The notes below the pieces were generated by a model. That model saw nothing but the letters and a program-made list of their open reading frames with translations, did not search any database and was not told the DNA's origin. From contig NZ_WUQZ01000008.1 in NCBI RefSeq assembly GCF_009829075.1, positions 62,001 through 126,000 on the forward strand: a stretch of 64,000 bases of DNA, in the 5' to 3' direction. Shown here one piece after another: positions 1 to 64,000 of this stretch (positions within the stretch are counted from its first letter, which is position 1; every line of letters starts with the position of its first letter). A program made the translations under genes and the position numbers. The stretch is from Sphingobacterium composti (GTDB taxonomy: Bacteria > Bacteroidota > Bacteroidia > Sphingobacteriales > Sphingobacteriaceae).

Positions 1-1
1 A

Positions 2-613
2 TTTTATTGTATTGTCTTAAAAAGAGAAAATGATGAAGATGCACCATTAGCCCAACAAGTAGAAAAGTCCGGTAATTGGATGCTTGTAAATCAACTTTTC
101 TTGGGAATGAGTATGGTTTTTAAATTAAATAATTTTTTAATCATTGCTTATCTGTGTAGCATAGGGACCTATTATTCCTTGAATAAACTAAACCTAATAT
201 TCAAGATACGTGATACAGAGAATCCTTCTTTTATACATATTTTTACGCGTACTTCCTTAGGTTTGTATAGTGGTTGGTTCGTTTATTTACTTGGATTTAA
301 TGGTATTCCTACCATCAATAAATTTCTTCGATTGCCAGCAGATCATCTGCTACTTTTTATTCTATCTATTTTATTTTTATTAGGGAGTTTTAGTTTCATT
401 TGGTACAAAACCATGCTATGTAAATTGCCTGCAATATTAGTGGGATATACTGCAGGTGTTCTTGGATCATATTTCTATAATATACAAGCTAATATAGGTA
501 CACTGCTTTATGACATCATGGAGTATTTGTTTATAGGCGTATTAAGTATTAGTGTGATTACGATAATTTACCTAATATATCAAAAAAGAAAATTCTACAT
601 GATGCAGGACTAG
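2..613 (+). CDS. Multi-pass inner-membrane protein, 5' end outside the window
   Basis: The reading frame is open from base 2 with no stop, so the gene starts before the window; the first internal ATG (position 80) is unlikely to be the true start because the 26 codons before it also read as protein. About 203 residues are visible. They contain five or six hydrophobic segments (for example around FLIIAYLCSIGTYYSL, HLLLFILSILFLLGSFSF and the last 25 residues) and end in a short basic tail KRKFYMMQD. I do not recognise the family; it has no obvious catalytic motif and is not tryptophan-rich enough to call TspO. The next gene is convergent, 15 bases away. Confidence 0.6.
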   Translation, partial: FYCIVLKRENDEDAPLAQQVEKSGNWMLVNQLFLGMSMVFKLNNFLIIAYLCSIGTYYSLNKLNLIFKIRDTENPSFIHIFTRTSLGLYSGWFVYLLGFNGIPTINKFLRLPADHLLLFILSILFLLGSFSFIWYKTMLCKLPAILVGYTAGVLGSYFYNIQANIGTLLYDIMEYLFIGVLSISVITIIYLIYQKRKFYMMQD

Positions 614-628
614 TGGGTCGGATTTTGA

Positions 629-1528
629 TTAAAACACAACTTTCCAAATCTTCACCATTTTGTCATCTCCAGCAGTACAAATTAATTGCTGTTTTTCAAT
701 ATAGGCTATTGAGTTAATTGACAAATGATGAGAATCAATTCCTTTATCCCTTGATAGATTTTTTAAGAGTTTGAAATCTGTATCCCAGATTTTTAAGGTT
801 TTGTCTCGGCTTACAGTTGCAATAAGTGAATTGTTCAACGGAATAATACCGTAAACTGTAAACATATGTGGCGTAATTTCAGCAACTTTTGATAAGTAAG
901 GAACAGAAGTCTTGAACATCTTAGCATCTCTTCCTCCAGAAATCAAGTAACCATCTACAAAAGCTAAACTTGTTACAGATTGTGTGTGAACTTGTTCAGA
1001 AGTGAGTTTATGATAATCTCGAATATCCCACAAGTGTATAAAGCCATTTTTATCCCCTGCAGCTAAAATATGCTTATTCTCATCCAAAGCCAAACTACGA
1101 ACTGTGGTATTGATGACTTGAAATGAATAAAGTAATTCGAAGTTATTTAAACTCCATACATAAGCTTTCCCATATTCATCAATTGCGATTAATTCATTTT
1201 TTGACAAAATAGCTTTCACTACGAATGCCGCTCCTTTATCAATAGTCAATTTTGCAATTAATTCCGGTTCAGATTTACGAATTACCAAAATACCCCCAGA
1301 GCGCAAAGTCGCTACTAATAAATCCCTTTCAATAATATAGCACAAGTTATAAACTGAAGAAGGAACTGCGCACAAAACACGCTTGAACTTTAAGGTGTTC
1401 AAATCCCACTCTACAATTCCTTTGTCATTGCCAGCTGAATATAACAAGCCATTCTGCTCGTCTATTGCCAAAGTATAAATAGGATTTTGATGTCCAATGA
1501 ATGTGTTTTGTAATGTAACCTCTACCAT
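629..1528 (-). CDS. WD40-repeat beta-propeller protein
   Basis: About 299 residues made almost entirely of seven WD40-like units, each with a GH/H...LAxD...GDKxG...W/IW pattern (clear examples: GHQNPIYTLAID, GDKNGFIHLWDI, VSRDKTLKIWDT, GDDKMVKIWKV). Seven units are enough for one closed propeller with no extra domain and no signal peptide, so it is probably a cytoplasmic scaffold. I start it at the ATG at 1526-1528 (MVEVTLQNTFIGHQNP), because the first blade begins a few residues later; an upstream ATG at 1547-1549 would add seven residues. Partner unknown. It lies downstream of the fumC-lipoprotein pair on the same strand, with about 50 bases between. Confidence 0.85.
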   Translation of the reverse strand: MVEVTLQNTFIGHQNPIYTLAIDEQNGLLYSAGNDKGIVEWDLNTLKFKRVLCAVPSSVYNLCYIIERDLLVATLRSGGILVIRKSEPELIAKLTIDKGAAFVVKAILSKNELIAIDEYGKAYVWSLNNFELLYSFQVINTTVRSLALDENKHILAAGDKNGFIHLWDIRDYHKLTSEQVHTQSVTSLAFVDGYLISGGRDAKMFKTSVPYLSKVAEITPHMFTVYGIIPLNNSLIATVSRDKTLKIWDTDFKLLKNLSRDKGIDSHHLSINSIAYIEKQQLICTAGDDKMVKIWKVVF

Positions 1529-1579
1529 AGTGATGTCAACAAGATTCAATAAATACGTATTAGGGGATATATACTAATT

Positions 1580-2113
1580 TTACATTTCCCAACGTTTTTT
1601 TGGAACGCAGGTAATATCCTGTGTTTTGCGAAGAGTGATTGGTTTGGATTCAAATTTATTTTGCAACACGATACTGTCTGCTGCAATAGAAATGATTTTA
1701 AATCGTGGCAAATATTGTCCGTTTTTATAACAGCCGGAAATTTTTTGTTTGCCATTTTCTCTTGTGAATATACCTTCCACAATAAGACTATCTCCACGTT
1801 GTACATACACGCCTTTCGCATATTCTTTCCAATTTCCGTTTTTGAAACAAGAATCGGGCATTGTTTTGGTTTTCGCATGTACGTCCATCACTGTATAGAT
1901 GGAATCGCAACGAAAAGTGAATTCGTGAAGCGTGTAGTTCAATAATTGTTCCTTATTATGAACACTGTCTTGAACCCAAACTCCTTGAAGTACTGCAACG
2001 CCTTCAGTTTGCATGTCCGAATGACGATAACAACTTGCAAAAGTGAAAAGCATACCTAACATAATTGCTAGGTATGCTTTTGCTAAATTATATTTTTTTG
2101 AAAGTTTACTCAC
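1580..2113 (-). CDS. Small lipoprotein coupled to fumC
   Basis: The protein ends in a soluble domain of about 145 residues that I do not recognise. The N-terminus has a basic n-region (SKLSKKYNLAK), a hydrophobic stretch and a lipobox FTFASC followed by Y-R-H, so it is exported and lipidated. The start is uncertain: a GTG at 2111-2113 lies five bases after the fumC stop and gives a complete lipoprotein signal; an ATG at 2060-2062 gives a very short signal; an ATG at 2156-2158 would overlap fumC. I prefer the GTG. The mature part is rich in alternating polar/hydrophobic residues with DSIY and ADSIVLQNK strands, resembling small beta-rich lipocalin-like lipoproteins, but this is inference. Confidence 0.65.
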   Translation of the reverse strand: MSKLSKKYNLAKAYLAIMLGMLFTFASCYRHSDMQTEGVAVLQGVWVQDSVHNKEQLLNYTLHEFTFRCDSIYTVMDVHAKTKTMPDSCFKNGNWKEYAKGVYVQRGDSLIVEGIFTRENGKQKISGCYKNGQYLPRFKIISIAADSIVLQNKFESKPITLRKTQDITCVPKKRWEM

Positions 2114-2118
2114 TAAGC

Positions 2119-3516
2119 TTATTTTAAACTTCCCACCATTTCCTCTGGTTTTACCCACTCATCAAATTCCTCAGCAGTTACATAACCTAATGCAATAGCT
2201 GTTTCTTTCAACGTAGAGTTGTTTTTGTGTGCTGTCTGTGCAATCTCAGCAGCTTTGTAGTAACCTATTTTAGTGTTTAAAGCAGTAACCAACATCAATG
2301 AGTTATCTACCAATTCTTTGATTCGTGCGTAATTTGGCTCAATACCCACAGCACAGTGTTCTTCGAAAGAAACACATGCATCACCGATAAGACGAGCTGA
2401 CTGTAAGAAATTAGCTGCCATTAATGGCTTGAAAACGTTCAATTCGTAATGACCTTGCGTTCCGCCGATAGTAATAGCAACATCGTTACCCATTACTTGT
2501 GCAGCAACCATTGTCAATGCTTCACATTGTGTAGGGTTTACTTTTCCAGGCATGATAGAAGAACCTGGTTCGTTTTCTGGAATCAAAATCTCACCGATAC
2601 CCGAACGAGGACCAGAAGCCAACATACGAATGTCATTAGCAATTTTGTTCAATGCTACAGCCAATTGTTTCAAAGCGCCATGTGTTTCCACAATAGCATC
2701 GTGAGAAGCTAATGCTTCGAATTTGTTCGGTGCAGTCACAAAAGGAAGACCTGTGAATTCTGCAATATATTTAGCTACAGTTACATCATAACCTTTAGGT
2801 GTATTCAATCCTGTACCTACCGCAGTACCACCCAAAGCAACTTCTGCTAAGTGAGCTAATGTGTTTTTAACTGCTTTGATACCATAGTTTAATTGTGCAA
2901 CATAACCGGAAAGCTCTTGACCTAATGTCAATGGCGTAGCATCCATTAAGTGTGTGCGTCCAATTTTCACCACATTCATGAATTCTTCAGACTTACGTTG
3001 TAATGTATCACGCAATTTCTCTACACCTGGAATAGTAACTTCTACTACCGCTTTGTATGCCGCGATGTGCATACCAGTAGGGAATGTATCATTTGAGGAT
3101 TGTGATTTGTTTACATCATCATTTGCTTTCAATACTGGTTCACCTTCACCGATTTTACCACCAGCCAATACTTGCGCACGATTAGCAACAACCTCGTTTA
3201 CGTTCATGTTCGATTGTGTACCTGAGCCAGTTTGCCAAATTACCAATGGAAATTGGTCATCTAATTTTCCAGCTAAGATTTCGTCACAAACTGCAGCAAT
3301 CGCATCACGCTTTTCGATAGGTAATACACCTAATTCGTGGTTTGCGTAGGCAGCTGCTTTTTTCAAATAAGCAAAACCTTCGATAATTTCTTTTGGCATA
3401 GAGCCTGAAGGTCCGATTTTAAAGTTATTACGTGAACGTTCAGTTTGTGCACCCCAGTACTTGTCTGCAGGTACTTGAACTTCACCCATTGTATCTTTTT
3501 CTATTCTGAATGACAT
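2119..3516 (-). CDS. fumC: Class II fumarate hydratase
   Basis: Converts fumarate and water reversibly to L-malate in the TCA cycle. The 465-residue length is normal for the iron-independent class II enzyme. Diagnostic motifs are present: [13 protein letters not shown] near residue 100, [16 protein letters not shown] near 187, and the superfamily signature [15 protein letters not shown] near 318, whose serine is the catalytic base on the mobile loop. It starts at the ATG at 3514-3516 ([16 protein letters not shown]), which matches the usual start of the family. A minus-strand -7 box (TAACTTTG, 3543-3550) lies 27 bases upstream. A lipoprotein gene follows five bases after the stop if its GTG start is right. 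Confidence 0.97.
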
Positions 3517-3542
3517 GATAGTAAAGTTTTATTTTTGTGTCC

Positions 3543-3550
3543 CAAAGTTA
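3543..3550 (-). promoter_or_regulatory. Candidate Bacteroidota -7 box for fumC
   Basis: The minus strand reads TAACTTTG, matching TAnnTTTG, 27 bases before the fumC ATG. A TTG candidate for the -33 element is only 14 bases further upstream, which is short, so only the -7 part is supported. Confidence 0.35.
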
Positions 3551-3651
3551 CTGAATTATATATACAATAGAAACCATGATTTGCCCTCGAAATGTCTGAT
3601 TTATTTCAAAAGTTGTATATTTAAGTATTATAAATCAAGTTTAGTTGTACC

Positions 3652-4149
3652 ATGAGAAAAATATTGGGTTTTCTGAAAATAGTATTGTCATTTGCCATAT
3701 TCGTTGTTTGTTTTTCCTGTATAGGAGATAATACTTCTTCGGACAATGAGCAAATAAATGATTCTATTGCTGCTGTTTCCACTTTGGAGTTTGACGCTCC
3801 AAAAGTTACCTTATGGACTTATGATGCTGACCTAGATACTATGGTCAAAAATACAATTCCAGCTGATTTGACTATAGAATTAGTAATTGATACGCTAAAT
3901 AACCGATATGCTAATGCTAAATTGAAATTAGATAAAATCGCATCGGATACTGTATTTGTTAAAATTGATGATGTATCCTTTCTGCAGCAATATGGTACGA
4001 CCGGAAATTATGGTTTCATGTCAGAAGTTGTATTTTCCTTGACAGAAGTTCCTGATGTAAATTATGTGTTTTTAGATTTTGAAGAAATAGACCACGCTTC
4101 TCCAGGACTTTATTCACGTAAGAATTTTGAGAATAAAATTATTCCTTAA
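3652..4149 (+). CDS. Lipoprotein of unknown function
   Basis: 165 residues. MRKILGFLKI plus a hydrophobic core leads to FSC with the lipid-acceptor Cys at residue 23, followed by an acidic/serine-rich linker (IGDNTSSDNEQINDS). The mature part is predicted beta-rich (repeated short strands such as VTLWTYDADLD, LTIELVIDTL, TVFVKIDDVSFL). No catalytic motif is recognised. The aspartates at 124-160 are scattered rather than arranged as a metal site. The stop codon abuts, base to base, the stop of the convergent gene at 4150. Confidence 0.75.
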   Translation: MRKILGFLKIVLSFAIFVVCFSCIGDNTSSDNEQINDSIAAVSTLEFDAPKVTLWTYDADLDTMVKNTIPADLTIELVIDTLNNRYANAKLKLDKIASDTVFVKIDDVSFLQQYGTTGNYGFMSEVVFSLTEVPDVNYVFLDFEEIDHASPGLYSRKNFENKIIP

Positions 4150-4728
4150 TTACATACCTAATCGCTTCTGCATATGTTCTTCGATATGATGAAATAATTG
4201 CTTAGGCTTTAATGTACGCCAAGGAATTTCATTTAGGAAGCCTCCAAGATTGATATAATAATCTATGTTTTGTGATTGAAACTCTTCCAAAACATGTTCG
4301 CGGAAATGTAAGCCTGCAATCCAACCATCTTCAATGTCTTGAAACCATTCTTCATAATAGGAGTCATCCGAACTGTGGAAATTCAATACATTTTCGCCAA
4401 TTAAAATATACTTACTAATTCCTTCACCAATCATAACATCAATCAATTCTCTTTTGAGTAACATGATATCGTTGTAAATGGCGTCATTCCATTCGCCAAT
4501 GAATTCGATAACAGCAAATCCTTTGTCATAATCCACAAAAATTACCTTCACGTAAAGCGTCTGTGAACCAAAATCATCCCATTGCGGATGAATTAAATAA
4601 TTATAGACCTGTTTGTCAAATTCAAACTCATTATACAAGGTTCCGAAGAAAGGAGACCTTTCATCTTCTGCGGCTATATAGTCATGTCTCCAATTGTAAA
4701 AAGGTTCTATCTCGTGCATATTCTCCAA
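4150..4728 (-). CDS. Conserved acidic protein of unknown function
   Basis: 192 residues, no signal peptide and no membrane segment, strongly acidic and aromatic (many E/D plus W, Y, F). The sequence has a mixed alpha/beta look: strands such as TLYVKVIFVDYDKGFAVIEF and a helix-rich C-terminus ending HHIEEHMQKRLGM. I do not recognise a named domain. It probably acts in the cytoplasm. The start could be the first ATG (4728) or the fourth codon (MHEIEPF, 4719). It is monocistronic, divergent from the protease gene at 4857 and convergent with the lipoprotein gene. Confidence 0.75.
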   Translation of the reverse strand: MENMHEIEPFYNWRHDYIAAEDERSPFFGTLYNEFEFDKQVYNYLIHPQWDDFGSQTLYVKVIFVDYDKGFAVIEFIGEWNDAIYNDIMLLKRELIDVMIGEGISKYILIGENVLNFHSSDDSYYEEWFQDIEDGWIAGLHFREHVLEEFQSQNIDYYINLGGFLNEIPWRTLKPKQLFHHIEEHMQKRLGM

Positions 4729-4832
4729 TTATTGTTCAAAGATTAGGAATTATTTACTGATTATAAAGATTTTGGACTACAATTTGCATGAATAAATATT
4801 GAAATATCTATACAATACATTGAATTAACTCT

Positions 4833-4840
4833 TATTTTTG
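4833..4840 (+). promoter_or_regulatory. Candidate -7 box for the S41 protease gene
   Basis: TATTTTTG matches TAnnTTTG and lies 16 bases before the ATG at 4857. No well-spaced TTG is present upstream, so this is only half a promoter. Confidence 0.4.
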
Positions 4841-4856
4841 CATACGCACTTATTTC

Positions 4857-6473
4857 ATGCAAAAAGGTACTGGAAGGAATCTATTTGTTGCTGCGACATA
4901 TGCAGCTACGTTATTACTAGGACTTATTCTGGGGCAAAATTATGTTGCACAGCAGAATAATAATCCTGGGGTTTCCCTTGTGCCTATAGGTCTATCCGAC
5001 AATTCTTACAAAATTCAGCAGGTATTGGATTTATTATCAAGTTCGTACGTGGATAGCCTAGATCTAGATTCTCTTCAGAATGGCGCAATTAATCATATCA
5101 TTTCGCATTTGGATCCCTATTCAACTTACTTGTTACCAAATGAATCCAAGAACCAAAACGAAATGTTAGAAGGTACTTTTGAAGGAATTGGTCTAGATTT
5201 CTTTAACCTAAATGATACCTTACTTGTTGTAGGGTTGGTGGGCAATGGGCCAGCTGAAAGATCAGGGCTGAAAGTTGGAGATAAAATAATTCGTATTGAT
5301 ACAACCTATGTGTCAGGACGCAATATAGGTCAAAAAGTCGTTGACAGATTAATGCGAGGTAAAAAAGGTTCTCAGGTTAACCTTTATGTGAATAGAGAAA
5401 ATTTCCCAACACAACAGTTATTTAAGGTTAAAAGAGATCAAATCAATGTAAGCTCTATTGATGCGTCTTATCTTATCGAACCGCAGGTTGGGTATATCAA
5501 AATTAGACGATTTGGGCTAAAGACAAGTGATGAATTCAAAGCTTCCATTTCGCACCTTAAGAAACAAGGGGCTAATAATTTGATATTGGATTTGCGGGAT
5601 AATGGGGGGGGATATTTCCATATTGCCATAAAAATTGCGAGTGAATTTTTTGCAGATAAAAAACTGTTAGTGTTTACACAAGGCGCACACGAGACCAAAC
5701 GAGAATATTTTTCAGAAGGTAATGGAAATTTTTCACAAGGTAAATTAGTCGTATTAATAAATGAGTCGTCCGCTTCAGCATCGGAAATCGTTGCAGGTGC
5801 ATTACAAGATTGGGATCGCGCTACTATTGTCGGTCGTGGTTCTTACGGTAAAGGTATTGTACAAGAGCAATTTGATTTTTTAGATGGATCGCGTATCAAT
5901 TTGAGTATATCACGCTATTATACTCCGTTGGGAAGATCTATACAACGTAAATATACAGCAAATTGGTCTAATATGGTGGACTATGTATCTATGTATCGTG
6001 GGTTATGGGCTTTGGACACCGCCTATAAAAGCAACCAAATTTATAAGACCTTAGCAGGAAGAGAGTTGTTTAGCGGTGGAGGGATTAACCCTGATATAAT
6101 GGTCAATATTGACTCAAATTCAACTAGTTTGTTGTATCAAGAGATTTTGAAATCAAGCTATATAGAACAGTTTGTTTATGAGCGATTTACTAAAGTTCTT
6201 CCGGCTTATTCTATTGAGAATTTCTTGCAAGGATACAGACTTCCGATGCAAGAATACAATGCATTCATTGAATATTTAAATCAACGAGGATTGGTCATCA
6301 CAGAGCGTAAAAAACAAGACTTGTTAAAACTTATTCAATCTGATATTGAGGCTATTGTGGGTAGGTATTATTTTGGTCGGGAGGCTTATTTTAAAGTCAA
6401 AAATAGATACGATAGTTATGTAGAGACAGGTTTGCAATTATTGCGTCCTGCACCAGTTAATGAAGCTTCTTAA
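4857..6473 (+). CDS. CtpA/Prc-type S41 carboxyl-terminal processing peptidase
   Basis: A periplasmic serine protease that cleaves proteins from their C-terminal ends. Residues 8-30 form one N-terminal membrane segment (signal anchor). A PDZ domain follows (about 100-190, GIGLDFF...GPAERSGLKVGDKI), then the S41 catalytic core. The core contains LDLRDNGGGYF (245-253), the Ser-rich motif ESSASASEI (303-311) and YGKG (330-333). By the 25-residue spacing known for E. coli Prc (Ser430/Lys455), Ser307 and Lys332 are the likely dyad. The length of 538 is typical of Bacteroidota members. It shares its TTAA stop with the convergent phosphatase gene, so no terminator separates them. Confidence 0.93.
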   Translation: MQKGTGRNLFVAATYAATLLLGLILGQNYVAQQNNNPGVSLVPIGLSDNSYKIQQVLDLLSSSYVDSLDLDSLQNGAINHIISHLDPYSTYLLPNESKNQNEMLEGTFEGIGLDFFNLNDTLLVVGLVGNGPAERSGLKVGDKIIRIDTTYVSGRNIGQKVVDRLMRGKKGSQVNLYVNRENFPTQQLFKVKRDQINVSSIDASYLIEPQVGYIKIRRFGLKTSDEFKASISHLKKQGANNLILDLRDNGGGYFHIAIKIASEFFADKKLLVFTQGAHETKREYFSEGNGNFSQGKLVVLINESSASASEIVAGALQDWDRATIVGRGSYGKGIVQEQFDFLDGSRINLSISRYYTPLGRSIQRKYTANWSNMVDYVSMYRGLWALDTAYKSNQIYKTLAGRELFSGGGINPDIMVNIDSNSTSLLYQEILKSSYIEQFVYERFTKVLPAYSIENFLQGYRLPMQEYNAFIEYLNQRGLVITERKKQDLLKLIQSDIEAIVGRYYFGREAYFKVKNRYDSYVETGLQLLRPAPVNEAS

Positions 6474-7585
6474 TAGATCAAATCCGCCCAAATAGGATAA
6501 TGGTCTGAGAGTCTTTCCTTCAAAATACCGTAATCTTCCACCTTCATTCTTTTGTCGCTCATGATATAGTCTATTTGGAATATAGGTAATATGCCAAAAT
6601 ATGTCACTCCCCATCCAAATCCTTTTTCAGCAAAAGCATTTTTCATATTTTTACCAACTAAATTGACACTATAGGACATCGGTGTATCGTTAAAATCTCC
6701 CATCACGACATACGGATATGGTGAGTCATCAATATGTTTTACTAATGTATTGGCTTGATTACTTCGACTGGTGAATGCTCTTTTCAATTTACGCCCTAGT
6801 TTTTTTGTTTGCTCTTCGTTTTTTACTTGTTCTGTAGGCGACTTTTGGATGAAATCTTTATCTTCTTCTTGCAAGGCAAAAGAACGTAAATGAACATTGT
6901 AGATTCGTATGGTGTCTGTCTCACGCTTCACGTCGGCAAATATGATACGGTTCACCCCATATCCATTTTCTTCTATCGTGCCATAGTGAATTATAGGGTA
7001 TTTAGAAAAAATAGCTTGTCCATAACCTTCATAATCATTTTTTTCAAAGGGCTCAAAGTAATAATCTTCGAATTCACCTTCCTGTAATAAATTTTTAGTA
7101 AACTGTTTTGAACCTCTGATCCGACTATAAAATTCTTGGAAACAAACTACGTCAGGATTAATAGTGCGAATAAATTCAATTGTTTCTTCTCTAAACTTAT
7201 TCTTCTTGTTATCATAATGTTGAAACAAATGTACATTAAAACTCATAACACGTATGGTCGTGTCTTTTTTTACTAAGATTTTGTCGTTTTTATTTTTGAA
7301 ATTAATGTGTTTATTCAACAAAGACCAGCCTGCCAAAATAGCTAATATGCTTAAAAACGCATTACGCTTCTTGCGCAGAAACCAATAAATAATAAAACCA
7401 CAATTAATAAGTAAGATGGGCAGATAGCCTAGTCCAAAAAATGCTATTATCCAAAATTCACGTGGATCAATGAAGGAGGCACAATAACTTAATAGCAATG
7501 CTACTACAGCCAATACATTGGCTATAAATACAGTTTTGCTAAAGTAACCGAGTTTTTTCTTACGTAAAAACAATTGGTTTGTCAT
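6470..7585 (-). CDS. Membrane-anchored endonuclease/exonuclease/phosphatase family protein
   Basis: The N-terminal 100 residues carry three hydrophobic segments (around 17-40, 45-68, 78-90). A catalytic EEP domain follows (about 110-371) with the family's marks: IRVMSFNVHLF (metal Asn), VVCFQEF (metal Glu), VYNVHLRS-like IRIYNVHL, GDFNDTP (Asp/Asn) and SDHYPIWADL (catalytic His of the DH motif). This is the DNase I/sphingomyelinase fold; the substrate cannot be told from sequence. It is the last gene of the mutL operon and its ATG overlaps the stop of the preceding rhomboid gene by one base. Confidence 0.9.
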   Translation of the reverse strand: MTNQLFLRKKKLGYFSKTVFIANVLAVVALLLSYCASFIDPREFWIIAFFGLGYLPILLINCGFIIYWFLRKKRNAFLSILAILAGWSLLNKHINFKNKNDKILVKKDTTIRVMSFNVHLFQHYDNKKNKFREETIEFIRTINPDVVCFQEFYSRIRGSKQFTKNLLQEGEFEDYYFEPFEKNDYEGYGQAIFSKYPIIHYGTIEENGYGVNRIIFADVKRETDTIRIYNVHLRSFALQEEDKDFIQKSPTEQVKNEEQTKKLGRKLKRAFTSRSNQANTLVKHIDDSPYPYVVMGDFNDTPMSYSVNLVGKNMKNAFAEKGFGWGVTYFGILPIFQIDYIMSDKRMKVEDYGILKERLSDHYPIWADLIY

Positions 7586-8445
7586 TAGTGTTCTTTTTTA
7601 CTCGCTCTAAAAAGCATATCCTTTTCCTTAGTCGATAAGCTTTCGTAACCCTTGAGCGAAATTTTATCTAATATTTGGTCAATTTGTTGTTGGTCGGGAT
7701 ATTCCTGTTCAATGTCTTTGCGCTGTTCATAATAGTTGCCTTTCACCACTTTAAGTTTATGATTTTTCTTTTTAAAAATCAAACTCCAGTCTTTACCACG
7801 TTGCAATTGATGTGTAAATAGCATGCCTAAAAATACTATTAGCAAATAACTAATAGCTGCGCCTTTATTAGTTGTCATTAAGAATGCAAACTGAAGCCCC
7901 AAATATACGCCTGCGACCCATTTGAATTTAATGTTACCAAGTAACAATAGTCTAAGTTCTGAGTTTGGGATTAGTAAAGCTAAGCTACTTAAAATACCAG
8001 CTAAACCAAATGCGCTTGTACTCCAGCTTACTGGTAAGGACTGAAATATTGGAATAAATCCGAGAGCTAGAAATATTATCGCTCCCAATACCATTCCACC
8101 AATAAATACTGTATTAAATTGACGATTATTGAGGAAATTTAGAAACATATTTCCAACCCAATACAACCATATGCAGTCAAAAAGTAAATTCCATAAACTA
8201 GTATAAATGAATGGGTGAGTGATAAATGACCATGGTTGGGTAATAAACTCTTTAAAGCTATTAGGAAGAATAGATTCTTGCGAAAGGATTTTGTACAAAT
8301 CCACAGAGGTAGTTTCTGAGAATGACAGTAAATCAAAAATATGAAGGAGAATAAATAATAATACTTGTCCAGTAATAAAATACGGGATAATAGATGCAGA
8401 TTTATAAGTGTCTCTAATAAAAGATTTTAAGACATTCTCTTTCAT
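7585..8445 (-). CDS. Degenerate rhomboid-family protein with C-terminal cytosolic tail
   Basis: A six-segment rhomboid fold of about 210 residues is followed by a soluble tail of about 75 residues. Aligned to the neighbouring active rhomboid, the catalytic GxSG becomes STSA (serine kept, both glycines lost). The histidine segment HVGGALFG has no histidine at all (region AISYLLIVFLGMLF). The Ser-His dyad is therefore incomplete and this is probably a pseudoprotease. The tail ends with ILDKISLKGYESLSTKEKDM, a helical element I recall from Bacteroidota rhomboids (DUF6576-like; memory only). Its start lies ten bases after the active paralogue; its stop overlaps the phosphatase start. Confidence 0.85.
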   Translation of the reverse strand: MKENVLKSFIRDTYKSASIIPYFITGQVLLFILLHIFDLLSFSETTSVDLYKILSQESILPNSFKEFITQPWSFITHPFIYTSLWNLLFDCIWLYWVGNMFLNFLNNRQFNTVFIGGMVLGAIIFLALGFIPIFQSLPVSWSTSAFGLAGILSSLALLIPNSELRLLLLGNIKFKWVAGVYLGLQFAFLMTTNKGAAISYLLIVFLGMLFTHQLQRGKDWSLIFKKKNHKLKVVKGNYYEQRKDIEQEYPDQQQIDQILDKISLKGYESLSTKEKDMLFRASKKEH

Positions 8446-8455
8446 ATATTTACTA

Positions 8456-9169
8456 TTAATAATATCCTTTTTTGTATCCCCACATTTTAATCATAAGATA
8501 ACCAAATAAAGCGCCACCAACGTGAGCCAAATGGGCAATCGAAGAACCAGAATTGTTGAAACCTAAGTAAATTTCGATCAAAATATATCCACCAACAAAA
8601 TATTTGGCTTTAATAGGAACTGGGATAAACATAAAATACAACGGCATATTCGGATAGAAATATGCAAAAGCTAATAATAATCCGAATACAGCCCCAGAAG
8701 CACCAACCATAGGAGTCGCATAAATTGACGCTAGCTTACCTAATTCATCTCCGGTTAGTGGTAGCTGAGAGGAAATGCGATTTGCTGCTAAATCTAAAGT
8801 TATAGATTCTGCAGCAAATGGAGAACCTACAATTTGAGTTACCTCAATAGCCTGAACACCATATTGCAGGACCAAAGCTCCCAATGCTGTTATCAAATAG
8901 TAATTTAAAAACCTCTTTGAGCCAAACATTTGTTCAATCACAGGTCCAAACATCACCAATGCAAACATATTGAAAAACATATGTGTGAATCCGCCGTGCA
9001 TAAACATATAGCTGATAGGCTGCCATACTTCAAAAAATGGCGAATCAGGGTAATACACACCTAATAAGCGATTTGCATTTGGAAATATCATGGTGCCCAC
9101 AAAACAAATGATATTAATTATCAATAAGTTTTTTACAACAGGCGAAAGGTTTCCTAAAATATTATTCAT
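8456..9169 (-). CDS. Rhomboid family intramembrane serine protease
   Basis: 237 residues with about six membrane segments. The catalytic serine is in VGASGAVFG (about residue 155) and the catalytic histidine in HLAHVGGALFGY (about 217), the complete rhomboid dyad. The L1 loop carries the usual WQPISYMFMHGGFTHMFFNM motif. There is an insert of about 35 polar residues (VTQIVGSPFAAES to TGDELGKL) between the third segment and the active serine. It is second in the operon behind mutL, 14 bases after its stop. The substrate is unknown. Confidence 0.95.
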   Translation of the reverse strand: MNNILGNLSPVVKNLLIINIICFVGTMIFPNANRLLGVYYPDSPFFEVWQPISYMFMHGGFTHMFFNMFALVMFGPVIEQMFGSKRFLNYYLITALGALVLQYGVQAIEVTQIVGSPFAAESITLDLAANRISSQLPLTGDELGKLASIYATPMVGASGAVFGLLLAFAYFYPNMPLYFMFIPVPIKAKYFVGGYILIEIYLGFNNSGSSIAHLAHVGGALFGYLMIKMWGYKKGYY

Positions 9170-9183
9170 CTAATTTAATACGA

Positions 9184-11064
9184 TTAAATTTTGTCAAATT
9201 TTTCCATCAATTCCGTTAATGTCAGCGTTACGATGGTTGGTTTTCCATGTACAGATATATTTGGGCTTTCGCACGCAAACAATTTGTCAATCAATTCTTC
9301 AATAGCATCATTATTTAAAGCTGTACCAGCTTTTATAGCAGCACTTTTAGCTAATGATTTAGCAAGATGATCTCTTTTGTCAACTTTAAGTTCTGTGCGA
9401 TTGTGTTTATAATCCTCCAAAAGCTGTTCAATAATCTGCTTTTCGTTGATATTATTTCCCAAATCTGCTGGAATTCCATCTACAATATAAGTAGTTTTTC
9501 CGAAAGGTCTTAATTGAAATCCTAAAGTTTGTAATTCTGGAAGAATATCGTTCATCAACTCAAAATCCGCTGGTGATAAATCTATTGTGGTTGGGAATAA
9601 GCTTTGTTGGCTAATGCCTTGATTATTAATTAATTGTTCTTTATATTGTTCAAACAAAATGCGCTCATGTGCAGCTTGTTGATCAATCAACATAATACCA
9701 GAATGTATCTGTGAAACAATATATCTGTTATGAATTTGAAAGAAGCTTTTTTTGGATTCAGCTTTCGGAATTATTTCCTTTTTTTCATCAATTATCTGCT
9801 CTTCCGTATTTAGCAAAGGAAGTTGAGCAGGAGTTTCGGTCTCTGTGATTTGATATAGTGAATCCCAATTTTTAGGAATGGCTTCGCGTTCAAAACGTGA
9901 ACTGTAATCATTTGAACGGGAATTATTAGAAGGTCTTAACGATCCAATTTCACTTTCAAATGGATTAAAATTAGGATTAAATGTAATTGTAGGAACTTGT
10001 ATTTCATCAATAGGCTTAGAAGAAATCATACCGCTAAAGCTTGTTTCTTGATCAAAATCAAGTGAAGGTGTAATGTTATAGCGCCCTAATGAACGTTTTA
10101 CAGCAGAACGGATTATTGCATAGATTGCTTTATCGTCCTCATATTTAATCTCTGTTTTTGTCGGATGTACGTTGATGTCTATTTTTGAAGGATCAATATC
10201 GATAAACAATACATACATCGGGAATGTCTCTGTAGGTAAAATTTCCTCATAGGCATTCATTACTGCATGATTCAGATAAGGATCACGGATAAATCGTTTG
10301 TTGACAAAGAAAAATTGCTCACCACGAGTTTTTTTTGCGTATTCGGGTTTACCTATGAACCCTGTAAGATTGATGATTGTCGTTTCTTCCTCAACTGGAA
10401 CTAGTTTTTGATTGTAATTGTTACCGAAAAGATGAACAATACGTTGTTTTAAAGTTCCTGGCGTCAAATGAAATAATTCATTGTTGTCACTATGTAAACT
10501 TAAAAATATTTCAGGATGAGCAAGCGCAATACGCTGAAATTCATCAATTATATGACGCATTTCAACAGAATTACTTTTTAGAAAATTCCGTCGTGCAGGG
10601 ATATTGTAAAAAAGATTCTTTACAATGATGTTAGTTCCAGATGGTAAAGCTTCGGGAAATTGATTTGTTACTTTTGAACTTTCTATTTGAAGCACTGTAC
10701 CAAGTTCATCTTCTATGCGACGAGTTTTGAGTTCTACTTGTGCAATCGCTGCAATAGACGCCATTGCCTCACCACGAAATCCCATTGATCGGATAGCAAA
10801 CAAATCTTCTGCTTTACGTATTTTGCTGGTTGCGTGACGCTCAAAACACAATCTTGCATCTGTTACACTCATTCCACAGCCATTATCTATGACTTGAATC
10901 AATGTCTTTCCTGCATCTTTAACAATAAGTTTTATACGATCCGCACCTGCGTCAATAGCGTTTTCAATAAGTTCTTTGACAGCTGAAGCGGGTCTTTGTA
11001 CCACTTCTCCAGCAGCAATTTGATTGGCAACCGCATCAGGAAGTAATTGAATAATATCCGACAT
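9184..11064 (-). CDS. mutL: DNA mismatch repair protein MutL
   Basis: MutL couples mismatch recognition by MutS to strand incision. The N-terminal GHKL ATPase shows ELIENAIDAGA (Mg/ATP Asn-Asp), VIDNGCGM, and GFRGEAMASIAAIA. The transducer domain carries NVHPTK. A low-complexity linker (about 330-430) leads to the C-terminal dimerisation domain. This has DQQAAHERILFE, fitting the DQ(H/Q)A(x)2E(x)4E endonuclease motif of MutL from species without MutH. The usual zinc cysteines are replaced: the CPHGRP position reads SVHGKP. I start at the ATG at 11062-11064 (MSDIIQLLPDAVANQ), the family start, not three codons earlier. It is the first gene of a four-gene operon. Confidence 0.97.
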   Translation of the reverse strand: MSDIIQLLPDAVANQIAAGEVVQRPASAVKELIENAIDAGADRIKLIVKDAGKTLIQVIDNGCGMSVTDARLCFERHATSKIRKAEDLFAIRSMGFRGEAMASIAAIAQVELKTRRIEDELGTVLQIESSKVTNQFPEALPSGTNIIVKNLFYNIPARRNFLKSNSVEMRHIIDEFQRIALAHPEIFLSLHSDNNELFHLTPGTLKQRIVHLFGNNYNQKLVPVEEETTIINLTGFIGKPEYAKKTRGEQFFFVNKRFIRDPYLNHAVMNAYEEILPTETFPMYVLFIDIDPSKIDINVHPTKTEIKYEDDKAIYAIIRSAVKRSLGRYNITPSLDFDQETSFSGMISSKPIDEIQVPTITFNPNFNPFESEIGSLRPSNNSRSNDYSSRFEREAIPKNWDSLYQITETETPAQLPLLNTEEQIIDEKKEIIPKAESKKSFFQIHNRYIVSQIHSGIMLIDQQAAHERILFEQYKEQLINNQGISQQSLFPTTIDLSPADFELMNDILPELQTLGFQLRPFGKTTYIVDGIPADLGNNINEKQIIEQLLEDYKHNRTELKVDKRDHLAKSLAKSAAIKAGTALNNDAIEELIDKLFACESPNISVHGKPTIVTLTLTELMEKFDKI

Positions 11065-11124
11065 ACAGCACAAAGTTACAAAAAATTATATGGCTAATGA
11101 CTGCGGATATTGAGAATATATAGC

Positions 11125-11155
11125 ATAAAAAAGGTAGCGCTCAAACGCTACCTTA
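11125..11155 (-). terminator. Intrinsic terminator of the Lrp/AsnC gene
   Basis: A nine-base stem, AAGGTAGCG (11131-11139) with CGCTACCTT (11146-11154), has a six-base loop. Read on the minus strand it is followed by a run of six T (plus-strand A run at 11127-11132). It lies 24 bases after the regulator's stop and before mutL, separating the two minus-strand units. Confidence 0.85.
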
Positions 11156-11178
11156 TGCAAATTTTATTGAGTAAATTA

Positions 11179-11649
11179 CTATAAAGTAATTTGACGTTTG
11201 ATGCTTTCTTCTAAGGAAATGATTGTCTCCGTGCGTTGAATACCTTTCAACCCTTGAATGTCTTCATTCAAAACTTTACGCAGGTGTGCAGTATCGCGAC
11301 ATACTATTTTTGCAAACATACTGTATTGTCCTGTACAATAATGAAGCTCCACTACTTCTTTAATGTTTTTTAACTGTGCTACTGCATCGGAATATTGTGA
11401 CCCTTTTTCTAAATATATACCCAAAAAAGCTGTAATGTCAAATCCTACTTTTTGAGGGTTAATAATTAAGTTAGATCCATGAATAATTCCTAGTTCTTCC
11501 ATCTTTTTCATGCGAACATGGATTGTTCCACCCGATACAATCAATTTTTTCGCAATTTCAGTGTATGGAATAGATGCATCTTCCATGAGAATGGAAAGAA
11601 TTTGAACATCAAGATTGTCTAAATCGTAATTAGAATAATTTTTTTCCAT
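11179..11649 (-). CDS. Lrp/AsnC family transcriptional regulator
   Basis: A feast/famine regulator that binds DNA as a dimer/octamer and usually senses an amino acid. The N-terminal HTH (about 10-60: LDNLDVQILSILMEDASIPYT, then EIAKKLIVSGGTIHVRMKKM) is followed by the RAM ligand-binding domain (about 70-150, VELHYCTGQYSMFAKIVCRD). The total of about 156 residues is the family norm. I start at 11649 (MEKNYSNYDLDNLD); an upstream ATG would add seven residues. A perfect hexamer palindrome at 11672-11687 directly upstream is a candidate autoregulatory site. It is divergent from the gene at 11940. Confidence 0.93.
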   Translation of the reverse strand: MEKNYSNYDLDNLDVQILSILMEDASIPYTEIAKKLIVSGGTIHVRMKKMEELGIIHGSNLIINPQKVGFDITAFLGIYLEKGSQYSDAVAQLKNIKEVVELHYCTGQYSMFAKIVCRDTAHLRKVLNEDIQGLKGIQRTETIISLEESIKRQITL

Positions 11650-11671
11650 AAATGTGATTTTTTCCAACAAC

Positions 11672-11687
11672 CGTGATCACTATCACG
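11672..11687. promoter_or_regulatory. Palindromic candidate operator upstream of the Lrp/AsnC gene
   Basis: CGTGAT-cact-ATCACG is a perfect 6+4+6 inverted repeat, 22 bases before the regulator's ATG. The arms and spacing are typical of a dimeric HTH protein's site. Autoregulation is common in the Lrp/AsnC family; the link to this protein is inferred. Confidence 0.5.
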
Positions 11688-11927
11688 ATAATTAGTTTTT
11701 CTTTTAAGGCTATCGCCTTGGTTTTAAAGATTTATAATAAGAAGATTATCGTAAGGAGTTATAAACATCCTTTACAAAGGTATTCATTATCAATGTAATC
11801 TCTTTGAATCTTTTGCAAAAATAATAACAAAATTTGATATTTTATTTGCTTATTTTGAATGATTGCAAATTAAAATTAACATATTTATATAATGTGAACT
11901 TGTTTTACGATTTCAGTTAAAATATTT

Positions 11928-11933
11928 GGGAGG
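11928..11933 (+). promoter_or_regulatory. Shine-Dalgarno-like sequence before the 11940 gene
   Basis: GGGAGG stands six bases before the ATG at 11940. Purine-rich SD sequences are rare in this window, so this one fixes the start and suggests stronger than usual initiation. Confidence 0.5.
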
Positions 11934-11939
11934 AAGAAT

Positions 11940-12983
11940 ATGCAAATAGAAGATGTCATCATATCACGCAAAAAGCCAATTTATCCAGTTGGCCAAGGTT
12001 TAGCAAAATATTTGAAAATGTATCAGCGTGATGCGAAGTTGCCTATTTCTTATTTTGATTTGTTGAATTTTCAAGAAACAGTTCCAGTGATGGACAAATT
12101 TGGTAATGATACCTTTTGGGAAACCCCTTTGTATCCGCCTTATATTCAGGATCATTTGTACGAAGGATTAAAAGTTATTTATGCCAAGCTTAAAGCCTCA
12201 GGAAATACACGTATTGTTCAACACAAAATCATTGATCGGATCGAATACTGTGCTTTTGGGAATACACGACCATTCCGTATTCGTATTATCAATAGACTGA
12301 ATGATGTGTACGATTATTTTTATATCAAACAAGCTGATGCATCACGTATATATGGTCTAGAGCTGGAAGAAATTCTTTCACCCAATCAGGTGAATTATTT
12401 ATATGATTTCGAAACCCTAGTGGAGGAACATATTGTTGGTATTCCCGGTGATGTATTCAGTAAAACAAGAATTACACATCCAGATTATAACCAAACACGC
12501 ATTGCAAAGGAATTTGTGAAGTTTAATGAGCGCTGTACAATTGCATTATTAGGCGATATGCGTGCTTATAATTTTGTGATGCAGATTACTCCGGATTTTG
12601 ATGATTTCCAATTTCGTATACGCGCAATAGATTTTGATCAGCAATTTTATGAAGGAAATCCAAAAGTTTATATGCCACAATTTTTCAAAGAGTGTTTTCC
12701 ATACGTGAAATTGTGTATGGAGCATTTGACTGATAAGACGGTTTCTCAGTATCAGCAAGAAGAACGATCTTCAATTGTGCATCGGGTCAGAAGTGAGCGG
12801 CATCGTATCAAGGATCTGCGTGATGCCTCAATTGGCCAAGAACTTTCAACGCCAGAAAATATACGACAATTGCGTGAAGGATACGCAAAAATATACGATA
12901 ATGAGCAGTACTATAGATGTAAGACGATGACTGATATTGTGGAGTTAAACGTAAAAAATGTAGTTCGATCGGTACAGATTTAG
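11940..12983 (+). CDS. Protein of unknown function with possible kinase-like motifs
   Basis: 347 residues, soluble, no signal peptide. I do not recognise a named family. The middle of the protein has the order of elements seen in aminoglycoside phosphotransferase/protein-kinase-like folds. These are a strand with lysine (DYFYIKQAD, Lys130), an acidic helix (ELEEIL), a hinge-like VEEHIVGIPG (161-170), a catalytic-loop-like GDMRAYN (Asp206, Asn211) and a DFD triplet (231-233) after a beta strand. This is inference from motif order only. The C-terminal 80 residues are helical and charged (RHRIKDLRD). It is transcribed divergently from the Lrp/AsnC regulator and shares its stop bases with ruvC. 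Confidence 0.7.
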   Translation: MQIEDVIISRKKPIYPVGQGLAKYLKMYQRDAKLPISYFDLLNFQETVPVMDKFGNDTFWETPLYPPYIQDHLYEGLKVIYAKLKASGNTRIVQHKIIDRIEYCAFGNTRPFRIRIINRLNDVYDYFYIKQADASRIYGLELEEILSPNQVNYLYDFETLVEEHIVGIPGDVFSKTRITHPDYNQTRIAKEFVKFNERCTIALLGDMRAYNFVMQITPDFDDFQFRIRAIDFDQQFYEGNPKVYMPQFFKECFPYVKLCMEHLTDKTVSQYQQEERSSIVHRVRSERHRIKDLRDASIGQELSTPENIRQLREGYAKIYDNEQYYRCKTMTDIVELNVKNVVRSVQI

Positions 12984-13543
12984 CGTATTCTGTTTTCGTT
13001 ATCTTTTACAAATGCTGACCAGCCCGAATAACTTTTGGAGCCGCTAGTCGTGTTCTGTTGAAAGGAATGACAAACAGCTACAGCTAATCCATCTGTTGCA
13101 TCTAGAAATTCTGGTGTTTCCTTAAATCCTAATAAGTTTTGCAACATGGCAGCAACTTGCTCTTTGCTGGCGTTACCATTTCCAGTTACGGATTGTTTAA
13201 TTTTCCTAGGCGAATATTCAAAAATGGGAATATCTCTACTCAAAGCTGCCGCCATTGCTACACCTTGTGCACGACCTAGTTTTAACATCACTTGAATGTT
13301 TTTACCATAAAATGGAGCTTCCAAAGCCACACAATCAGGATTATACTCTTCTATGAGGGCTAGCACTTTTTTGAAAATACGTTGCAATTTCAAGCCATGA
13401 TCATCCAAGTGTCCCATTTTTACTACACCCAATGTTTGGAGTGAAACTTTTTTACCTGTTTCTTTTACCACACCATATCCCAATACTACCGTACCTGGGT
13501 CGATACCAAGAATGATTCTTTCTTTGGCTTTTTGCTTTAACAT
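12980..13543 (-). CDS. ruvC: Crossover junction endodeoxyribonuclease RuvC
   Basis: Resolves Holliday junctions with RuvAB. The RNase H-like fold shows all four acidic catalytic positions: Asp15 in ILGIDPGT, Glu in VALEAPFYGKN, and the two aspartates of FLDATDGLAVAVCH. The length of 187 is normal, with a slightly longer C-terminus (GSKSYSGWSAFVKDNENRIR). The ATG at 13541-13543 is followed directly by basic residues KQKAKER. It is a single gene, convergent with the preceding one (stops interlocked at TTAG) and divergent from the flippase-like gene at 13633. Confidence 0.96.
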   Translation of the reverse strand: MLKQKAKERIILGIDPGTVVLGYGVVKETGKKVSLQTLGVVKMGHLDDHGLKLQRIFKKVLALIEEYNPDCVALEAPFYGKNIQVMLKLGRAQGVAMAAALSRDIPIFEYSPRKIKQSVTGNGNASKEQVAAMLQNLLGFKETPEFLDATDGLAVAVCHSFQQNTTSGSKSYSGWSAFVKDNENRIR

Positions 13544-13632
13544 GTAGCAAAAATACGTAATTGATTAGGCTTTTTATCTAATACGATTGTTTTACATAAA
13601 ATTATTGTTAAAATTGTGCGACCAAAAATAGT

Positions 13633-14610
13633 ATGCTGACAAAAGCGCATAAGAAATATTTTAATTACGGAATCAAATTGACAATTGTTGGTTTGGCTTT
13701 TTGGTTTATTTATTCTAAGGTCAATAATCAAAAGAATCTTCTCGAGTTTAAGTATCTTATCCGAAGTATTGATGAATCTATTTTGTACTGGACTGTAGCT
13801 TTGGTAGTTGTTTTGATGTTATTCAATTGGATTTTTGAGGTGTTGAAATGGAAATATATAGTTCAGGATATCGAAAAAATTAGCTTTTGGAAAGCGTTCA
13901 AGTCTGTCTTTTGTGGATTGACTTGGGCAATCTTTACACCTAATCGCATTGGAGAATATGGTGGTAGAATATTACTTCTGAAATCTGATAATAGAGCTAG
14001 AGGAGCGGTTTTGATGGGTGTCGGGCTTTTCGCTCAATTAGTATTGACTAGTGTATTTGGAGCTTTGGGAATCGCTTGGTTTGTCTCTAACTTTTTAGAT
14101 ACGCCATCAGCGGTCAAGTTTGGTGTGTGGGTTTTAGCAGCTATTTATGGCTTAGCTTTTGTGCTGTTGTATTTCAATGTGCATTGGGTGGATTATTTAG
14201 TTGGAAAAATGAAATTCTTGAAAAGGATTCAACCTTTTTTTGATGTTCTAAGAGTCGTAACGACCGCCCAACTAGGGAATGTTTTACTATTGTCCTTGAT
14301 GCGATTCGTCATTTTTACTTCTCAATACATCATCTTGATGGCGGTTATGCTTCCCGAGATTAATGTATTACCCATGGTAATGATGATTTTTATTTTGTTT
14401 TTTGTGCAATCGGCATTACCGACTTTAGATATTTTTGATTTCAGTGTTCGTAGTTTTGTAGCAAGTAATTTGTATGCATATATTACCACACAAGATATTG
14501 CCGTGATGGCAATAGTTTCTTTTATTTGGTTTGTGAATCTGATTCTCCCTGCTATCATAGGTTCAGTTTTTGTATTGAATGTAAATTATTTTGGTGATAA
14601 CAATTCTTAA
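13633..14610 (+). CDS. Lysylphosphatidylglycerol synthase TM-region (UPF0104) family membrane protein
   Basis: 325 residues with about eight membrane segments. The family's loop motifs are visible: LTWAIFTPNRIGEYGGRILLL near 97 and the C-terminal PTLDIFDFSVRSF region, corresponding to the P-G-GLRE loop of related proteins. These proteins resemble the membrane half of MprF/AglD and are thought to move or modify lipids; the exact substrate is unknown. It overlaps the following glycosyltransferase gene by 20 bases, so the two are translated from one mRNA and may act on the same lipid-linked sugar. Confidence 0.85.
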   Translation: MLTKAHKKYFNYGIKLTIVGLAFWFIYSKVNNQKNLLEFKYLIRSIDESILYWTVALVVVLMLFNWIFEVLKWKYIVQDIEKISFWKAFKSVFCGLTWAIFTPNRIGEYGGRILLLKSDNRARGAVLMGVGLFAQLVLTSVFGALGIAWFVSNFLDTPSAVKFGVWVLAAIYGLAFVLLYFNVHWVDYLVGKMKFLKRIQPFFDVLRVVTTAQLGNVLLLSLMRFVIFTSQYIILMAVMLPEINVLPMVMMIFILFFVQSALPTLDIFDFSVRSFVASNLYAYITTQDIAVMAIVSFIWFVNLILPAIIGSVFVLNVNYFGDNNS

Positions 14611-15724
14611 TATTTGTCTGACAGTTAGTGCATTCGTTTATGTGCTTATTGTGATTTATTTACGCAAAGGCTGGTCAGCTATTCCATTTTTCTCTACTGA
14701 AATAAGTCCTAGTAAAAAGGTATCTGTTCTAATCGCTGCGCGTAATGAAGAAGAAAATATTGCACGGACTATTGAAGCAATATTAAATCAGAACTACCCA
14801 GCATCACAATTGGAACTCATTATCGTAGATGATCATTCAACAGATAGAACTGCAGAGATTATCAAATCCTATGAGGATTGTGGAGTGAAATTATTGCAGT
14901 TGCAAGTAGGGAATAGGCTCAATTCGTATAAAAAGTATGCGATTACCAAGGCTATAGAAATGGCCTCAGGAGAAATAATTGTAACAACAGATGCAGATTG
15001 CAGAATGGGTGAAAACTGGATTCCAACTGTTGTTGGTTATTTTGAAAAGCATAATAGTTTTTTAGTGTCATCACCTGTTGTCTATTCAGAAGAAAAGTCA
15101 AAATTCGAAGAGTTACAAACGCTAGAGTTCTTGTATCTAATTGGTTTGGGAGCTGCGGGTATAGGGAATGGAAATCCTACAACTTGTAATGGAGCAAATT
15201 TAGCTTATCGTCGAGATGTATTCTTTGAGATGGGCGGTTTCAAAGGCATTGATAATTTAGCTTCTGGTGATGATGAGCTTTTCTTGCACAAAGTGGCTGA
15301 AAAGTATGCGAACAAAATAGGATTTTGTAAATCGCGTGAGGCAATAGTTTATACGGATGCAAAACCAGATTTAACTTCCTTTATCAGTCAACGTAAACGT
15401 TGGGCTTCAAAGAGTACAAAATATAAAGACAAGAAAGTAATTGTATTAGGGGTATGTATTTGGTTGTTCAATTTAGCGTTAATATTTTCTCTATTAGCTT
15501 TTATAATATTATTGCCCACACTGAATTGGTGGCTTCTAACCGCTTTTGGATTAAAAATGTTTGTAGAATTATTATTTATGATTCCTGTATTGTCATTTGC
15601 CAAAAGATCGGAGTTATTGAAATATTTGCCTTTCCTTACCATTATACATACGTTTTATCTGGTGTATATAGGTGTTGCGGGCAATATAGGCAAGTATGAT
15701 TGGAAAGGTAGAAAGGTAAATTAA
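14591..15724 (+). CDS. Family 2 glycosyltransferase, membrane-bound
   Basis: 377 residues: an N-terminal membrane segment (1-25), a GT-A catalytic domain (about 45-280) and two or three C-terminal membrane segments. Nucleotide-sugar binding motifs are VSVLIAARNEEENI, IIVDDHSTDRT and TTDADCRMGENW (DxD-type DAD). The acceptor side has ASGDDELFLHK (ED/DD motif) and QRKRWASK, the QxxRW motif of processive and related GT2 enzymes. It adds sugars on the cytoplasmic face, probably to a lipid carrier or envelope glycan; the sugar is unknown. It is translationally coupled to the flippase-like gene. Its stop interlocks with plsC-like on the other strand. Confidence 0.9.
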   Translation: MVITILNICLTVSAFVYVLIVIYLRKGWSAIPFFSTEISPSKKVSVLIAARNEEENIARTIEAILNQNYPASQLELIIVDDHSTDRTAEIIKSYEDCGVKLLQLQVGNRLNSYKKYAITKAIEMASGEIIVTTDADCRMGENWIPTVVGYFEKHNSFLVSSPVVYSEEKSKFEELQTLEFLYLIGLGAAGIGNGNPTTCNGANLAYRRDVFFEMGGFKGIDNLASGDDELFLHKVAEKYANKIGFCKSREAIVYTDAKPDLTSFISQRKRWASKSTKYKDKKVIVLGVCIWLFNLALIFSLLAFIILLPTLNWWLLTAFGLKMFVELLFMIPVLSFAKRSELLKYLPFLTIIHTFYLVYIGVAGNIGKYDWKGRKVN

Positions 15725-16458
15725 CCTTCTACCTTCGCACGCACTGTATCTTCTGCTAATTGTACGGTTTCTTCTAATGATAGTCCTTCCGTTTTGAGAG
15801 GCTCTAACACTTCCCATTTCAAAGGTGTAAAAGGTCTTAACGGAAACATGCCGTAACTTGTCATTTCGTAGGAGCCAGTTATTGCAATAGGCACTATCAA
15901 TGCGTTTGGATTTTTCTTAATTAAAGTCGCAATTCCACCAATATTAAAATGCTTCATTTTCCCATTTCGTGTACGTGTGCCTTCGGGGAAAATAAAGGCA
16001 GACCAATTTTTCTGCTTCATATTGTTTGCCAATTTCAAAATCTCTGCGATAGATTGTTTAGGATCTTTGCGATCAATATTGGCAGCTCCTCCATGCTTCA
16101 AGTTGAATGAAATACTAGGGATTCCAGCTGTCGCTAGTTCTATTTTGGAGATAAATTTACCATGAAATCTACGCAAGAAATAAATCATTGCCGGTATATC
16201 GTAGGTACTTTGGTGATTAGCGACGAAAATAATGGGTGTATTAAGTGGCAAATTCTTGTTATCCTTAAAAGTTACAGTATTGAAAAGTATATAATTACAA
16301 TGTGTCAAAAAGAAATTAAGAATATCCACACTTCTTTTGTGCGCTGTATACCCCCCAATTTTCAAACATAACCATTGAATAGGATGGAAAATTATCAACA
16401 AAAGCGCAAATGCTAAATAAAATATGGGAGTAAGAATAAATCCTAAAATTTTTCTCAT
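15721..16458 (-). CDS. PlsC-type 1-acyl-glycerol-3-phosphate acyltransferase
   Basis: 245 residues. One or two N-terminal hydrophobic segments (5-30) are followed by the acyltransferase domain. The catalytic NHx4D box is VANHQSTYDIP (about 81-90), and the phosphate-binding box is FPEGTRTRNGKM (about 155-166), followed by IGGIATLIK. It transfers an acyl chain to lysophosphatidic acid or a related lysolipid in phospholipid synthesis. The assignment to PlsC rather than an ornithine-lipid acyltransferase rests only on general similarity. Its stop codon shares TTAA with the convergent glycosyltransferase. Confidence 0.9.
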   Translation of the reverse strand: MRKILGFILTPIFYLAFALLLIIFHPIQWLCLKIGGYTAHKRSVDILNFFLTHCNYILFNTVTFKDNKNLPLNTPIIFVANHQSTYDIPAMIYFLRRFHGKFISKIELATAGIPSISFNLKHGGAANIDRKDPKQSIAEILKLANNMKQKNWSAFIFPEGTRTRNGKMKHFNIGGIATLIKKNPNALIVPIAITGSYEMTSYGMFPLRPFTPLKWEVLEPLKTEGLSLEETVQLAEDTVRAKVEG

Positions 16459-16547
16459 TTTTCGATCAATTTAAAATTTAGCAAATATAAACATAACCAC
16501 CCGACTATTTAAAATCTTTAAAACTTAATATTGTTTCAGGATTTATT

Positions 16548-16577
16548 AATATTATTAATAGTTTATTTAATAATATT
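16548..16577. promoter_or_regulatory. Inverted repeat upstream of the DUF2089 operon
   Basis: AATATTATTAA (16548-16558) and its exact complement TTAATAATATT (16567-16577) flank an eight-base loop, 30 bases before the first ATG of the operon. A TATATTTG -7-like box follows at 16580-16587. Being pure A/T, the repeat could be chance, but its place next to the box suits an operator. Confidence 0.35.
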
Positions 16578-16607
16578 GATATATTTGTTGATAAATGTAT
16601 TGTAAAC

Positions 16608-16880
16608 ATGAAATTACCTATAAAGTGTCCAAGTTGTGAACAGAAGCTTAGCGTAGCAAAATTAGTTTGCGAATCATGTCAAACTGAAGTGCTAGGCAAA
16701 TATACTATGCCTTTATTTATGCAATTATCTATGGAAGAGCAAGAATTCGTTTTGGAATTTCTCTTGAGCTCAGGTAGTCTAAAGGATATGGCCAATAAAA
16801 TGGGAAAAAGTTATCCTACCGTACGGAACAGATTGGATGATTTGATATTAAAAATTAAGAATTTGAAAGATGAAAAGTAA
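16608..16880 (+). CDS. DUF2089 zinc-ribbon/HTH-like protein
   Basis: 90 residues. The N-terminus has two CxxC knuckles (CPSC at 8-11, CESC at 22-25) that should bind one zinc. The C-terminal half has an HTH-like element (SGSLKDMANKMGKSYPTVRN followed by a charged helix). This arrangement is the DUF2089 family, small presumed DNA-binding regulators. It leads a four-gene unit: the next gene starts 11 bases before its stop, then two membrane/exported proteins. It may sense or regulate the membrane proteins encoded with it, as small regulators in such units often do (inference). Confidence 0.8.
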   Translation: MKLPIKCPSCEQKLSVAKLVCESCQTEVLGKYTMPLFMQLSMEEQEFVLEFLLSSGSLKDMANKMGKSYPTVRNRLDDLILKIKNLKDEK

Positions 16881-17340
16881 AGTTTATACAGAGAATCAAA
16901 ACTTTTGGAACTGGTGGTTGATAGCTCTGTTTGTCATCATCATTGGCATTCAATTAAAAGAGTTAAGTGCGAATAACTGGACTGTGACTATTTCAGACTT
17001 TATCGGGTTTGGGATTCTATTTGCAGTGCTGGTACTTTTCTTACTAATGCGATTACACACTACAGTGGATTTCCAAGGTATAAGCATTCGATTTTTACCT
17101 TTTGTGAGAAATAAAACATGGCTGTGGGAGCAGATTGAAGATTTGTACATAAAAGAATATTCGTTTTTAGATTATGGTGGATGGGGATATCGTGTAAGTA
17201 GGAACGGAATTGCATATAACACCAAAGGTAAATTTGGGATGCAATTGATTTTAAAAAATGGTTCTCGCATAATGATAGGAACACAACATCCAGAAGAGCT
17301 TCAGCAAATTATTGATGATTATAGAAATTCTAATATATGA
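16870..17340 (+). CDS. Two-TM membrane protein with bacterial PH-like domain
   Basis: 156 residues. Two membrane segments (about 15-32 and 42-62) are followed by a soluble domain with the pattern FQGISIRFLPFV, YGGWGYRVSRNGIAYNTKG, FGMQLILKNGSRIMIGTQHP. That strand order and the YGGWG...GTQ..E motif resemble DUF6141/bPH-type domains as I remember them; this is not certain. No catalytic residues are evident. Its start overlaps the DUF2089 gene by 11 bases and its stop overlaps the next start by four (ATGA), so the three are translationally coupled. Confidence 0.75.
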   Translation: MKSKVYTENQNFWNWWLIALFVIIIGIQLKELSANNWTVTISDFIGFGILFAVLVLFLLMRLHTTVDFQGISIRFLPFVRNKTWLWEQIEDLYIKEYSFLDYGGWGYRVSRNGIAYNTKGKFGMQLILKNGSRIMIGTQHPEELQQIIDDYRNSNI

Positions 17341-17918
17341 AAGCATTAACTAATCCCTTTGAAATATATAGAGAAAGTAAATTATTAATCATAGGCATAG
17401 CTTTTGCTATTGTCGCTGCATTGGTTTCGTGTTATACCAATCACTTGATTTTTGGATCGCTCAAAGTGATAAGCAATCATCGTCAATTATGGTATGAGGG
17501 GATTCTGAATATTTCAATTACTTTATTATCCAACACGCTAATCATGTATATTTTTGCGCGATTACGCTATGTAAAGACAAGATTTATCGATGTGTTGAAT
17601 GTCGTGTTGATATCTCACCTTGTAACATATGTTATGCTTATTCTAACAGTACTACCTCCAGTTCAAAATGCAATTACTGCTGTTGAATTGGAAGTATTGG
17701 ATAAAGGTTTTTCCAGCCTAGAGCTTTCTAAGATACATATGGTTATTTTAGGTGCTTTTGGTGTATGCGTAATTGCTCTTTTGATCTATTTCTTTTACTT
17801 GCTCGTTGTCGGAATGAAAATTGCAATGAACAGTAAACGTAAGATAGATGTATTGTTAATTATTCTGTTGGTTTTTGTTTGGAATACTATTTTACAATTT
17901 CTAAATCCTTATTTATAA
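17337..17918 (+). CDS. Multi-pass membrane protein, Yip1-like
   Basis: 193 residues with five hydrophobic segments (about 18-38, 55-73, 85-105, 130-158, 168-188) and short polar loops. The architecture and the N-terminal NPFEIYRES resemble Yip1-family bacterial membrane proteins, but no sequence signature is decisive. It is third in the DUF2089 operon; its ATG lies within the preceding stop (ATGA) and only two bases separate its stop from the hydrolase start. Confidence 0.7.
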   Translation: MKALTNPFEIYRESKLLIIGIAFAIVAALVSCYTNHLIFGSLKVISNHRQLWYEGILNISITLLSNTLIMYIFARLRYVKTRFIDVLNVVLISHLVTYVMLILTVLPPVQNAITAVELEVLDKGFSSLELSKIHMVILGAFGVCVIALLIYFFYLLVVGMKIAMNSKRKIDVLLIILLVFVWNTILQFLNPYL

Positions 17919-17920
17919 AG

Positions 17921-19282
17921 ATGAAAAATATAGCGTTTTTATTGTTGTTGATGCTTCAATCCTGCGTTGGCTTTAGTCAAGATTTGATAGGTACATGGTC
18001 AGGAAAGCTAGATTTTGGTATGCAAAAATTGACTTTCGTAGTTCATATTAACCAAAATGATGGAAAATGGATTGCTAAAGCGGATAGTCCAGATCAATCG
18101 GCGTATGGTATTCCGTTTCAAATAGAAATGAAAGGTGATTCTGTTTTACTTCGTAATCCTCAGGGAATCAGTTTGAAATTAAAAAAATCAGATAATAGTA
18201 CTTTAAAGGGGAATTTTTTACAAAATGGGATGACCATTCCGGTAACTTTGGTAAAAGGAGGTATTGATAGTTCAGAAAGGAACTCTGTTAAATTTCAAAC
18301 GCCCAATCCTCCTTATCTATATGATACATTAGATGTACAAATTCCTAATCAATATGCGAATATAAATCTTGCCGGAACAATAACGCAACCAAAAATAAAA
18401 GGAAAATTTCCTGCAGTAATTTTGGTGACGGGATCAGGGCCGCAAGATCGCGATGAGACATTGTTCGGTCATAAGCCATTTAAAGTGTTAGCAGATTATT
18501 TAACTCGAAATGGCATTGTAGTGCTTCGATACGATGATCGTGGGACAGGAAAAAGCGAGGGTTCTTTTGAAAATGCTAACATTGATGACTTTAGCAAAGA
18601 TGCTTTATCAGCTTTGAATTTTTTGAAAAAACATCCCAATGTTGACATCAACAAGGTTGGAATTATAGGCCATAGTGAAGGCGGTTTAATCGCAAATCTA
18701 TTAGCAGGTCAAGGTGTTCCAAATGTTTCTTTTATTGTAACACTGGCTGCACCAACTGTAGCGATTCGTGATTTGATGGTCGAACAGTTATATAGTGTAG
18801 GGAAATCAGAAGGTATGTCTGAATTTCAGTTGGCAATGGCTCGAGAAATTAATAAGAAAAATTTTGATGTGGTCAAAAGTGATCTAATAACTGAAGAAGC
18901 CTACGCACAATTGAAGAAAAATATGAATATTGTGGAAGAGTCAGACAATAATGCTTCAATACGAAAAGAGATGTTGACATTATTGGCACCAGCTTATCGC
19001 TATTTTATGCGGATTGATCCAACGGATTTTATCAAAAGGATTTATATCCCGGTGTTTGGTGCTTTTGGCACACTAGATGTACAAGTACCGTCAACTATGA
19101 ATTTAAGAGGATATCATGATAATCTCCCTAAAAACTCAAAGACGGTTCTGAAAGAATACGATGGAATGAATCATTTGTTTCAAAGGGCTAAAACTGGAAA
19201 AGTTTCGGAATATGCACAAATTGATGAAACAATAAATGATCAAGTGCTGATAGATATTGCAGAATGGATAAAAGGGGTGTAA
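17921..19282 (+). CDS. Exported alpha/beta hydrolase
   Basis: About 453 residues. The signal sequence MKNIAFLLLLMLQSCVGFSQ could be cut by signal peptidase I (after FS) or II (LQSC). An N-terminal beta domain (20-125, GTWSGKLDFG...) precedes an alpha/beta hydrolase fold. This has an oxyanion GSGPQDRDE, RYDDRGTGKSEG, the nucleophile elbow GHSEGG, an Asp in GTLDVQVP and a His in GMNHLFQ. This two-part architecture is common in Bacteroidota 'alpha/beta fold hydrolase' proteins, presumably esterases or peptidases of the periplasm. The start is set at the ATG two bases after the previous stop. It is the last gene of the operon; a strong terminator follows. Confidence 0.88.
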   Translation: MKNIAFLLLLMLQSCVGFSQDLIGTWSGKLDFGMQKLTFVVHINQNDGKWIAKADSPDQSAYGIPFQIEMKGDSVLLRNPQGISLKLKKSDNSTLKGNFLQNGMTIPVTLVKGGIDSSERNSVKFQTPNPPYLYDTLDVQIPNQYANINLAGTITQPKIKGKFPAVILVTGSGPQDRDETLFGHKPFKVLADYLTRNGIVVLRYDDRGTGKSEGSFENANIDDFSKDALSALNFLKKHPNVDINKVGIIGHSEGGLIANLLAGQGVPNVSFIVTLAAPTVAIRDLMVEQLYSVGKSEGMSEFQLAMAREINKKNFDVVKSDLITEEAYAQLKKNMNIVEESDNNASIRKEMLTLLAPAYRYFMRIDPTDFIKRIYIPVFGAFGTLDVQVPSTMNLRGYHDNLPKNSKTVLKEYDGMNHLFQRAKTGKVSEYAQIDETINDQVLIDIAEWIKGV

Positions 19283-19310
19283 AAAAAGAGGGCTTTGCCC
19301 TCTTTTTTTA
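19283..19310. terminator. Bidirectional terminator between hydrolase and SusD genes
   Basis: The stem AAGAGGGC/GCCCTCTT has a three-base loop (19294-19296), an A run before it and a T run after it, so it works on both strands. It begins directly after the hydrolase stop and reaches the SusD stop codon (19308-19310). Confidence 0.9.
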
Positions 19311-20684
19311 TTGTTGATAACCTGTGTTTTGTTCAAGATTTTTATTCACAGCTCTTTCGCGGTAAGGTATTGGAAATACGAGTTTTGGATCGGAAAACGC
19401 CATTGAGCCAATATTTCGTTTTGTCCTTTTATAATCGTGTAATCTGTATCCTTCGAAAGCTAATTCTAAATCCCTCTCATTTAATATAGCCTGTAATGTT
19501 ATTGTTGTTAATGGATCAATTCCAGCTCTTTCTCTTAATATATTGATATCATTTAATGGACTATCACCAATATTTGTATTTAGACGAAAATTACACTCTG
19601 CACGTGTCAGATACAATTCAGTTAAGCGCACAATTGGAATATTATCAAAATAATTATACCATTTTTTAGTGAATAATCCAGATTTAGCTCCATCACCATT
19701 ATATATCATTGTAGTTCTACGTTTGTCACTAGAAGTATAAGAATTATAAAAGGCATTATTTATACTTAAATCACCACGACCAACATCTCCACCTGTTTGA
19801 TTGACATAACTAGAATAAAAAGTAGCTAAGCCATCATTTGAAGAACCTGCGTTACTTTGCTCTGTTTGTTGAATTTCGAATACTCCTTCAGAAGAGTTTT
19901 TTGTACGGAATGGAGCCTCTAAATTACTAGCTAGGGAGAATTCTCCGCTCTCAATTATTTCATTTGCAAGGTCACGTGCTAAATTAAATTTACTTTGTTG
20001 TAAATATACTCTACTTAGCATGCCATGAACGGCATACAGATATGGTGTGCCTTCTAATTTAGTAGCCGCAGCTTTTAAATCATTCTCTACAGCGGTGTAC
20101 ACTTCTGCTACAGTGCTACGCGCTACATCATTTTTGATATCAGACACAGATTTGACGGGTGTAGTGACAATTGGTACACCTAAACCGCTATTATTACCAT
20201 TATTGTCAAATGGTACTCCGTATAATCTAACTAATTCAAAATGCATAATGCCACGAATGAATAAGGCTCTGCCTTCAATTTCATTACGATCATCTTCATC
20301 ATCAAAAACATCTAATGCTCCAAGAACCGTATTTGTAATATTTATAGCTTCATAAGCATGAGTCCACGTTCGAGTTACATCTTCATTAGTAGATATTATC
20401 GACTGATTTGATATATCTCTGTAAGTAGAAAAGGTTCCTGTCCAATTAACATATCCTTGACTTGCATACAAATCTGGTATCATCACTAAATTGGTTCCAT
20501 AAAGTGCGGGTTCTGCGATGACAGTGTAAGCGCCTATAAGTGCATTTCTTACATCAGGCTGAGTTGATAAAGCAACCTCAGATGAAATAGATTGTCTTGG
20601 TTCAATTTCAAGCTTGGAATCGCATGAAACTAAATATGTACTGGCTACTACTAATATATATAATGATTTACTTAAATTTTTCAT
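19308..20684 (-). CDS. RagB/SusD family nutrient-uptake outer-membrane lipoprotein
   Basis: 458 residues. The lipoprotein signal ends in LVSC (Cys21). The mature protein begins with the SusD-type EIEPRQSISSEVALSTQPDVRNALIGAY, has a TPR-like helical middle (EGRALFIRGIMHFELVRLYG, YLQQSKFNLARDLANEI), and ends with the family's RLTELYLTRAEC...LRERAGI...ILNERDLELAFEG and FPIPYRE. SusD caps the SusC barrel and binds the oligosaccharide or peptide substrate at the cell surface. It lies 20 bases downstream of susC in one operon. No enzyme gene is attached, so the substrate is unknown. Confidence 0.95.
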   Translation of the reverse strand: MKNLSKSLYILVVASTYLVSCDSKLEIEPRQSISSEVALSTQPDVRNALIGAYTVIAEPALYGTNLVMIPDLYASQGYVNWTGTFSTYRDISNQSIISTNEDVTRTWTHAYEAINITNTVLGALDVFDDEDDRNEIEGRALFIRGIMHFELVRLYGVPFDNNGNNSGLGVPIVTTPVKSVSDIKNDVARSTVAEVYTAVENDLKAAATKLEGTPYLYAVHGMLSRVYLQQSKFNLARDLANEIIESGEFSLASNLEAPFRTKNSSEGVFEIQQTEQSNAGSSNDGLATFYSSYVNQTGGDVGRGDLSINNAFYNSYTSSDKRRTTMIYNGDGAKSGLFTKKWYNYFDNIPIVRLTELYLTRAECNFRLNTNIGDSPLNDINILRERAGIDPLTTITLQAILNERDLELAFEGYRLHDYKRTKRNIGSMAFSDPKLVFPIPYRERAVNKNLEQNTGYQQ

Positions 20685-20704
20685 AACATAAAATTTGATA
20701 ATGA

Positions 20705-23700
20705 TTAAAATCCAACATTAATCCCGAAAGTAATAGTTTTGGCTTGTGGCGGCGTATAAAAGTCAGTTCCTAATTGATAACTTCCAGCAAATGTAGTGTT
20801 GATTTCAGGATCATAGCCTTCATATTTTGTCAGCGTAAGTAAATTAGATGCAGAGATAAACAATCTTGCCTTCTGAACTTTGTATTTACTCAACCATTCA
20901 TTCAGAATATTATAACCAAAAATCAAATTTTTAACGCGAAAATAAGAACCATCTTGTATATAACGTGATGAAGGTCTAATTCCGTTTGCTTCATCAAATC
21001 TTGGTTGTGGTATATCTGTAATATCTCCAGGTTTTTTCCAATAATTCATTTGCGTTACGATTTGATTATCGAAATAGTCTCCATTAGATGCTTGAAAAGC
21101 TCCTGCAGCATTATAAATGTCATTTCCATAAACAAACTGAGTCTGAATATCTAAGTCAAAATTTTTATATTTAAATTTATTACCAAATCCACCATAAAAT
21201 TTAGGGTTTGGATTACCAATTTCTTGATCTGCCGCCTCACTATAATCATTGGTAGTTGTGGTTTTAGAATCATCAATGAAGTAAAGTGCGTCTCCATTGT
21301 CAGGATCGACACCTGCATATGCTTTACCATAAAAATACCCAAAAGGTTTACCTTCTTCTATTCGACCTAAGTATCTACCTCCTGAGTATATAGGTTGTCC
21401 ATCAACTAAAGTCAAAATCTTATTTTGATTGAATGCTATGTTAAACGAAGTAGACCATCTAAATTCTCCAACTAAATTCCTAGAGTTGAATGAAAACTCA
21501 ATACCCTTATTCTGTAATGAACCGTAGTTTTGTAAAATAGTTGTAAAGCCGCTAGTGGAGACAATTGGAACATCTAATAATAAGTCCGTTGTTTTTTTGT
21601 GATAAAGATCGATAGTTGTGGATAATCTATCATTAAAAAAACCTAAGTCTACACCAAAATTTGCACCAGCAGTATTTTCCCAGGTCAAATCTTTATCTCC
21701 TAATTGATTAGGTTTTGTGCCTGGAGTTCCTGCATAATTTACGCCAGAATACAGAGTCCTCCATCCATAATTGCCTATTTCAGCATTACCAGTCAGACCA
21801 TAACTCGCACGTAATTTAAAATAATTCCATGTAGGACTATCACCAAAGAAATTTTCTTCTGAAACAATCCAACCTAATGAAGCAGCTGGGAAAGTACCAT
21901 ATTGACGGTCAGAACCAAATCTTGATGAACCATCTGTACGTATAGATGCTTCGAAGAGATATCTGTCACTATAAGAATAATTTACTCTTGCAAAATAGGA
22001 TAGAAAAGAAAATTGGTCTTCGTAGGATGATGCATCTGATTTAACAGCAGCACTTGCGATTTTTCTAAAACTATCTGATGGGAAATTCTTACCCTCAGCT
22101 TGAGTATATCTAAACTGCCCATCTTGATATGACATACCAGCTAGTGCTCCAAATTTATGAACTTCGTTAAAGGTATTTTGATAGGTTAATGTATTGTTGG
22201 TGTTATAATTGATAGATTTTGCCATATAGCTAAATCCATAGCCACCTGAATCACCACCATCCTGTGTGCGAGAGCCTAAGAATAATTCTTCTTCTAGGTT
22301 AATAAAGTCTAACCCGTATTCAGATCTGAATGTCAGATAAGGAGTTATTTTAGCTGTGGCATATACATTAGAAAAAGTTCTGTATGTATTTGATAAATTA
22401 GAACCATTTTCAAGGTCAATTAAATTATTATAATATACAGTATTTTTATTTAATTCACCATCTTCATTTCGAATAGCGTGAATAGGAGGGAGTGCGTTTA
22501 GTTGTAAAGGATTAGAAAAAGCATTATCACTACTAACTCTATAATTGTCTATTTTGTTTAGATTAATATTTCCGCCAAAATCTAGCCAGGATGCTACATT
22601 GTGATCTATGCCTAATCTTCCACTTGTTCGCACAAATCTGTTTCCAATTATGATACCTTTATTGTCATTGTGCGCACCGGATGCTATAAATCTAGTTTTA
22701 TCGTTACCACCATTTAATGTTAGTGCTATTTGTTGCATATTTCCTTTTTTTAAACCAGCATCGACCCAATTGGAATTGTTATTTTGATCCCAATCATCAC
22801 CACCAGTCCAATCCGCCCAGAAATCGGCCATAGTAGGATATTGATCATCGGGGTCTGAACCAATATAACCCGCATTAGTTACTGAAGTAGTTAATAGCTC
22901 TTTATATTGTGTAGCATTTAAGAAATTGCCCTTTTTTGTTGGTGTGCTAGAACCTCCATAATAACTTAAGTCGATATTAGTACGTCCAGCTTTACCTTTC
23001 TTTGTAGTAATTAATACTACGCCGTTTGAACCTCTTGCGCCATAAATAGCTGCTGCTGCCGCATCTTTAAGAACATCCAATGATTCTATATCATCTGGGT
23101 TGATCGCAGCTAATGGGTTATCTGGTTCATCATATGTGCCCATATCTCTCGTAATAATCGGAACTCCGTCAATTACAAATAGAGGTTGATTGCCTGCGGT
23201 AATGGAACTGATGCCTCGAACTCTTATTTGAAGTGCTTGTCCCAATTTACCACTACTTGAATTGACGAATACTCCCGTAGCTCTACCCTGCAGAGCACTT
23301 TCAATGGTAGGTAATGGAGCGTCTTCTAAATCATTCATTTTAACAGTAGTTGTAGACCCTGTTACGCTTTTTTTTGTTTGTGTTCCGTATCCAACAACTA
23401 CAACTTCTTCTATGTTGTCTGCTGATGGATTCATTGCAACTTGATAGGAGTCACTATTTGTAATATTTACTATTTGGGTGTTATAGCCAATGTAGCTAAA
23501 TGATAATGTTTTACTTTGATTACCGATTTCGGTCGTAAATCTTCCTAGTGCGTCTGTTTGAGTGATGTTATTAGATTGTGAGACTTTAATAGATACACCT
23601 GCAATAGGTGATTTTGTGTTAGCATCGGTTACTTGTCCCGATACAGTTCTATTTTGTGCATAGCTGAGGTTAGCAATGAAACAAAAAAGAATAAGCAGTA

Positions 23701-23716
23701 GTAGCTTTCCTCTCAT
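20705..23716 (-). CDS. SusC/RagA family TonB-linked outer-membrane transporter
   Basis: 1003 residues. The signal peptide ends in NLSYAQ, followed by a carboxypeptidase-regulatory-like domain (about 22-100, SGQVTDANTKSPIAGVSI). Then come the linker EEVVVVGYGTQTKKSVTGS (TonB box region), a plug with ALQGRATGVFVNSSSG, LFVIDGVPI and DVLKDAAAAAIYGARGSNG, and a 22-strand barrel ending in ITFGINVGF. It imports a large substrate in a TonB-dependent way with the adjacent SusD. The start ATG (23714-23716) lies inside a nine-base inverted repeat that may regulate it. There is no adjacent anti-sigma or hybrid two-component gene. Confidence 0.96.
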   Translation of the reverse strand: MRGKLLLLILFCFIANLSYAQNRTVSGQVTDANTKSPIAGVSIKVSQSNNITQTDALGRFTTEIGNQSKTLSFSYIGYNTQIVNITNSDSYQVAMNPSADNIEEVVVVGYGTQTKKSVTGSTTTVKMNDLEDAPLPTIESALQGRATGVFVNSSSGKLGQALQIRVRGISSITAGNQPLFVIDGVPIITRDMGTYDEPDNPLAAINPDDIESLDVLKDAAAAAIYGARGSNGVVLITTKKGKAGRTNIDLSYYGGSSTPTKKGNFLNATQYKELLTTSVTNAGYIGSDPDDQYPTMADFWADWTGGDDWDQNNNSNWVDAGLKKGNMQQIALTLNGGNDKTRFIASGAHNDNKGIIIGNRFVRTSGRLGIDHNVASWLDFGGNINLNKIDNYRVSSDNAFSNPLQLNALPPIHAIRNEDGELNKNTVYYNNLIDLENGSNLSNTYRTFSNVYATAKITPYLTFRSEYGLDFINLEEELFLGSRTQDGGDSGGYGFSYMAKSINYNTNNTLTYQNTFNEVHKFGALAGMSYQDGQFRYTQAEGKNFPSDSFRKIASAAVKSDASSYEDQFSFLSYFARVNYSYSDRYLFEASIRTDGSSRFGSDRQYGTFPAASLGWIVSEENFFGDSPTWNYFKLRASYGLTGNAEIGNYGWRTLYSGVNYAGTPGTKPNQLGDKDLTWENTAGANFGVDLGFFNDRLSTTIDLYHKKTTDLLLDVPIVSTSGFTTILQNYGSLQNKGIEFSFNSRNLVGEFRWSTSFNIAFNQNKILTLVDGQPIYSGGRYLGRIEEGKPFGYFYGKAYAGVDPDNGDALYFIDDSKTTTTNDYSEAADQEIGNPNPKFYGGFGNKFKYKNFDLDIQTQFVYGNDIYNAAGAFQASNGDYFDNQIVTQMNYWKKPGDITDIPQPRFDEANGIRPSSRYIQDGSYFRVKNLIFGYNILNEWLSKYKVQKARLFISASNLLTLTKYEGYDPEINTTFAGSYQLGTDFYTPPQAKTITFGINVGF

Positions 23717-23747
23717 ATTAGTATGTTTTTGTTAGTTAATACTAATA
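23716..23747. promoter_or_regulatory. Inverted repeat at the susC start codon
   Basis: TATTAGTAT (23716-23724) and its exact complement ATACTAATA (23739-23747) are separated by 14 bases. One arm touches the first base of the susC start codon. In the mRNA this would form a hairpin just before the start; as DNA it could be an operator. Confidence 0.4.
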
Positions 23748-23793
23748 TAAGATTAATCTTTGATTATAATCTATATTTAGAAATGTATATTTA

Positions 23794-23827
23794 AACCAAA
23801 AAACCAATCATAATTGGCTTTTTGGTT
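23794..23827. terminator. Long hairpin, terminator of the SDR gene
   Basis: A 15-base stem with one mismatch (23794-23808 with 23813-23827) and a four-base loop CATA, overlapping the SDR stop codon. It has A-rich/T-rich flanks on both strands, so it may stop transcription from the SDR gene before susC. Confidence 0.65.
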
Positions 23828-24536
23828 ACGGTGTCATATTTGACACGGGTAATATTTTTCCATTATAAAATTTGCTTCCATTCTGCGCAAAGTCGGCTAC
23901 ATAACGACCCATTTCGAACGCTAATGTGCCTGCCTCGACGCCAGGAAATGCCGCTTCGAACATTTCGGTCTGTGATGAACCTAATGCTAGACAGTTGACT
24001 TTTATATTTTTTTCTTTAAGTTCCTCTGCTAAACATTCTGTCAAGACAGATAATGCTCCTTTACTAGCGGAATAGGCGCTCAAGCCTGTAAATTTTGATG
24101 CCCCTTGATAACCACCCATACTGCTAATATTTACAATATGTCCTCCTTCAGTCATTAACGGAACAATATGTTTAATCATATTCACATGACCTAATAGATT
24201 GGACTGAAGCATTTGTACGAAATCCTCCGTGGAAGTTTCTAAAAAAGGTTTATTAATTAGTGCGCCCGCATTATTTATTAAAATATCAACTTTATCAAAT
24301 TTTGATTTAATGAAAGGAACCAATGAATCGGCATAATTATCATAAACAATATCAAACTGTGCAGGATACAACTTTCCGCCATCAAAATTCAGATCCGTTG
24401 ATATTTCGTGTAGTCTGCGTAGTTTATCGGCAGATCTCGCCAAAGCAATTACATTGTTCTCTTTATTGGCTGTCAAATCCAAAACTGTTTCAAACCCAAT
24501 ACCGCTACTCGCTCCAGTAATAATAATATTCGCCAT
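23826..24536 (-). CDS. Short-chain dehydrogenase/reductase
   Basis: 236 residues with the classical SDR marks: the NAD(P)-binding TGASSGIG at 8-15, NNAG (about 87-90), the catalytic serine in IVNISSMGG and the YSASK dyad (about 153-157). The C-terminal substrate loop is short and gives no clue to the substrate. It starts six bases before the end of the preceding gene's reading frame gap, being downstream of the flippase-like gene with five bases between, so the two are probably co-transcribed. A small redox enzyme of unknown pathway. Confidence 0.92.
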   Translation of the reverse strand: MANIIITGASSGIGFETVLDLTANKENNVIALARSADKLRRLHEISTDLNFDGGKLYPAQFDIVYDNYADSLVPFIKSKFDKVDILINNAGALINKPFLETSTEDFVQMLQSNLLGHVNMIKHIVPLMTEGGHIVNISSMGGYQGASKFTGLSAYSASKGALSVLTECLAEELKEKNIKVNCLALGSSQTEMFEAAFPGVEAGTLAFEMGRYVADFAQNGSKFYNGKILPVSNMTP

Positions 24537-24541
24537 GTTAT

Positions 24542-25468
24542 TTAGTTTTCTTCAATTTTTTCTGTTACTATTTCTTCTTCTACTTCCGCTACAGTGGGCA
24601 GCCTCCTAGCGCCTAATCTTTCTGGTCTAAAAATATAATATATGCCTGATGTAGCCATCACAAGTGATATTATATAGAAAAATAAGCTTAACAATACCGC
24701 TGTGTGTTCATTGATCTGCAAATAAGTGGCGCCATAAAGCATTACGAGTTCACGTAATCCTACACCTCCACCTATAGACGGGATGATGGAAACTAAAGAT
24801 GATGCTAAAAATATAAGCAAGTAGGGGGAAAATTTGTCTTGGAAATTTAGAGAATAGAGTATTAATATCGCTGCTATCACTTGAAAACTCTGCACCCCAA
24901 TAGCTTTGATATGAGTTGAAATAAATTTTTTGGCAAAATCCTTAAAAAAGGTGTGTAATATGAAGTAATAGCTGGCTGTACCGATTATTGCTGCGGAGAT
25001 GGTGAGAATATTGGGTATGGCTAACCTAGGCATAAAAATTATTAATGCACAGATGATAATTGCTAATGCCCATAATCCACTTAATCGGTCAAAAAATACT
25101 GCACTTAGTACTTTTCTCCCTTTGATATTGTGTGCTTTTTTTAAGAAATAAACTTTGTATCCGTCTCCCCCAATTCCTCCAGGCAAAAAGAAATTGTATA
25201 ATAATCCTAGTTGATATAATCTAAAATTATAACGTTCGGTGAGAAATAATTTAATTGCTTTAAAAAACGAATTAAGTCGAGAAGAGGCGATTAGTTGAGA
25301 AATAGTATAACTACAGAATGCTAAAAAGAGAAAGCCCCAATTGCAATCAACTAATGCATTTTTTAACTCTACAAAATCAATTTTGCGTGTAACCCAATAG
25401 AGAGCTCCAAACGTAACAATGACTTTGAAGATATTTTTAATTATTTCAAGCGTTTTATTTTTCTTCAT
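24542..25468 (-). CDS. Second UPF0104/LPG-synthase TM-region family membrane protein
   Basis: About 308 residues, eight membrane segments, with the family motifs FLPGGIGGDGYKVYFLKK (about 95-115), KVLSAVFFDRLSGLWAL (about 130) and SIIPSIGGGVGLRELVMLYG (about 235-255). These are clearer than in the paralogue at 13633. It is related to the flippase part of MprF and to AglD/YbhN; probable lipid or glycolipid translocation in the inner membrane. The start is placed at the ATG at 25466-25468 (MKKNKTLEIIKN), eight codons inside the longest frame. The C-terminus is an acidic tail EEEIVTEKIEEN. A minus-strand TACTTTTG box lies at 25490-25497. Confidence 0.88.
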   Translation of the reverse strand: MKKNKTLEIIKNIFKVIVTFGALYWVTRKIDFVELKNALVDCNWGFLFLAFCSYTISQLIASSRLNSFFKAIKLFLTERYNFRLYQLGLLYNFFLPGGIGGDGYKVYFLKKAHNIKGRKVLSAVFFDRLSGLWALAIIICALIIFMPRLAIPNILTISAAIIGTASYYFILHTFFKDFAKKFISTHIKAIGVQSFQVIAAILILYSLNFQDKFSPYLLIFLASSLVSIIPSIGGGVGLRELVMLYGATYLQINEHTAVLLSLFFYIISLVMATSGIYYIFRPERLGARRLPTVAEVEEEIVTEKIEEN

Positions 25469-25636
25469 GCTATAAATTAAGCTTGACTGCAAAAGTAATC
25501 ATTCTCTTGCAGATTGATTCTGTGCAAAAATAAATTACTTATGGTATGATTTTTGGATGACAAGGCTCATTAGGTATGCAAGATAAGTTTATATTTGTAT
25601 GCTAACGTTCATAAAATAAATAAACAATAATTAATT

Positions 25637-26203
25637 ATGCGTAAACATATTCTTTCATTAATGTCACTTTTTACAGTGATAGCTTTATTATCAAGTTGCG
25701 GTGCGCAGCGTAAAGACGGTGGTTACAGTTCTGGTTCCACATCAAGTTCTGTAAGTAATTCGGGACCATCTGCTTCGCAATGGCGCAATGGTGTCAAAGG
25801 AAGCTGGGTATTGAATTCTGTCACTCGTCAAGATATTCCGCAATCGTATACTATCAAAAATATTTTTGATGAAGCACCTGTAGACTGTTTTATTGGTAGT
25901 ATTTGGAATCTTCCTACTGGAAATTATAGAGGTAGTATCAGTTTCAATGCTGCTGGTACATTATGCGCTGATGGAGCAGTAAGAACGATTGTATGGTCTA
26001 TTTTCAATCCTAAAGATGGTGGTGAGCCGGAATTTCAATTCAAAAAATTGTATGCTGGAGATAAAGCAGCTAATGTAACTACAGGATATCGCTTAGGGTT
26101 GATGTTTGCAGATGGGCAGACTTTAACAATGAAAATGCCAGTTCCTTTAGATAATGGAAGTACAGGATATTTAATATTTAATTTTAGCAAACAAGCGAAT
26201 TAA
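25637..26203 (+). CDS. Lipocalin-like lipoprotein
   Basis: 188 residues. The lipobox LSSC gives Cys21; a long Ser/Gly-rich linker (GGYSSGSTSSSVSNSG) is followed by a compact domain starting W-x-NGVKGSWVLNSVTRQD. The GSWxL opening, the two cysteines (DCFIGS, TLCADG) and the alternating strands are typical of lipocalin-like lipoproteins of Bacteroidota. The ligand is unknown; it probably faces the periplasm or surface. It is monocistronic with a perfect terminator directly behind it. A TATATTTG -7-like box lies at 25590-25597, 39 bases before the ATG. Confidence 0.75.
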   Translation: MRKHILSLMSLFTVIALLSSCGAQRKDGGYSSGSTSSSVSNSGPSASQWRNGVKGSWVLNSVTRQDIPQSYTIKNIFDEAPVDCFIGSIWNLPTGNYRGSISFNAAGTLCADGAVRTIVWSIFNPKDGGEPEFQFKKLYAGDKAANVTTGYRLGLMFADGQTLTMKMPVPLDNGSTGYLIFNFSKQAN

Positions 26204-26210
26204 TCAACAT

Positions 26211-26238
26211 AAAAACTCCGATACAAATCGGAGTTTTT
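26211..26238. terminator. Bidirectional intrinsic terminator
   Basis: A perfect 12-base stem AAAAACTCCGAT/ATCGGAGTTTTT with loop ACAA, between the convergent lipoprotein and trans-sulfuration genes. Both strands end in a T run. Confidence 0.93.
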
Positions 26239-26243
26239 ATGTG

Positions 26244-27416
26244 CTATTTAGTTTTTTCTAATGCTTGCAGAATATCATTAATAATATCTTCTTGATCTTC
26301 TAGACCTACCGACAAACGAATTGTTCCAGATCTAATTCCTAAATTATTTCTTTCATCTTCAGTTAGTTTAGCGTGTGTTGTAGTTGCTGGGTGTGTAGCA
26401 ATTGTTCGCGAATCTCCTAGATTAGAAGTATAACGGATCATTGCTAATTCATCAATAAATCTAAAAGCGCGATCTTTACCTCCTTTTACTTCGAAAGTAA
26501 CAATTCCACCGCCAGCTTTCATTTGTTTTTTTGCCAATTCATATTGCGGATGTGAAGGCAAGAAAGGATATTTTACATCGGCTATTTCTTCATGCTGTTC
26601 TAAAGTTTGTGCCAAAGCCAATGCATTGCAACAATGTCTATCCATTCGTAAACCTAGAGTTTCTAAACTTTTGGATAGCACCCAAGCGTTGAAAGGAGAC
26701 ATCGAAGGTCCTGTATGACGGATGAAGAACATTAATTTGTTGATCAGTTCTTTCGAACCAACTATTATTCCTCCTAATACTCGTCCTTGACCATCCATGT
26801 ATTTCGTAGCGGAATGGATTGATAAATCAAAACCATATTTTAAAGGCTTTTGTAAATAAGGAGTCGCAAAGCAGTTGTCTATAGAGAAGATTACATGAGG
26901 ATATTTCTTTTTCAATTCACCTAATTTTTCTAAATCGTATAGTTCCAATCCTGGATTAGAAGGTGATTCTAGAAATACAATTTTGGTATTAGGTTGAATC
27001 GCTTTTTCCCATTCTTCAAGATTCGCAGAATTCACATAAGTGAATGTCACGCCCCACTTTGGGAATTGTTGTGTTAATAATTGATGGGTTGATCCAAAAA
27101 TAGCTCGACTAGAAACGATGTGATCTCCTGATTCGATAAATGCTGCGAAAGAAGCAAACACAGCGGCCATACCCGATGAGAATGCCAATCCAGCTTCAGC
27201 ACTTTCTAAAGTACATACACGATTTATAAATTCTGTAGTATTTGGATTGGCATATCTAGAATATACCATACCTTCTTCTTCTTCGGCGAAAATCGCTCGG
27301 CCTTGCTCTGCACTTTCAAAAATAAAACTAGAAGTTAAATATAAGGGCGCAGAATGCTCTCGCGTAGCGGAACGTGGTACTTGCTCACGTATTATTCTGG
27401 ATTGATCTTTATTCAT
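26244..27416 (-). CDS. PLP-dependent trans-sulfuration enzyme, O-succinylhomoserine sulfhydrylase-like
   Basis: 390 residues of the Cys/Met metabolism PLP family. The features are PLYLTSSFIFES, YSRYANPNT, SSGMAAVFASFAAFI (phosphate binding), SIDNCFATPYLQKPL (Asp to the pyridine nitrogen) and SATKYMDGQGRVLGG with the Schiff-base lysine. The sequence fits MetZ (direct sulfhydrylation of O-acylhomoserine to homocysteine) better than cystathionine beta-lyase, but MetB activity cannot be excluded. It is a single gene in methionine synthesis. I saw no SAM riboswitch in the 284 bases between it and the fucosidase locus. Confidence 0.88.
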   Translation of the reverse strand: MNKDQSRIIREQVPRSATREHSAPLYLTSSFIFESAEQGRAIFAEEEEGMVYSRYANPNTTEFINRVCTLESAEAGLAFSSGMAAVFASFAAFIESGDHIVSSRAIFGSTHQLLTQQFPKWGVTFTYVNSANLEEWEKAIQPNTKIVFLESPSNPGLELYDLEKLGELKKKYPHVIFSIDNCFATPYLQKPLKYGFDLSIHSATKYMDGQGRVLGGIIVGSKELINKLMFFIRHTGPSMSPFNAWVLSKSLETLGLRMDRHCCNALALAQTLEQHEEIADVKYPFLPSHPQYELAKKQMKAGGGIVTFEVKGGKDRAFRFIDELAMIRYTSNLGDSRTIATHPATTTHAKLTEDERNNLGIRSGTIRLSVGLEDQEDIINDILQALEKTK

Positions 27417-27700
27417 AACTGCGGTAAAGTTAAGTATTTGTTGTTTGAATATCTATCAAAATAGTCGAGATTTTTTCAATATTTTTAATCGATTTTATTA
27501 TTTCTTTTAGGTTATAATAAATTTAGCTATGGCAAGCTTTTATAATTATTTTACCACACATAAATTTTAATCCATGTTAGAGAGGGTAAGATAGTTTAGT
27601 TTAGAGATAAATTAGTGTATCAATATTTTGGCAGATAAATGTATTTTAGTGAAGTATTAAAATGCTATTCTCGTAAAGTTGGCATAAATCTTTATAAACC

Positions 27701-29569
27701 ATGAAAACAATTTCCTTTCTTTTAGCTAATGGCTTGTTCATGTTGCAATTGCATGCGCAGGAAGCTCCCAAACCTTACGGTGTATTACCTTCAGAACGTC
27801 AACTTAAATGGCATGAAATGGAGACTTATTGTTTAATTCATTATACCCCAACGACATTTCAGGACAAAGAATGGGGATTGGGGGATGCTGATCCTAAGAT
27901 ATTCAACCCTTCAAATTTTGATGCTAACCAAATTGCTCAAGCAGCGGCATCAGCTGGATTTAAGGGATTAATTAGCGTAGCCAAACATCACGATGGATTT
28001 TGTTTGTGGCCAACGAGAACTACAACGTACAGTATAGCAAGTTCTCCTTGGAAAAATGGGAAGGGGGATATGGTGAAAGAGTTTATGGAGGCTTCGCACA
28101 AAAATGGTATGGCTTTCGGTACTTATCTTTCTGCTTGGGATCGAAATGATTTGCGATATGGTACACCAGCTTATACAGATGCTTATAGAGAGCAATTGAC
28201 TGAACTAATGACAAATTACGGTCAGCTATTTACCTCTTGGCATGATGGTGCGAATGGTGGTGATGGCTATTATGGTGGTAAGTATGAAAAACGAACAATC
28301 AATTCAGCTACATATTATGAATGGGAAGAGAAAACTTGGCCTATTATCAGACGTTTGCAACCAATGGCTTCTATTTTTTCGGATGTTGGACCAGACATGC
28401 GTTGGGTAGGAAATGAGCATGGATTTGCGGCTGAAACATCTTGGGCTACGATTACTCCTAAGGGGGCTTTTGAAGGAGTGAAGCCTATGCCTGGGGCGAG
28501 CACAGATGCTTCAAATTTACCTACAGGCACTAGAAATGGTAAATATTGGATTCCTGCAGAATGTGATGTGCCCCAAAGACCAGGATGGTTCTACCATAAA
28601 AATCAAGACAGCAAGGTTAAAACTCCAAACCAGCTATTTGAAATTTATTTGAAATCTGTAGGCCGTGGTGCAAATATGAATTTAGGTCTGGCGCCAATGC
28701 CTGAGGGTATTTTGCATCCTAATGATGTGAAATCATTGAAATATTTTGGAAAAAAAATTGAAAGAACATTTGCTGATAACTTAGCAAAGGGGGCTAAAGC
28801 GACTTCTAAGCATTTACGTGGTAAAAGTGCGGAATTTACATTAAAGAATATTTTTGACGATGATAGATATAGTTATTATGCACCAAAGGATAATATTCTA
28901 AGCCCAGAAATTGAAATTACACTGGATGGCGAAAAGGAATTCGACCTTATCCGTATTCGAGAAAATATAAAATTGGGACAGCGTCTAGATTCTGTAGTGG
29001 TTGATACTTGGAATGGCGGTAAGTGGGTGAAATTAGCTTCTGCAACAAGTATAGGGGCTAATAGATTAATTAAACTTGAGCAGCCTACCAAAGCGACGAA
29101 GCTTAAAGTGAAATTATATTCTCCTGTGGTGCCTACTTTAAGTGACTTTGCGCTGTTTAAAGAGTACGATGAGGCTTTCGAATTTGATGAAAATGTATCA
29201 TCAAGTAAGCATTTCATTAAATCATCTTATACTGCAATTAATACTTCTTTGTCATTATCTCAATCAGGATCTGTATCCACGATTAAAGGAAATGGGTTTG
29301 AAATTAAACTCAATGAACCTATTTCAGCATTTGGCTATTTGCCAAGGCAAGATGGGGTGAAAGACGGATTTGTGTTAAAGTATGAGATTCAAGCCAGTGA
29401 AGACCAAATTAATTGGACTACAATCAAAGAAGGTGAGTTTTCAAACATTTTATCAAACCCAATTGAACAAATTGTTGAGTTTGATAAACAAGTATCAAGT
29501 AAATATTTGAAGTTTGTTGCCAAAGATATGACAGGGTTTACGTTTGGGGAATTGAACATCTATAAGTAA
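27701..29569 (+). CDS. GH29 alpha-L-fucosidase with C-terminal beta-sandwich domains
   Basis: 622 residues, exported (signal MKTISFLLANGLFMLQLHAQ). The catalytic (beta/alpha)8 barrel spans about 25-350 with the GH29 marks AKHHDGFCLWPT (96-105) and SWHDGANGG, where Asp182 is the predicted nucleophile. The remainder (about 360-622) looks like two F5/8 type C (discoidin)-like sandwiches that often bind sugar. The sequence resembles the branched-linkage (GH29-B) group, for example in EHGFAAETSWATITP, but the linkage is not certain. It is followed 13 bases later by a GH95 gene; together they remove fucose from host or plant glycans. No SusCD pair is in the locus. Confidence 0.92.
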   Translation: MKTISFLLANGLFMLQLHAQEAPKPYGVLPSERQLKWHEMETYCLIHYTPTTFQDKEWGLGDADPKIFNPSNFDANQIAQAAASAGFKGLISVAKHHDGFCLWPTRTTTYSIASSPWKNGKGDMVKEFMEASHKNGMAFGTYLSAWDRNDLRYGTPAYTDAYREQLTELMTNYGQLFTSWHDGANGGDGYYGGKYEKRTINSATYYEWEEKTWPIIRRLQPMASIFSDVGPDMRWVGNEHGFAAETSWATITPKGAFEGVKPMPGASTDASNLPTGTRNGKYWIPAECDVPQRPGWFYHKNQDSKVKTPNQLFEIYLKSVGRGANMNLGLAPMPEGILHPNDVKSLKYFGKKIERTFADNLAKGAKATSKHLRGKSAEFTLKNIFDDDRYSYYAPKDNILSPEIEITLDGEKEFDLIRIRENIKLGQRLDSVVVDTWNGGKWVKLASATSIGANRLIKLEQPTKATKLKVKLYSPVVPTLSDFALFKEYDEAFEFDENVSSSKHFIKSSYTAINTSLSLSQSGSVSTIKGNGFEIKLNEPISAFGYLPRQDGVKDGFVLKYEIQASEDQINWTTIKEGEFSNILSNPIEQIVEFDKQVSSKYLKFVAKDMTGFTFGELNIYK

Positions 29570-29582
29570 GTTATAATCATCT

Positions 29583-31892
29583 ATGAAAAATATTCTAGTA
29601 CTTCTATTTATTAGCTTGTGTTCTATTGTAATTCATGCCCAAGAACTTAAAATGTGGTACGATAAACCTGCACAAATCTGGGAGGAAACATTACCATTAG
29701 GTAATGGGTGGATTGGGATGATGCCTAATGGAGGCATTCAAGAAGAAAATATTGTATTGAATGAAATTTCGATGTGGTCAGGTAGCTATCAAGATGCGAA
29801 TAATTACAATGCTTATAAGGAAGTAAGTACTATTCAAGAATTGTTAATAGAAGGGAAAAATGACGAGGCAGAGAAGTTGGTCAATGCGAATTATGTTTGT
29901 GTAGGTGCTGGCTCAGGACATGGAAATGGAGCAAAAGTTCCATACGGATGTTTTCAAAATTTGGGGTATCTAAACATTCATTTTCTCAACAACTATAAAG
30001 TATCATCCTACAAAAGGAATTTAGATTTGAATACTGGTATTGCAAGCACTCATTATTTGGCTAATGATACTAGTTTCTCGAGAGAATATTTTGTCTCACA
30101 AGACCAAAATATAGGCGCTATGAGGTTTTCTGCCAACAAGAAGAAAGCATTAAGTATTGCAATGCATTTTTATCGCGATGAAAATGTGAAGTCACATCTC
30201 GTAAAGGGAAATACTATACTTGTCGAAGGAAATTTAACAGATGGAAAAGGAGGAGAAGGCTTACGTTATGCCACTAAATTCTTAGTTGTTAATAAGGGAG
30301 GGAAGTTGACAAATTATGACAATCAAATCATCGTGAAAGATGCAGATGAAATTGTTGTGTATTATGCTGCTTCAACAGATTATTATGAACATAATCCTAC
30401 TGATATGGTAAATACTTCATTAGCTAATAAATTGGATTATGCTAAAATAAAAACCAATCACATACGCAGATATAAAGAAGTATTTGATCGTGTTAAATTA
30501 TCGATTGATGATGAGCAACCTAAGGATAATATTTCAACAGATGTGCGTTTAGGTAATTTTTACAAAGACCCTACGCAAGACAATGGCTTAGCTGTTTTAT
30601 ATTACCAATTTGGACGTTATTTGACTATTGCAAGTACAGCGCGAAACTCTGACAAGGCTCTTCCTCCAAATTTACAAGGTCTATGGGCTCATGAAATCCA
30701 AACACCTTGGAACGGTGATTATCATCTGAATGTGAATGCGCAGATGAATCACTGGGGGGTAGAGGTTAGCAATCTATCCGAATATCATAAGCCTTTTATT
30801 AATCTGATAAAAAAAGTAGCAAAAGAAGGAGAGAAAACAGCTAAAGCATACTACAATGTTCCTGGCTGGGTTGTCTATATGATGACGAATATATGGGGAT
30901 ATACTGCACCTGGGGAACATGCTTCGTGGGGAGCGAGTACAGCTTCTGGTTGGTTATGTAATCACTTGTGGGAACATTATTTGTTTACACAAGACGAAGA
31001 ATATTTAAGAGAAGTTTATCCGATTCTAAAGGGGGCGGCTGAATTCTATAAAAGTTCAATGGTTAGTGACCCGAAAACAAAATATTGGGTTACTTCTCCT
31101 TCAGTTTCACCCGAAAATGGGTTTCGATTACCAAATGGTAAAAGAGCTTCTGTGGTGATGGGACCAACGATTGACAACCAAATTGTACGCGAACTATATC
31201 TTTCTGTGATTTCTGCAGATTCTATATTAAAAAGCAAAGATCATTTTGCAGCGCAATTGAAAAATGATTTGAAGTTTCTTCCTCCAGCTGTAACGGTGAG
31301 TAGAGATGGTCGTGTGATGGAATGGTTGGAAGATTACGATGAAATCGAGCCAACACATCGTCATGTTTCGCATTTGTATGGGTTGTATCCAGCGTCTTTT
31401 ATCTCCCCGATCACAACAACTGAATGGGCTTCAGCTGCAAAAAAAACATTAGAAGTGCGTGGTGATGGAGGTACAGGTTGGTCCAGAGCATGGAAAATAT
31501 TATTTTGGGCAAGATTACACGATGGCGATCATTCTTTAGAGATTTTACGCCAATTGCTAAAACCGGCTATTGATGAACAAGGCAAAGTTTCAGCTGGCAC
31601 GTATCCTAATTTATTCTGTGCGCATCCACCATTTCAGATTGATGGTAATTTTGGAGGGTCGGCAGGAATAGCAGAGATGCTAGTTCAAAGTCATGAAGGT
31701 TTTATACATCTTTTACCAGCTTTACCTACAAGTTGGGCAAATGGTGAAGTAAGGGGGCTTCGTTTACGTGGCAACAAAACTGTGGATATCACTTGGAAGA
31801 ATAATGAGGTGGTAAATTATAAAATATACGGTAAGAAAGGCGAAAGCATAAAAGTACGTGTAAATCAACGGTTTGAAAATAAGATTCTATAA
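29583..31892 (+). CDS. GH95 family alpha-L-fucosidase/alpha-L-galactosidase
   Basis: 769 residues, exported (signal ending VIHAQ). Architecture: an N-terminal beta domain (about 22-290), an (alpha/alpha)6 barrel and a C-terminal sandwich. Residues matching the catalytic set of bifidobacterial AfcA are visible: Asn383 and Asn385 in HLNVNAQMNHW (water-activating pair), Glu580 in VMEWLEDYDE (general acid) and Asp687 in QIDGNFGGSAG. This supports an active inverting 1,2-alpha-L-fucosidase; some GH95 enzymes act on alpha-L-galactose instead, which I cannot exclude. Operonic with the GH29 gene. Confidence 0.93.
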   Translation: MKNILVLLFISLCSIVIHAQELKMWYDKPAQIWEETLPLGNGWIGMMPNGGIQEENIVLNEISMWSGSYQDANNYNAYKEVSTIQELLIEGKNDEAEKLVNANYVCVGAGSGHGNGAKVPYGCFQNLGYLNIHFLNNYKVSSYKRNLDLNTGIASTHYLANDTSFSREYFVSQDQNIGAMRFSANKKKALSIAMHFYRDENVKSHLVKGNTILVEGNLTDGKGGEGLRYATKFLVVNKGGKLTNYDNQIIVKDADEIVVYYAASTDYYEHNPTDMVNTSLANKLDYAKIKTNHIRRYKEVFDRVKLSIDDEQPKDNISTDVRLGNFYKDPTQDNGLAVLYYQFGRYLTIASTARNSDKALPPNLQGLWAHEIQTPWNGDYHLNVNAQMNHWGVEVSNLSEYHKPFINLIKKVAKEGEKTAKAYYNVPGWVVYMMTNIWGYTAPGEHASWGASTASGWLCNHLWEHYLFTQDEEYLREVYPILKGAAEFYKSSMVSDPKTKYWVTSPSVSPENGFRLPNGKRASVVMGPTIDNQIVRELYLSVISADSILKSKDHFAAQLKNDLKFLPPAVTVSRDGRVMEWLEDYDEIEPTHRHVSHLYGLYPASFISPITTTEWASAAKKTLEVRGDGGTGWSRAWKILFWARLHDGDHSLEILRQLLKPAIDEQGKVSAGTYPNLFCAHPPFQIDGNFGGSAGIAEMLVQSHEGFIHLLPALPTSWANGEVRGLRLRGNKTVDITWKNNEVVNYKIYGKKGESIKVRVNQRFENKIL

Positions 31893-31901
31893 AATTAATT
31901 T

Positions 31902-31974
31902 TTGTTATTTAAAATTAATTTAGCTAAATTAGTATTGATAACTAACTATGAGTACAAATTAATTTAAATAACAA
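31902..31974. repeat. Long inverted repeat before the interrupted lipoprotein gene
   Basis: The left arm 31902-31921 (20 bases, starting TTGTTATTTAAA) pairs with the right arm 31956-31974 (19 bases), complementary except for one extra A. The spacer is 34 bases. The core ATTAATTT element also occurs a third time as a direct repeat at 31891-31901. The right arm ends five bases before the ATG of the next gene. It may be a hairpin in the leader, or a relic of an insertion. Confidence 0.6.
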
Positions 31975-31978
31975 TTTT

Positions 31979-33436
31979 ATGAAAAGTCTATCTCTATTTT
32001 GCTATAGACTTTCATTTGTATTCATCATTATTTTAGCTATTTCATGTAAAAAGGATTCTTACGTCGATGAGGAGAATGAATTAGTCTATCCCGTAAATTT
32101 TACATTTACAAATTTCAAGAGCTCTACGAGCTTTTTGAAATCAGCTTCTGTCAAGCAAAGAATAAGTGCTTCTACACAAATTCCCGCTAATTATAGCGAG
32201 GGATATGTTTATTTCTGGAGTTTCAATAATGAAACATGAGTTCCAGATATAAAATATTCTAAAACCGCTAATCCCACGATTACTTATAATGATGGGAAGG
32301 CGATTGGTTTTGGAGCTGGATTTGTGTTTGAAGGTTATGCCGCTGGTAGGGCAACAAATTTTGTGGGGGCGAAGCAAATCCTTATAAAATTACCTATTAA
32401 GGATGTTTATGCATTAAGTCGATTAGGGTTCGATAGGACAGGATCAGCAGCAGGTCCTAAAGATTTTGAATTGCATTATAGCTTCGATGAAGGGGATTCC
32501 TACAAAGAAATTTCTCTCCTAAATCAATTCGGTAATATTACTGCAAATGCTAAAAATTCATTTACATTTAATTTGGATGATTTAGAACTCGCAGGAGAGG
32601 AATTGTGGTTAAAAATCACGCCTAAAGCAGGAGATCGAGGCAATGGTAGTGCCTATAATGAGTCTACAGGAACAATTAGAATTGATAATTTGCACTTAGT
32701 GGGTATTTCATCGACTTCTACAGCGACATTCACTGTCAATAAATTTCATTATTTTATTTTTCATAAGACCAATGGTAAAAGTTATCAAGGAATTACAGAG
32801 GATATTAGCAGTTTGGATGTTGAGTTAGAATTACCTGTTGGCGAATATGATATTTTCTTTGTGCTTAACAGTTCTGATGAAGAATTGATCTTTCCTACTA
32901 CTATATCCAAAGCTGGTGATATCTATATTTCCAATAATTTTTCCAACAAGGATGCTGAAATATATGGTTATTCAGGTTCTTTTGAAGTTACAGGAAGTAT
33001 GTCTATAAATATTGTTTTGCAACGTTTGTATAGTCAGGTAAAGATCGAATTTACGGATTTTGATCTTTCAACAGTCAAATCTATCAGTATCAATCAAGTG
33101 CATGAACCATATTTTTATAGTCCATTTTCAAGTGGAATCATAAATCCAATTCTAGATCAAACAATAATAAATGTAGAAGAAGATTTTCAATCGAATAAAC
33201 AAATCGTTTTTAATCAGTTTATGGGGTTAATTATAGAATCAAAGCCTGTTTATTATAATGTTGTGGTATTAGGAGAGTCGTCAACGGTATTACGAACTTT
33301 TGAACTGACTAGCACAATAAAAAATAATATACAATTGGTTTTTAGAGGGGAATTATTACCAGAATCTACCCAAAATGTGTTGTTCCAAATCACAAAGAAT
33401 GAAGATTGGGATGGTGAAAATGAAGTTAGTTTTTAA
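31979..33436 (+). pseudogene. Lipoprotein gene interrupted by one in-frame TGA, fimbrillin-like C-terminus
   Basis: One reading frame of 485 codons is broken only by TGA at 32237-32239; the frame before (86 codons) and after (to 33436) is the same, and the protein continues smoothly (WSFNNET, stop, VPDIKYSKT). There is no ATG after the stop, only GTG at 32324. The N-terminus is a lipoprotein signal with Cys23 (LAISCKKDS). The first half is a beta-sandwich-like domain. The second half (about 240-485) with GEYDIFFVLNSSDE and VLQRLYSQVKIEFTDFDL resembles FimB/Mfa2-type fimbrillin lipoproteins (inference). It lies behind the fucosidases, so it may have been a surface glycan-binding or anchor protein. 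Confidence 0.8.
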
Positions 33437-33500
33437 ACATTATAATATTTAGCAATTACGAGTTAATGTATTTTTTCTAAATAAATATTTTGATGTGCGA

Positions 33501-33546
33501 TAAATGATTAAACAACCACATATAGTTGTGATTGTTTAATCATTTA
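33501..33546. terminator. Long hairpin between the broken lipoprotein gene and asparaginase
   Basis: A perfect 15-base stem (33501-33515 with 33532-33546) is capped by a further four pairs (CACA/TGTG) and a loop. It overlaps the last codons of the convergent asparaginase gene. The stem is A/T-rich without a strong T run, so termination is likely but not certain. Confidence 0.55.
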
Positions 33547-34552
33547 TAGTTAACTCACCTCGAATATCTTTTTCTACCCAATAAGCAACAGCATCTTGAT
33601 CAGCTAATTCTCCTTGTAAGTACATAAGTTTGGTCACCGCAGCTTCAAAAGTCATGTCGTATCCATTTAATACACCAATTGCTTTCAGACCTTGGCTAGT
33701 TTCATAACGACCCAGTTCAACAGATCCTACGCTACATTGCGAAATGTTCAGAATATTTTTTCCTTGTTTAATAGCATCACTCAGCAAATCCAGAAACCAT
33801 TTTTCGGTTGTTGTATTTCCCGAACCAAATGTTTCCATCACGATAGAACGCACATTAGCATCCAAAATAGATTTGATTGTAGATGCGCTAATCCCTGGAA
33901 AAAGTTTGAGTACTGCAACTTGGTTGTCTACCTGATTATGACAAATAAATTCTTTTTCCGAATTATTCATCAACGCATCAAAATTGTATTTCAAATGTAT
34001 ACCAGCTTCTACCAAAACAGGATAGTTTGGGGAGCGGAAAGCTTCGAATTTTGCAGAATTATATTTGAAAGAACGATTTCCTCGGAATAGCTTATTGTCA
34101 AAAAGAATACAAACCTCTTGCACAATAGATTTTCCATTGTGTTTTGCACTTGCAATTTCAAGTGCTGTCATCATATTTTCACGTGCATCTGTTCTAATTT
34201 CACCAATAGGTAATTGAGAACCTGAGAAGATGACAGGTTTTTGCAGTCCTTCTAATAGGAAACTAAGGATAGAAGCTGAAAAAGCCATGGTATCCGAGCC
34301 ATGCAATATCACAAACCCATCATAATTGTCGTAATTATCTCGGATGATATTGGCCATTTCAATCCATATCTCAGGCGTCATATTGGACGAATCAATAATT
34401 GGATGAAAGGAATGTACGGTCAACTTATAATCTAGGCGACTCAAATCAGGAAGATTATTTTTGATCAATTCAAAATCGAAAGGAACAAATGTACCTGATT
34501 CATCCTGAACCATGCCTATAGTACCTCCAGTGTATATAATGAATATATTCAT
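33536..34552 (-). CDS. Type I (cytoplasmic) L-asparaginase
   Basis: 338 residues without signal peptide. It hydrolyses L-asparagine to aspartate and ammonia. Signatures: the first catalytic threonine in IYTGGTIGM (about 8-15), and ILHGSDTMAFSAS (about 82-94) with the Thr-Asp pair; the GSQLPIGEIRTDARENM segment is typical of the family. Length and lack of a signal favour the low-affinity cytoplasmic AnsA type over the periplasmic AnsB type. It starts two bases after the tatD stop, so the two form a transcription unit. Confidence 0.93.
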   Translation of the reverse strand: MNIFIIYTGGTIGMVQDESGTFVPFDFELIKNNLPDLSRLDYKLTVHSFHPIIDSSNMTPEIWIEMANIIRDNYDNYDGFVILHGSDTMAFSASILSFLLEGLQKPVIFSGSQLPIGEIRTDARENMMTALEIASAKHNGKSIVQEVCILFDNKLFRGNRSFKYNSAKFEAFRSPNYPVLVEAGIHLKYNFDALMNNSEKEFICHNQVDNQVAVLKLFPGISASTIKSILDANVRSIVMETFGSGNTTTEKWFLDLLSDAIKQGKNILNISQCSVGSVELGRYETSQGLKAIGVLNGYDMTFEAAVTKLMYLQGELADQDAVAYWVEKDIRGELTIND

Positions 34553-34554
34553 AG

Positions 34555-35337
34555 CTAAATGCCAAAAATTTCTTTAGAGTTTTGGGTAGTGATTTCAGCC
34601 ACCTCGTTAATACTTATTTCGTGTAAGTCTGCTACTTTTTGGGCTACATGAATTAGGTACGAACTTTCGTTTTCTTTTCCTCGGAATGGTGATGGAGCTA
34701 GATAAGGTGCATCGGTTTCTAAAACAATATGTTGTAATTCAATATCTTTTACGACAAGATCTAAACCCGCTTTTTTGAATGTCACTACACCACCTATTCC
34801 TAGCTTGAAACCAAGATTGATAGCACGTTTAGCTTGCTCCAATGTGCCTGTGAAGCAGTGAAAAATGCCAAATAACTTATTATCATTCATGTCCTCCAAA
34901 ACTTCAAATATTTCATCAAATGCTTCGCGACAATGGATGTCAATTGGTAAACCTAATGATTTAGCCCAATTTATCTGTGTACGAAAAGCATCCTGTTGCC
35001 AAGCTAAGGTACTTTTGTCCCAATACAAATCAATTCCAATTTCTCCGATAGCATATATCTTGTGATTGTCGATAGCCTTTTCTATTGTTGAAAGTTCCTC
35101 TTTGTAATTTTCTTTTACACTGCAAGGATGCAAACCAAGCATCGGAAAACAGATATTTGGGTAAGCTTCTACTGTTTGCATCACCTGCACAATTGATTCT
35201 GTATCCACATTAGGAAGGAATAGACGTTGAATGTTATTAGTGTTACATCTATCGATTTGTTCCTGCATTTTGTCTGAACCAATGTGATAATAAATATGCG
35301 TATGGGTATCCGTAAGAATATGCTGTGGTGTTGTCAT
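34555..35337 (-). CDS. TatD family metal-dependent hydrolase
   Basis: 260 residues of the amidohydrolase TIM-barrel family. The metal ligands appear in order: LTDTHTHIYY (HxH), GEIGIDLYWDKS (Glu), IDIHCREAFDE (His), IFHCFTG (His) and LETDAPYLAPSPFRG (Asp). TatD-type enzymes act as 3'-5' DNA/RNA exonucleases, some as D-aminoacyl-tRNA deacylases. It lies directly upstream of asparaginase (two-base gap) and behind the FKBP terminator, and so begins its own unit. Confidence 0.93.
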   Translation of the reverse strand: MTTPQHILTDTHTHIYYHIGSDKMQEQIDRCNTNNIQRLFLPNVDTESIVQVMQTVEAYPNICFPMLGLHPCSVKENYKEELSTIEKAIDNHKIYAIGEIGIDLYWDKSTLAWQQDAFRTQINWAKSLGLPIDIHCREAFDEIFEVLEDMNDNKLFGIFHCFTGTLEQAKRAINLGFKLGIGGVVTFKKAGLDLVVKDIELQHIVLETDAPYLAPSPFRGKENESSYLIHVAQKVADLHEISINEVAEITTQNSKEIFGI

Positions 35338-35394
35338 GGCTTTATAAAGATGTAAAAGTAATAAATTGCTAAAATAGAAACCGTTTTAAAAACA

Positions 35395-35428
35395 AAAAAC
35401 ACGATTTTGCTAAAAAAATCGTGTTTTT
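35395..35428. terminator. Intrinsic terminator behind the FKBP lipoprotein gene
   Basis: A 14-base stem (35395-35408 with 35415-35428, core ACACGAT/ATCGTGT) with a six-base loop and T run; it ends the DUF3352-DHH-FKBP unit before tatD. Confidence 0.85.
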
Positions 35429-35475
35429 ATTTTTATAATGATAATATATCCCTCGATATATTATTTATAATTTCA

Positions 35476-36453
35476 TTAGTTAACAGGAACTGGAGTTGCT
35501 GTTGAATCAGCTTTTGGCGCTGTGCCTTTGATTACATCCACTAACTCAATTTCAAAAACAAGAGGAGCATATGGAGGAATTTGAGCTTGTGGCTGACCAT
35601 TTGAACCGTAAGCAGATTTCGACGGAATGATTAATGTCGCTTTACTACCTTTATTCAACAATTGAAGTGCTTCAGTCCATGCAGGAATAACAGGATCTAC
35701 ACCTAAAGCAAATTTAATAGGTTCGAAAGTTTTCATTGGGTTAGAAGCTAAACCTGCTTTTTCTCCAACCTCTTTCAATGAAGTATCAAATACTTTTCCG
35801 TGTGTTAATTTACCTACGTAGTTCACTCTTACAGTATCACCAATAACAGGTTTTGCTCCTTTACCTTCTTCTGTGATAACATATTGTAAATCAGAAGCTG
35901 TTTTCTTAGGCTCTAATTTATTGTCTTTAACGTATTTTTCGATTTTACCAGCTTCCGCTTTCTCTAAATTAGCGATTAATTCTTTGTAGTATTTTTCTAA
36001 TTCTACGTGAGCGATTGAATCAGGCAATTCAGCTTTTTTGAAATGCTTTCTAACTTTAATAGTGAAAGTTAAATACTTATCAGCAAAAGGTAATTTTGGT
36101 TGACCTGATTTTGCAGCCATAGTATCCAAATTCAAACGAAATACGGCGCTATCACCTTCACCTAAATATTTGAACATAGAAGAATAACTACCTTTATAAT
36201 TACCAGGGATTGTATCGGGAACTACATTTACATATTGAGGTAATCCTAGATCATATGTACTTTGAATTAGAGAGTCATTTCTATCAGATTTAACAACCAT
36301 ATCCACGAATAAGTGGTCGCCATCTGCAGCTTTAACTGCAGCTTCGTCTTTCACGATTTTATACTCAAGACCACCGTCTCCTTTTTTAAAATTCTGGCAT
36401 GAAGTAGCGAATAAACCTACTGCAGCAGCTAATACAAAAATTGATTTTTTCAT
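35476..36453 (-). CDS. FKBP-type peptidyl-prolyl isomerase lipoprotein
   Basis: 325 residues. The lipobox FATSC gives Cys19. The C-terminal FKBP domain (about 185-312) has DTVRVNYVGKLTHGKVFDTS, VIPAWTEALQLLNKGSKATLIIPSKSAYG and PPYAPLVFEIELVDV, the standard order including the active-site VIPAW and Tyr. The N-terminal 30-135 is a second, divergent FKBP-like unit (HLFVDMVVKSDRNDSLIQST, GDSAVFRLN). A charged helix (140-180) links them. It catalyses proline isomerisation in periplasmic protein folding. It is 19 bases downstream of the DHH gene. Confidence 0.92.
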   Translation of the reverse strand: MKKSIFVLAAAVGLFATSCQNFKKGDGGLEYKIVKDEAAVKAADGDHLFVDMVVKSDRNDSLIQSTYDLGLPQYVNVVPDTIPGNYKGSYSSMFKYLGEGDSAVFRLNLDTMAAKSGQPKLPFADKYLTFTIKVRKHFKKAELPDSIAHVELEKYYKELIANLEKAEAGKIEKYVKDNKLEPKKTASDLQYVITEEGKGAKPVIGDTVRVNYVGKLTHGKVFDTSLKEVGEKAGLASNPMKTFEPIKFALGVDPVIPAWTEALQLLNKGSKATLIIPSKSAYGSNGQPQAQIPPYAPLVFEIELVDVIKGTAPKADSTATPVPVN

Positions 36454-36472
36454 TTTATTGATTAATACTTAT

Positions 36473-37483
36473 TTACTTTGTTAAAATTTCTAAATATTCA
36501 GGTAAAATTGATTTAAATTTATTGACAACGGATGATAAGTCTTCTGAAGAGCTACCCCCAGAAGCATTTAAATGTCCACCCCCATTAAAATATTTTTTAC
36601 ATATCTCATTACAAGGGATTTCACCAATCGAACGCAAAGATAGTTTAATTAATTCGGTTCTGTCAACTATTAGTGCTGCAAGTCGAATTCCTTTGATTGA
36701 CAATGCATAATTCACCAAACCTTCTGTATCTCCAGTGGTGATTTCAAATTGTGCTAAATCCTCTTTTGAAATCGCGAAAAGTGCTGTATTGTACTCGGGA
36801 ATTACTTCTAAACAATTTAATAAACAGTAGCCCAAAAACTTTAGTCTACGTTCAGTGGAGCTATTATAAATGTGTTCATGAATTTCCCAGTTGCGTGCTC
36901 CAGCATCAATCAAACTTGCTATGATATGGTGTACTGCTGGGGTGGTAGATCTGAATCGGAATGATCCCGTGTCAGTCATGATGCCCGCATACAAGCACGT
37001 CGCAATATCGGCATCTACTTGCTCGCGAGCTTGGAACACATCGGCAATGAATGTGTAGATTAGCTGGGCTGTAGCAGCAGCGTTAGAATCCCAATAGGTC
37101 AATTGCGCGAAGTCTTCAGGATCCAAATGATGATCAATCATCCATTTTTGTCCTTTTGCATCCGAAATAATCGGCGCTAAGATATTTGTACGTGATAAGG
37201 CACTATAATCAAGGCAGAATATGATTTCTGCATTTTCAATTAATTCTTTCGCAAGTTCAGGTTTTTCGGGATAAGATATTACATCTTGACGTCCTGGCAT
37301 CCAATCCAAAAATGAAGGGAAATCGGATGATACAACAACAGAAACATCATGGTTATTCTTTTTCAACCAATGGTAAAGGCCTAATGAAGAACCTAATGCA
37401 TCGCCATCAGGTTTATGATGCGTTGTGATTGTGATTCGGCTAGGTTTGGTCAGTAATTGTAAATTTTCTTCTCCTTGTAACAT
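36473..37483 (-). CDS. DHH/DHHA1 phosphoesterase, NrnA-like
   Basis: 336 residues. The metal-binding motifs of the DHH superfamily are in order: TTHHKPDGDALGSS (about 20-33), IFCLDYSALSR (Asp), KWMIDHHLDPEDF (the DHH triad) and TDTGSFRF (Asp). The C-terminal DHHA1 domain ends with KYFNGGGHLNASGG. NrnA-type enzymes degrade short oligoribonucleotides and dephosphorylate pAp. The order with an upstream DUF3352 protein and a downstream FKBP lipoprotein suggests one operon. Confidence 0.92.
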   Translation of the reverse strand: MLQGEENLQLLTKPSRITITTHHKPDGDALGSSLGLYHWLKKNNHDVSVVVSSDFPSFLDWMPGRQDVISYPEKPELAKELIENAEIIFCLDYSALSRTNILAPIISDAKGQKWMIDHHLDPEDFAQLTYWDSNAAATAQLIYTFIADVFQAREQVDADIATCLYAGIMTDTGSFRFRSTTPAVHHIIASLIDAGARNWEIHEHIYNSSTERRLKFLGYCLLNCLEVIPEYNTALFAISKEDLAQFEITTGDTEGLVNYALSIKGIRLAALIVDRTELIKLSLRSIGEIPCNEICKKYFNGGGHLNASGGSSSEDLSSVVNKFKSILPEYLEILTK

Positions 37484-37531
37484 ATCTTAATTAAGAATAC
37501 AAACGTACAAATAATTCGTCTCTACGTAAAA

Positions 37532-40159
37532 TTATTTTTGATGCTTGAAAGCATACAATTTCTTATCTCTACGCATGCATAATAGATACGTGTCACTATT
37601 ATAATTAATCTTGCCGTAATAGAACAAGGGTTGGCCTTCGACAGGGAATCCATCTACCACTGAACCATTTTCTCCGAAGAGATATAAGAGATTTGTTGCT
37701 TTGGAAGCTACGCCAATTGTATATTGATTTGCATTTGGGATTTTGAAAAACTGTGGTCTATCATCTATATTTTTGGTAAAATGAAATTCAAACAACGGTT
37801 TATATGAACTCGTTTCGAAGACACCTAGTTTATTTTGATCAATTAATATAAATTCCGGAGCAGAAGATCCGCTGATGTTTTCAAATGCGCCAAAATATTT
37901 ATCTACATCTTGTTCAATTTTTATTTCAGATAATATTTTATCCGTGTTAATTCGATACAAAGTTGATTTGTTATCAAAAGCTAAGATTTCGTATGAATTA
38001 TTGCCGACATCTACGAATCCTATTGGTGTTTTGAATTCTACATCGCCCGGAATATCAATTTCTTTGAGCAATGATCCATCATTATTTAAAAAATATACAC
38101 GGCCAAAAGTAGTACCAATTACATATTTGGAACCAACTTGTCTTACAGCTCCTAAGATTGTCCCATCAATATTAGTGTTTTTCCAATCAGACACACTATT
38201 TCCTTCTGAATCATATGCATAAATTGAATTTTTTGCGGTAATCAAAAACAAATCTTTACCATTCCATTTTGAAATCAGCGGTTCTGCAATGGGTTCCTCT
38301 GGTATACCTGCCGAAAATCCTTTTAATGTCTTCCCAGAAGTATCTATGCGATATAAGCGGTTTCGATCAGTAACAAAAACAATGGTGCGATCAGCCATTT
38401 GTTTTATTTCACCGACGATGCGGCCTGAGATTACGGCAGACCATAATTTATTTCCCGAAGGATGAATTGCATGAAGTGTATGATCTAATTCTTGAACCAA
38501 AATCATTTGACTGCTGTCGGACTGCTCAAAAACATGGGGTGCTGTGATTGCTCTGTCATTAAATTGGTAAGTCCACTCCGGAGTACTACCTAAAGCACTT
38601 TTGCTTTTGTATAAAGCATAAATTTGCGAAGAAAAATTGCCATTATTTCCTGATAACTGAACTGACCATGAATAAAAATCTTGATAACCATAATTTTCTT
38701 TATTTCTCAAATTTTTCTGATAATGTCGAGGCAAAGAATTCAGTATTTTAGAGAAAGCATTCTTATTATGTATAAAAAGGGTGACATTGGCTTCATTTCC
38801 TTGAAGTTTTTCAAAATTTTTGAAACCTAATGTGCCGGTTAGCAAATCTTTGCGACGATAATTGTTTAAATAATTTCTTAACTCATTACTAGAATTAGAA
38901 AGCACAAGTACATCATCAATACGTGCGACATATGGTCTTGACATATTTTTGAAAGGTTCACCATAGAGTGTATAAAAAATATTTGAACTTCTAAACCGAT
39001 AAATTCCGTCATTTTCGTCTTCTAAAATACGATTAGCAATTCCTTTCCAAGCTGTAGTGTCATTTAAGCCTACATAAGCGATATGGGCCTGGTTCGTTTG
39101 CTCAACTAAAGCAAAGCTATGTCCAAGAGTAGATGTAAGTTTGCTCAAAGAAGAACTACTGTCAGCAAAAGATTCGAAAGTTGATTGTAATTTTTTGGTT
39201 TCTTCACGAGCTTCAAAATATCCTTTTAGGTCAGCTTCAAACTTTGCATAATTGCTAAGAGAATATTCCATAAATACAGCTGTGTTTGACGGAAAATAAT
39301 TGTACAGCCTTTGTGTTTTTTTGGATTGATTACGGAATAATGCAAGGTAGTTGCCGGAGGATTTATCTATTTCACTTTCACCTGTAAGCATCAATGCATC
39401 TTGTTTGAAATTGATGTTCCAAGCTGATTGTCCATCTAATCCAGCAAATTGATCCGAAAAAAATCCTCTTTCCTTCTGTTGAAAATGCTTGATGATATTA
39501 GTATACTGTTGATGTGAGAAATATACACTTAATGGTGTGTTTCTAGAATTGTTGGATATGAAATAATCGATTTGATCCTCCGAAAGTTTTGGTTTGCTTT
39601 TGTCTAAAACTGAAATAAGGGTGTTCTTTGAATACGAAGCAAAAATAACTTGCTCGTAATATGTTGTATACAAAGTTGTGTCGGGACTGCCAAAACTAAA
39701 AGAAGTGATTTTTTGCCCTAAGGTATCTGTCGATGAAATTTTATACGATTTGCTATACTCATTCAATAAAATATTCAGGTCACTTTCATCAATAGCGGAA
39801 GACGTCGGAACAGTAAATAACAGATTGACAGAATCAGCATCAGGGTGTAAAGAAATAAAAACATCTTGATTTTCTATAAAATCATAAAACGCTTCATGAC
39901 GCAAGATCTGAGTTTTATATTTCTTAATCAGTTGAACTTCTTTCATTCCTAAAAGGGCATCAAACAAGTCAAAATCTTTGAAAATATTATCGGTTACTTC
40001 ATCATTTTTGATTGAAGCAATCAAAAATGTATTATCTGGTAGATATTTTAATGGTTTTAGTGAATTGTGTTGTTCTTTATTGATGTCACTAAAGTAATAG
40101 ATAGAAGCTGCAATCACTCCAATAAATAAAAGCACTGTTACGATAATCGTATTCCTCAT
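37532..40159 (-). CDS. DUF3352-like protein with C-terminal beta-propeller, membrane-anchored
   Basis: 875 residues. One N-terminal membrane segment (4-24) with the rest outside. The first part (about 35-540) resembles the DUF3352 family: LPDNTFLIASIKNDEV, a Ser/Thr-rich middle and repeats of the form LFRNQSKKTQRLYNYFPSNTA. The last part (about 550-875) has repeating blades with GNKLWSAVISG, RLYRIDTSGK, IYAYDSEGNS, RVYFLNNDGSLLKEID, LYRINTDKI and LYLFGENGSVV, a PQQ/WD40-type propeller. The function is unknown; a periplasmic sensor or assembly factor is possible. It is the first gene of the unit with the DHH phosphoesterase. Confidence 0.78.
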   Translation of the reverse strand: MRNTIIVTVLLFIGVIAASIYYFSDINKEQHNSLKPLKYLPDNTFLIASIKNDEVTDNIFKDFDLFDALLGMKEVQLIKKYKTQILRHEAFYDFIENQDVFISLHPDADSVNLLFTVPTSSAIDESDLNILLNEYSKSYKISSTDTLGQKITSFSFGSPDTTLYTTYYEQVIFASYSKNTLISVLDKSKPKLSEDQIDYFISNNSRNTPLSVYFSHQQYTNIIKHFQQKERGFFSDQFAGLDGQSAWNINFKQDALMLTGESEIDKSSGNYLALFRNQSKKTQRLYNYFPSNTAVFMEYSLSNYAKFEADLKGYFEAREETKKLQSTFESFADSSSSLSKLTSTLGHSFALVEQTNQAHIAYVGLNDTTAWKGIANRILEDENDGIYRFRSSNIFYTLYGEPFKNMSRPYVARIDDVLVLSNSSNELRNYLNNYRRKDLLTGTLGFKNFEKLQGNEANVTLFIHNKNAFSKILNSLPRHYQKNLRNKENYGYQDFYSWSVQLSGNNGNFSSQIYALYKSKSALGSTPEWTYQFNDRAITAPHVFEQSDSSQMILVQELDHTLHAIHPSGNKLWSAVISGRIVGEIKQMADRTIVFVTDRNRLYRIDTSGKTLKGFSAGIPEEPIAEPLISKWNGKDLFLITAKNSIYAYDSEGNSVSDWKNTNIDGTILGAVRQVGSKYVIGTTFGRVYFLNNDGSLLKEIDIPGDVEFKTPIGFVDVGNNSYEILAFDNKSTLYRINTDKILSEIKIEQDVDKYFGAFENISGSSAPEFILIDQNKLGVFETSSYKPLFEFHFTKNIDDRPQFFKIPNANQYTIGVASKATNLLYLFGENGSVVDGFPVEGQPLFYYGKINYNSDTYLLCMRRDKKLYAFKHQK

Positions 40160-40294
40160 ATTACAAACCTAATTATTTCAGTTTGCGAAATGAAACGAAT
40201 ACGTTAAAAACATTATTTTCTGTCGTAGAATCCTACATATTTTTTACTACATTTATGACTGTTATTATCTGATAATTTTTTTGAATCACATTTG

Positions 40295-40684
40295 ATGAAC
40301 AAACAAATCATTCTAACAGCCTCATTTTTTGGAGTTATAGCTGTGATTTTAGGTGCTTTTGGCGCGCATGGGTTGGAAGGTAAGATTAGTGAATATCACA
40401 TCGATACATGGAAGACTGCTAATCAATATCATTTCTACCATACACTTGCCTTATTGTTTTTATCGACTTTTTCACGTGCTAAAAGTCAGTCAATTCGTAT
40501 TTCATTTATATTTTTTACAATAGGAATATTACTTTTTTCAGGTTCATTGTACCTTCTTAGCGTGCGCGAATTGTTGGGAATTGTAAAAGTTTCTATTTTA
40601 GGACCGATTACTCCATTAGGCGGTCTATGTTTTATCGTAGGATGGATAGGGTTATTTGTGGCAGCATTGAAAAATAGAGCATAA
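40295..40684 (+). CDS. DUF423 family small membrane protein
   Basis: 129 residues with four hydrophobic segments. The start is the ATG at 40295 (MNKQIILTASFFGVIAVILG); a TTG one codon earlier is less likely. The family motifs GAFGAHGLEGKI, W-KTANQYHFYHTLALL and GPITPLGGLCFIVGW are all present. DUF423 (YwdK-like) has no proven function. It is divergent from the DUF3352 gene and followed by a strong terminator. Confidence 0.9.
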   Translation: MNKQIILTASFFGVIAVILGAFGAHGLEGKISEYHIDTWKTANQYHFYHTLALLFLSTFSRAKSQSIRISFIFFTIGILLFSGSLYLLSVRELLGIVKVSILGPITPLGGLCFIVGWIGLFVAALKNRA

Positions 40685-40703
40685 GAAATGAACTAAAATA
40701 TTA

Positions 40704-40734
40704 AGCCCCTGATAAATGCTATCAGGGGCTTTTT
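40704..40734. terminator. Intrinsic terminator behind DUF423 gene
   Basis: The stem AGCCCCTGATA/TATCAGGGGCT (11 bases) has a five-base loop (40715-40719) and is followed by TTTT; it ends the DUF423 transcript just before priA. Confidence 0.92.
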
Positions 40735-40737
40735 CGT

Positions 40738-40745
40738 TACATTTG
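40738..40745 (+). promoter_or_regulatory. Candidate -7 box for priA, nearly leaderless
   Basis: TACATTTG matches TAnnTTTG and ends six bases before the priA ATG at 40751. With transcription starting a few bases after the box, the leader would be almost absent. No -33 TTG is seen because the terminator stem occupies that place. Confidence 0.3.
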
Positions 40746-40750
40746 TGCAT

Positions 40751-43228
40751 ATGTCGAGTCCAGATTTATTTGCAGAACGTCAAACTTATTTTGTAGAGGT
40801 CATCTTGCCATTGGCTATCGCCAAAACGTATACGTATCGTGTTCCTTATGAGCTCAATGAGAAGATTGGGATTGGTGTGCGTGTCATTGTGCAATTTGGA
40901 CGAAATAAGGTCTATTCGGCGATTGTGAAACATATTACAACTGATCCACCTGAGAAATATGAAGCCAAATATATTTTGGATGTGGTCGATGATTATGCTA
41001 TCGTGGATGAAGGCCAATTAAAATTGTGGGATTGGATAGCTGATTATTATATGTGTCATTTGGGTGAAGTCATGCAGGCAGCTTTACCAGCAGCTTTGAA
41101 AATGGCTTCCGAAACCAAAATAATTGCTGTTAATAACGAAAATATCGATAGATCGGAACTATCAGATAAGGCCTTTTTAATTCTAGATGCCTTGGATGTC
41201 GCAGGTGAATTGTCTGTCGCTGACGTATCTAAGGTATTGGGACAGAAATCTGTTTTCCCCTTGTTGAAATCTCTGTTCGAGCAGAACTTTATTCAAATTT
41301 CGGAAGAAATCAAAGAACGTTATAAGCCAAAAACCAAATCTTTCTTACGATTAGCTTCGGTATATAGTGATGCAGAAGGTAAACGAATCTTGCTAGATAG
41401 TTTGAATAGAGCGCCTAAGCAACAAGATGCAGTTTTGGGATTCATGCAATTATCCAAAACGCAGGAAGATATTACCCGTCAGGATTTGATGGAAGCTACA
41501 GCTTGCGGTACGGGAGCGATTACCTCTTTGATAGATAAAGGAGTATTTGAAGTCAAAGAAAAGGTCGTTAGCCGTTTCCAAGGAATGGATGTCTTGTTGA
41601 CAAAAGATTTCACTTTTAGTGAGACACAGCAAAAGGCTTTTGAATCCATTAAAACTCAATTCGAAAAAAAGGATGTGGTTTTATTGCATGGCGTTACAGC
41701 TTCTGGTAAGACGCAAATTTATATTCGGATGATAGAAGAAGCATTGGCTTCGGGCAAAAATGCCTTGTATTTATTGCCTGAAATTGCCTTAACTACACAA
41801 ATAACAGAGAGACTGAAATTGCATTTTGGTAATGATTTGGGAGTATATCACTCCAAATTTAATGATAACGAAAGAGCAGAAGTATGGCATAAAGTCATCA
41901 AAAATGAGTTTAAAGTCGTTATTGGTGCTCGTTCTTCGGTGTTTTTGCCATTTAGAGATTTGGGGTTAATTATTGTAGACGAAGAACATGAAAATTCGTA
42001 CAAGCAATATGACCCAGCTCCGCGTTATCATGCGCGTGATACGGCTATTTACTTAGCGCATTTGCATCATGCCAAAGTATTGCTGGGCTCTGCTACTCCA
42101 TCGGTGGAAAGTTATTATAATGCTAAGGCCAACAAATACGGTCTAGTCGAATTATTGCAACGTTTTGGCGAAGCACAATTGCCAGAAATTGAAATCGTGA
42201 ATATCCCCGAAGCAACACGTAAGGATGAAATGCATTCATATTTCAGTACGACATTGCTGAAAGGAATTGAGGAAGCTGTAGCGAAGAAAGAACAGGTTAT
42301 CTTATTCCAAAATCGTCGCGGTCACACCCCATTTGTGCAATGTAGTACCTGCGGTTATGTTGCCAAATGTGTGAATTGTGATGTCAGCATGACTTATCAC
42401 AAAACTTCTGACCTATTGCACTGTCACTATTGTGGACATTCGGAAAATACCGTTAATGTCTGTCCTGCCTGTGGATTGCCGCATATGGAAAGTAAAGGCT
42501 TCGGTACCGAAAGAGTAGAAGAGGAATTAGAAATTCTAATGCCAGACTTGCGTATTGGGCGGTTGGATTTGGATTCGACAAAAGGAAAATACGGTTTTGA
42601 CCGTATAATTTCGGCTTTTGATGACCATGAATACGATGTGCTAATTGGTACACAGATGGTAGCTAAGGGATTAGATTTTGGTCGGGTAAGTTTGATTGGA
42701 ATATTGAATGCCGATACGATTATCAATTTTCCAGAGTTTCGTGCATACGAAAGAGCTTTTTCGTTGTTCTCACAAGTAGCAGGTCGTGCAGGACGTCGCC
42801 AAGACCAAGGAAAAGTAATTATCCAAACTTATACACCAAATCATCGTGTTATTGAGCAGGTCGTGAATCACGATTATAATGGGATGTTTATGCAGGAAGT
42901 AACCGAGCGTAAGAACTTTGCTTATCCACCTTTCTATCGTATTATCAAAATTGATGTCAAGCATCCTGACCAACAGCAAACATTAGATTCAGCGCAGAAA
43001 TTAGCGAATCTATTACGTGCCTCTTTAGGAAACCGAATCTTAGGGCCAGAACCTCCTTTGGTCTCTCGTGTCCGTAATCATTATATACAAACCATCACAC
43101 TCAAAATAGAACGTACTAATATCAGCATCAATAAGGTAAAAGAACTTATCCGTACAGCTTTACTACATTTTGAATTAGATAAACACAATGCAGGTGTTCG
43201 GACTGTGATTGATGTGGATCCATATTAA
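40751..43228 (+). CDS. priA: Primosomal replication protein PriA (helicase)
   Basis: The 3'-5' helicase that restarts collapsed replication forks. The ATG at 40751 (MSSPDLFAERQTYFVEV) is the likely start; about 825 residues. The N-terminal 3'-DNA-binding domain (VEVILPLAIAKTYTYRVP) is followed by a winged helix and by the helicase lobes with Walker A HGVTASGKTQIY and DEEHENSYKQ (DEEH box). A zinc region with eight cysteines (CSTCGYVAKCVNC ... CHYC ... CPACG) follows, then GTQMVAKGLDFGRV and QVAGRAGR (motif VI). All expected parts are intact. It is followed by a hairpin and a convergent hydrolase gene. Confidence 0.97.
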   Translation: MSSPDLFAERQTYFVEVILPLAIAKTYTYRVPYELNEKIGIGVRVIVQFGRNKVYSAIVKHITTDPPEKYEAKYILDVVDDYAIVDEGQLKLWDWIADYYMCHLGEVMQAALPAALKMASETKIIAVNNENIDRSELSDKAFLILDALDVAGELSVADVSKVLGQKSVFPLLKSLFEQNFIQISEEIKERYKPKTKSFLRLASVYSDAEGKRILLDSLNRAPKQQDAVLGFMQLSKTQEDITRQDLMEATACGTGAITSLIDKGVFEVKEKVVSRFQGMDVLLTKDFTFSETQQKAFESIKTQFEKKDVVLLHGVTASGKTQIYIRMIEEALASGKNALYLLPEIALTTQITERLKLHFGNDLGVYHSKFNDNERAEVWHKVIKNEFKVVIGARSSVFLPFRDLGLIIVDEEHENSYKQYDPAPRYHARDTAIYLAHLHHAKVLLGSATPSVESYYNAKANKYGLVELLQRFGEAQLPEIEIVNIPEATRKDEMHSYFSTTLLKGIEEAVAKKEQVILFQNRRGHTPFVQCSTCGYVAKCVNCDVSMTYHKTSDLLHCHYCGHSENTVNVCPACGLPHMESKGFGTERVEEELEILMPDLRIGRLDLDSTKGKYGFDRIISAFDDHEYDVLIGTQMVAKGLDFGRVSLIGILNADTIINFPEFRAYERAFSLFSQVAGRAGRRQDQGKVIIQTYTPNHRVIEQVVNHDYNGMFMQEVTERKNFAYPPFYRIIKIDVKHPDQQQTLDSAQKLANLLRASLGNRILGPEPPLVSRVRNHYIQTITLKIERTNISINKVKELIRTALLHFELDKHNAGVRTVIDVDPY

Positions 43229-43236
43229 ACAACAAT

Positions 43237-43254
43237 AGCGAGTTTTAACTCGCT
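43237..43254. terminator. Short hairpin between priA and the DUF4886 gene
   Basis: AGCGAGTT and its complement AACTCGCT (43237-43244 and 43247-43254) form a hairpin between two convergent genes. The T run is weak (TCTTCTG), so it is a candidate terminator only. Confidence 0.5.
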
Positions 43255-43260
43255 CTTCTG

Positions 43261-44100
43261 TTATAATTTCACTTTTGATATTTTGAAAGGTTTCTTGATG
43301 GCTTTGTATGCAGCTTGTTTAGCAATTTGCGCTTGTTTGTCAGTTACTTTTTCGGGTTTGTAACTATTTTTACGGACATCCTTTTTGAATAATTTCTCGA
43401 ACCATGCGCAGGCTGCGGTGAACCTACCGAATGTTAATTCTAAATGATAGCCGTCACGTGTGTATGTATCTCCTTGTGATGATGTACGTGCATTTTGTAT
43501 AGCTGTACCGGCAGGAATTACCATCGCAAAATCTTTCATCTTAGAGATTTTCTTTGTTGCATCTGCTATTGCTTTATACATTTCCGCTTGGTTATTGTTG
43601 TAGTTAGCAAAACCCTTATGATTAGAATCGTGTTGATATGCCCAAGTTTGATGATAGATAAGTTTTGTCTGTGGTTTTTTCTTAGTTTTTACATAGCTAA
43701 TCAATTCTGGTAATTCCTTCATAATGACATCATATTGCCCTGAAAAAGGACTAGCTTGTTGCAAACTTATATAATCCCAATTTTCGTCTGCGATAGCTTG
43801 CGAGATGCTGACATCTTTGGTTGTCACCTTTTTGCCATCCAATCCGACTTTGCGATAGGAATAAGCGGCTTTGTCTTCACGGGAATTTTTTACGTGAAGT
43901 TCTACTGAAGCTCCTCCGATGTACATATTGCCGATGATGATTTGTTTTCCATCCGCTTTTGCTAAATCATAAAGATAGTTTTCAATACCGTCCTCCGAAA
44001 AGCTATTTCCAATGGCTAATATTTTAAGCGCTTTTTCTTGTGCTGATAGACTAAGTGTAAAAAGTAATGTAGTAAGTAAAAAGATAATTTGTTTTTTCAT
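43261..44100 (-). CDS. DUF4886 (SGNH-like hydrolase) exported protein
   Basis: 279 residues with a signal peptide ending LSLSAQ. The SGNH-type blocks are ILAIGNSFSEDGIENYL (Ser in GNSFSED), YIGGASVELH, DYISLQQASPFSG and a C-terminal DGYHLELTFGRF with the catalytic Asp-x-x-His. This matches DUF4886 as I remember it. It may hydrolyse an ester on carbohydrate or lipid outside the cytoplasm; the substrate is unknown. The C-terminus is lysine-rich (KKPFKISKVKL). Confidence 0.88.
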   Translation of the reverse strand: MKKQIIFLLTTLLFTLSLSAQEKALKILAIGNSFSEDGIENYLYDLAKADGKQIIIGNMYIGGASVELHVKNSREDKAAYSYRKVGLDGKKVTTKDVSISQAIADENWDYISLQQASPFSGQYDVIMKELPELISYVKTKKKPQTKLIYHQTWAYQHDSNHKGFANYNNNQAEMYKAIADATKKISKMKDFAMVIPAGTAIQNARTSSQGDTYTRDGYHLELTFGRFTAACAWFEKLFKKDVRKNSYKPEKVTDKQAQIAKQAAYKAIKKPFKISKVKL

Positions 44101-44116
44101 AGGGTAGGTATATTTT

Positions 44117-44929
44117 TTAGAGTATTTGGAATAATTTCAATATCTCGCGAGTCGCTAATTCACGTCCTGCTGCAAATTTACTAGTATTTTTTTGATCGTT
44201 TGGTTCTACATTTAGGGCAAAATAATAAACGTTTGGTTTTTTGTCTATCATGCCAACAAACCAACCGTTGTTATGATTATTATCTTGAGACCATCCAGTT
44301 TTACCAAAATAAATATATTCAGATGTACGTTCTTTTTCAAAAACACGAAGCATTTTATCGTAAGTCGAATTCAAAATTGGTAATTTTTTAGTATAAAAAC
44401 GTTGTAGAAAATCAATTTGTTCGACTGGTGTAATTCTTGATTTGCCTTCTATCCAAAAATTGTCAATTGTACTTTCGTTTACATCCATATTATTGAGGTG
44501 CAATTTGTTCAAATATGATTTCATTCGTTTTACACCTATACGCCTCGCGACTTCTTGATAACAAGGGAGACATGAGGCTTGAAACGCTTCCCGTACGGTC
44601 ATATCTTTTTGCCAAGATTCAAAAGCACGTTTCTGTCCATCCCATTTTAGGGAATCATTTTCATCTTTGAGCACATTTGTTTCTAAAGCAATAATTGAAT
44701 TTACAATCTTGAACGTACTCGCAGGTAAATAACCTTTTTCTGCTAGCTCAAAGTTGTTGGAATAATAGGTTTTATTTTTAGCATCGAAAACCAAAACTGT
44801 TCCTTTTAAATCTTGTTTGGCTAGTATTTTTTCGATTTCATTTTTGAATTCTTCACTGCGTTTTGGCGTACTTCCGTGGAAATCACAACTTAAAAAAAGG
44901 AACAAAATCAATAACAAATAATAGCGCAT
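44117..44929 (-). CDS. OXA-type class D beta-lactamase, lipoprotein
   Basis: 270 residues. A serine beta-lactamase or a related penicillin-binding enzyme. Motif 1 is STFK (71-74, catalytic Ser71 and Lys74); motif 2 is Ser119-Cys-Leu121 within ASCLPCYQEVARRIG (usually SxV); motif 3 is KTG (210-212) in YFGKTGW. The FWIEG stretch (158-162), containing the tryptophan that shields the carbamyl-lysine, is present. The usual YGN triad position reads HLN. The signal peptide ends in LFLSC, so it is predicted to be lipidated at Cys15, unlike most soluble OXA enzymes. Hydrolytic activity is likely but the spectrum cannot be read from sequence. Confidence 0.88.
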   Translation of the reverse strand: MRYYLLLILFLFLSCDFHGSTPKRSEEFKNEIEKILAKQDLKGTVLVFDAKNKTYYSNNFELAEKGYLPASTFKIVNSIIALETNVLKDENDSLKWDGQKRAFESWQKDMTVREAFQASCLPCYQEVARRIGVKRMKSYLNKLHLNNMDVNESTIDNFWIEGKSRITPVEQIDFLQRFYTKKLPILNSTYDKMLRVFEKERTSEYIYFGKTGWSQDNNHNNGWFVGMIDKKPNVYYFALNVEPNDQKNTSKFAAGRELATREILKLFQIL

Positions 44930-45060
44930 AATGATAAGATTTTATAAATTTATGAAATTACCTATTTAAATTAATAAACCCTAAAATATGAAACAAAAAT
45001 CTAAACCTATTGGCCCCGAATTAATTGTATTTATTCTTTAATAATATGCATAAACAATGG

Positions 45061-45068
45061 TATTTTTG
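45061..45068 (+). promoter_or_regulatory. Candidate -7 box for pcm
   Basis: TATTTTTG fits TAnnTTTG, eight bases before the ATG at 45076. No spaced TTG element is seen. Confidence 0.35.
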
Positions 45069-45075
45069 ACGAACG

Positions 45076-45732
45076 ATGGCATATAAATTCATAGATAATT
45101 ACAGAGAGAAGGGCGCAAGAAACAAGTTGGTAAAGCATCTAGAAAGTAGAGGTATACAAGACAAACGTGTACTTGAAGCTATCGGTAAAGTACCTCGTCA
45201 TTACTTTTTTGATGAAACATTTTGGAATCAAGCGTATAAGGATATTGCCTTCCCGATAGGTGATGGACAGACTATTTCGCAACCCTATACAGTCGCCTAT
45301 CAATCCGAACTTTTGCATGTGAAAAAGGGTGATAAAGTGCTTGAAATAGGTACTGGATCTGGATATCAAACATGTATTTTGATGGAGCTTGGTGCAGAAG
45401 TATATACTATAGAGCGTCAAGAAAATTTATATAATCGTACTATTCAAGTTTTACCTTATATGGGTTACAAACCAAACTTTTTTTTAGGAGATGGATCTAA
45501 AGGTATTGCTGAGCATGCACCTTATGACAAAATAATTGTGACTGCCGGAGCGCCATTCGTACCTGAAATTATGTTGAAACAATTACGTTTAGGAGGATTG
45601 TTAGTTATTCCGGTGGGGGATGAGAATTCCCAAAAGATGGTTACAATTCTGCGTGTAGGTGAGAATGATTTCGAGCGAATCGAATTAGATACATTTCGAT
45701 TTGTTCCATTGGTAGGTGATAAAGCTTGGTAA
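45076..45732 (+). CDS. pcm: Protein-L-isoaspartate O-methyltransferase
   Basis: 218 residues. Repairs isoaspartyl residues by SAM-dependent methylation. Typical features are VPRHYFFDE, FPIGDGQTISQPYTVAYQSE, the SAM loop VLEIGTGSGYQT and the IVTAGAPFVPEIMLKQL region before LVIPVGDE. Length is normal. It is followed, 51 bases later, by the MutS-like gene on the same strand and may be co-transcribed with it. Confidence 0.96.
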   Translation: MAYKFIDNYREKGARNKLVKHLESRGIQDKRVLEAIGKVPRHYFFDETFWNQAYKDIAFPIGDGQTISQPYTVAYQSELLHVKKGDKVLEIGTGSGYQTCILMELGAEVYTIERQENLYNRTIQVLPYMGYKPNFFLGDGSKGIAEHAPYDKIIVTAGAPFVPEIMLKQLRLGGLLVIPVGDENSQKMVTILRVGENDFERIELDTFRFVPLVGDKAW

Positions 45733-45783
45733 TTTCTATAAACATTCCAATTCTTCAGGAGCTTTTACCTATCTTTAGGCCTA

Positions 45784-47589
45784 ATGAAGGCATTCTACGA
45801 ACAAAATATACACCAAACTAAACAAGAACTTGTAGTTCTTGAAAAAAGTATCAATAAAAATAGTTTAATGCGTTTGGCGCTCATACTTATAGGCGCTATA
45901 GCATTATTTCAAATATTCCAAATGAATAATATTTGGATATTGCTTATCGCTGTTTTTGCAATTGTATTGGGCTTTGCATATTTGGTTCTTCGTCAAAGCA
46001 AGCTGGAAAAGCTTCGAGATGAAAAACAAGCATTTCTGCGAGTTAATGAGAATGAGCTCCATATAGAAAAACACTCAGAAAATATCTATTCGAATGGTTT
46101 AGAATACGACGAACCTCGACATGCTTACACTTCTGATTTAGATATTTTTGGTGAAAAGTCATTGTTTTCTTTCATCAATCGAGCGGCCACTAAAGACGGT
46201 GCCTCATTGTTAGCCTCTTGGTTTTTGTCGGCTGGTTCCAAACAAACAATTTTAGAAAGACAGCATGCGAGTGCAGAATTAGCTTCTAAACGTGAATGGA
46301 CTCAGTTACTACAAACTAAATTATTGTTTAATCTTGGACAAAAAGTAAATATCAAAACATTTTTGACAAGGTATATGGAAGATGGTTCACTCAATTTTGG
46401 ATCTTCTTTTATGCGTTTGTATGTTAAGATGGCGCCTTTTCTGTTCGTTATTGGCGTTATTATTTCTTTGTTTTTGACTCCGGTTTGGAATTATATGTTG
46501 CTATTGGCTATTGTGCATTTGATCTGGTCAATGGCTCTGTCTGTGAAGGTATCTTATTTCTCCAGCAAGATAGATAAAATTGGGGTGACCTTGATTGCGT
46601 ATGCAGATGCTGTCAAGATGGTGGAGGAAGAGCAATTTTCTTCGGTCTTAAACCAGATGTTGCAAGCCGAATTAAAAACTGATAAACAAGAGCAATTATC
46701 TTCAGCTTTTAAACATTTGGGGAGTTTGGTAGATAAATTGGATGCACGCAATAATATTTTGATAGGTTCTATTTTGAATATGCTATTGTTGTGGGATTTT
46801 AAACAAGTATTGGCAATAGTAGATTGGAAAAAGAACTATGAAGTCAATGTCCTGAGGGCTTTTGATATAATTGCTGAATTCGAAGCTTTGGTAAGTCTAG
46901 CTACGTTAAAAAGTAATCAGCCTAATTGGGTTACGCCCGATATTTTGAATAGTACGCAGCAGGATAGAATCTTAGCCGTCGATATTAATCATCCTTTAAT
47001 CAATAAAAGTAGTGCAGTAGCTAATAATTATGATGCTGCAGACCATCAATTAGCTTTGATTACAGGTTCAAATATGGCGGGCAAAAGTACTTTCCTGCGT
47101 ACTATAGGTATTAATGCTGTTTTGGCTTACGCCGGTGCTGTAACTTGTGCATCGAAGTTTGAATTGCCAATTTATAATTTAGTGAGTTATATGCGCATCA
47201 AGGATAGCTTGAATGAGAGCACTTCGACATTTAAAGCTGAGCTGGATCGTATGAAATTCATTCTAGACAAATTAGCTACAGATCCAGATACATTTGTGTT
47301 GATAGATGAAATGTTGCGAGGTACGAATTCTGTTGATAAATACTTGGGATCTAAAGCTATCATACGTAAAATCTTAGGCATTAATGGAAAAGGAATGTTG
47401 GCAACACATGATTTGCAATTAGCGAATTTGGAGGTTGAATATCCTGGACGACTACAAAATTTCCATTTCGATATTCAAGTGAAAGATGGGGAAATGTTAT
47501 TTGATTATAAATTAAAGAATGGAAAATGTACGATTTTCAATGCCTCGCTTTTGCTTAAAGGTATAGGTGTAGACGTTCAAAACGTTTAG
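45784..47589 (+). CDS. Membrane-anchored MutS-family ATPase
   Basis: 601 residues. Two membrane segment pairs (about 29-70 and 215-255) precede a helical lever region and a C-terminal MutS-V ATPase domain. The ATPase has Walker A TGSNMAGKST (427-436), the MutS signature SLNESTSTFKAELDRM, Walker B FVLIDEML (504-511) with RGTN, and LATHDLQLA. The mismatch-recognition domains of MutS1 are absent. It is therefore a MutS paralogue, not the repair enzyme. Why it sits in the membrane is unknown. Its ATG at 45784 follows pcm closely. Confidence 0.88.
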   Translation: MKAFYEQNIHQTKQELVVLEKSINKNSLMRLALILIGAIALFQIFQMNNIWILLIAVFAIVLGFAYLVLRQSKLEKLRDEKQAFLRVNENELHIEKHSENIYSNGLEYDEPRHAYTSDLDIFGEKSLFSFINRAATKDGASLLASWFLSAGSKQTILERQHASAELASKREWTQLLQTKLLFNLGQKVNIKTFLTRYMEDGSLNFGSSFMRLYVKMAPFLFVIGVIISLFLTPVWNYMLLLAIVHLIWSMALSVKVSYFSSKIDKIGVTLIAYADAVKMVEEEQFSSVLNQMLQAELKTDKQEQLSSAFKHLGSLVDKLDARNNILIGSILNMLLLWDFKQVLAIVDWKKNYEVNVLRAFDIIAEFEALVSLATLKSNQPNWVTPDILNSTQQDRILAVDINHPLINKSSAVANNYDAADHQLALITGSNMAGKSTFLRTIGINAVLAYAGAVTCASKFELPIYNLVSYMRIKDSLNESTSTFKAELDRMKFILDKLATDPDTFVLIDEMLRGTNSVDKYLGSKAIIRKILGINGKGMLATHDLQLANLEVEYPGRLQNFHFDIQVKDGEMLFDYKLKNGKCTIFNASLLLKGIGVDVQNV

Positions 47590-47595
47590 AAGTTG

Positions 47596-47603
47596 TACTT
47601 TTG
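47596..47603 (+). promoter_or_regulatory. Candidate -7 box for the thioesterase gene
   Basis: TACTTTTG fits TAnnTTTG, 19 bases before the ATG at 47623. Confidence 0.4.
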
Positions 47604-47622
47604 TGCAGATAATTAGAAAAAA

Positions 47623-48024
47623 ATGACTTTACAAGAGCGAATAGATCAGGCAGAAACTAGGGTGTGTACAACAGTATTCCCATTTTTGACAAATCATCAT
47701 GACACATTATTTGGTGGAAAGGCTATGGCAATCATGGATGAGGTAGCTTTTATGGCGGCCACACGTTTTTGTCGTAAGCGCCTAGTCACTGTATCTTCTG
47801 ACAAGATTAATTTTGAAAAAGCTATTCCTTCTGGTAGTATTATCGAAGCCATAGCAAGAGTGGATAGTGTAGGGCGTACAAGCGTAAAAGTTAAAGTAGA
47901 AATCTACTTAGAACATATGTATGAAGAAGGAAGAGAACTAGCAATTCAAGGAATGTTTACGCTAGTAGCGCTTGATGATGATAAAAAGCCTATCCCTGTG
48001 TTGGAAGGATTAGGGATTTTATAA
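47623..48024 (+). CDS. Acyl-CoA thioesterase, hot-dog fold (YciA-like)
   Basis: 133 residues. The hot-dog segment NHHDTLFGGKAMAIMDEVAFMAA carries the active-site Asp, and SSDKINFEKAIPSGSI is the beta strand of the family. It resembles the YciA group that hydrolyses acyl-CoA thioesters. The C-terminus (FTLVALDDDKKPIPV) is typical. It has its own candidate promoter and a terminator. Confidence 0.9.
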   Translation: MTLQERIDQAETRVCTTVFPFLTNHHDTLFGGKAMAIMDEVAFMAATRFCRKRLVTVSSDKINFEKAIPSGSIIEAIARVDSVGRTSVKVKVEIYLEHMYEEGRELAIQGMFTLVALDDDKKPIPVLEGLGIL

Positions 48025-48055
48025 ATACTACACAATATATTAATTGTGCAAAAGG

Positions 48056-48092
48056 AAATGTGGGATTCATTAAGTTGGATTTCACATTTTTT
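48056..48092 (+). terminator. Intrinsic terminator of the thioesterase gene
   Basis: A 12-pair stem with three G-U pairs (48056-48067 with 48078-48089), a ten-base loop, followed by a T run. It lies about 30 bases after the thioesterase stop. Confidence 0.7.
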
Positions 48093-48168
48093 ATTAATGG
48101 GCTTTTTAGAATTATTTATAGATGATTAATATTTTGTTGTTATATTTAAATATACCAGCCTGCAAGTG

Positions 48169-48898
48169 ATGATTTGTATTTATAAAATAAGAAACCTAAA
48201 GCCTAAAAAGGAACGAAAGGCTTATCCTTATAACATCAAAGCACTTCGTAATCTGAAAGAATTGGAATTCACGAACCCGATAACATTTATAGTGGGCGAG
48301 AATGGAATGGGAAAGTCGACTTTAGTAGAAGCTATAGCCATTAAAGCTGGTTTTAATCCAGAAGGCGGAAGTCGAAATTTTAATTTCGAGACAATGAGTT
48401 CGCATTCGGTATTATTTGAAGATTTAAAAATTACTCGGACAGCATGGCGTAATAAGGATGGTTACTTTCTGCGAGCAGAAAGTTTTTATAATGTTGCTAG
48501 TGAGGTAAAACGTCTCTATGAAGGAGACCCATTTCGTTTTGGAAAGAGCATATGGACATTCTCTCCATGATTGTTCACACGGCGAAAGCTTTATGGCATT
48601 ATTACACAATAGATTCAGTGGGAATGGCTTATATATTTTGGACGAACCGGAGTCTGCACTTTCTTTGTCGAGACAGATGAATATGATGGTACGATTTAAG
48701 GAATTGTTAGCACAGAAATCACAATTTATCATTGCTACACACTCGCCAATCTTGTTGGCATATCCCGGAGCTGAAATTTGGCAATTGGATGAAAAGGGTA
48801 TTCAAAAAGTAGTCTATGAAGATACCGACCAATATCGGTTGACAAAGTTCTTTTTGAATAATCCAGAACGAATGTTAAAAGAATTAAATTTGCTATAA
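48169..48898 (+). pseudogene. COG3910-like AAA ATPase, frameshifted
   Basis: The N-terminal part (48169-48570) has Walker A GENGMGKST and a normal start (ABC/RecF-like: NPITFIVGENGMGKSTLVEA). The C-terminal part (from about 48518 to 48898 in the +1 frame) has SHGESFMALLHNRF, Walker B LYILDEPESALS and IIATHSPILLA. Deleting one base near 48530-48550 would join them into one protein of about 243 residues, the usual length. The ATP-binding and signature halves therefore belong together. The extra base may be a true mutation or a sequencing error in a homopolymer. Confidence 0.8.
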
Positions 48899-49044
48899 CT
48901 TTATGTTAGTTATGTAAGATAAATTAAGGATTAGTTTGGTGTTAGTATTGAACTTTGTTTAGCGAAAGTAGTCGCCTTACAAAATTTTGAAAGATGCAAG
49001 TATGGTGTAGCTAAGTTCAAAATTTTTCAGCGACGAGTTTTTGG

Positions 49045-49067
49045 TAACTTTTTGAGGGAAAAAGTTA
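49045..49067. repeat. Palindromic intergenic element
   Basis: TAACTTTTT and AAAAAGTTA form a perfect nine-base stem with a five-base loop GAGGG. It is surrounded by GTTTTTGG and CTGCCAGCCCGGC. This combination resembles the recurrent small intergenic repeats that carry a TTACTTTTT/AAAAAGTAA stem followed by a C/G-rich tail in other genomes. I base this on memory and one copy; other copies would need a genome search. Confidence 0.4.
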
Positions 49068-49123
49068 CTGCCAGCCCGGCATGAGGGCATTAACATATAT
49101 TCTTAATTAACTTTATAAACAAC

Positions 49124-49150
49124 AAAGGTCATTCTTTGTGAATGACCTTT
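49124..49150. terminator. Hairpin behind accD
   Basis: AAAGGTCATTC and GAATGACCTTT (11 pairs, 49124-49134 with 49140-49150) have a five-base loop. It lies just after the accD stop (minus strand) and probably ends that transcript. Confidence 0.75.
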
Positions 49151-49158
49151 TGTATGTT

Positions 49159-50001
49159 TTATTTTACCAACTTCAAGAAAGTTGAAACTTTTTCTTTCAG
49201 TTGTCTTCTGTCTACGATAAAATCTAAGAAACCGTGCTCTAAAACGAATTCTGAAGTTTGGAAACCTTTAGGAAGGTCTTTCTTAATAGTTTCTTTAATG
49301 ACACGAGGTCCTGCAAAACCAATCAAAGCACCTGGTTCTGCGATATTGATATCTCCCAACATCGCGTAAGAAGCTGTCACACCTCCGGTAGTAGGGTCAG
49401 TCAACAAACAGATGTAAGGTAATTTTGCTTGGCTCAATAAAGCTAGTTTAGCTGAAGTTTTAGCCATTTGCATCAAGGAGAATGCTGCTTCCATCATACG
49501 TGCACCACCTGATTTTGAAATCAACATAAATGGTAATTTATGTTCCAAACAATAATCAATAGAACGCGCAATTTTCTCACCTACTACCGAACCCATCGAA
49601 CCACCAATAAAGTTGAAGTCCATACATGCGATTACGATGTCCTGACCATTCAATTTACCATGTCCAGAGCGTAAGGCATCTTTAAGGCCTGTTTTCTTTT
49701 GGCTTTCTACTAAGCGCTCGTGATAAGGTTTGCTGTCAACGAAATTCAAAGGGTCACCAGCGGTCAAATTAGGGAATAATTCTGTAAACTGATTGTCGTC
49801 AAATAAAATAGAGAAATATGCTGCAGAACCAATACGAATGTGGTAATCACAATACTGACACACGTATTTATTCTCAATTTGTTCTAAGTTCAGAAGAGGT
49901 TTTTTACAATTTGGACATTTGTCCCACATCCCATCAGGAGCCTCTTTTTTGTTTGCTGTTGCAGTTCTAATCCCTGCCGTACTTCTTTTAAACCAACTCA
50001 T
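49159..50001 (-). CDS. accD: Acetyl-CoA carboxylase carboxyltransferase subunit beta
   Basis: 280 residues. With AccA it moves the carboxyl group from biotin to acetyl-CoA, making malonyl-CoA for fatty acid synthesis. The N-terminal zinc ribbon is CPNCKKPLL ... CQYCDYHI (about 28-55). The carboxyltransferase core has [36 protein letters not shown] and [19 protein letters not shown]. Length is usual. It is downstream of the SRP RNA gene on the same strand, with its own hairpin at the end. Confidence 0.97.
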
Positions 50002-50113
50002 ATAATCGTGTTTGTTCGAACTACAAATAAACGAAAAGATATGCTAAAAGTAAAACTAAAAGGCTAAAAGTGATAAAGGATTTAGGTTTGTTAGAAAAGT
50101 ATAGAAACAAAAA

Positions 50114-50212
50114 GTGGGCAAGCTCCCTTTATCGCACCGCTCAACCTAATACCCTTGCTATGTTCCCATCCTGGGGGAGTCAAAGGGAGCTGGTCGTAAA
50201 GGACTTACCCAC
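50114..50212 (-). ncRNA. ffs: Signal recognition particle RNA (small bacterial type)
   Basis: About 99 bases. On the minus strand the ends GTGGGTAAG and CTTGCCCAC pair (nine pairs, one G-U), an inner stem AGCTCCCTTT/AAAGGGAGCT follows, and the tip has CAGG, ATG, GGAA, CAT, AGCA. That is the SRP domain IV pattern (E. coli: CAGG...GGAA...AGCA) with its symmetric loop and GGAA tetraloop, to which Ffh binds. The transcript ends in TTTTTG (50109-50113). A well-formed promoter lies directly upstream. It has no reading frame. Ends are estimated from the closing stem. Confidence 0.85.
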
Positions 50213-50214
50213 CA

Positions 50215-50245
50215 CAAAAGTAGGAAAATTTTGAGATTTTCAAAA
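50215..50245 (-). promoter_or_regulatory. Promoter of the SRP RNA gene
   Basis: The minus strand has TTTTG (50245-50241), 18 bases, then TACTTTTG (50222-50215). This matches the Bacteroidota promoter form TTTG - about 19 bases - TAnnTTTG, and it ends just before the 5' end of the RNA. It is the best promoter in this window. Confidence 0.75.
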
Positions 50246-50292
50246 GTAAATCACGCTAATCTTCCTATCGTGTTGATGTTCAGTTGGAAAAA

Positions 50293-50520
50293 TTACATTT
50301 TGCTTTCATCGAATTCGCCTGTCAAGGCAAAATAACCGAAAACACCAAGTCCAATTGATATAATTGGTGTCAAAATGAATACGATGATAATCCCAAAAAC
50401 TAAGTCTTCTTGATGTCCTGTCTGAAATTTTGGAAAACCAAACTGCACTATACAGAAGTATGCAGCTATTGCAGCTAAGATTAACCATACAATCCCCAAT
50501 ATTTTCTTTATGAATTCCAT
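50293..50520 (-). CDS. Small two-TM membrane protein (DUF6814-like)
   Basis: 75 residues with two membrane segments (about 8-26, 43-68) and an acidic tail GEFDESKM. It starts two bases after the stop of the MFS transporter gene, so it is probably a small companion of that transporter. I recall such small proteins next to MFS genes in Bacteroidota (DUF6814), but the family is named from memory. Confidence 0.65.
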   Translation of the reverse strand: MEFIKKILGIVWLILAAIAAYFCIVQFGFPKFQTGHQEDLVFGIIIVFILTPIISIGLGVFGYFALTGEFDESKM

Positions 50521-50522
50521 TT

Positions 50523-52061
50523 CTATTGATTTTTAGCGTAAATACTTTTGTTAATATACAATGCGCCTATGATAAAGCAGACAGCCGAAATGATTATCGG
50601 ATACCAAAGTCCAGCTAAATAATATTCGGGGTCATGCAAGCTTTGTGCATTAGTTGCTAAATAAGTCGATACAGCAGGAAGTAATCCTCCAAATACACCA
50701 TTTCCGATATGATATGGCAATGACATCGATGTATAACGAATATTAACTGGGAATATTTCGACTAGAAATGCCGCTATAGGGCCGTAAACTAGTGTTATGT
50801 AAATGATTTGTATAAAAATTAATAGAACCAGAAAGACATAATTCATTCCAGAAAGATGAACAGAAGTTTTTTGTTGGACTATTGGATGTCCATGTAAGTC
50901 TTTTTTTACTTCACTTTCAGGTTGATTGGTAATGATTTCTTTTGTAATCGTTCCGTCGTCGTACACACGTTGGGTAATGATTTGCGAGACTATTTTATCA
51001 TCTTTTTCAATCATTTCCTCTTTTACTTCTTTTTTATCTACGAGCTCAGTTTTCTTTTCTGTATTTGTTAATTGATACATTTGTTCATAGATAGGGCGGT
51101 ATGTCAATAATGCTAATGCCATCCCTGTTAGCATCACCCATTTGCGACCTACTTTGTCCGATAACCAACCAAAAAAGATAAAAAATGGAGTTCCACACAA
51201 GAGTGCAATTCCCAATATCATGTCTGCTTGGTCGGTATGCAAATGCATGACAGTTTTCATAAAACTCATGGAGTAAAATTGTCCAGTGTACCAGACCACA
51301 CCTTGTCCCATGGCTGCACCAAATAATGCCAACAATACAAATTTTAGGTTGTATTTATTTCCAAAACTTTCTTTAAGTGGGTTTTTAGAAGTTTTTCCTT
51401 CCGCTTTTACTTTTTTGAATTCTGGCGATTCGTCCATGTTTTTACGAATCAAGTAAGACACATACACCATTGCTATAGATAGCAAAAATGGTACACGCCA
51501 TCCCCAGTCATCAAACTGCTCTTCGCTCATAAGAGTGCGCGTGATAAGGATGACAATAAGGGATACAAAAAGTCCAAAAGTAGCTGTTGTTTGAATCCAA
51601 GAAGTCCAATAGCCACGTTGACCTTTGGGACTATGCTCTGCAACGTACGTCGCCGCGCCGCCATACTCACCTCCCAATGCTAATCCTTGTAACAAGCGTA
51701 AGATGAGAACGAGTAAAGGTGCCCAAAAACCTATCGTTTCATAACTAGGAATACAGCCAATAAGAAAAGTAGCTCCACCCATTAATAAAAGCGTAGCCAT
51801 AAATGTATATTTCCTTCCGATAACATCGCCCAATCTTCCGAAGAATAATGCGCCAAATGGTCGCACTACGAAGCCCGCTGCAAAAGTGGCTAAGGTGGAC
51901 AAAAAGGCTGCTGTAGGATTGTCAGCAGGAAAAAATTTAGTAGAAATTACGATAGATAAACTACCAAAGATAAAAAAGTCATACCACTCAATGAGCGTCC
52001 CAAGCGAGGAAGCACCGATTACTTTCCAAATTCCTTTGGTCTCTTTTGATTCTGTTGTCAT
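50523..52061 (-). CDS. MFS transporter of the metabolite:H+ symporter (MHS) type
   Basis: 512 residues with 12 membrane segments. The MHS features are the N-terminal GASSLGTLIEWYDFFIFG, the loop 2-3 motif GRLGDVIGRKYTFM, and GLALGGEYGGAATYVAEHSP. Between segments 9 and 10 there is an unusual hydrophilic insert (about 325-400) rich in Lys/Glu (TEKKTELVDKKEVKEEMIEK). Substrates of related proteins are organic acids or betaine/proline; here it is unknown. It follows dprA by 16 bases and is followed by a small membrane protein two bases later. Confidence 0.9.
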   Translation of the reverse strand: MTTESKETKGIWKVIGASSLGTLIEWYDFFIFGSLSIVISTKFFPADNPTAAFLSTLATFAAGFVVRPFGALFFGRLGDVIGRKYTFMATLLLMGGATFLIGCIPSYETIGFWAPLLVLILRLLQGLALGGEYGGAATYVAEHSPKGQRGYWTSWIQTTATFGLFVSLIVILITRTLMSEEQFDDWGWRVPFLLSIAMVYVSYLIRKNMDESPEFKKVKAEGKTSKNPLKESFGNKYNLKFVLLALFGAAMGQGVVWYTGQFYSMSFMKTVMHLHTDQADMILGIALLCGTPFFIFFGWLSDKVGRKWVMLTGMALALLTYRPIYEQMYQLTNTEKKTELVDKKEVKEEMIEKDDKIVSQIITQRVYDDGTITKEIITNQPESEVKKDLHGHPIVQQKTSVHLSGMNYVFLVLLIFIQIIYITLVYGPIAAFLVEIFPVNIRYTSMSLPYHIGNGVFGGLLPAVSTYLATNAQSLHDPEYYLAGLWYPIIISAVCFIIGALYINKSIYAKNQ

Positions 52062-52077
52062 AAATGTTTAAACAAGG

Positions 52078-53175
52078 TTAGATTAATTTAAATGTTTTTC
52101 CGGGTAGGGAGACGAGTAAGGATTTCATCTCCATTTCAAGTAATACAATTGCCAGTTTACTTTGTGGCCAATCACAATGTAACGCTATATCATCGATACT
52201 TGTTTGTTGTTTTTCTTTAATGTAATTATATACTTTTTGCTCATCCTTAGTCATATTGTCCGGAATGAGCTTCAGTTGCTTTGCTTCAGTTGGCTTGTTC
52301 TCCTTATCCCAATTCATGAGGTAAGCCAAATCATCTGCGTGACGGATTAAGTGCGCACGATTCGTTTTTATAAGGTAATTGCATCCAGCTGAATATTCTT
52401 GGTCAATTCCTCCTGGAAAAGCGCAAACATCACGGTTATACGTGTTTGCAATTTCAGCTGTTATCAAAGCACCTCCTTTTAGAGCTGCTTCTACGACTAT
52501 TGTCACATCGGCTAATCCCGCAATGATGCGATTACGCATCGGGAAGTTTTGTCTATCAGGATTCGTTCCTGATGGAAATTCTGTTAATAATCCACCGTTT
52601 TCTATCATTCGTGATGCTAATTCTCGATGCGAAGATGGATATATACGGTCTAATCCATGGCCTAAAATTCCAATTGTAGGAATATGATTTTTTAAGGACT
52701 CACGGTGCGCAAAACTATCAATGCCGTAGGCTAGTCCGCTGATGATTTGTACATCAAAAGCTTTTAGTTGATGAATAAAATCTTCGCAAATTCTCTTTCC
52801 ATATTGTGTTGCATTTCTTGTGCCTACTATACTGACAGTTTTTGGAGGATTTAGTGAGGTCGTACCTTTGTAATAGAGAAGAATAGGAGCGTCATCACAG
52901 TTTTTTAATCGCTTTGGATATTCCTTATCTTCAATCCAAGCGACTTGTATGTCGTGTTTTAAAATGAAATTATATTCTTCTTCGGCTTCTTTTTGATAAG
53001 ACTTGGATATTATATTTTCGGCCAGAGCATCTCCAATATTTGGAATTGCTAAAAGTTGTTTTTTTGAACTTTTGAAAATTTCTTCGATAGAACCATTGTA
53101 CGCTAATAAAGTACGGCTCAATTTTGGGCCAATCCCTTTTATTTTTGTCAATGCGATTTTCTCAAGAATGTTCAT
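52078..53175 (-). CDS. dprA: DNA processing protein DprA
   Basis: 365 residues. DprA loads RecA on incoming single-stranded DNA in transformation. An HhH-like N-terminus (LTKIKGIGPKLSRTLL, 10-50) is followed by the Rossmann-like domain with SIVGTRNATQYGKRICEDF, ISGLAYGIDSFAHR, and GHGLDRIYPSSHRELA. The C-terminal winged helix (about 300-365) has DDIALHCDWPQSKLAIVLLEMEM. All parts are intact. It starts the unit dprA-MFS-small membrane protein on the minus strand. Confidence 0.95.
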   Translation of the reverse strand: MNILEKIALTKIKGIGPKLSRTLLAYNGSIEEIFKSSKKQLLAIPNIGDALAENIISKSYQKEAEEEYNFILKHDIQVAWIEDKEYPKRLKNCDDAPILLYYKGTTSLNPPKTVSIVGTRNATQYGKRICEDFIHQLKAFDVQIISGLAYGIDSFAHRESLKNHIPTIGILGHGLDRIYPSSHRELASRMIENGGLLTEFPSGTNPDRQNFPMRNRIIAGLADVTIVVEAALKGGALITAEIANTYNRDVCAFPGGIDQEYSAGCNYLIKTNRAHLIRHADDLAYLMNWDKENKPTEAKQLKLIPDNMTKDEQKVYNYIKEKQQTSIDDIALHCDWPQSKLAIVLLEMEMKSLLVSLPGKTFKLI

Positions 53176-53248
53176 AACTGGTGCTTTAAATATAAGGATA
53201 AGTTTGATTTTATTCCAAATGTTTGACTTTTTTTGTGAATAGTAATCT

Positions 53249-53256
53249 TAACTTTG
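53249..53256 (+). promoter_or_regulatory. Candidate -7 box for the 53279 gene
   Basis: TAACTTTG fits TAnnTTTG, 22 bases before the ATG at 53279; a TTTG lies 23 bases upstream (53222-53225), within the accepted spacing at its outer edge. Confidence 0.45.
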
Positions 53257-53278
53257 TTAGGATTTAAAAAATATAACT

Positions 53279-53512
53279 ATGGAAATGCAAGAACCTTTTG
53301 ATATAGAAATTGGCGATATCGTTTATTCTGTTTTCCCTGATGAAAAGGATACCTACACCATCTTCAAAGACGGAAAAGAATATGTGCAAATAATCAAAGA
53401 TACGGAGACCAGCTGGTTAAAATTAAGTCCTGAAACAGGCTTGCCACTTTTCGGTATGGACGAAGAGGTGAATTTGATTGGTGCGGAGATTACGAAGGAA
53501 TTGGGTGGTTAA
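53279..53512 (+). CDS. Small conserved acidic protein
   Basis: 77 residues, very acidic, no signal peptide or membrane segment. The sequence has alternating short strands (DIEIGDIVYSVFPDE, YTIFKDGKEYVQIIKD, WLKLSPETGLPLFG), a small beta fold. I do not recognise the family. It is transcribed divergently from dprA and followed by a terminator. A start at Met1 or Met3 is possible. Confidence 0.7.
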   Translation: MEMQEPFDIEIGDIVYSVFPDEKDTYTIFKDGKEYVQIIKDTETSWLKLSPETGLPLFGMDEEVNLIGAEITKELGG

Positions 53513-53542
53513 TTAAAATTAAAATTAACTGTCAGGATGAAC

Positions 53543-53575
53543 GGGTTGTATCTTTAATAGATATAACCCTTTTTT
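53543..53575 (+). terminator. Intrinsic terminator of the 53279 gene
   Basis: GGGTTGTATC (53543-53552) pairs with GATATAACCC (53560-53569), one G-U, with a seven-base loop, followed by six T. Confidence 0.85.
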
Positions 53576-53680
53576 ATGAAATCTATTCTATATCTTTCAT
53601 TTGTTTTGTGTTTACTGTTTTTTGGTAGTTATCAGCAACGAGATGTATCCATAAAAGTTTATTCTTTGCAAGAAGAATAA
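53576..53680 (+). CDS. Possible small secreted peptide
   Basis: A 34-residue frame MKSILYLSFVLCLLFFGSYQ followed by QRDVSIKVYSLQEE. A signal-peptide-like core with a short polar tail. Its ATG touches the T run of the preceding terminator, so it would need its own promoter; none is clear. It may be a remnant of a longer gene or chance. Confidence 0.2.
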   Translation: MKSILYLSFVLCLLFFGSYQQRDVSIKVYSLQEE

Positions 53681-53762
53681 TATGATGAAATTTGATTTTA
53701 TGATTGCTTGCATATAAAACTAATTGTTTAATCTAGCTGTATTTATTATAGGTTTTTCATTT

Positions 53763-53780
53763 ATTCAATTCAAATTGAAT
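53763..53780. promoter_or_regulatory. Palindrome in the long intergenic region
   Basis: ATTCAATT - CA - AATTGAAT is a perfect 8+2+8 inverted repeat, about 310 bases before the SusC start. It is a possible regulator site but the A/T richness makes chance likely. Confidence 0.25.
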
Positions 53781-53968
53781 GAAGAAAATGAATATCTTAT
53801 ACTATTCATGTTGTTGTCTTATTAGTATTTATTTTAACTCTAATTATTTATTAAGTTATCATTTAAGTCGTTTTTAAAATTTTTACACGGAACGATCTTT
53901 ATTTAATTTACTATTGAGACATTAAGTGTTTTTGTGGTTTATTTTTTATCTTGTGACATTTTTGTTGT

Positions 53969-53988
53969 TTAAGCAAACGTTTGTTTAA
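53969..53988. promoter_or_regulatory. LacI/PurR-like operator upstream of the SusC gene
   Basis: A 20-base palindrome with one mismatched pair: TTAA-G-CAAACGTTTG-T-TTAA. The core GCAAACGTTTG matches the known PurR box (ACGCAAACGTTTGCGT) and other LacI-family sites with a central CG. It lies 102 bases before the SusC ATG. The regulator gene is not in this window. Confidence 0.6.
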
Positions 53989-54089
53989 TTTGCGCAATCG
54001 ATTTCTTCTCTCTTGGATTCTAAAATGTTTGCTTTTTATTTCACATGGTGCTAGTTTTAGCGCTAAGTAAAATAAAAAATAACCTTATT

Positions 54090-57000
54090 ATGAATCAAAA
54101 TTTATTCCTTAGGACTAAGAATTTTCTTTTTACTTTGTTATTCATTCTCCTATGTAGTTATACTGCTTTTGGACAACTTACAGTTACAGGTAATGTATCT
54201 GATAGCAATGGACCCTTGAGTAGTGTATCAATACGTTCCAAGAATAGTAATAAAGTTATTTCTTCCACAAATGCGGACGGGGCGTTTCGTGTGAATGTTG
54301 AGGCATCAGATGTATTAATCTTCAGTATTGTTGGATATAAGCAAAAACAAGAAGCTGTAAATAATCGTACTGTAATAAATGTTTCGCTCGAGTCTTTAGA
54401 AAATATGCTTGAAGAAACTATTGTGACAGGATATACTACTATCAACCGTGCAAAAAACACTGGGTCAATATCTAGTATTCTTGCAAAAGATATAGAGAAT
54501 TTGCCAGCAGCTAGTATAGATGTTTTGCTCCAAGGAAAACTTCCTGGGGTAAATGTGCAAAATTTTACGGGGATGCCCGGTGTAAAGACATCATTAGTAA
54601 TTCGTGGTAATTCTAATATTCCAAGATCAAGTAGTCAGTTTGATACGGAGAATTTAACTAGTAATCCTTTGTATGTAATTGATGGAGTACCAATTGCTGA
54701 TGATGAGGTTAGAGCATTCAATGTTACTGGAACTAATTTTCTTTCTAGTCTGAATCCAAATGATATAGAGTCAGTTGACGTTTTAAAAGATGCTTCTTCA
54801 GCGGCATTGTATGGTTCACGTGCTAATAATGGTGTTATTCTAGTAAAAACCAAACGTGGTAGAGTGGGTAAACCAAGAATCAGTCTAAACACTTACCAAG
54901 GGTTCATTGTGCAGCCTGAAAAATTGAATACGTTGTTGGGGCGTGCTGAACGTAATCAGAAACTAGGATTGCTATACCGTTATGGGACACATGCACAACA
55001 AGGCAATCTACCTATCATGCTAACAGATAGTTTGAATCCATCATTTAATGGTAATACTGATTATCAGGATTTATTCTTCCAAAGTGGCGCGATCCAGAAT
55101 TATGATTTATCTGTTGCTGGTGGTACGGAAAATATTAATTACCGTATTTCCGGAGGATATTATGATGAAAAGGGTATAGTTAAAAACACAGGCTTCAAAA
55201 GATATTCTTTTACAAGTAATGTGAATTTCAACTTTTCAAAGTCTTTGGAATTACTAACAAATTTCAAGGTGTCAACAATGGATCGTAAAGAAGGTCGTGG
55301 TACTACGGCATTTTTGCGAGAGCGATCCTACAGAAATGTGTATGGTGTAAATCCAATAAATATGTATTCCTCATTATATCAGTTGTCTGACGAGACTATT
55401 GATGGTATTTTGAATCCTTACGAACATCAACGTAATGATAATATTAATGTGGATCTTACTGGGGTAGGAGAGTTGAGATATACGTTCTTGAATGATTTTA
55501 GACTTAGTTCAAGAAGTATCATTAATTATTCGACCGCCAAAAACGATTTTTTCTCTCCATCTTATATGAATTCGGATAATTTGGCTGCGGGGAAGTCAAC
55601 GCATACCCAATATCGTAAGTATTTGATGACAAATAATTTGTTGTGGACAAAAACTTTTAGTGATGTACACAATTTTACAGCAAATCTTATTCATGAGTAT
55701 GAAACACGTACTAACTCTGGAATGTATTTGTTAGGTATTGGCATTCCTAATGACAACATTCAGGTTATAAAAGGTATTAGTTCAAATAACTTAAGTGGAT
55801 ACACAGATTTATCTTCTTATGCAAAATTGTCATTTCTAGGTGCTGTGCACTATGATTATGACAGTCGCTATTTGATTGATGCAGTTTGGAGAAAAGATGC
55901 TTCTTCTCGATTTGGAAAAAATAATAAGTGGGGTAATTTTCCTTCGGTAGCAGTAGGGTGGATTATTTCCAATGAATCTTTTGCACAAGAGCTTGGCTGG
56001 ATGAATGAACTTAAACTAAGAGCAAGTTGGGGGCGTACGGGTGATGAATCTAGTATTACAGATTTTGACCGATATAATGCGTTCATTCCAGGTGATGCGG
56101 CATACGCTGGCTCGGGTAACGTAAATTCATACGGAGGCTCATCTGCGATTATTCCAAATTATGCAGGTATTACCAATGATGATATCACATGGCAACAAAC
56201 TGAAACATGGAATCTTGGTGTAGATGGTAGTCTCTTCAGCAACAGATTGTTTTTTAATATCGACGCATATTCTCGTGAGACTTCTGGTCAGATGCTTAGC
56301 ATTACTATTCCTGAATATACAGGATACGCGAGTACATTTACTAATGCAGCTTCTGTACGAAATTCAGGTTTGGAGTTGAACATAGGAGGTCGTGTATTTG
56401 ATAATGACAAAGCTTTCCAATGGACACCTTCTATCAATATGGCATTCAACAAGAACATGGTAACTTCATTGCCAAATGGTAATCGCGATATCTATTATGG
56501 TCAAGCTGTATATGTAGTTGGTAAACCTCTAAATATGTATTATGGCTTCTTAGTGGATGGTGCTATTAGTTCATCTAATGACATTATTGTAAATCCATAT
56601 ACTGGAGCTGTAGGAAGTACCAAATGGGGGAGTTTAAAACCAGGATATGCAAATTGGATAGATGTAAATGGTGATTACCGTATTTCAGATAATATTGGCG
56701 AAGATGATCGTACTTTTTTCGGAGACTCCAATCCTAAAGTAGTAGGAGGATTCAATAATTTATTCACGTATAAGGATTTTTCTTTGCAGGTGTTAACAAC
56801 ATTTACACTTGGTCGCGACATCATGAATCAATCTTTTGCGCAACGTATGTCTAACAGTTTCTTCTATGGCAATCCTTTTGATATGGCTAGACGTTCGATT
56901 GGTGATCTAGAGCAATATAGTTATTGGAAACAAGAAGGTGATGTCGCAACGTATCCTGCATTCAATCCATATTTAGGGTTATATACTTGGAGAACTGGAC

Positions 57001-57260
57001 AATCTATGTTTATGGAACCGGGATGGTATGTACGTATCAAAAATGTAAACTTAACTTATCGTTTCGATCCAGCTAAACATAGTTGGATGCAAAGATCAAA
57101 ATTAAATACACTTCGATTGTATGCTACAGTGGATAATGTGGCAATGTTCCAATCTTTTTCGGGTATAGATGCTGAGCGTGTAGATGGACAGGGGTATGAT
57201 ATGGCTGATGGATATCCTCTTCCTAGAAAAGTAACATTAGGTCTTCAGTTCGATTTTTAA
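54090..57260 (+). CDS. SusC/RagA family TonB-linked outer-membrane transporter
   Basis: About 1056 residues from the ATG at 54090 (MNQNLFLRTKNFLFTLL). The signal peptide ends in TAFGQ. A carboxypeptidase-regulatory domain (about 25-95) is followed by the linker LEETIVTGYTTINRAKNTGS, the plug with VLLQGKLPGVNVQNFTG, PLYVIDGVPI and DVLKDASSAALYGSRANNG, and the barrel to the C-terminal VTLGLQFDF. It imports a bulky substrate with the SusD partner 12 bases downstream. It differs from the first SusC in the plug and has no adjacent sigma/anti-sigma genes. Expression may depend on the palindrome at 53969-53988. Confidence 0.96.
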   Translation: MNQNLFLRTKNFLFTLLFILLCSYTAFGQLTVTGNVSDSNGPLSSVSIRSKNSNKVISSTNADGAFRVNVEASDVLIFSIVGYKQKQEAVNNRTVINVSLESLENMLEETIVTGYTTINRAKNTGSISSILAKDIENLPAASIDVLLQGKLPGVNVQNFTGMPGVKTSLVIRGNSNIPRSSSQFDTENLTSNPLYVIDGVPIADDEVRAFNVTGTNFLSSLNPNDIESVDVLKDASSAALYGSRANNGVILVKTKRGRVGKPRISLNTYQGFIVQPEKLNTLLGRAERNQKLGLLYRYGTHAQQGNLPIMLTDSLNPSFNGNTDYQDLFFQSGAIQNYDLSVAGGTENINYRISGGYYDEKGIVKNTGFKRYSFTSNVNFNFSKSLELLTNFKVSTMDRKEGRGTTAFLRERSYRNVYGVNPINMYSSLYQLSDETIDGILNPYEHQRNDNINVDLTGVGELRYTFLNDFRLSSRSIINYSTAKNDFFSPSYMNSDNLAAGKSTHTQYRKYLMTNNLLWTKTFSDVHNFTANLIHEYETRTNSGMYLLGIGIPNDNIQVIKGISSNNLSGYTDLSSYAKLSFLGAVHYDYDSRYLIDAVWRKDASSRFGKNNKWGNFPSVAVGWIISNESFAQELGWMNELKLRASWGRTGDESSITDFDRYNAFIPGDAAYAGSGNVNSYGGSSAIIPNYAGITNDDITWQQTETWNLGVDGSLFSNRLFFNIDAYSRETSGQMLSITIPEYTGYASTFTNAASVRNSGLELNIGGRVFDNDKAFQWTPSINMAFNKNMVTSLPNGNRDIYYGQAVYVVGKPLNMYYGFLVDGAISSSNDIIVNPYTGAVGSTKWGSLKPGYANWIDVNGDYRISDNIGEDDRTFFGDSNPKVVGGFNNLFTYKDFSLQVLTTFTLGRDIMNQSFAQRMSNSFFYGNPFDMARRSIGDLEQYSYWKQEGDVATYPAFNPYLGLYTWRTGQSMFMEPGWYVRIKNVNLTYRFDPAKHSWMQRSKLNTLRLYATVDNVAMFQSFSGIDAERVDGQGYDMADGYPLPRKVTLGLQFDF

Positions 57261-57272
57261 TACTAAGAAATT

Positions 57273-58835
57273 ATGAAAAAAATAAATATATCAAAGTTAA
57301 TTCTAAGCATTTTTCTACTTACTGGAACAGGCGTTTTTGTGTCATGTGAAAAAGAATTAGAAAACATATTAAAGAATGACACATATAGCGATGCTTTTTG
57401 GAAAAATCAATCTGATGTAGAAGGTGCAATTAATGGTACATACGGATTATTTAGAAATGCATTAAATAACAATCAGGCATTCTTTGTTTGGGGGGACACG
57501 CCAATAGGAAATTTGGTTACGAATGATGGAACACTGCACTCGGATATTTTTACGAGAGGTTGGTTGATTCCGTACTATCGTGAAGGCGGAACGTTGAATT
57601 GGGTAAATTGGTATAAGATCATCAATCTTGCAAACCTTATCATCGAAAAGACGCCAACAATACCTGACGATAAATTTGTCGAAGGACAAAAGAATAATCT
57701 AATTGGTCAAGCATATTTCATGCGTGGATTGGCTTACTTCTACCTCACTCGAGTGTGGGGTGATGTACCAATGCAATTAAAGGCTACAGAAAGTGGTAGT
57801 GATGTCGAGTTGTTAGGAGCTACTCCAAGTACGGAGATCTTAAATTTGATAATGGAAGATGCGCAGAAAGCTTCTTCTCTGATGACATGGGAATCCGTAG
57901 AGAAATCAGAGCGAAGAAGAGCTAATAAAGGATCTGCATTAGCACTTTTAGCACATGCTTCTGCATTTCAAAATGACTATCAAAAAACATTATTGTATAC
58001 AGATTCACTTATCAATCAGACAGCCAGATTTAGTTTGATGAGTGCAGATAATGTTACTGATGTGTTTTCTGACAATGTCGCTAAAGAGAATATTTTTGTG
58101 ATAACGCAAAAAGACAGTGAAAATGAATCCGCTGCACATACAGGTAATATATTTACTACCTCAGTGTCTTTCAGTACGACAAGTTCAATTACTTATCCAG
58201 GATTTCCATTCACTGTTCCGAACTATTATATAGATAAATCCAGATTGGATAGACTATATAGTAATGAGGATAAAAGAAAATCTAAATTCTTTTTAAAATT
58301 TGATGATGGAACTGTAACAGTTGATAACAATGCGCGTACGGAAAGGTTTCAGTTGACAAAATATGCAAATTTCACATTTAAGAATGCGGCAACATTAGGC
58401 GATTTGCGTGCAGAAAGTAATATAGTAATATTTCGTCTAGCAGATATTTTATTGTTAAAATCGGAAGCCTTATTTCAATTAGGCCGAATCAATGATTCGC
58501 GTGCTACTTTAAATATTATTCGTGAGAGAGCAGGGCTGGGGCCTGTTGATGCAACTTTGAATGATAGAGCTTATTATACCGAAATCTTAAAAGAAAGACA
58601 GCGTGAGTTAATCGGCGAGGGTCATAACTATTTTGATATTGTGCGTAACATTTGGAAAAAGAATTCAGCACAACAATTTCAATTTAATCCTTCTGACCTA
58701 ATTAGTTGGAGCCTAACATTAGGTGATGGCGGATCGGACAGATTAGCACTAAAAGGATATTATTTCCCAATAGAAAACTCAAATCTTAACTCTAATAGAT
58801 TAATTACGCAAATTCCATATTGGATGGGTAAATAA
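57273..58835 (+). CDS. RagB/SusD family outer-membrane lipoprotein
   Basis: 520 residues with lipobox FVSC (Cys25). Typical SusD features: NDTYSDAFWKNQSDVEGAINGTYGLFR at the N-terminus, GQAYFMRGLAYFYLTRVWGDVPMQ, and the C-terminal IIRERAGL, LKERQRELIGEGHNYFDIVR and YYFPI. The helical TPR-like middle (RRANKGSALALLAHASAFQND) is present. It is 12 bases behind SusC and 13 before a fasciclin lipoprotein, one operon. Confidence 0.95.
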   Translation: MKKINISKLILSIFLLTGTGVFVSCEKELENILKNDTYSDAFWKNQSDVEGAINGTYGLFRNALNNNQAFFVWGDTPIGNLVTNDGTLHSDIFTRGWLIPYYREGGTLNWVNWYKIINLANLIIEKTPTIPDDKFVEGQKNNLIGQAYFMRGLAYFYLTRVWGDVPMQLKATESGSDVELLGATPSTEILNLIMEDAQKASSLMTWESVEKSERRRANKGSALALLAHASAFQNDYQKTLLYTDSLINQTARFSLMSADNVTDVFSDNVAKENIFVITQKDSENESAAHTGNIFTTSVSFSTTSSITYPGFPFTVPNYYIDKSRLDRLYSNEDKRKSKFFLKFDDGTVTVDNNARTERFQLTKYANFTFKNAATLGDLRAESNIVIFRLADILLLKSEALFQLGRINDSRATLNIIRERAGLGPVDATLNDRAYYTEILKERQRELIGEGHNYFDIVRNIWKKNSAQQFQFNPSDLISWSLTLGDGGSDRLALKGYYFPIENSNLNSNRLITQIPYWMGK

Positions 58836-58848
58836 TAATTTTAATACA

Positions 58849-59571
58849 ATGAAAATGAAGAATTTTATAAAATATAGTTTTGCTACTTTCTTATCCATTT
58901 TACTTTTATCCTCATGTACCAAAGATCAAATTATTGATGGAGGAGTAAGTAACCCGAAAGTAAATATGACAACATACGATTACTTAAAGTCACATCCAAG
59001 AGGTCTTTTTGATACGTTGATTATGATAATTGATAAAGGTGAAATGAAAGATTTAATCAATAGCCAAAAGACTTTCTTTGCGCCAACAGATTATAGTATC
59101 AATGCTTTTATCAGTATTCGTCAGTCTGAAATAAGAAGAGTTGATGAACGTAAAAACTTCAATCTAGATTCATTATTTAAGCAGTTTACTCCTCAGATGT
59201 TAAGAGATTCTATGTCAGTATATTTATTCTCTGACGAAATTGTTCGTGATAATTTGGATGCAACAGGAAAATCATTTAATAGTGCATTGAATGGTTATAG
59301 CTTTTTAATCACATTGGAAGAGCATTCAAACAACGATTATGACGCTGGTGGTTTGATTCCTGAACGACCGAAGTTTATGTACTATAATCGTGTTATTGGA
59401 CAGCGAGATGTACTTTCTGCGGGTCAAATGCAAGATCCAAGTGGGAATGCGAATCTTTTGGATGTTAAAACTATCTGTCAAACAACAGGTATTCATACGA
59501 ATACGGGAGTCTTGCACGTCTTGAATAACAGTCATGCTTGGATCAGATCATTAAAATTAAATATAAAATAA
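58849..59571 (+). CDS. Fasciclin-domain lipoprotein
   Basis: 240 residues with lipobox LSSC (Cys23). The rest shows one fasciclin (FAS1) fold: YDYLKSHPRGLFDTLIMII, SQKTFFAPTDYSINAF (H1), and TNTGVLHVLNNSHAW (H2). FAS1 domains mediate adhesion or ligand binding outside the cell. It is third in the SusCD operon, so it is probably a surface companion of the transporter. The domain is divergent in the middle. Confidence 0.85.
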   Translation: MKMKNFIKYSFATFLSILLLSSCTKDQIIDGGVSNPKVNMTTYDYLKSHPRGLFDTLIMIIDKGEMKDLINSQKTFFAPTDYSINAFISIRQSEIRRVDERKNFNLDSLFKQFTPQMLRDSMSVYLFSDEIVRDNLDATGKSFNSALNGYSFLITLEEHSNNDYDAGGLIPERPKFMYYNRVIGQRDVLSAGQMQDPSGNANLLDVKTICQTTGIHTNTGVLHVLNNSHAWIRSLKLNIK

Positions 59572-59579
59572 CTAGCCGA

Positions 59580-60638
59580 ATGAAAAATTTATATAAAATA
59601 GCTTTTAATATTCTGCTTGTTGTGATATTGTGTGCAACAAGTTGCAAGAAGGTGGAAGTCGGATATTTGAGTGACAACATTCGCTACGGTTCTAACCCTG
59701 TAGTAGTTGACAAAGGTGTGTTTAAAATTGTAACAGGTATCATTCCTGATAACTCTACACCTCCCTTTAAAGTTAGTATCTTGGATGTTAGAAATAAAGA
59801 AACGGGATTACGTGAAGAAGCGTTCTTTAAAGAATCAGAGATTACAGTTTGGAAAGAAAAGTATGATCCTAAAACGGATACTACATTAGCGCTTATCGAT
59901 GCTAAACGTGAGAAGCAAAAAAAGTTACCGTTTGAGATTATCGAAAAAAGCGGTCAATTGATGTTTACGCAGGCTACAGAAAGTATTCCTCCAGGTGAAT
60001 ATTTGTTGGATATCGTAGTAGAAAATTCGAAAGGAAGAAAAGAATACAAAGGTATAACTACATTACAAGTAAAGGAGCCTTTGCTTTTTGAGCATACTAC
60101 AGCGCCATATTTTATTATGGTTGATCCTAAAGATGGTTCAAGTAAAAGATATCCTCACGATGTGGATTGGTTTGATATTAATAATCAACAAAGTGCTAAT
60201 ATGCGCTTTAAGATCACTAGAGATGCACAAGGTCCGAATCAGATTATCTTAAAAGTATATGATAAAAATGGAGCAATATTTCCAGGAAAAGCCTTACAAC
60301 GTAGACCTGATGGAAACGGATTTTTGAACACAATGGCAACATTTGCCTATAAAACTACAGTGACAGATGATGCAGTGATTCATGACTATGCACAAGCGAG
60401 ATTCCCGGATGTGTATTGGGATTCACAAACTAATAATATTTTGTGCTATTACAGAATTTATGATGAATATATCGAGTCAGCTGATTATGCTGATGTGTGG
60501 AATCCACCTTATGAAATTACGCACAAAACTGATACAAAATCTTATATCTTACAAATTCGTTTTGGCTTGAAATTTAATATGCCTGGGACATATCTTGTTG
60601 AAATGCATTTGGCAGCAACAAAGAAACCAGGAAAATAA
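59580..60638 (+). CDS. DUF5007-like lipoprotein of the SusCD operon
   Basis: About 352 residues from the ATG at 59580, eight bases after the previous stop; an in-frame ATG 14 codons upstream overlaps the fasciclin gene and is less likely. The signal ends in CATSC (Cys22). It continues with KKVEVGYLSDNIRYGSNPVVVDKGVFK, which I recall as the DUF5007 family often found beside SusD and fasciclin proteins. The middle looks like beta sandwiches (PPFKVSILDVRNKE, PGEYLLDIVVENSKGRK). The role is unknown, presumably a surface binding protein. Confidence 0.75.
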   Translation: MKNLYKIAFNILLVVILCATSCKKVEVGYLSDNIRYGSNPVVVDKGVFKIVTGIIPDNSTPPFKVSILDVRNKETGLREEAFFKESEITVWKEKYDPKTDTTLALIDAKREKQKKLPFEIIEKSGQLMFTQATESIPPGEYLLDIVVENSKGRKEYKGITTLQVKEPLLFEHTTAPYFIMVDPKDGSSKRYPHDVDWFDINNQQSANMRFKITRDAQGPNQIILKVYDKNGAIFPGKALQRRPDGNGFLNTMATFAYKTTVTDDAVIHDYAQARFPDVYWDSQTNNILCYYRIYDEYIESADYADVWNPPYEITHKTDTKSYILQIRFGLKFNMPGTYLVEMHLAATKKPGK

Positions 60639-60650
60639 AAATTAATAGTG

Positions 60651-60683
60651 AAAAGGGCTTGATGATTTTATCAAACCCTTTTT
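60651..60683. terminator. Bidirectional terminator between the SusCD operon and rsmG
   Basis: AAAAGGG-c-TTGAT (60651-60663) pairs with ATCAA-a-CCCTTTT (60670-60682), one mismatch, followed by T; the A run on the other side serves rsmG. Confidence 0.8.
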
Positions 60684-60685
60684 GT

Positions 60686-61321
60686 TTACATCGGTACGTA
60701 GACCACATATTTTGTATCGAAAAACTCTTCTTTAAAGTAGGAAGATAAAGGATGTAATTCTGCTTTCAGTTTGGATTCTTTTATTTCCTCTTTGAGGTCT
60801 CCACCTTTAAGGTAAAGAATTCCGTTAGGAATACCATTTTTATCTTTCTTCTCGAATTTATTACGAATCCAAGGAGTAAAATCTGCCAAGCGTGTAACCG
60901 CTCTTGAAACGACGAAGTCGTATTTATAATCCAATTGTTCTGCACGAATATGGTCAGCCTCGACATTTGTCAAACCAATTGCGGCAGCAACTTCACGAAC
61001 TACTTTTATTTTCTTTCCAATAGAATCTACTAAGTGAAACTGCACTTCTGGAAACATAATTGCTAATGGAATACCTGGAAATCCTCCTCCAGTTCCCACG
61101 TCTAATATGCGCGTGCCAGGGGTTAATTCTTGAACAAATTTCGCAATACCTAAAGAATGTAAAATATGTTTTAGGTAAAGACTGTCGATATCCTTTCGAG
61201 AAATAACATTGATTTGGTCATTCCAAAAAGGATAAACTTCTGCCAATTTGCTGAATTGTTCTTTTTGTTTTTCCGTAAGACGTGGAAAGTAATTGAATAT
61301 AATATCTACTGTTGGATTCAC
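60686..61321 (-). CDS. rsmG: 16S rRNA (guanine527-N7)-methyltransferase
   Basis: 211 residues. It methylates G527 of 16S rRNA. The SAM motif ILDVGTGGGFPGIPLAI and the region LVDSIGKKIKVVREVA are followed by VSRAVTRLADFTPW, all typical of RsmG (GidB). The N-terminus FNYFPRLTEKQKEQFSKLAEVY is also standard. Convergent with the SusCD operon; divergent organisation with other genes is not seen. Confidence 0.95.
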   Translation of the reverse strand: MNPTVDIIFNYFPRLTEKQKEQFSKLAEVYPFWNDQINVISRKDIDSLYLKHILHSLGIAKFVQELTPGTRILDVGTGGGFPGIPLAIMFPEVQFHLVDSIGKKIKVVREVAAAIGLTNVEADHIRAEQLDYKYDFVVSRAVTRLADFTPWIRNKFEKKDKNGIPNGILYLKGGDLKEEIKESKLKAELHPLSSYFKEEFFDTKYVVYVPM

Positions 61322-61372
61322 GATTGTTTGATTTTAAAATTCACTAATTAAATAGTTCTGCTATGCGAACTT

Positions 61373-62512
61373 TTACCAAGATTTTTGTTTCTTTTTACGA
61401 TTGAATAGACCATTGAGACAGATGTAAAAATAATAAAAGACATCTAAGACCAATAGCCAAACTAGCAAATCTCGAACTGCTAATTTTTTATAAATCGACG
61501 AAAAGACGATTAATTGGCAAATATAACGCAAAAAAAATACACCTAGCCCAATATACCATAGAGATGGGAAACACACTAGACAAGTGATAAGCATAATGTA
61601 AAAAGCAAATGCCGAAATTAACTGTGTTCCTAACATACGCTGATGCGTTTTTTTATAAATCACTGAAGCTCCTGCATGACGTGCTTTCTGTTTGTAGTAA
61701 CTTTTCCAAGTTTCTTTCGGTTTGGAATAAACATGTGCATCGGGATATATAGCAATTTTCACATTGTGACGCGTCGCATTTTGGTTGACAAATAAATCAT
61801 CATCGCCGGATTTGATATGCATATGTGCATTGAAACCTTTTCCTTTGAAAAATAATGACTTGAGGTAGGATAAATTACGTCCTACACCCATATACGCATT
61901 GCGCTTGAGTGCATAGGAGAGATAGCTCATAGCAGTATGAGCAGTTTCAAAACGTATTAGTTTATTTAGAAAACCTGATTTTTTGAAGTAAGGAGAGTAG
62001 CCTAAAACGAGTTCTGTCCCTTCTGCATATGCTCCCGCAATTTCTTTGAGCCATTGATTACTTTGTGGCTCGCAATCTGCATCCGTCATAATCAAAATCT
62101 CATTTTTTGCAGCTTTAATACCGAGAGTAAGTGCAAATTTCTTAGAATTTTTGAGGCGGATATGCTCTTTGATATCTACCACATACAGGTTGCTATACTG
62201 ACGTTTGAAATCTTCTAAAATCCACTTGGTCTCGTCGGTAGAATAATCATTTACGACGATGACTTCAAAATCTGGATAGTCTTGGTTGAGAACAGACGGT
62301 AGAAATTGTTTTAGATTTTGTTCTTCATTATGCGCACAAATAATCACCGATAGAGGAGTTGTTGTAGTGCTCTGCTGAAAGGATTTTACTTTGTGTAATG
62401 CTAACTTGCTGTATACAAAAAGTATGTAATACAATTGTATAAGCAAGAGTATGCCTAAAACAGCGTATAATACGTATGAAATTTCGATGTTTTGTAAATC
62501 AATATTCATCAT
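61373..62512 (-). CDS. Family 2 glycosyltransferase, membrane-bound
   Basis: 379 residues: one N-terminal membrane segment (10-33) and three at the C-terminus (about 310-370). Catalytic motifs: LSVIICAHNEEQNLKQFL, VIVVNDYSTDETK, MTDADCEPQSNQW and SGDDDLFVNQ, with KQKARHAG near the QxxRW position. It resembles the enzyme at 14591 in layout but not in operon context. The sugar is unknown. It is 51 bases upstream of rsmG on the same strand. Confidence 0.9.
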   Translation of the reverse strand: MMNIDLQNIEISYVLYAVLGILLLIQLYYILFVYSKLALHKVKSFQQSTTTTPLSVIICAHNEEQNLKQFLPSVLNQDYPDFEVIVVNDYSTDETKWILEDFKRQYSNLYVVDIKEHIRLKNSKKFALTLGIKAAKNEILIMTDADCEPQSNQWLKEIAGAYAEGTELVLGYSPYFKKSGFLNKLIRFETAHTAMSYLSYALKRNAYMGVGRNLSYLKSLFFKGKGFNAHMHIKSGDDDLFVNQNATRHNVKIAIYPDAHVYSKPKETWKSYYKQKARHAGASVIYKKTHQRMLGTQLISAFAFYIMLITCLVCFPSLWYIGLGVFFLRYICQLIVFSSIYKKLAVRDLLVWLLVLDVFYYFYICLNGLFNRKKKQKSW

Positions 62513-62611
62513 GAAGATTCAAAGATAGAACGTTATTTGCTAAAAGTATCAGAAAAGCGTTAAGAAATATTAATAAAATTTAACGCATGACGTAGGGTCG
62601 GATTTTTATAG

Positions 62612-62619
62612 TATTTTTG
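62612..62619 (+). promoter_or_regulatory. Candidate -7 box for tgt
   Basis: TATTTTTG fits TAnnTTTG, 20 bases before the tgt ATG at 62640. Confidence 0.4.
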
Positions 62620-62639
62620 CACCTGATTTTAATACAAAT

Positions 62640-63770
62640 ATGAAATTTACGCTTAAAGCTCAAGATAAACTTTCCAGTGCACGTGCAGGGACCTTAGAGA
62701 CGGCCCACGGAACAATAGAAACGCCAATTTTTATGCCTGTGGGTACGGCAGGAACTGTCAAAGCTGTACATCAACATGAATTAGTAAACGATATTCAAGC
62801 ACAAATTATTCTTGGTAATACGTATCATCTATATCTAAGACCAGGATTGGATGTATTGCAGAAAGCTGGTGGTTTGCACAAATTCAATGGTTGGGATAAG
62901 CCAATTTTGACAGATTCTGGAGGTTATCAAGTTTATTCCTTGACAGAAGTACGTAAAATTCGTGAAGAAGGTGTAACATTTCGTTCGCATGTGGATGGTT
63001 CGAAACATTTGTTTACTCCGGAAAATGTAATGGATACCCAACGTATCATTGGTGCAGATATTATTATGGCATTTGATGAGTGTACGCCATATCCTTGTGA
63101 TTACAATTATGCGCGTCGTTCGTTGGATATGACGCATCGTTGGTTGAAGCGTTGTTGTGACCGTTTTGATAGCACAGAACCTTTATATGGTTATGACCAG
63201 ACATTATTCCCGATAGTTCAAGGGTCGGTTTACAAGGATTTACGCGCTAAGTCTGCTGAAGTAATAGCTTCATTTGAGCGTGAAGGAAATGCTATTGGAG
63301 GTCTATCGGTAGGGGAGCCAGCAGAAGAAATGTATGCAATGACCGAAGTGGTTACGAACATTCTTCCAAAAGAAAAGCCTCGTTATTTGATGGGGGTAGG
63401 TACGCCAATTAACATTTTAGAAAATATTGCCTTAGGTATTGATATGTTTGACTGTGTGATGCCGACACGTAATGCTCGTAACGGTATGCTATTCACTCGT
63501 AATGGAATTATCAATATCAAAAATGAAAAGTGGAAAGATGATTTCTCACCAATCGAAGCAGAAAGTGATTTGATGATGGACCAAGTATATACAAAGGCAT
63601 ACTTAAGACATTTAATTCGTTCGCAAGAAATATTGGGTGCACAAATTGCTTCTTTACACAATTTGCATTTCTACTTGTGGTTGGTAAAACAAGCTCGAGA
63701 GAAAATCATTGAAGGTGCCTTCTATGTTTGGAAAGAGAAAATGGTTAAAATATTAGGTCAACGTCTGTAA
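62640..63770 (+). CDS. tgt: tRNA-guanine transglycosylase (queuine tRNA-ribosyltransferase)
   Basis: 376 residues. It swaps guanine-34 for preQ1 in tRNAs with GUN anticodons. The TIM-barrel marks are TDSGGYQVYSL (Asp92), AFDECTPYP, GGLSVGEP and DMFDCVMPTRNARNG, the last with the nucleophile Asp. The usual zinc site CxCxxC...H is lacking: the region 307-321 reads AESDLMMDQVYTKAY, with no cysteine, while YLRHL keeps the histidine. This loss seems normal for Bacteroidota (memory). Next comes an LptG-type permease, a familiar order. Confidence 0.95.
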   Translation: MKFTLKAQDKLSSARAGTLETAHGTIETPIFMPVGTAGTVKAVHQHELVNDIQAQIILGNTYHLYLRPGLDVLQKAGGLHKFNGWDKPILTDSGGYQVYSLTEVRKIREEGVTFRSHVDGSKHLFTPENVMDTQRIIGADIIMAFDECTPYPCDYNYARRSLDMTHRWLKRCCDRFDSTEPLYGYDQTLFPIVQGSVYKDLRAKSAEVIASFEREGNAIGGLSVGEPAEEMYAMTEVVTNILPKEKPRYLMGVGTPINILENIALGIDMFDCVMPTRNARNGMLFTRNGIINIKNEKWKDDFSPIEAESDLMMDQVYTKAYLRHLIRSQEILGAQIASLHNLHFYLWLVKQAREKIIEGAFYVWKEKMVKILGQRL

Positions 63771-63810
63771 ATATTTTTAGATTTCAATATTTACTATTTA
63801 CTTTGAATCA

Positions 63811-64000
63811 ATGAATCTCATAGATCGCTATATCTTCAAGAAGTACATGACTACCTTTGTCTTTACGGTAGCCATATTTATTGTCGTTATTGTGATTTTT
63901 GATATTTCGGAGAAGTTGGATGACTTTCTGAAAAATAAAGCTTCATTTGTCGATGTGTTATTCCAATACTATGCGTTAGGTTCAGTTCCATTTTTCCTCA
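63811..64000 (+). CDS. LptF/LptG family permease, 3' end outside the window
   Basis: The first 63 codons of a membrane protein: MNLIDRYIFKKYMTTFVF, a first membrane segment (about 14-32), and DISEKLDDFLKNKASFVDVLFQYYALGSVP. This matches the N-terminus of YjgP/YjgQ-type (LptF/LptG) permeases that extract lipopolysaccharide for transport to the outer membrane. It lies 40 bases behind tgt on the same strand, so it is probably co-transcribed. The remainder is not visible. Confidence 0.85.
   Translation, partial: MNLIDRYIFKKYMTTFVFTVAIFIVVIVIFDISEKLDDFLKNKASFVDVLFQYYALGSVPFFL

Follow-up and report, generated by a model that had tools for sequence, protein, structure and literature searches.

The window (the whole stretch of 64,000 nucleotides of Sphingobacterium composti DNA that was analysed) contains a confirmed open reading frame with an ATG start (Table 1), the 347-residue product of which probably represents a family of catalytically active kinases whose body resembles that of PI3Ks, as predicted from fold and motifs. 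The family is one of its own and is named by none of the libraries checked (Pfam, NCBIfam and PDB sequences, with PADLOC checked for the window protein only). Bacteria have many kinase families and the fold itself is familiar; what appears to be new is a widely kept, native bacterial family that combines a PI3K-like body with the lack of a library entry. This protein, which has neither a name nor a function in the annotation libraries checked, is carried by 99 of 395 sampled genomes of the phylum, roughly one in four, and would, if active as a kinase, give these bacteria a phosphorylation step that is so far uncharted. The initial annotation had described the protein as kinase-like and its family as one without a name, and this description is upheld by a model with an N-lobe and a C-lobe, by PDB matches that, among those listed, are kinase-fold proteins only, and by invariant motifs of the catalytic type.

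Table 1. Features of the kinase-fold gene and its surroundings (positions in the window; residue numbers of the protein in brackets)
Feature	Position	Strand	Basis or remark
Gene for the 347-residue kinase-fold protein	11940..12983 (stop codon included)	+	Open reading frame and matches in relatives
Loop GNTRPFR (107–113) between the first two core N-lobe strands	12258..12278	+	G-N-[ST]-x-P-F-R
YIKQADASR (128–136), strand lysine Lys130 with invariant Asp133, Ser135 and Arg136	12321..12347	+	78/78 rows
αC-like helix (134–146) with invariant Glu141 and Glu143	12339..12377	+	Model and alignment
Hinge EEHIVGIPG (162–170)	12423..12449	+	Alignment and model
Putative catalytic loop GDMRAYN (205–211): Asp206, Arg208, Asn211	12552..12572	+	Alignment
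DFD (231–233), probable metal-binding triplet in place of DFG	12630..12638	+	78/78 rows
Divergent Lrp/AsnC regulator	11179..11670	-	PF01037 and HTH
ruvC, convergent neighbour	12980..13543	-	PF02075
Shine-Dalgarno-like GGGAGGAAG	11928..11936	+	Sequence; not conserved

AlphaFold2 prediction from a 54-row alignment yields a confident two-lobed kinase fold (pLDDT 91.5, pTM 0.88). In the model, a helix (residues 19–27), a hairpin (46–51/57–64) and a long helix (67–86) precede the N-lobe core, which consists of strands 96–104, 112–118 and 124–131 (the last bearing Lys130), the helix 134–146, and strands 153–156 and 159–163. Next come, in order, the hinge, helices 170–176 and 185–202, the catalytic loop (205–211), strands 212–218 and 223–229, the DFD triplet and the helices of the C-lobe. 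All PDB rows listed by the two fold-search programs, Foldseek and VIA-align, are kinases or pseudokinases. The 50 best VIA-align entries for the whole model are without exception PI3K, PI4K or PIKK structures (Z 11.1–13.6), headed by Vps34 (2x6j; Z 13.6, rmsd 4.5, 272 residues aligned). To see whether this resemblance stems from the N-terminal part, residues 88–347 were predicted alone (pLDDT 88.7), and 49 of the best 50 entries for this core belong again to the PI3K/PI4K/PIKK group (Z 10.2–11.8), with p110γ as the best (Z 11.8, rmsd 4.7, 223 aligned) and Helicobacter CtkA (Z 10.1, 197 aligned) as the 50th. VIA-align only re-ranks the candidates of Foldseek, which places Vps34 first for the whole model (E 9.3e-5) but has only five PI3K/PIKK rows among its first 50, with ordinary protein kinases beside them. 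For the core, the 50 best Foldseek rows listed are all protein kinases (E 9.3e-5 to 7.6e-4). The TM-scores of Foldseek by query length are low (0.2–0.4). A search of a viral structure library returned mostly giant-virus protein kinases (best E 1.2e-5) and was not informative. The kinase fold of the model can thus be taken as secure. On a PI3K-type architecture the VIA-align and Foldseek rankings disagree, and a placement near PI3Ks is likely rather than proven.

The motifs were examined in a merged alignment of 78 rows (77 of them distinct) that includes the window protein and members from across the class, the other rows being 37–94% identical to the window protein. YIKQAD, the acidic helix, EEHIVGIPG, GDMRAYN and DFD, which had been picked out from the sequence of the window protein, all lie where they were claimed to lie, and their key residues are invariant. 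Lys130, Asp133, Ser135, Arg136, Gly139, Glu141, Glu143, Gly205, Asp206, Asn211, Asp231, Phe232, Asp233 and Gln234 never vary in the 78 rows. Because this invariance holds among rows of such low to high identity, it indicates strong purifying selection on the putative catalytic pattern rather than chance. Lys130 lies at the end of its strand (124–131) in the model, and the sequence that follows (K-x-[A]-D-[A]-S-R in the family) provides a K-x-x-D-x-x-R pattern in every row. In the loop between strands 96–104 and 112–118, Asn108, Pro111 and Arg113 are present in all 78 rows and Phe112 in 77. The hinge begins where strand 159–163 ends in the model and retains Glu162, His164, Gly167 and Pro169 throughout. 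The catalytic loop, modelled between helix 185–202 and strand 212–218, has the pattern GD-[M]-[R/H]-x-x-N, in which GD and Asn are present in all rows, Met in 77, and position 208 is Arg in 73 and His in five; DFD comes after strand 223–229. One correction to the motifs as first described is that the loop reads LLGD rather than HGD, so that the HGDxxxxN form does not apply.

The PI3K/PI4K/PIKK group (PF00454; Vps34, p110, PI4KIIIβ, mTOR, SMG1) supplies the best VIA-align matches of both the whole model and the core, and part of this likeness extends to individual residues. Human p110α, Vps34 and PI4KB carry K-x-G-D-D-L-R at the strand lysine (letters checked against the PDB), and the acid at K+3 and the arginine at K+6 coincide with those of the present family. 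When the motif is written as K-x-G-[DE]-D-L-R-Q-[DE], the family agrees at K, the K+3 acid and the K+6 arginine and differs at K+4, K+5 and K+8; the last is Asp or Glu in PI3Ks, but Tyr in 72 of the 78 rows (Tyr138 in the window protein) and acidic in none. In mTOR, the K+3 acid works in the ATP site. A K-x-x-[DE]-x-x-R pattern is absent from E. coli HipA, UbiB, SrkA and SelO, which served as four kinase-fold controls. The GNTRPFR loop may occupy the place of the PI3K P-loop, and a conserved proline stands 19 residues before the lysine in the family, compared with 18 in Vps34. A helix and three strands precede the αC-like helix in PI3Ks, and the model of the window protein has the same topology. 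The catalytic loop is GDRHxxN in p110α and Vps34 and D-x-[RH]-x-x-N in the family (with His in 5 of the 78 rows); according to excerpts of one article, PI3Ks retain Arg or His in this loop (PMC4702295). On the other hand, PI3Ks have DFG where all 78 rows have DFD, the stretch from Asn211 to Asp231 spans 20 residues in the window protein compared with 13 in p110α and Vps34, and the segment after DFD is not basic in the window protein, unlike in p110α. In addition, members of the family are about 340 residues long and carry no domain beyond the kinase fold, unlike PI3K, PI4K and PIKK proteins.

The protein probably functions as a cytosolic, single-domain, ATP/Mg-dependent phosphotransferase with a body laid out most like those of PI3K, PI4K and PIKK. 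Lys130 would hold the ATP phosphates in partnership with either Asp133 or an acidic residue in the helix that follows; Asp206 would be the catalytic aspartate; and Asn211 and Asp231 of DFD would bind magnesium. Arg/His208 of the catalytic loop would help to place the transferred phosphate or the substrate. Judged from their places in the fold, Asp206, Asn211 and Asp231 (and Lys130) are expected to lie around one pocket.

Sequence and profile methods give no link to any kinase. Pfam, NCBIfam, PADLOC and PDB sequences offer no convincing match to the window protein, and neither this protein nor any of 25 family members matches PF00454. The best E values of these 25 members are 0.0047 in Pfam (Sec6, one member), followed by 0.0062 for IL10 (two members), and 0.047 in NCBIfam, and that of a profile of the 25-member set is 0.25 against PDB sequences; Sec6, IL10 and the other weak matches are scattered over unrelated families and are taken as chance. 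HHalign comparison of the merged 78-row profile with PI3Ks, PKA, HipA, UbiB, SrkA and SelO, a weak test with targets that were single sequences or three rows, gives scores that fall among those obtained with 15 unrelated proteins of E. coli. PF00454 itself was found in none of 148 genomes of the phylum, in a search for which 14 control genomes provided no strong positive control (one weak match, none over the cut-off). Queries other than locus tags and accessions retrieved from the open-access literature no paper recognisable as describing the family; the nearest, a survey of Legionella kinases, deals in its excerpts with other families (PMC9758233).

The family is widely distributed in Bacteroidota. 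Matches are present in 44 of 59 genomes of one sample (the genome of the window itself, all 35 others of the genus, and 8 of 23 from other families) and in 96 of 295 genomes of the class, a count that includes one genome with stop-interrupted fragments only (G323) and two with partial matches at contig starts (G140, G178); 28 of the carriers in the phylum sample lie outside the class. The term orphan, used in the initial annotation, is therefore apt in that the family is unnamed in the libraries checked, but not in the sense of a rare gene. The best 80 of 565 relatives are all from Bacteroidota, and include Sphingobacterium, Pedobacter, Chitinophaga, Hymenobacter, Pontibacter and Dyadobacter. 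Each carrier in the three genome samples has one match, except G263 with two copies and G323 with two fragments. The second copy in G263 (L073:5222-6238), which coexists with a normal one, is 37% identical and has by far the longest branch; it retains the catalytic residues tested. The fragments in G323, a 7-Mb genome, are short, contain internal stops and represent a decayed copy (G323:C1:3158142-3158413; L076). Five genomes of the same family (G114, G237, G265, G313 and G663) are without the gene although congeners of the same genera carry it, which indicates that it is dispensable in some lineages. In the tree, copies from Dyadobacter and Siphonobacter (L102, L114 and L116) branch apart from those of other Cytophagales and group with Sphingobacteriaceae copies in a 22-row clade (support 100/99), a placement that suggests horizontal transfer.

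No family-wide neighbour was found in 92 flanking loci (the gene was not placed in L076, L136 and L149). Among the seven loci in which neighbours were scanned against Pfam, the gene adjoins a malic-enzyme/phosphotransacetylase protein and an MlaE permease in Chitinophaga (L129), a LytTR regulator in Pontibacter (L141), and a tRNA_Me_trans protein and a MobA-like protein in Dyadobacter (L102). Inspection by eye of 15 loci, some with long open frames, revealed no second domain, and the extra upstream residues of the long frames look like an open frame read outward. As neighbours differ between loci and no fusion was recognised, the gene looks like a stand-alone unit, the neighbourhood of which yields no pathway clue. 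A toxin–antitoxin role was considered and set aside, the flanking loci having no family-wide partner. In the window, the convergent ruvC shares four bases with the end of the gene (12980–12983), so that the two stop codons overlap.

With somewhat less than even confidence, the protein can be taken for a member of the PI3K/PIKK kinase branch that is native to bacteria, encoded by an old, single-copy Bacteroidota gene that is core in the genus, and not for a host-directed effector. If so, its small stand-alone domain would show what form this kinase branch takes beyond eukaryotes, and might be a deep-branching relative of both lipid kinases and mTOR-type protein kinases. If the PI3K-like build reflects homology, it bears on the origin of the eukaryotic lipid and PIKK kinases, a question that a compact protein of about 340 residues makes testable.

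It is unlikely that the protein is instead a far-diverged Ser/Thr kinase of the HipA/CtkA type, with a PI3K resemblance that is common to the whole group. Such a kinase would have a more familiar bacterial origin, the kinase fold is shared, and apart from the PI3K group the best 50 entries for the core contain CtkA alone, with a Z of 10.1 that lies within 1 of many PI3K rows and is thus tied with them; however, the best PI3K Z (11.8) is 1.7 higher. No HipA_C or other kinase Pfam match was obtained for the window protein or the 25 members, HHalign to E. coli HipA is at noise level, and HipA itself is absent, as is choline kinase, from the best PDB rows listed for the whole model. Furthermore, E. 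coli HipA is without the K-x-x-[DE]-x-x-R pattern and reads TDGHAKN, without GD, and the present gene has no family-wide partner. Eukaryotic-like protein kinases (Pkinase) are matched by Foldseek at E values of about 1e-4, but the window protein differs from them in its additional N-terminal hairpin and long helix, and no Pkinase is among the best 50 VIA-align rows.

One version of the favoured reading as a kinase with a PI3K-like body, namely a lipid kinase that acts on inositol phospholipids or sphingolipids as a bacterial counterpart of PI3K or PI4K in function, is decidedly unlikely. Its PI3K/PI4K-like shape is in its favour, and ceramide phosphoryl-myo-inositol has been reported in Sphingobacterium spiritivorum in excerpts of one study (PMC9246714), for which reason an inositol-lipid kinase was worth testing; however, the same excerpts state that Sphingobacterium lacks homologues of the known inositol-lipid cluster or has them only very infrequently (PMC9246714). 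In six Chitinophagaceae loci (L125–L130), the next downstream gene comes from one cluster (cluster 40), the L129 member of which is by Pfam the MlaE lipid-transport permease and begins about 60 bases past the gene, but only that one group has this neighbour. No inositol-phosphate synthase (PF07994) was found in the genome of the window (G000) or in the two same-genus genomes of a 295-genome class sample, drawn with the settings used for the gene count, and the enzyme occurs in that sample in 6 of 96 carriers compared with 12 of 199 non-carriers (Fisher p 1.0). Co-occurrence thus gives an inositol-lipid role no support, although inositol uptake is possible. The non-basic segment after DFD, unlike that of p110α, also argues against a lipid substrate. 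Taking together the conserved Arg/His of the catalytic loop, the unsupported inositol-lipid link, the non-basic segment and the lack of a pathway neighbour, there is a slight preference for a protein as the substrate over either a lipid or a small molecule, and about an even balance between a protein and those two combined.

A small-molecule kinase of the ordinary APH or choline-kinase type, to which the motifs had been likened in the initial annotation, is highly doubtful. In APH-type enzymes the order is a lysine, an acidic helix, a hinge, GDxxxxN and DFD, and the family has the same order; in addition, Foldseek does not separate kinase classes here. However, the closest shapes by VIA-align are PI3K, PI4K and PIKK, APH is absent from the best rows listed by either program for the whole model or the core, the histidine of HGD is replaced in LLGD, and none of the 25 members matches Pfam APH at E values up to 1. 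A kinase fold with a non-phosphorylating role (AMP transfer, glutamylation or a dead scaffold) is likewise improbable: SelO, annotated as a protein adenylyltransferase in E. coli, is a kinase-like protein that transfers AMP, but HHalign to SelO is at noise level and the canonical phosphotransfer residues are invariant in all 78 rows, which is unexpected for a dead kinase.

An unusual Shine-Dalgarno sequence and the divergent Lrp/AsnC gene had been read as signs of a regulated, well-expressed gene. Both features exist, with mutL behind the Lrp/AsnC gene in the window, but a stretch comparable to GGGAGGAAG occurs within 25 bases of the start in only 3 of 77 aligned relatives (and also in L028, a relative outside that alignment set). 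Of the 92 flanking loci, 22 have the Lrp/AsnC gene just upstream (separated by one small open reading frame in L090); all 22 are from Sphingobacterium, Rhinopithecimicrobium or Parapedobacter, and the arrangement is therefore local synteny among close relatives and not a property of the family. As neither feature is conserved, they do not show that the gene is regulated or well expressed. A promoter scan found five candidates compared with a mean of 6.8 in shuffled sequences, which is no excess. Terminator-like flags numbered two, compared with 0.7 expected; the flagged sequence, a short inverted repeat with some GC that lies within the gene (12377–12394) and has T-rich sequence after it on both strands, is probably due to chance.
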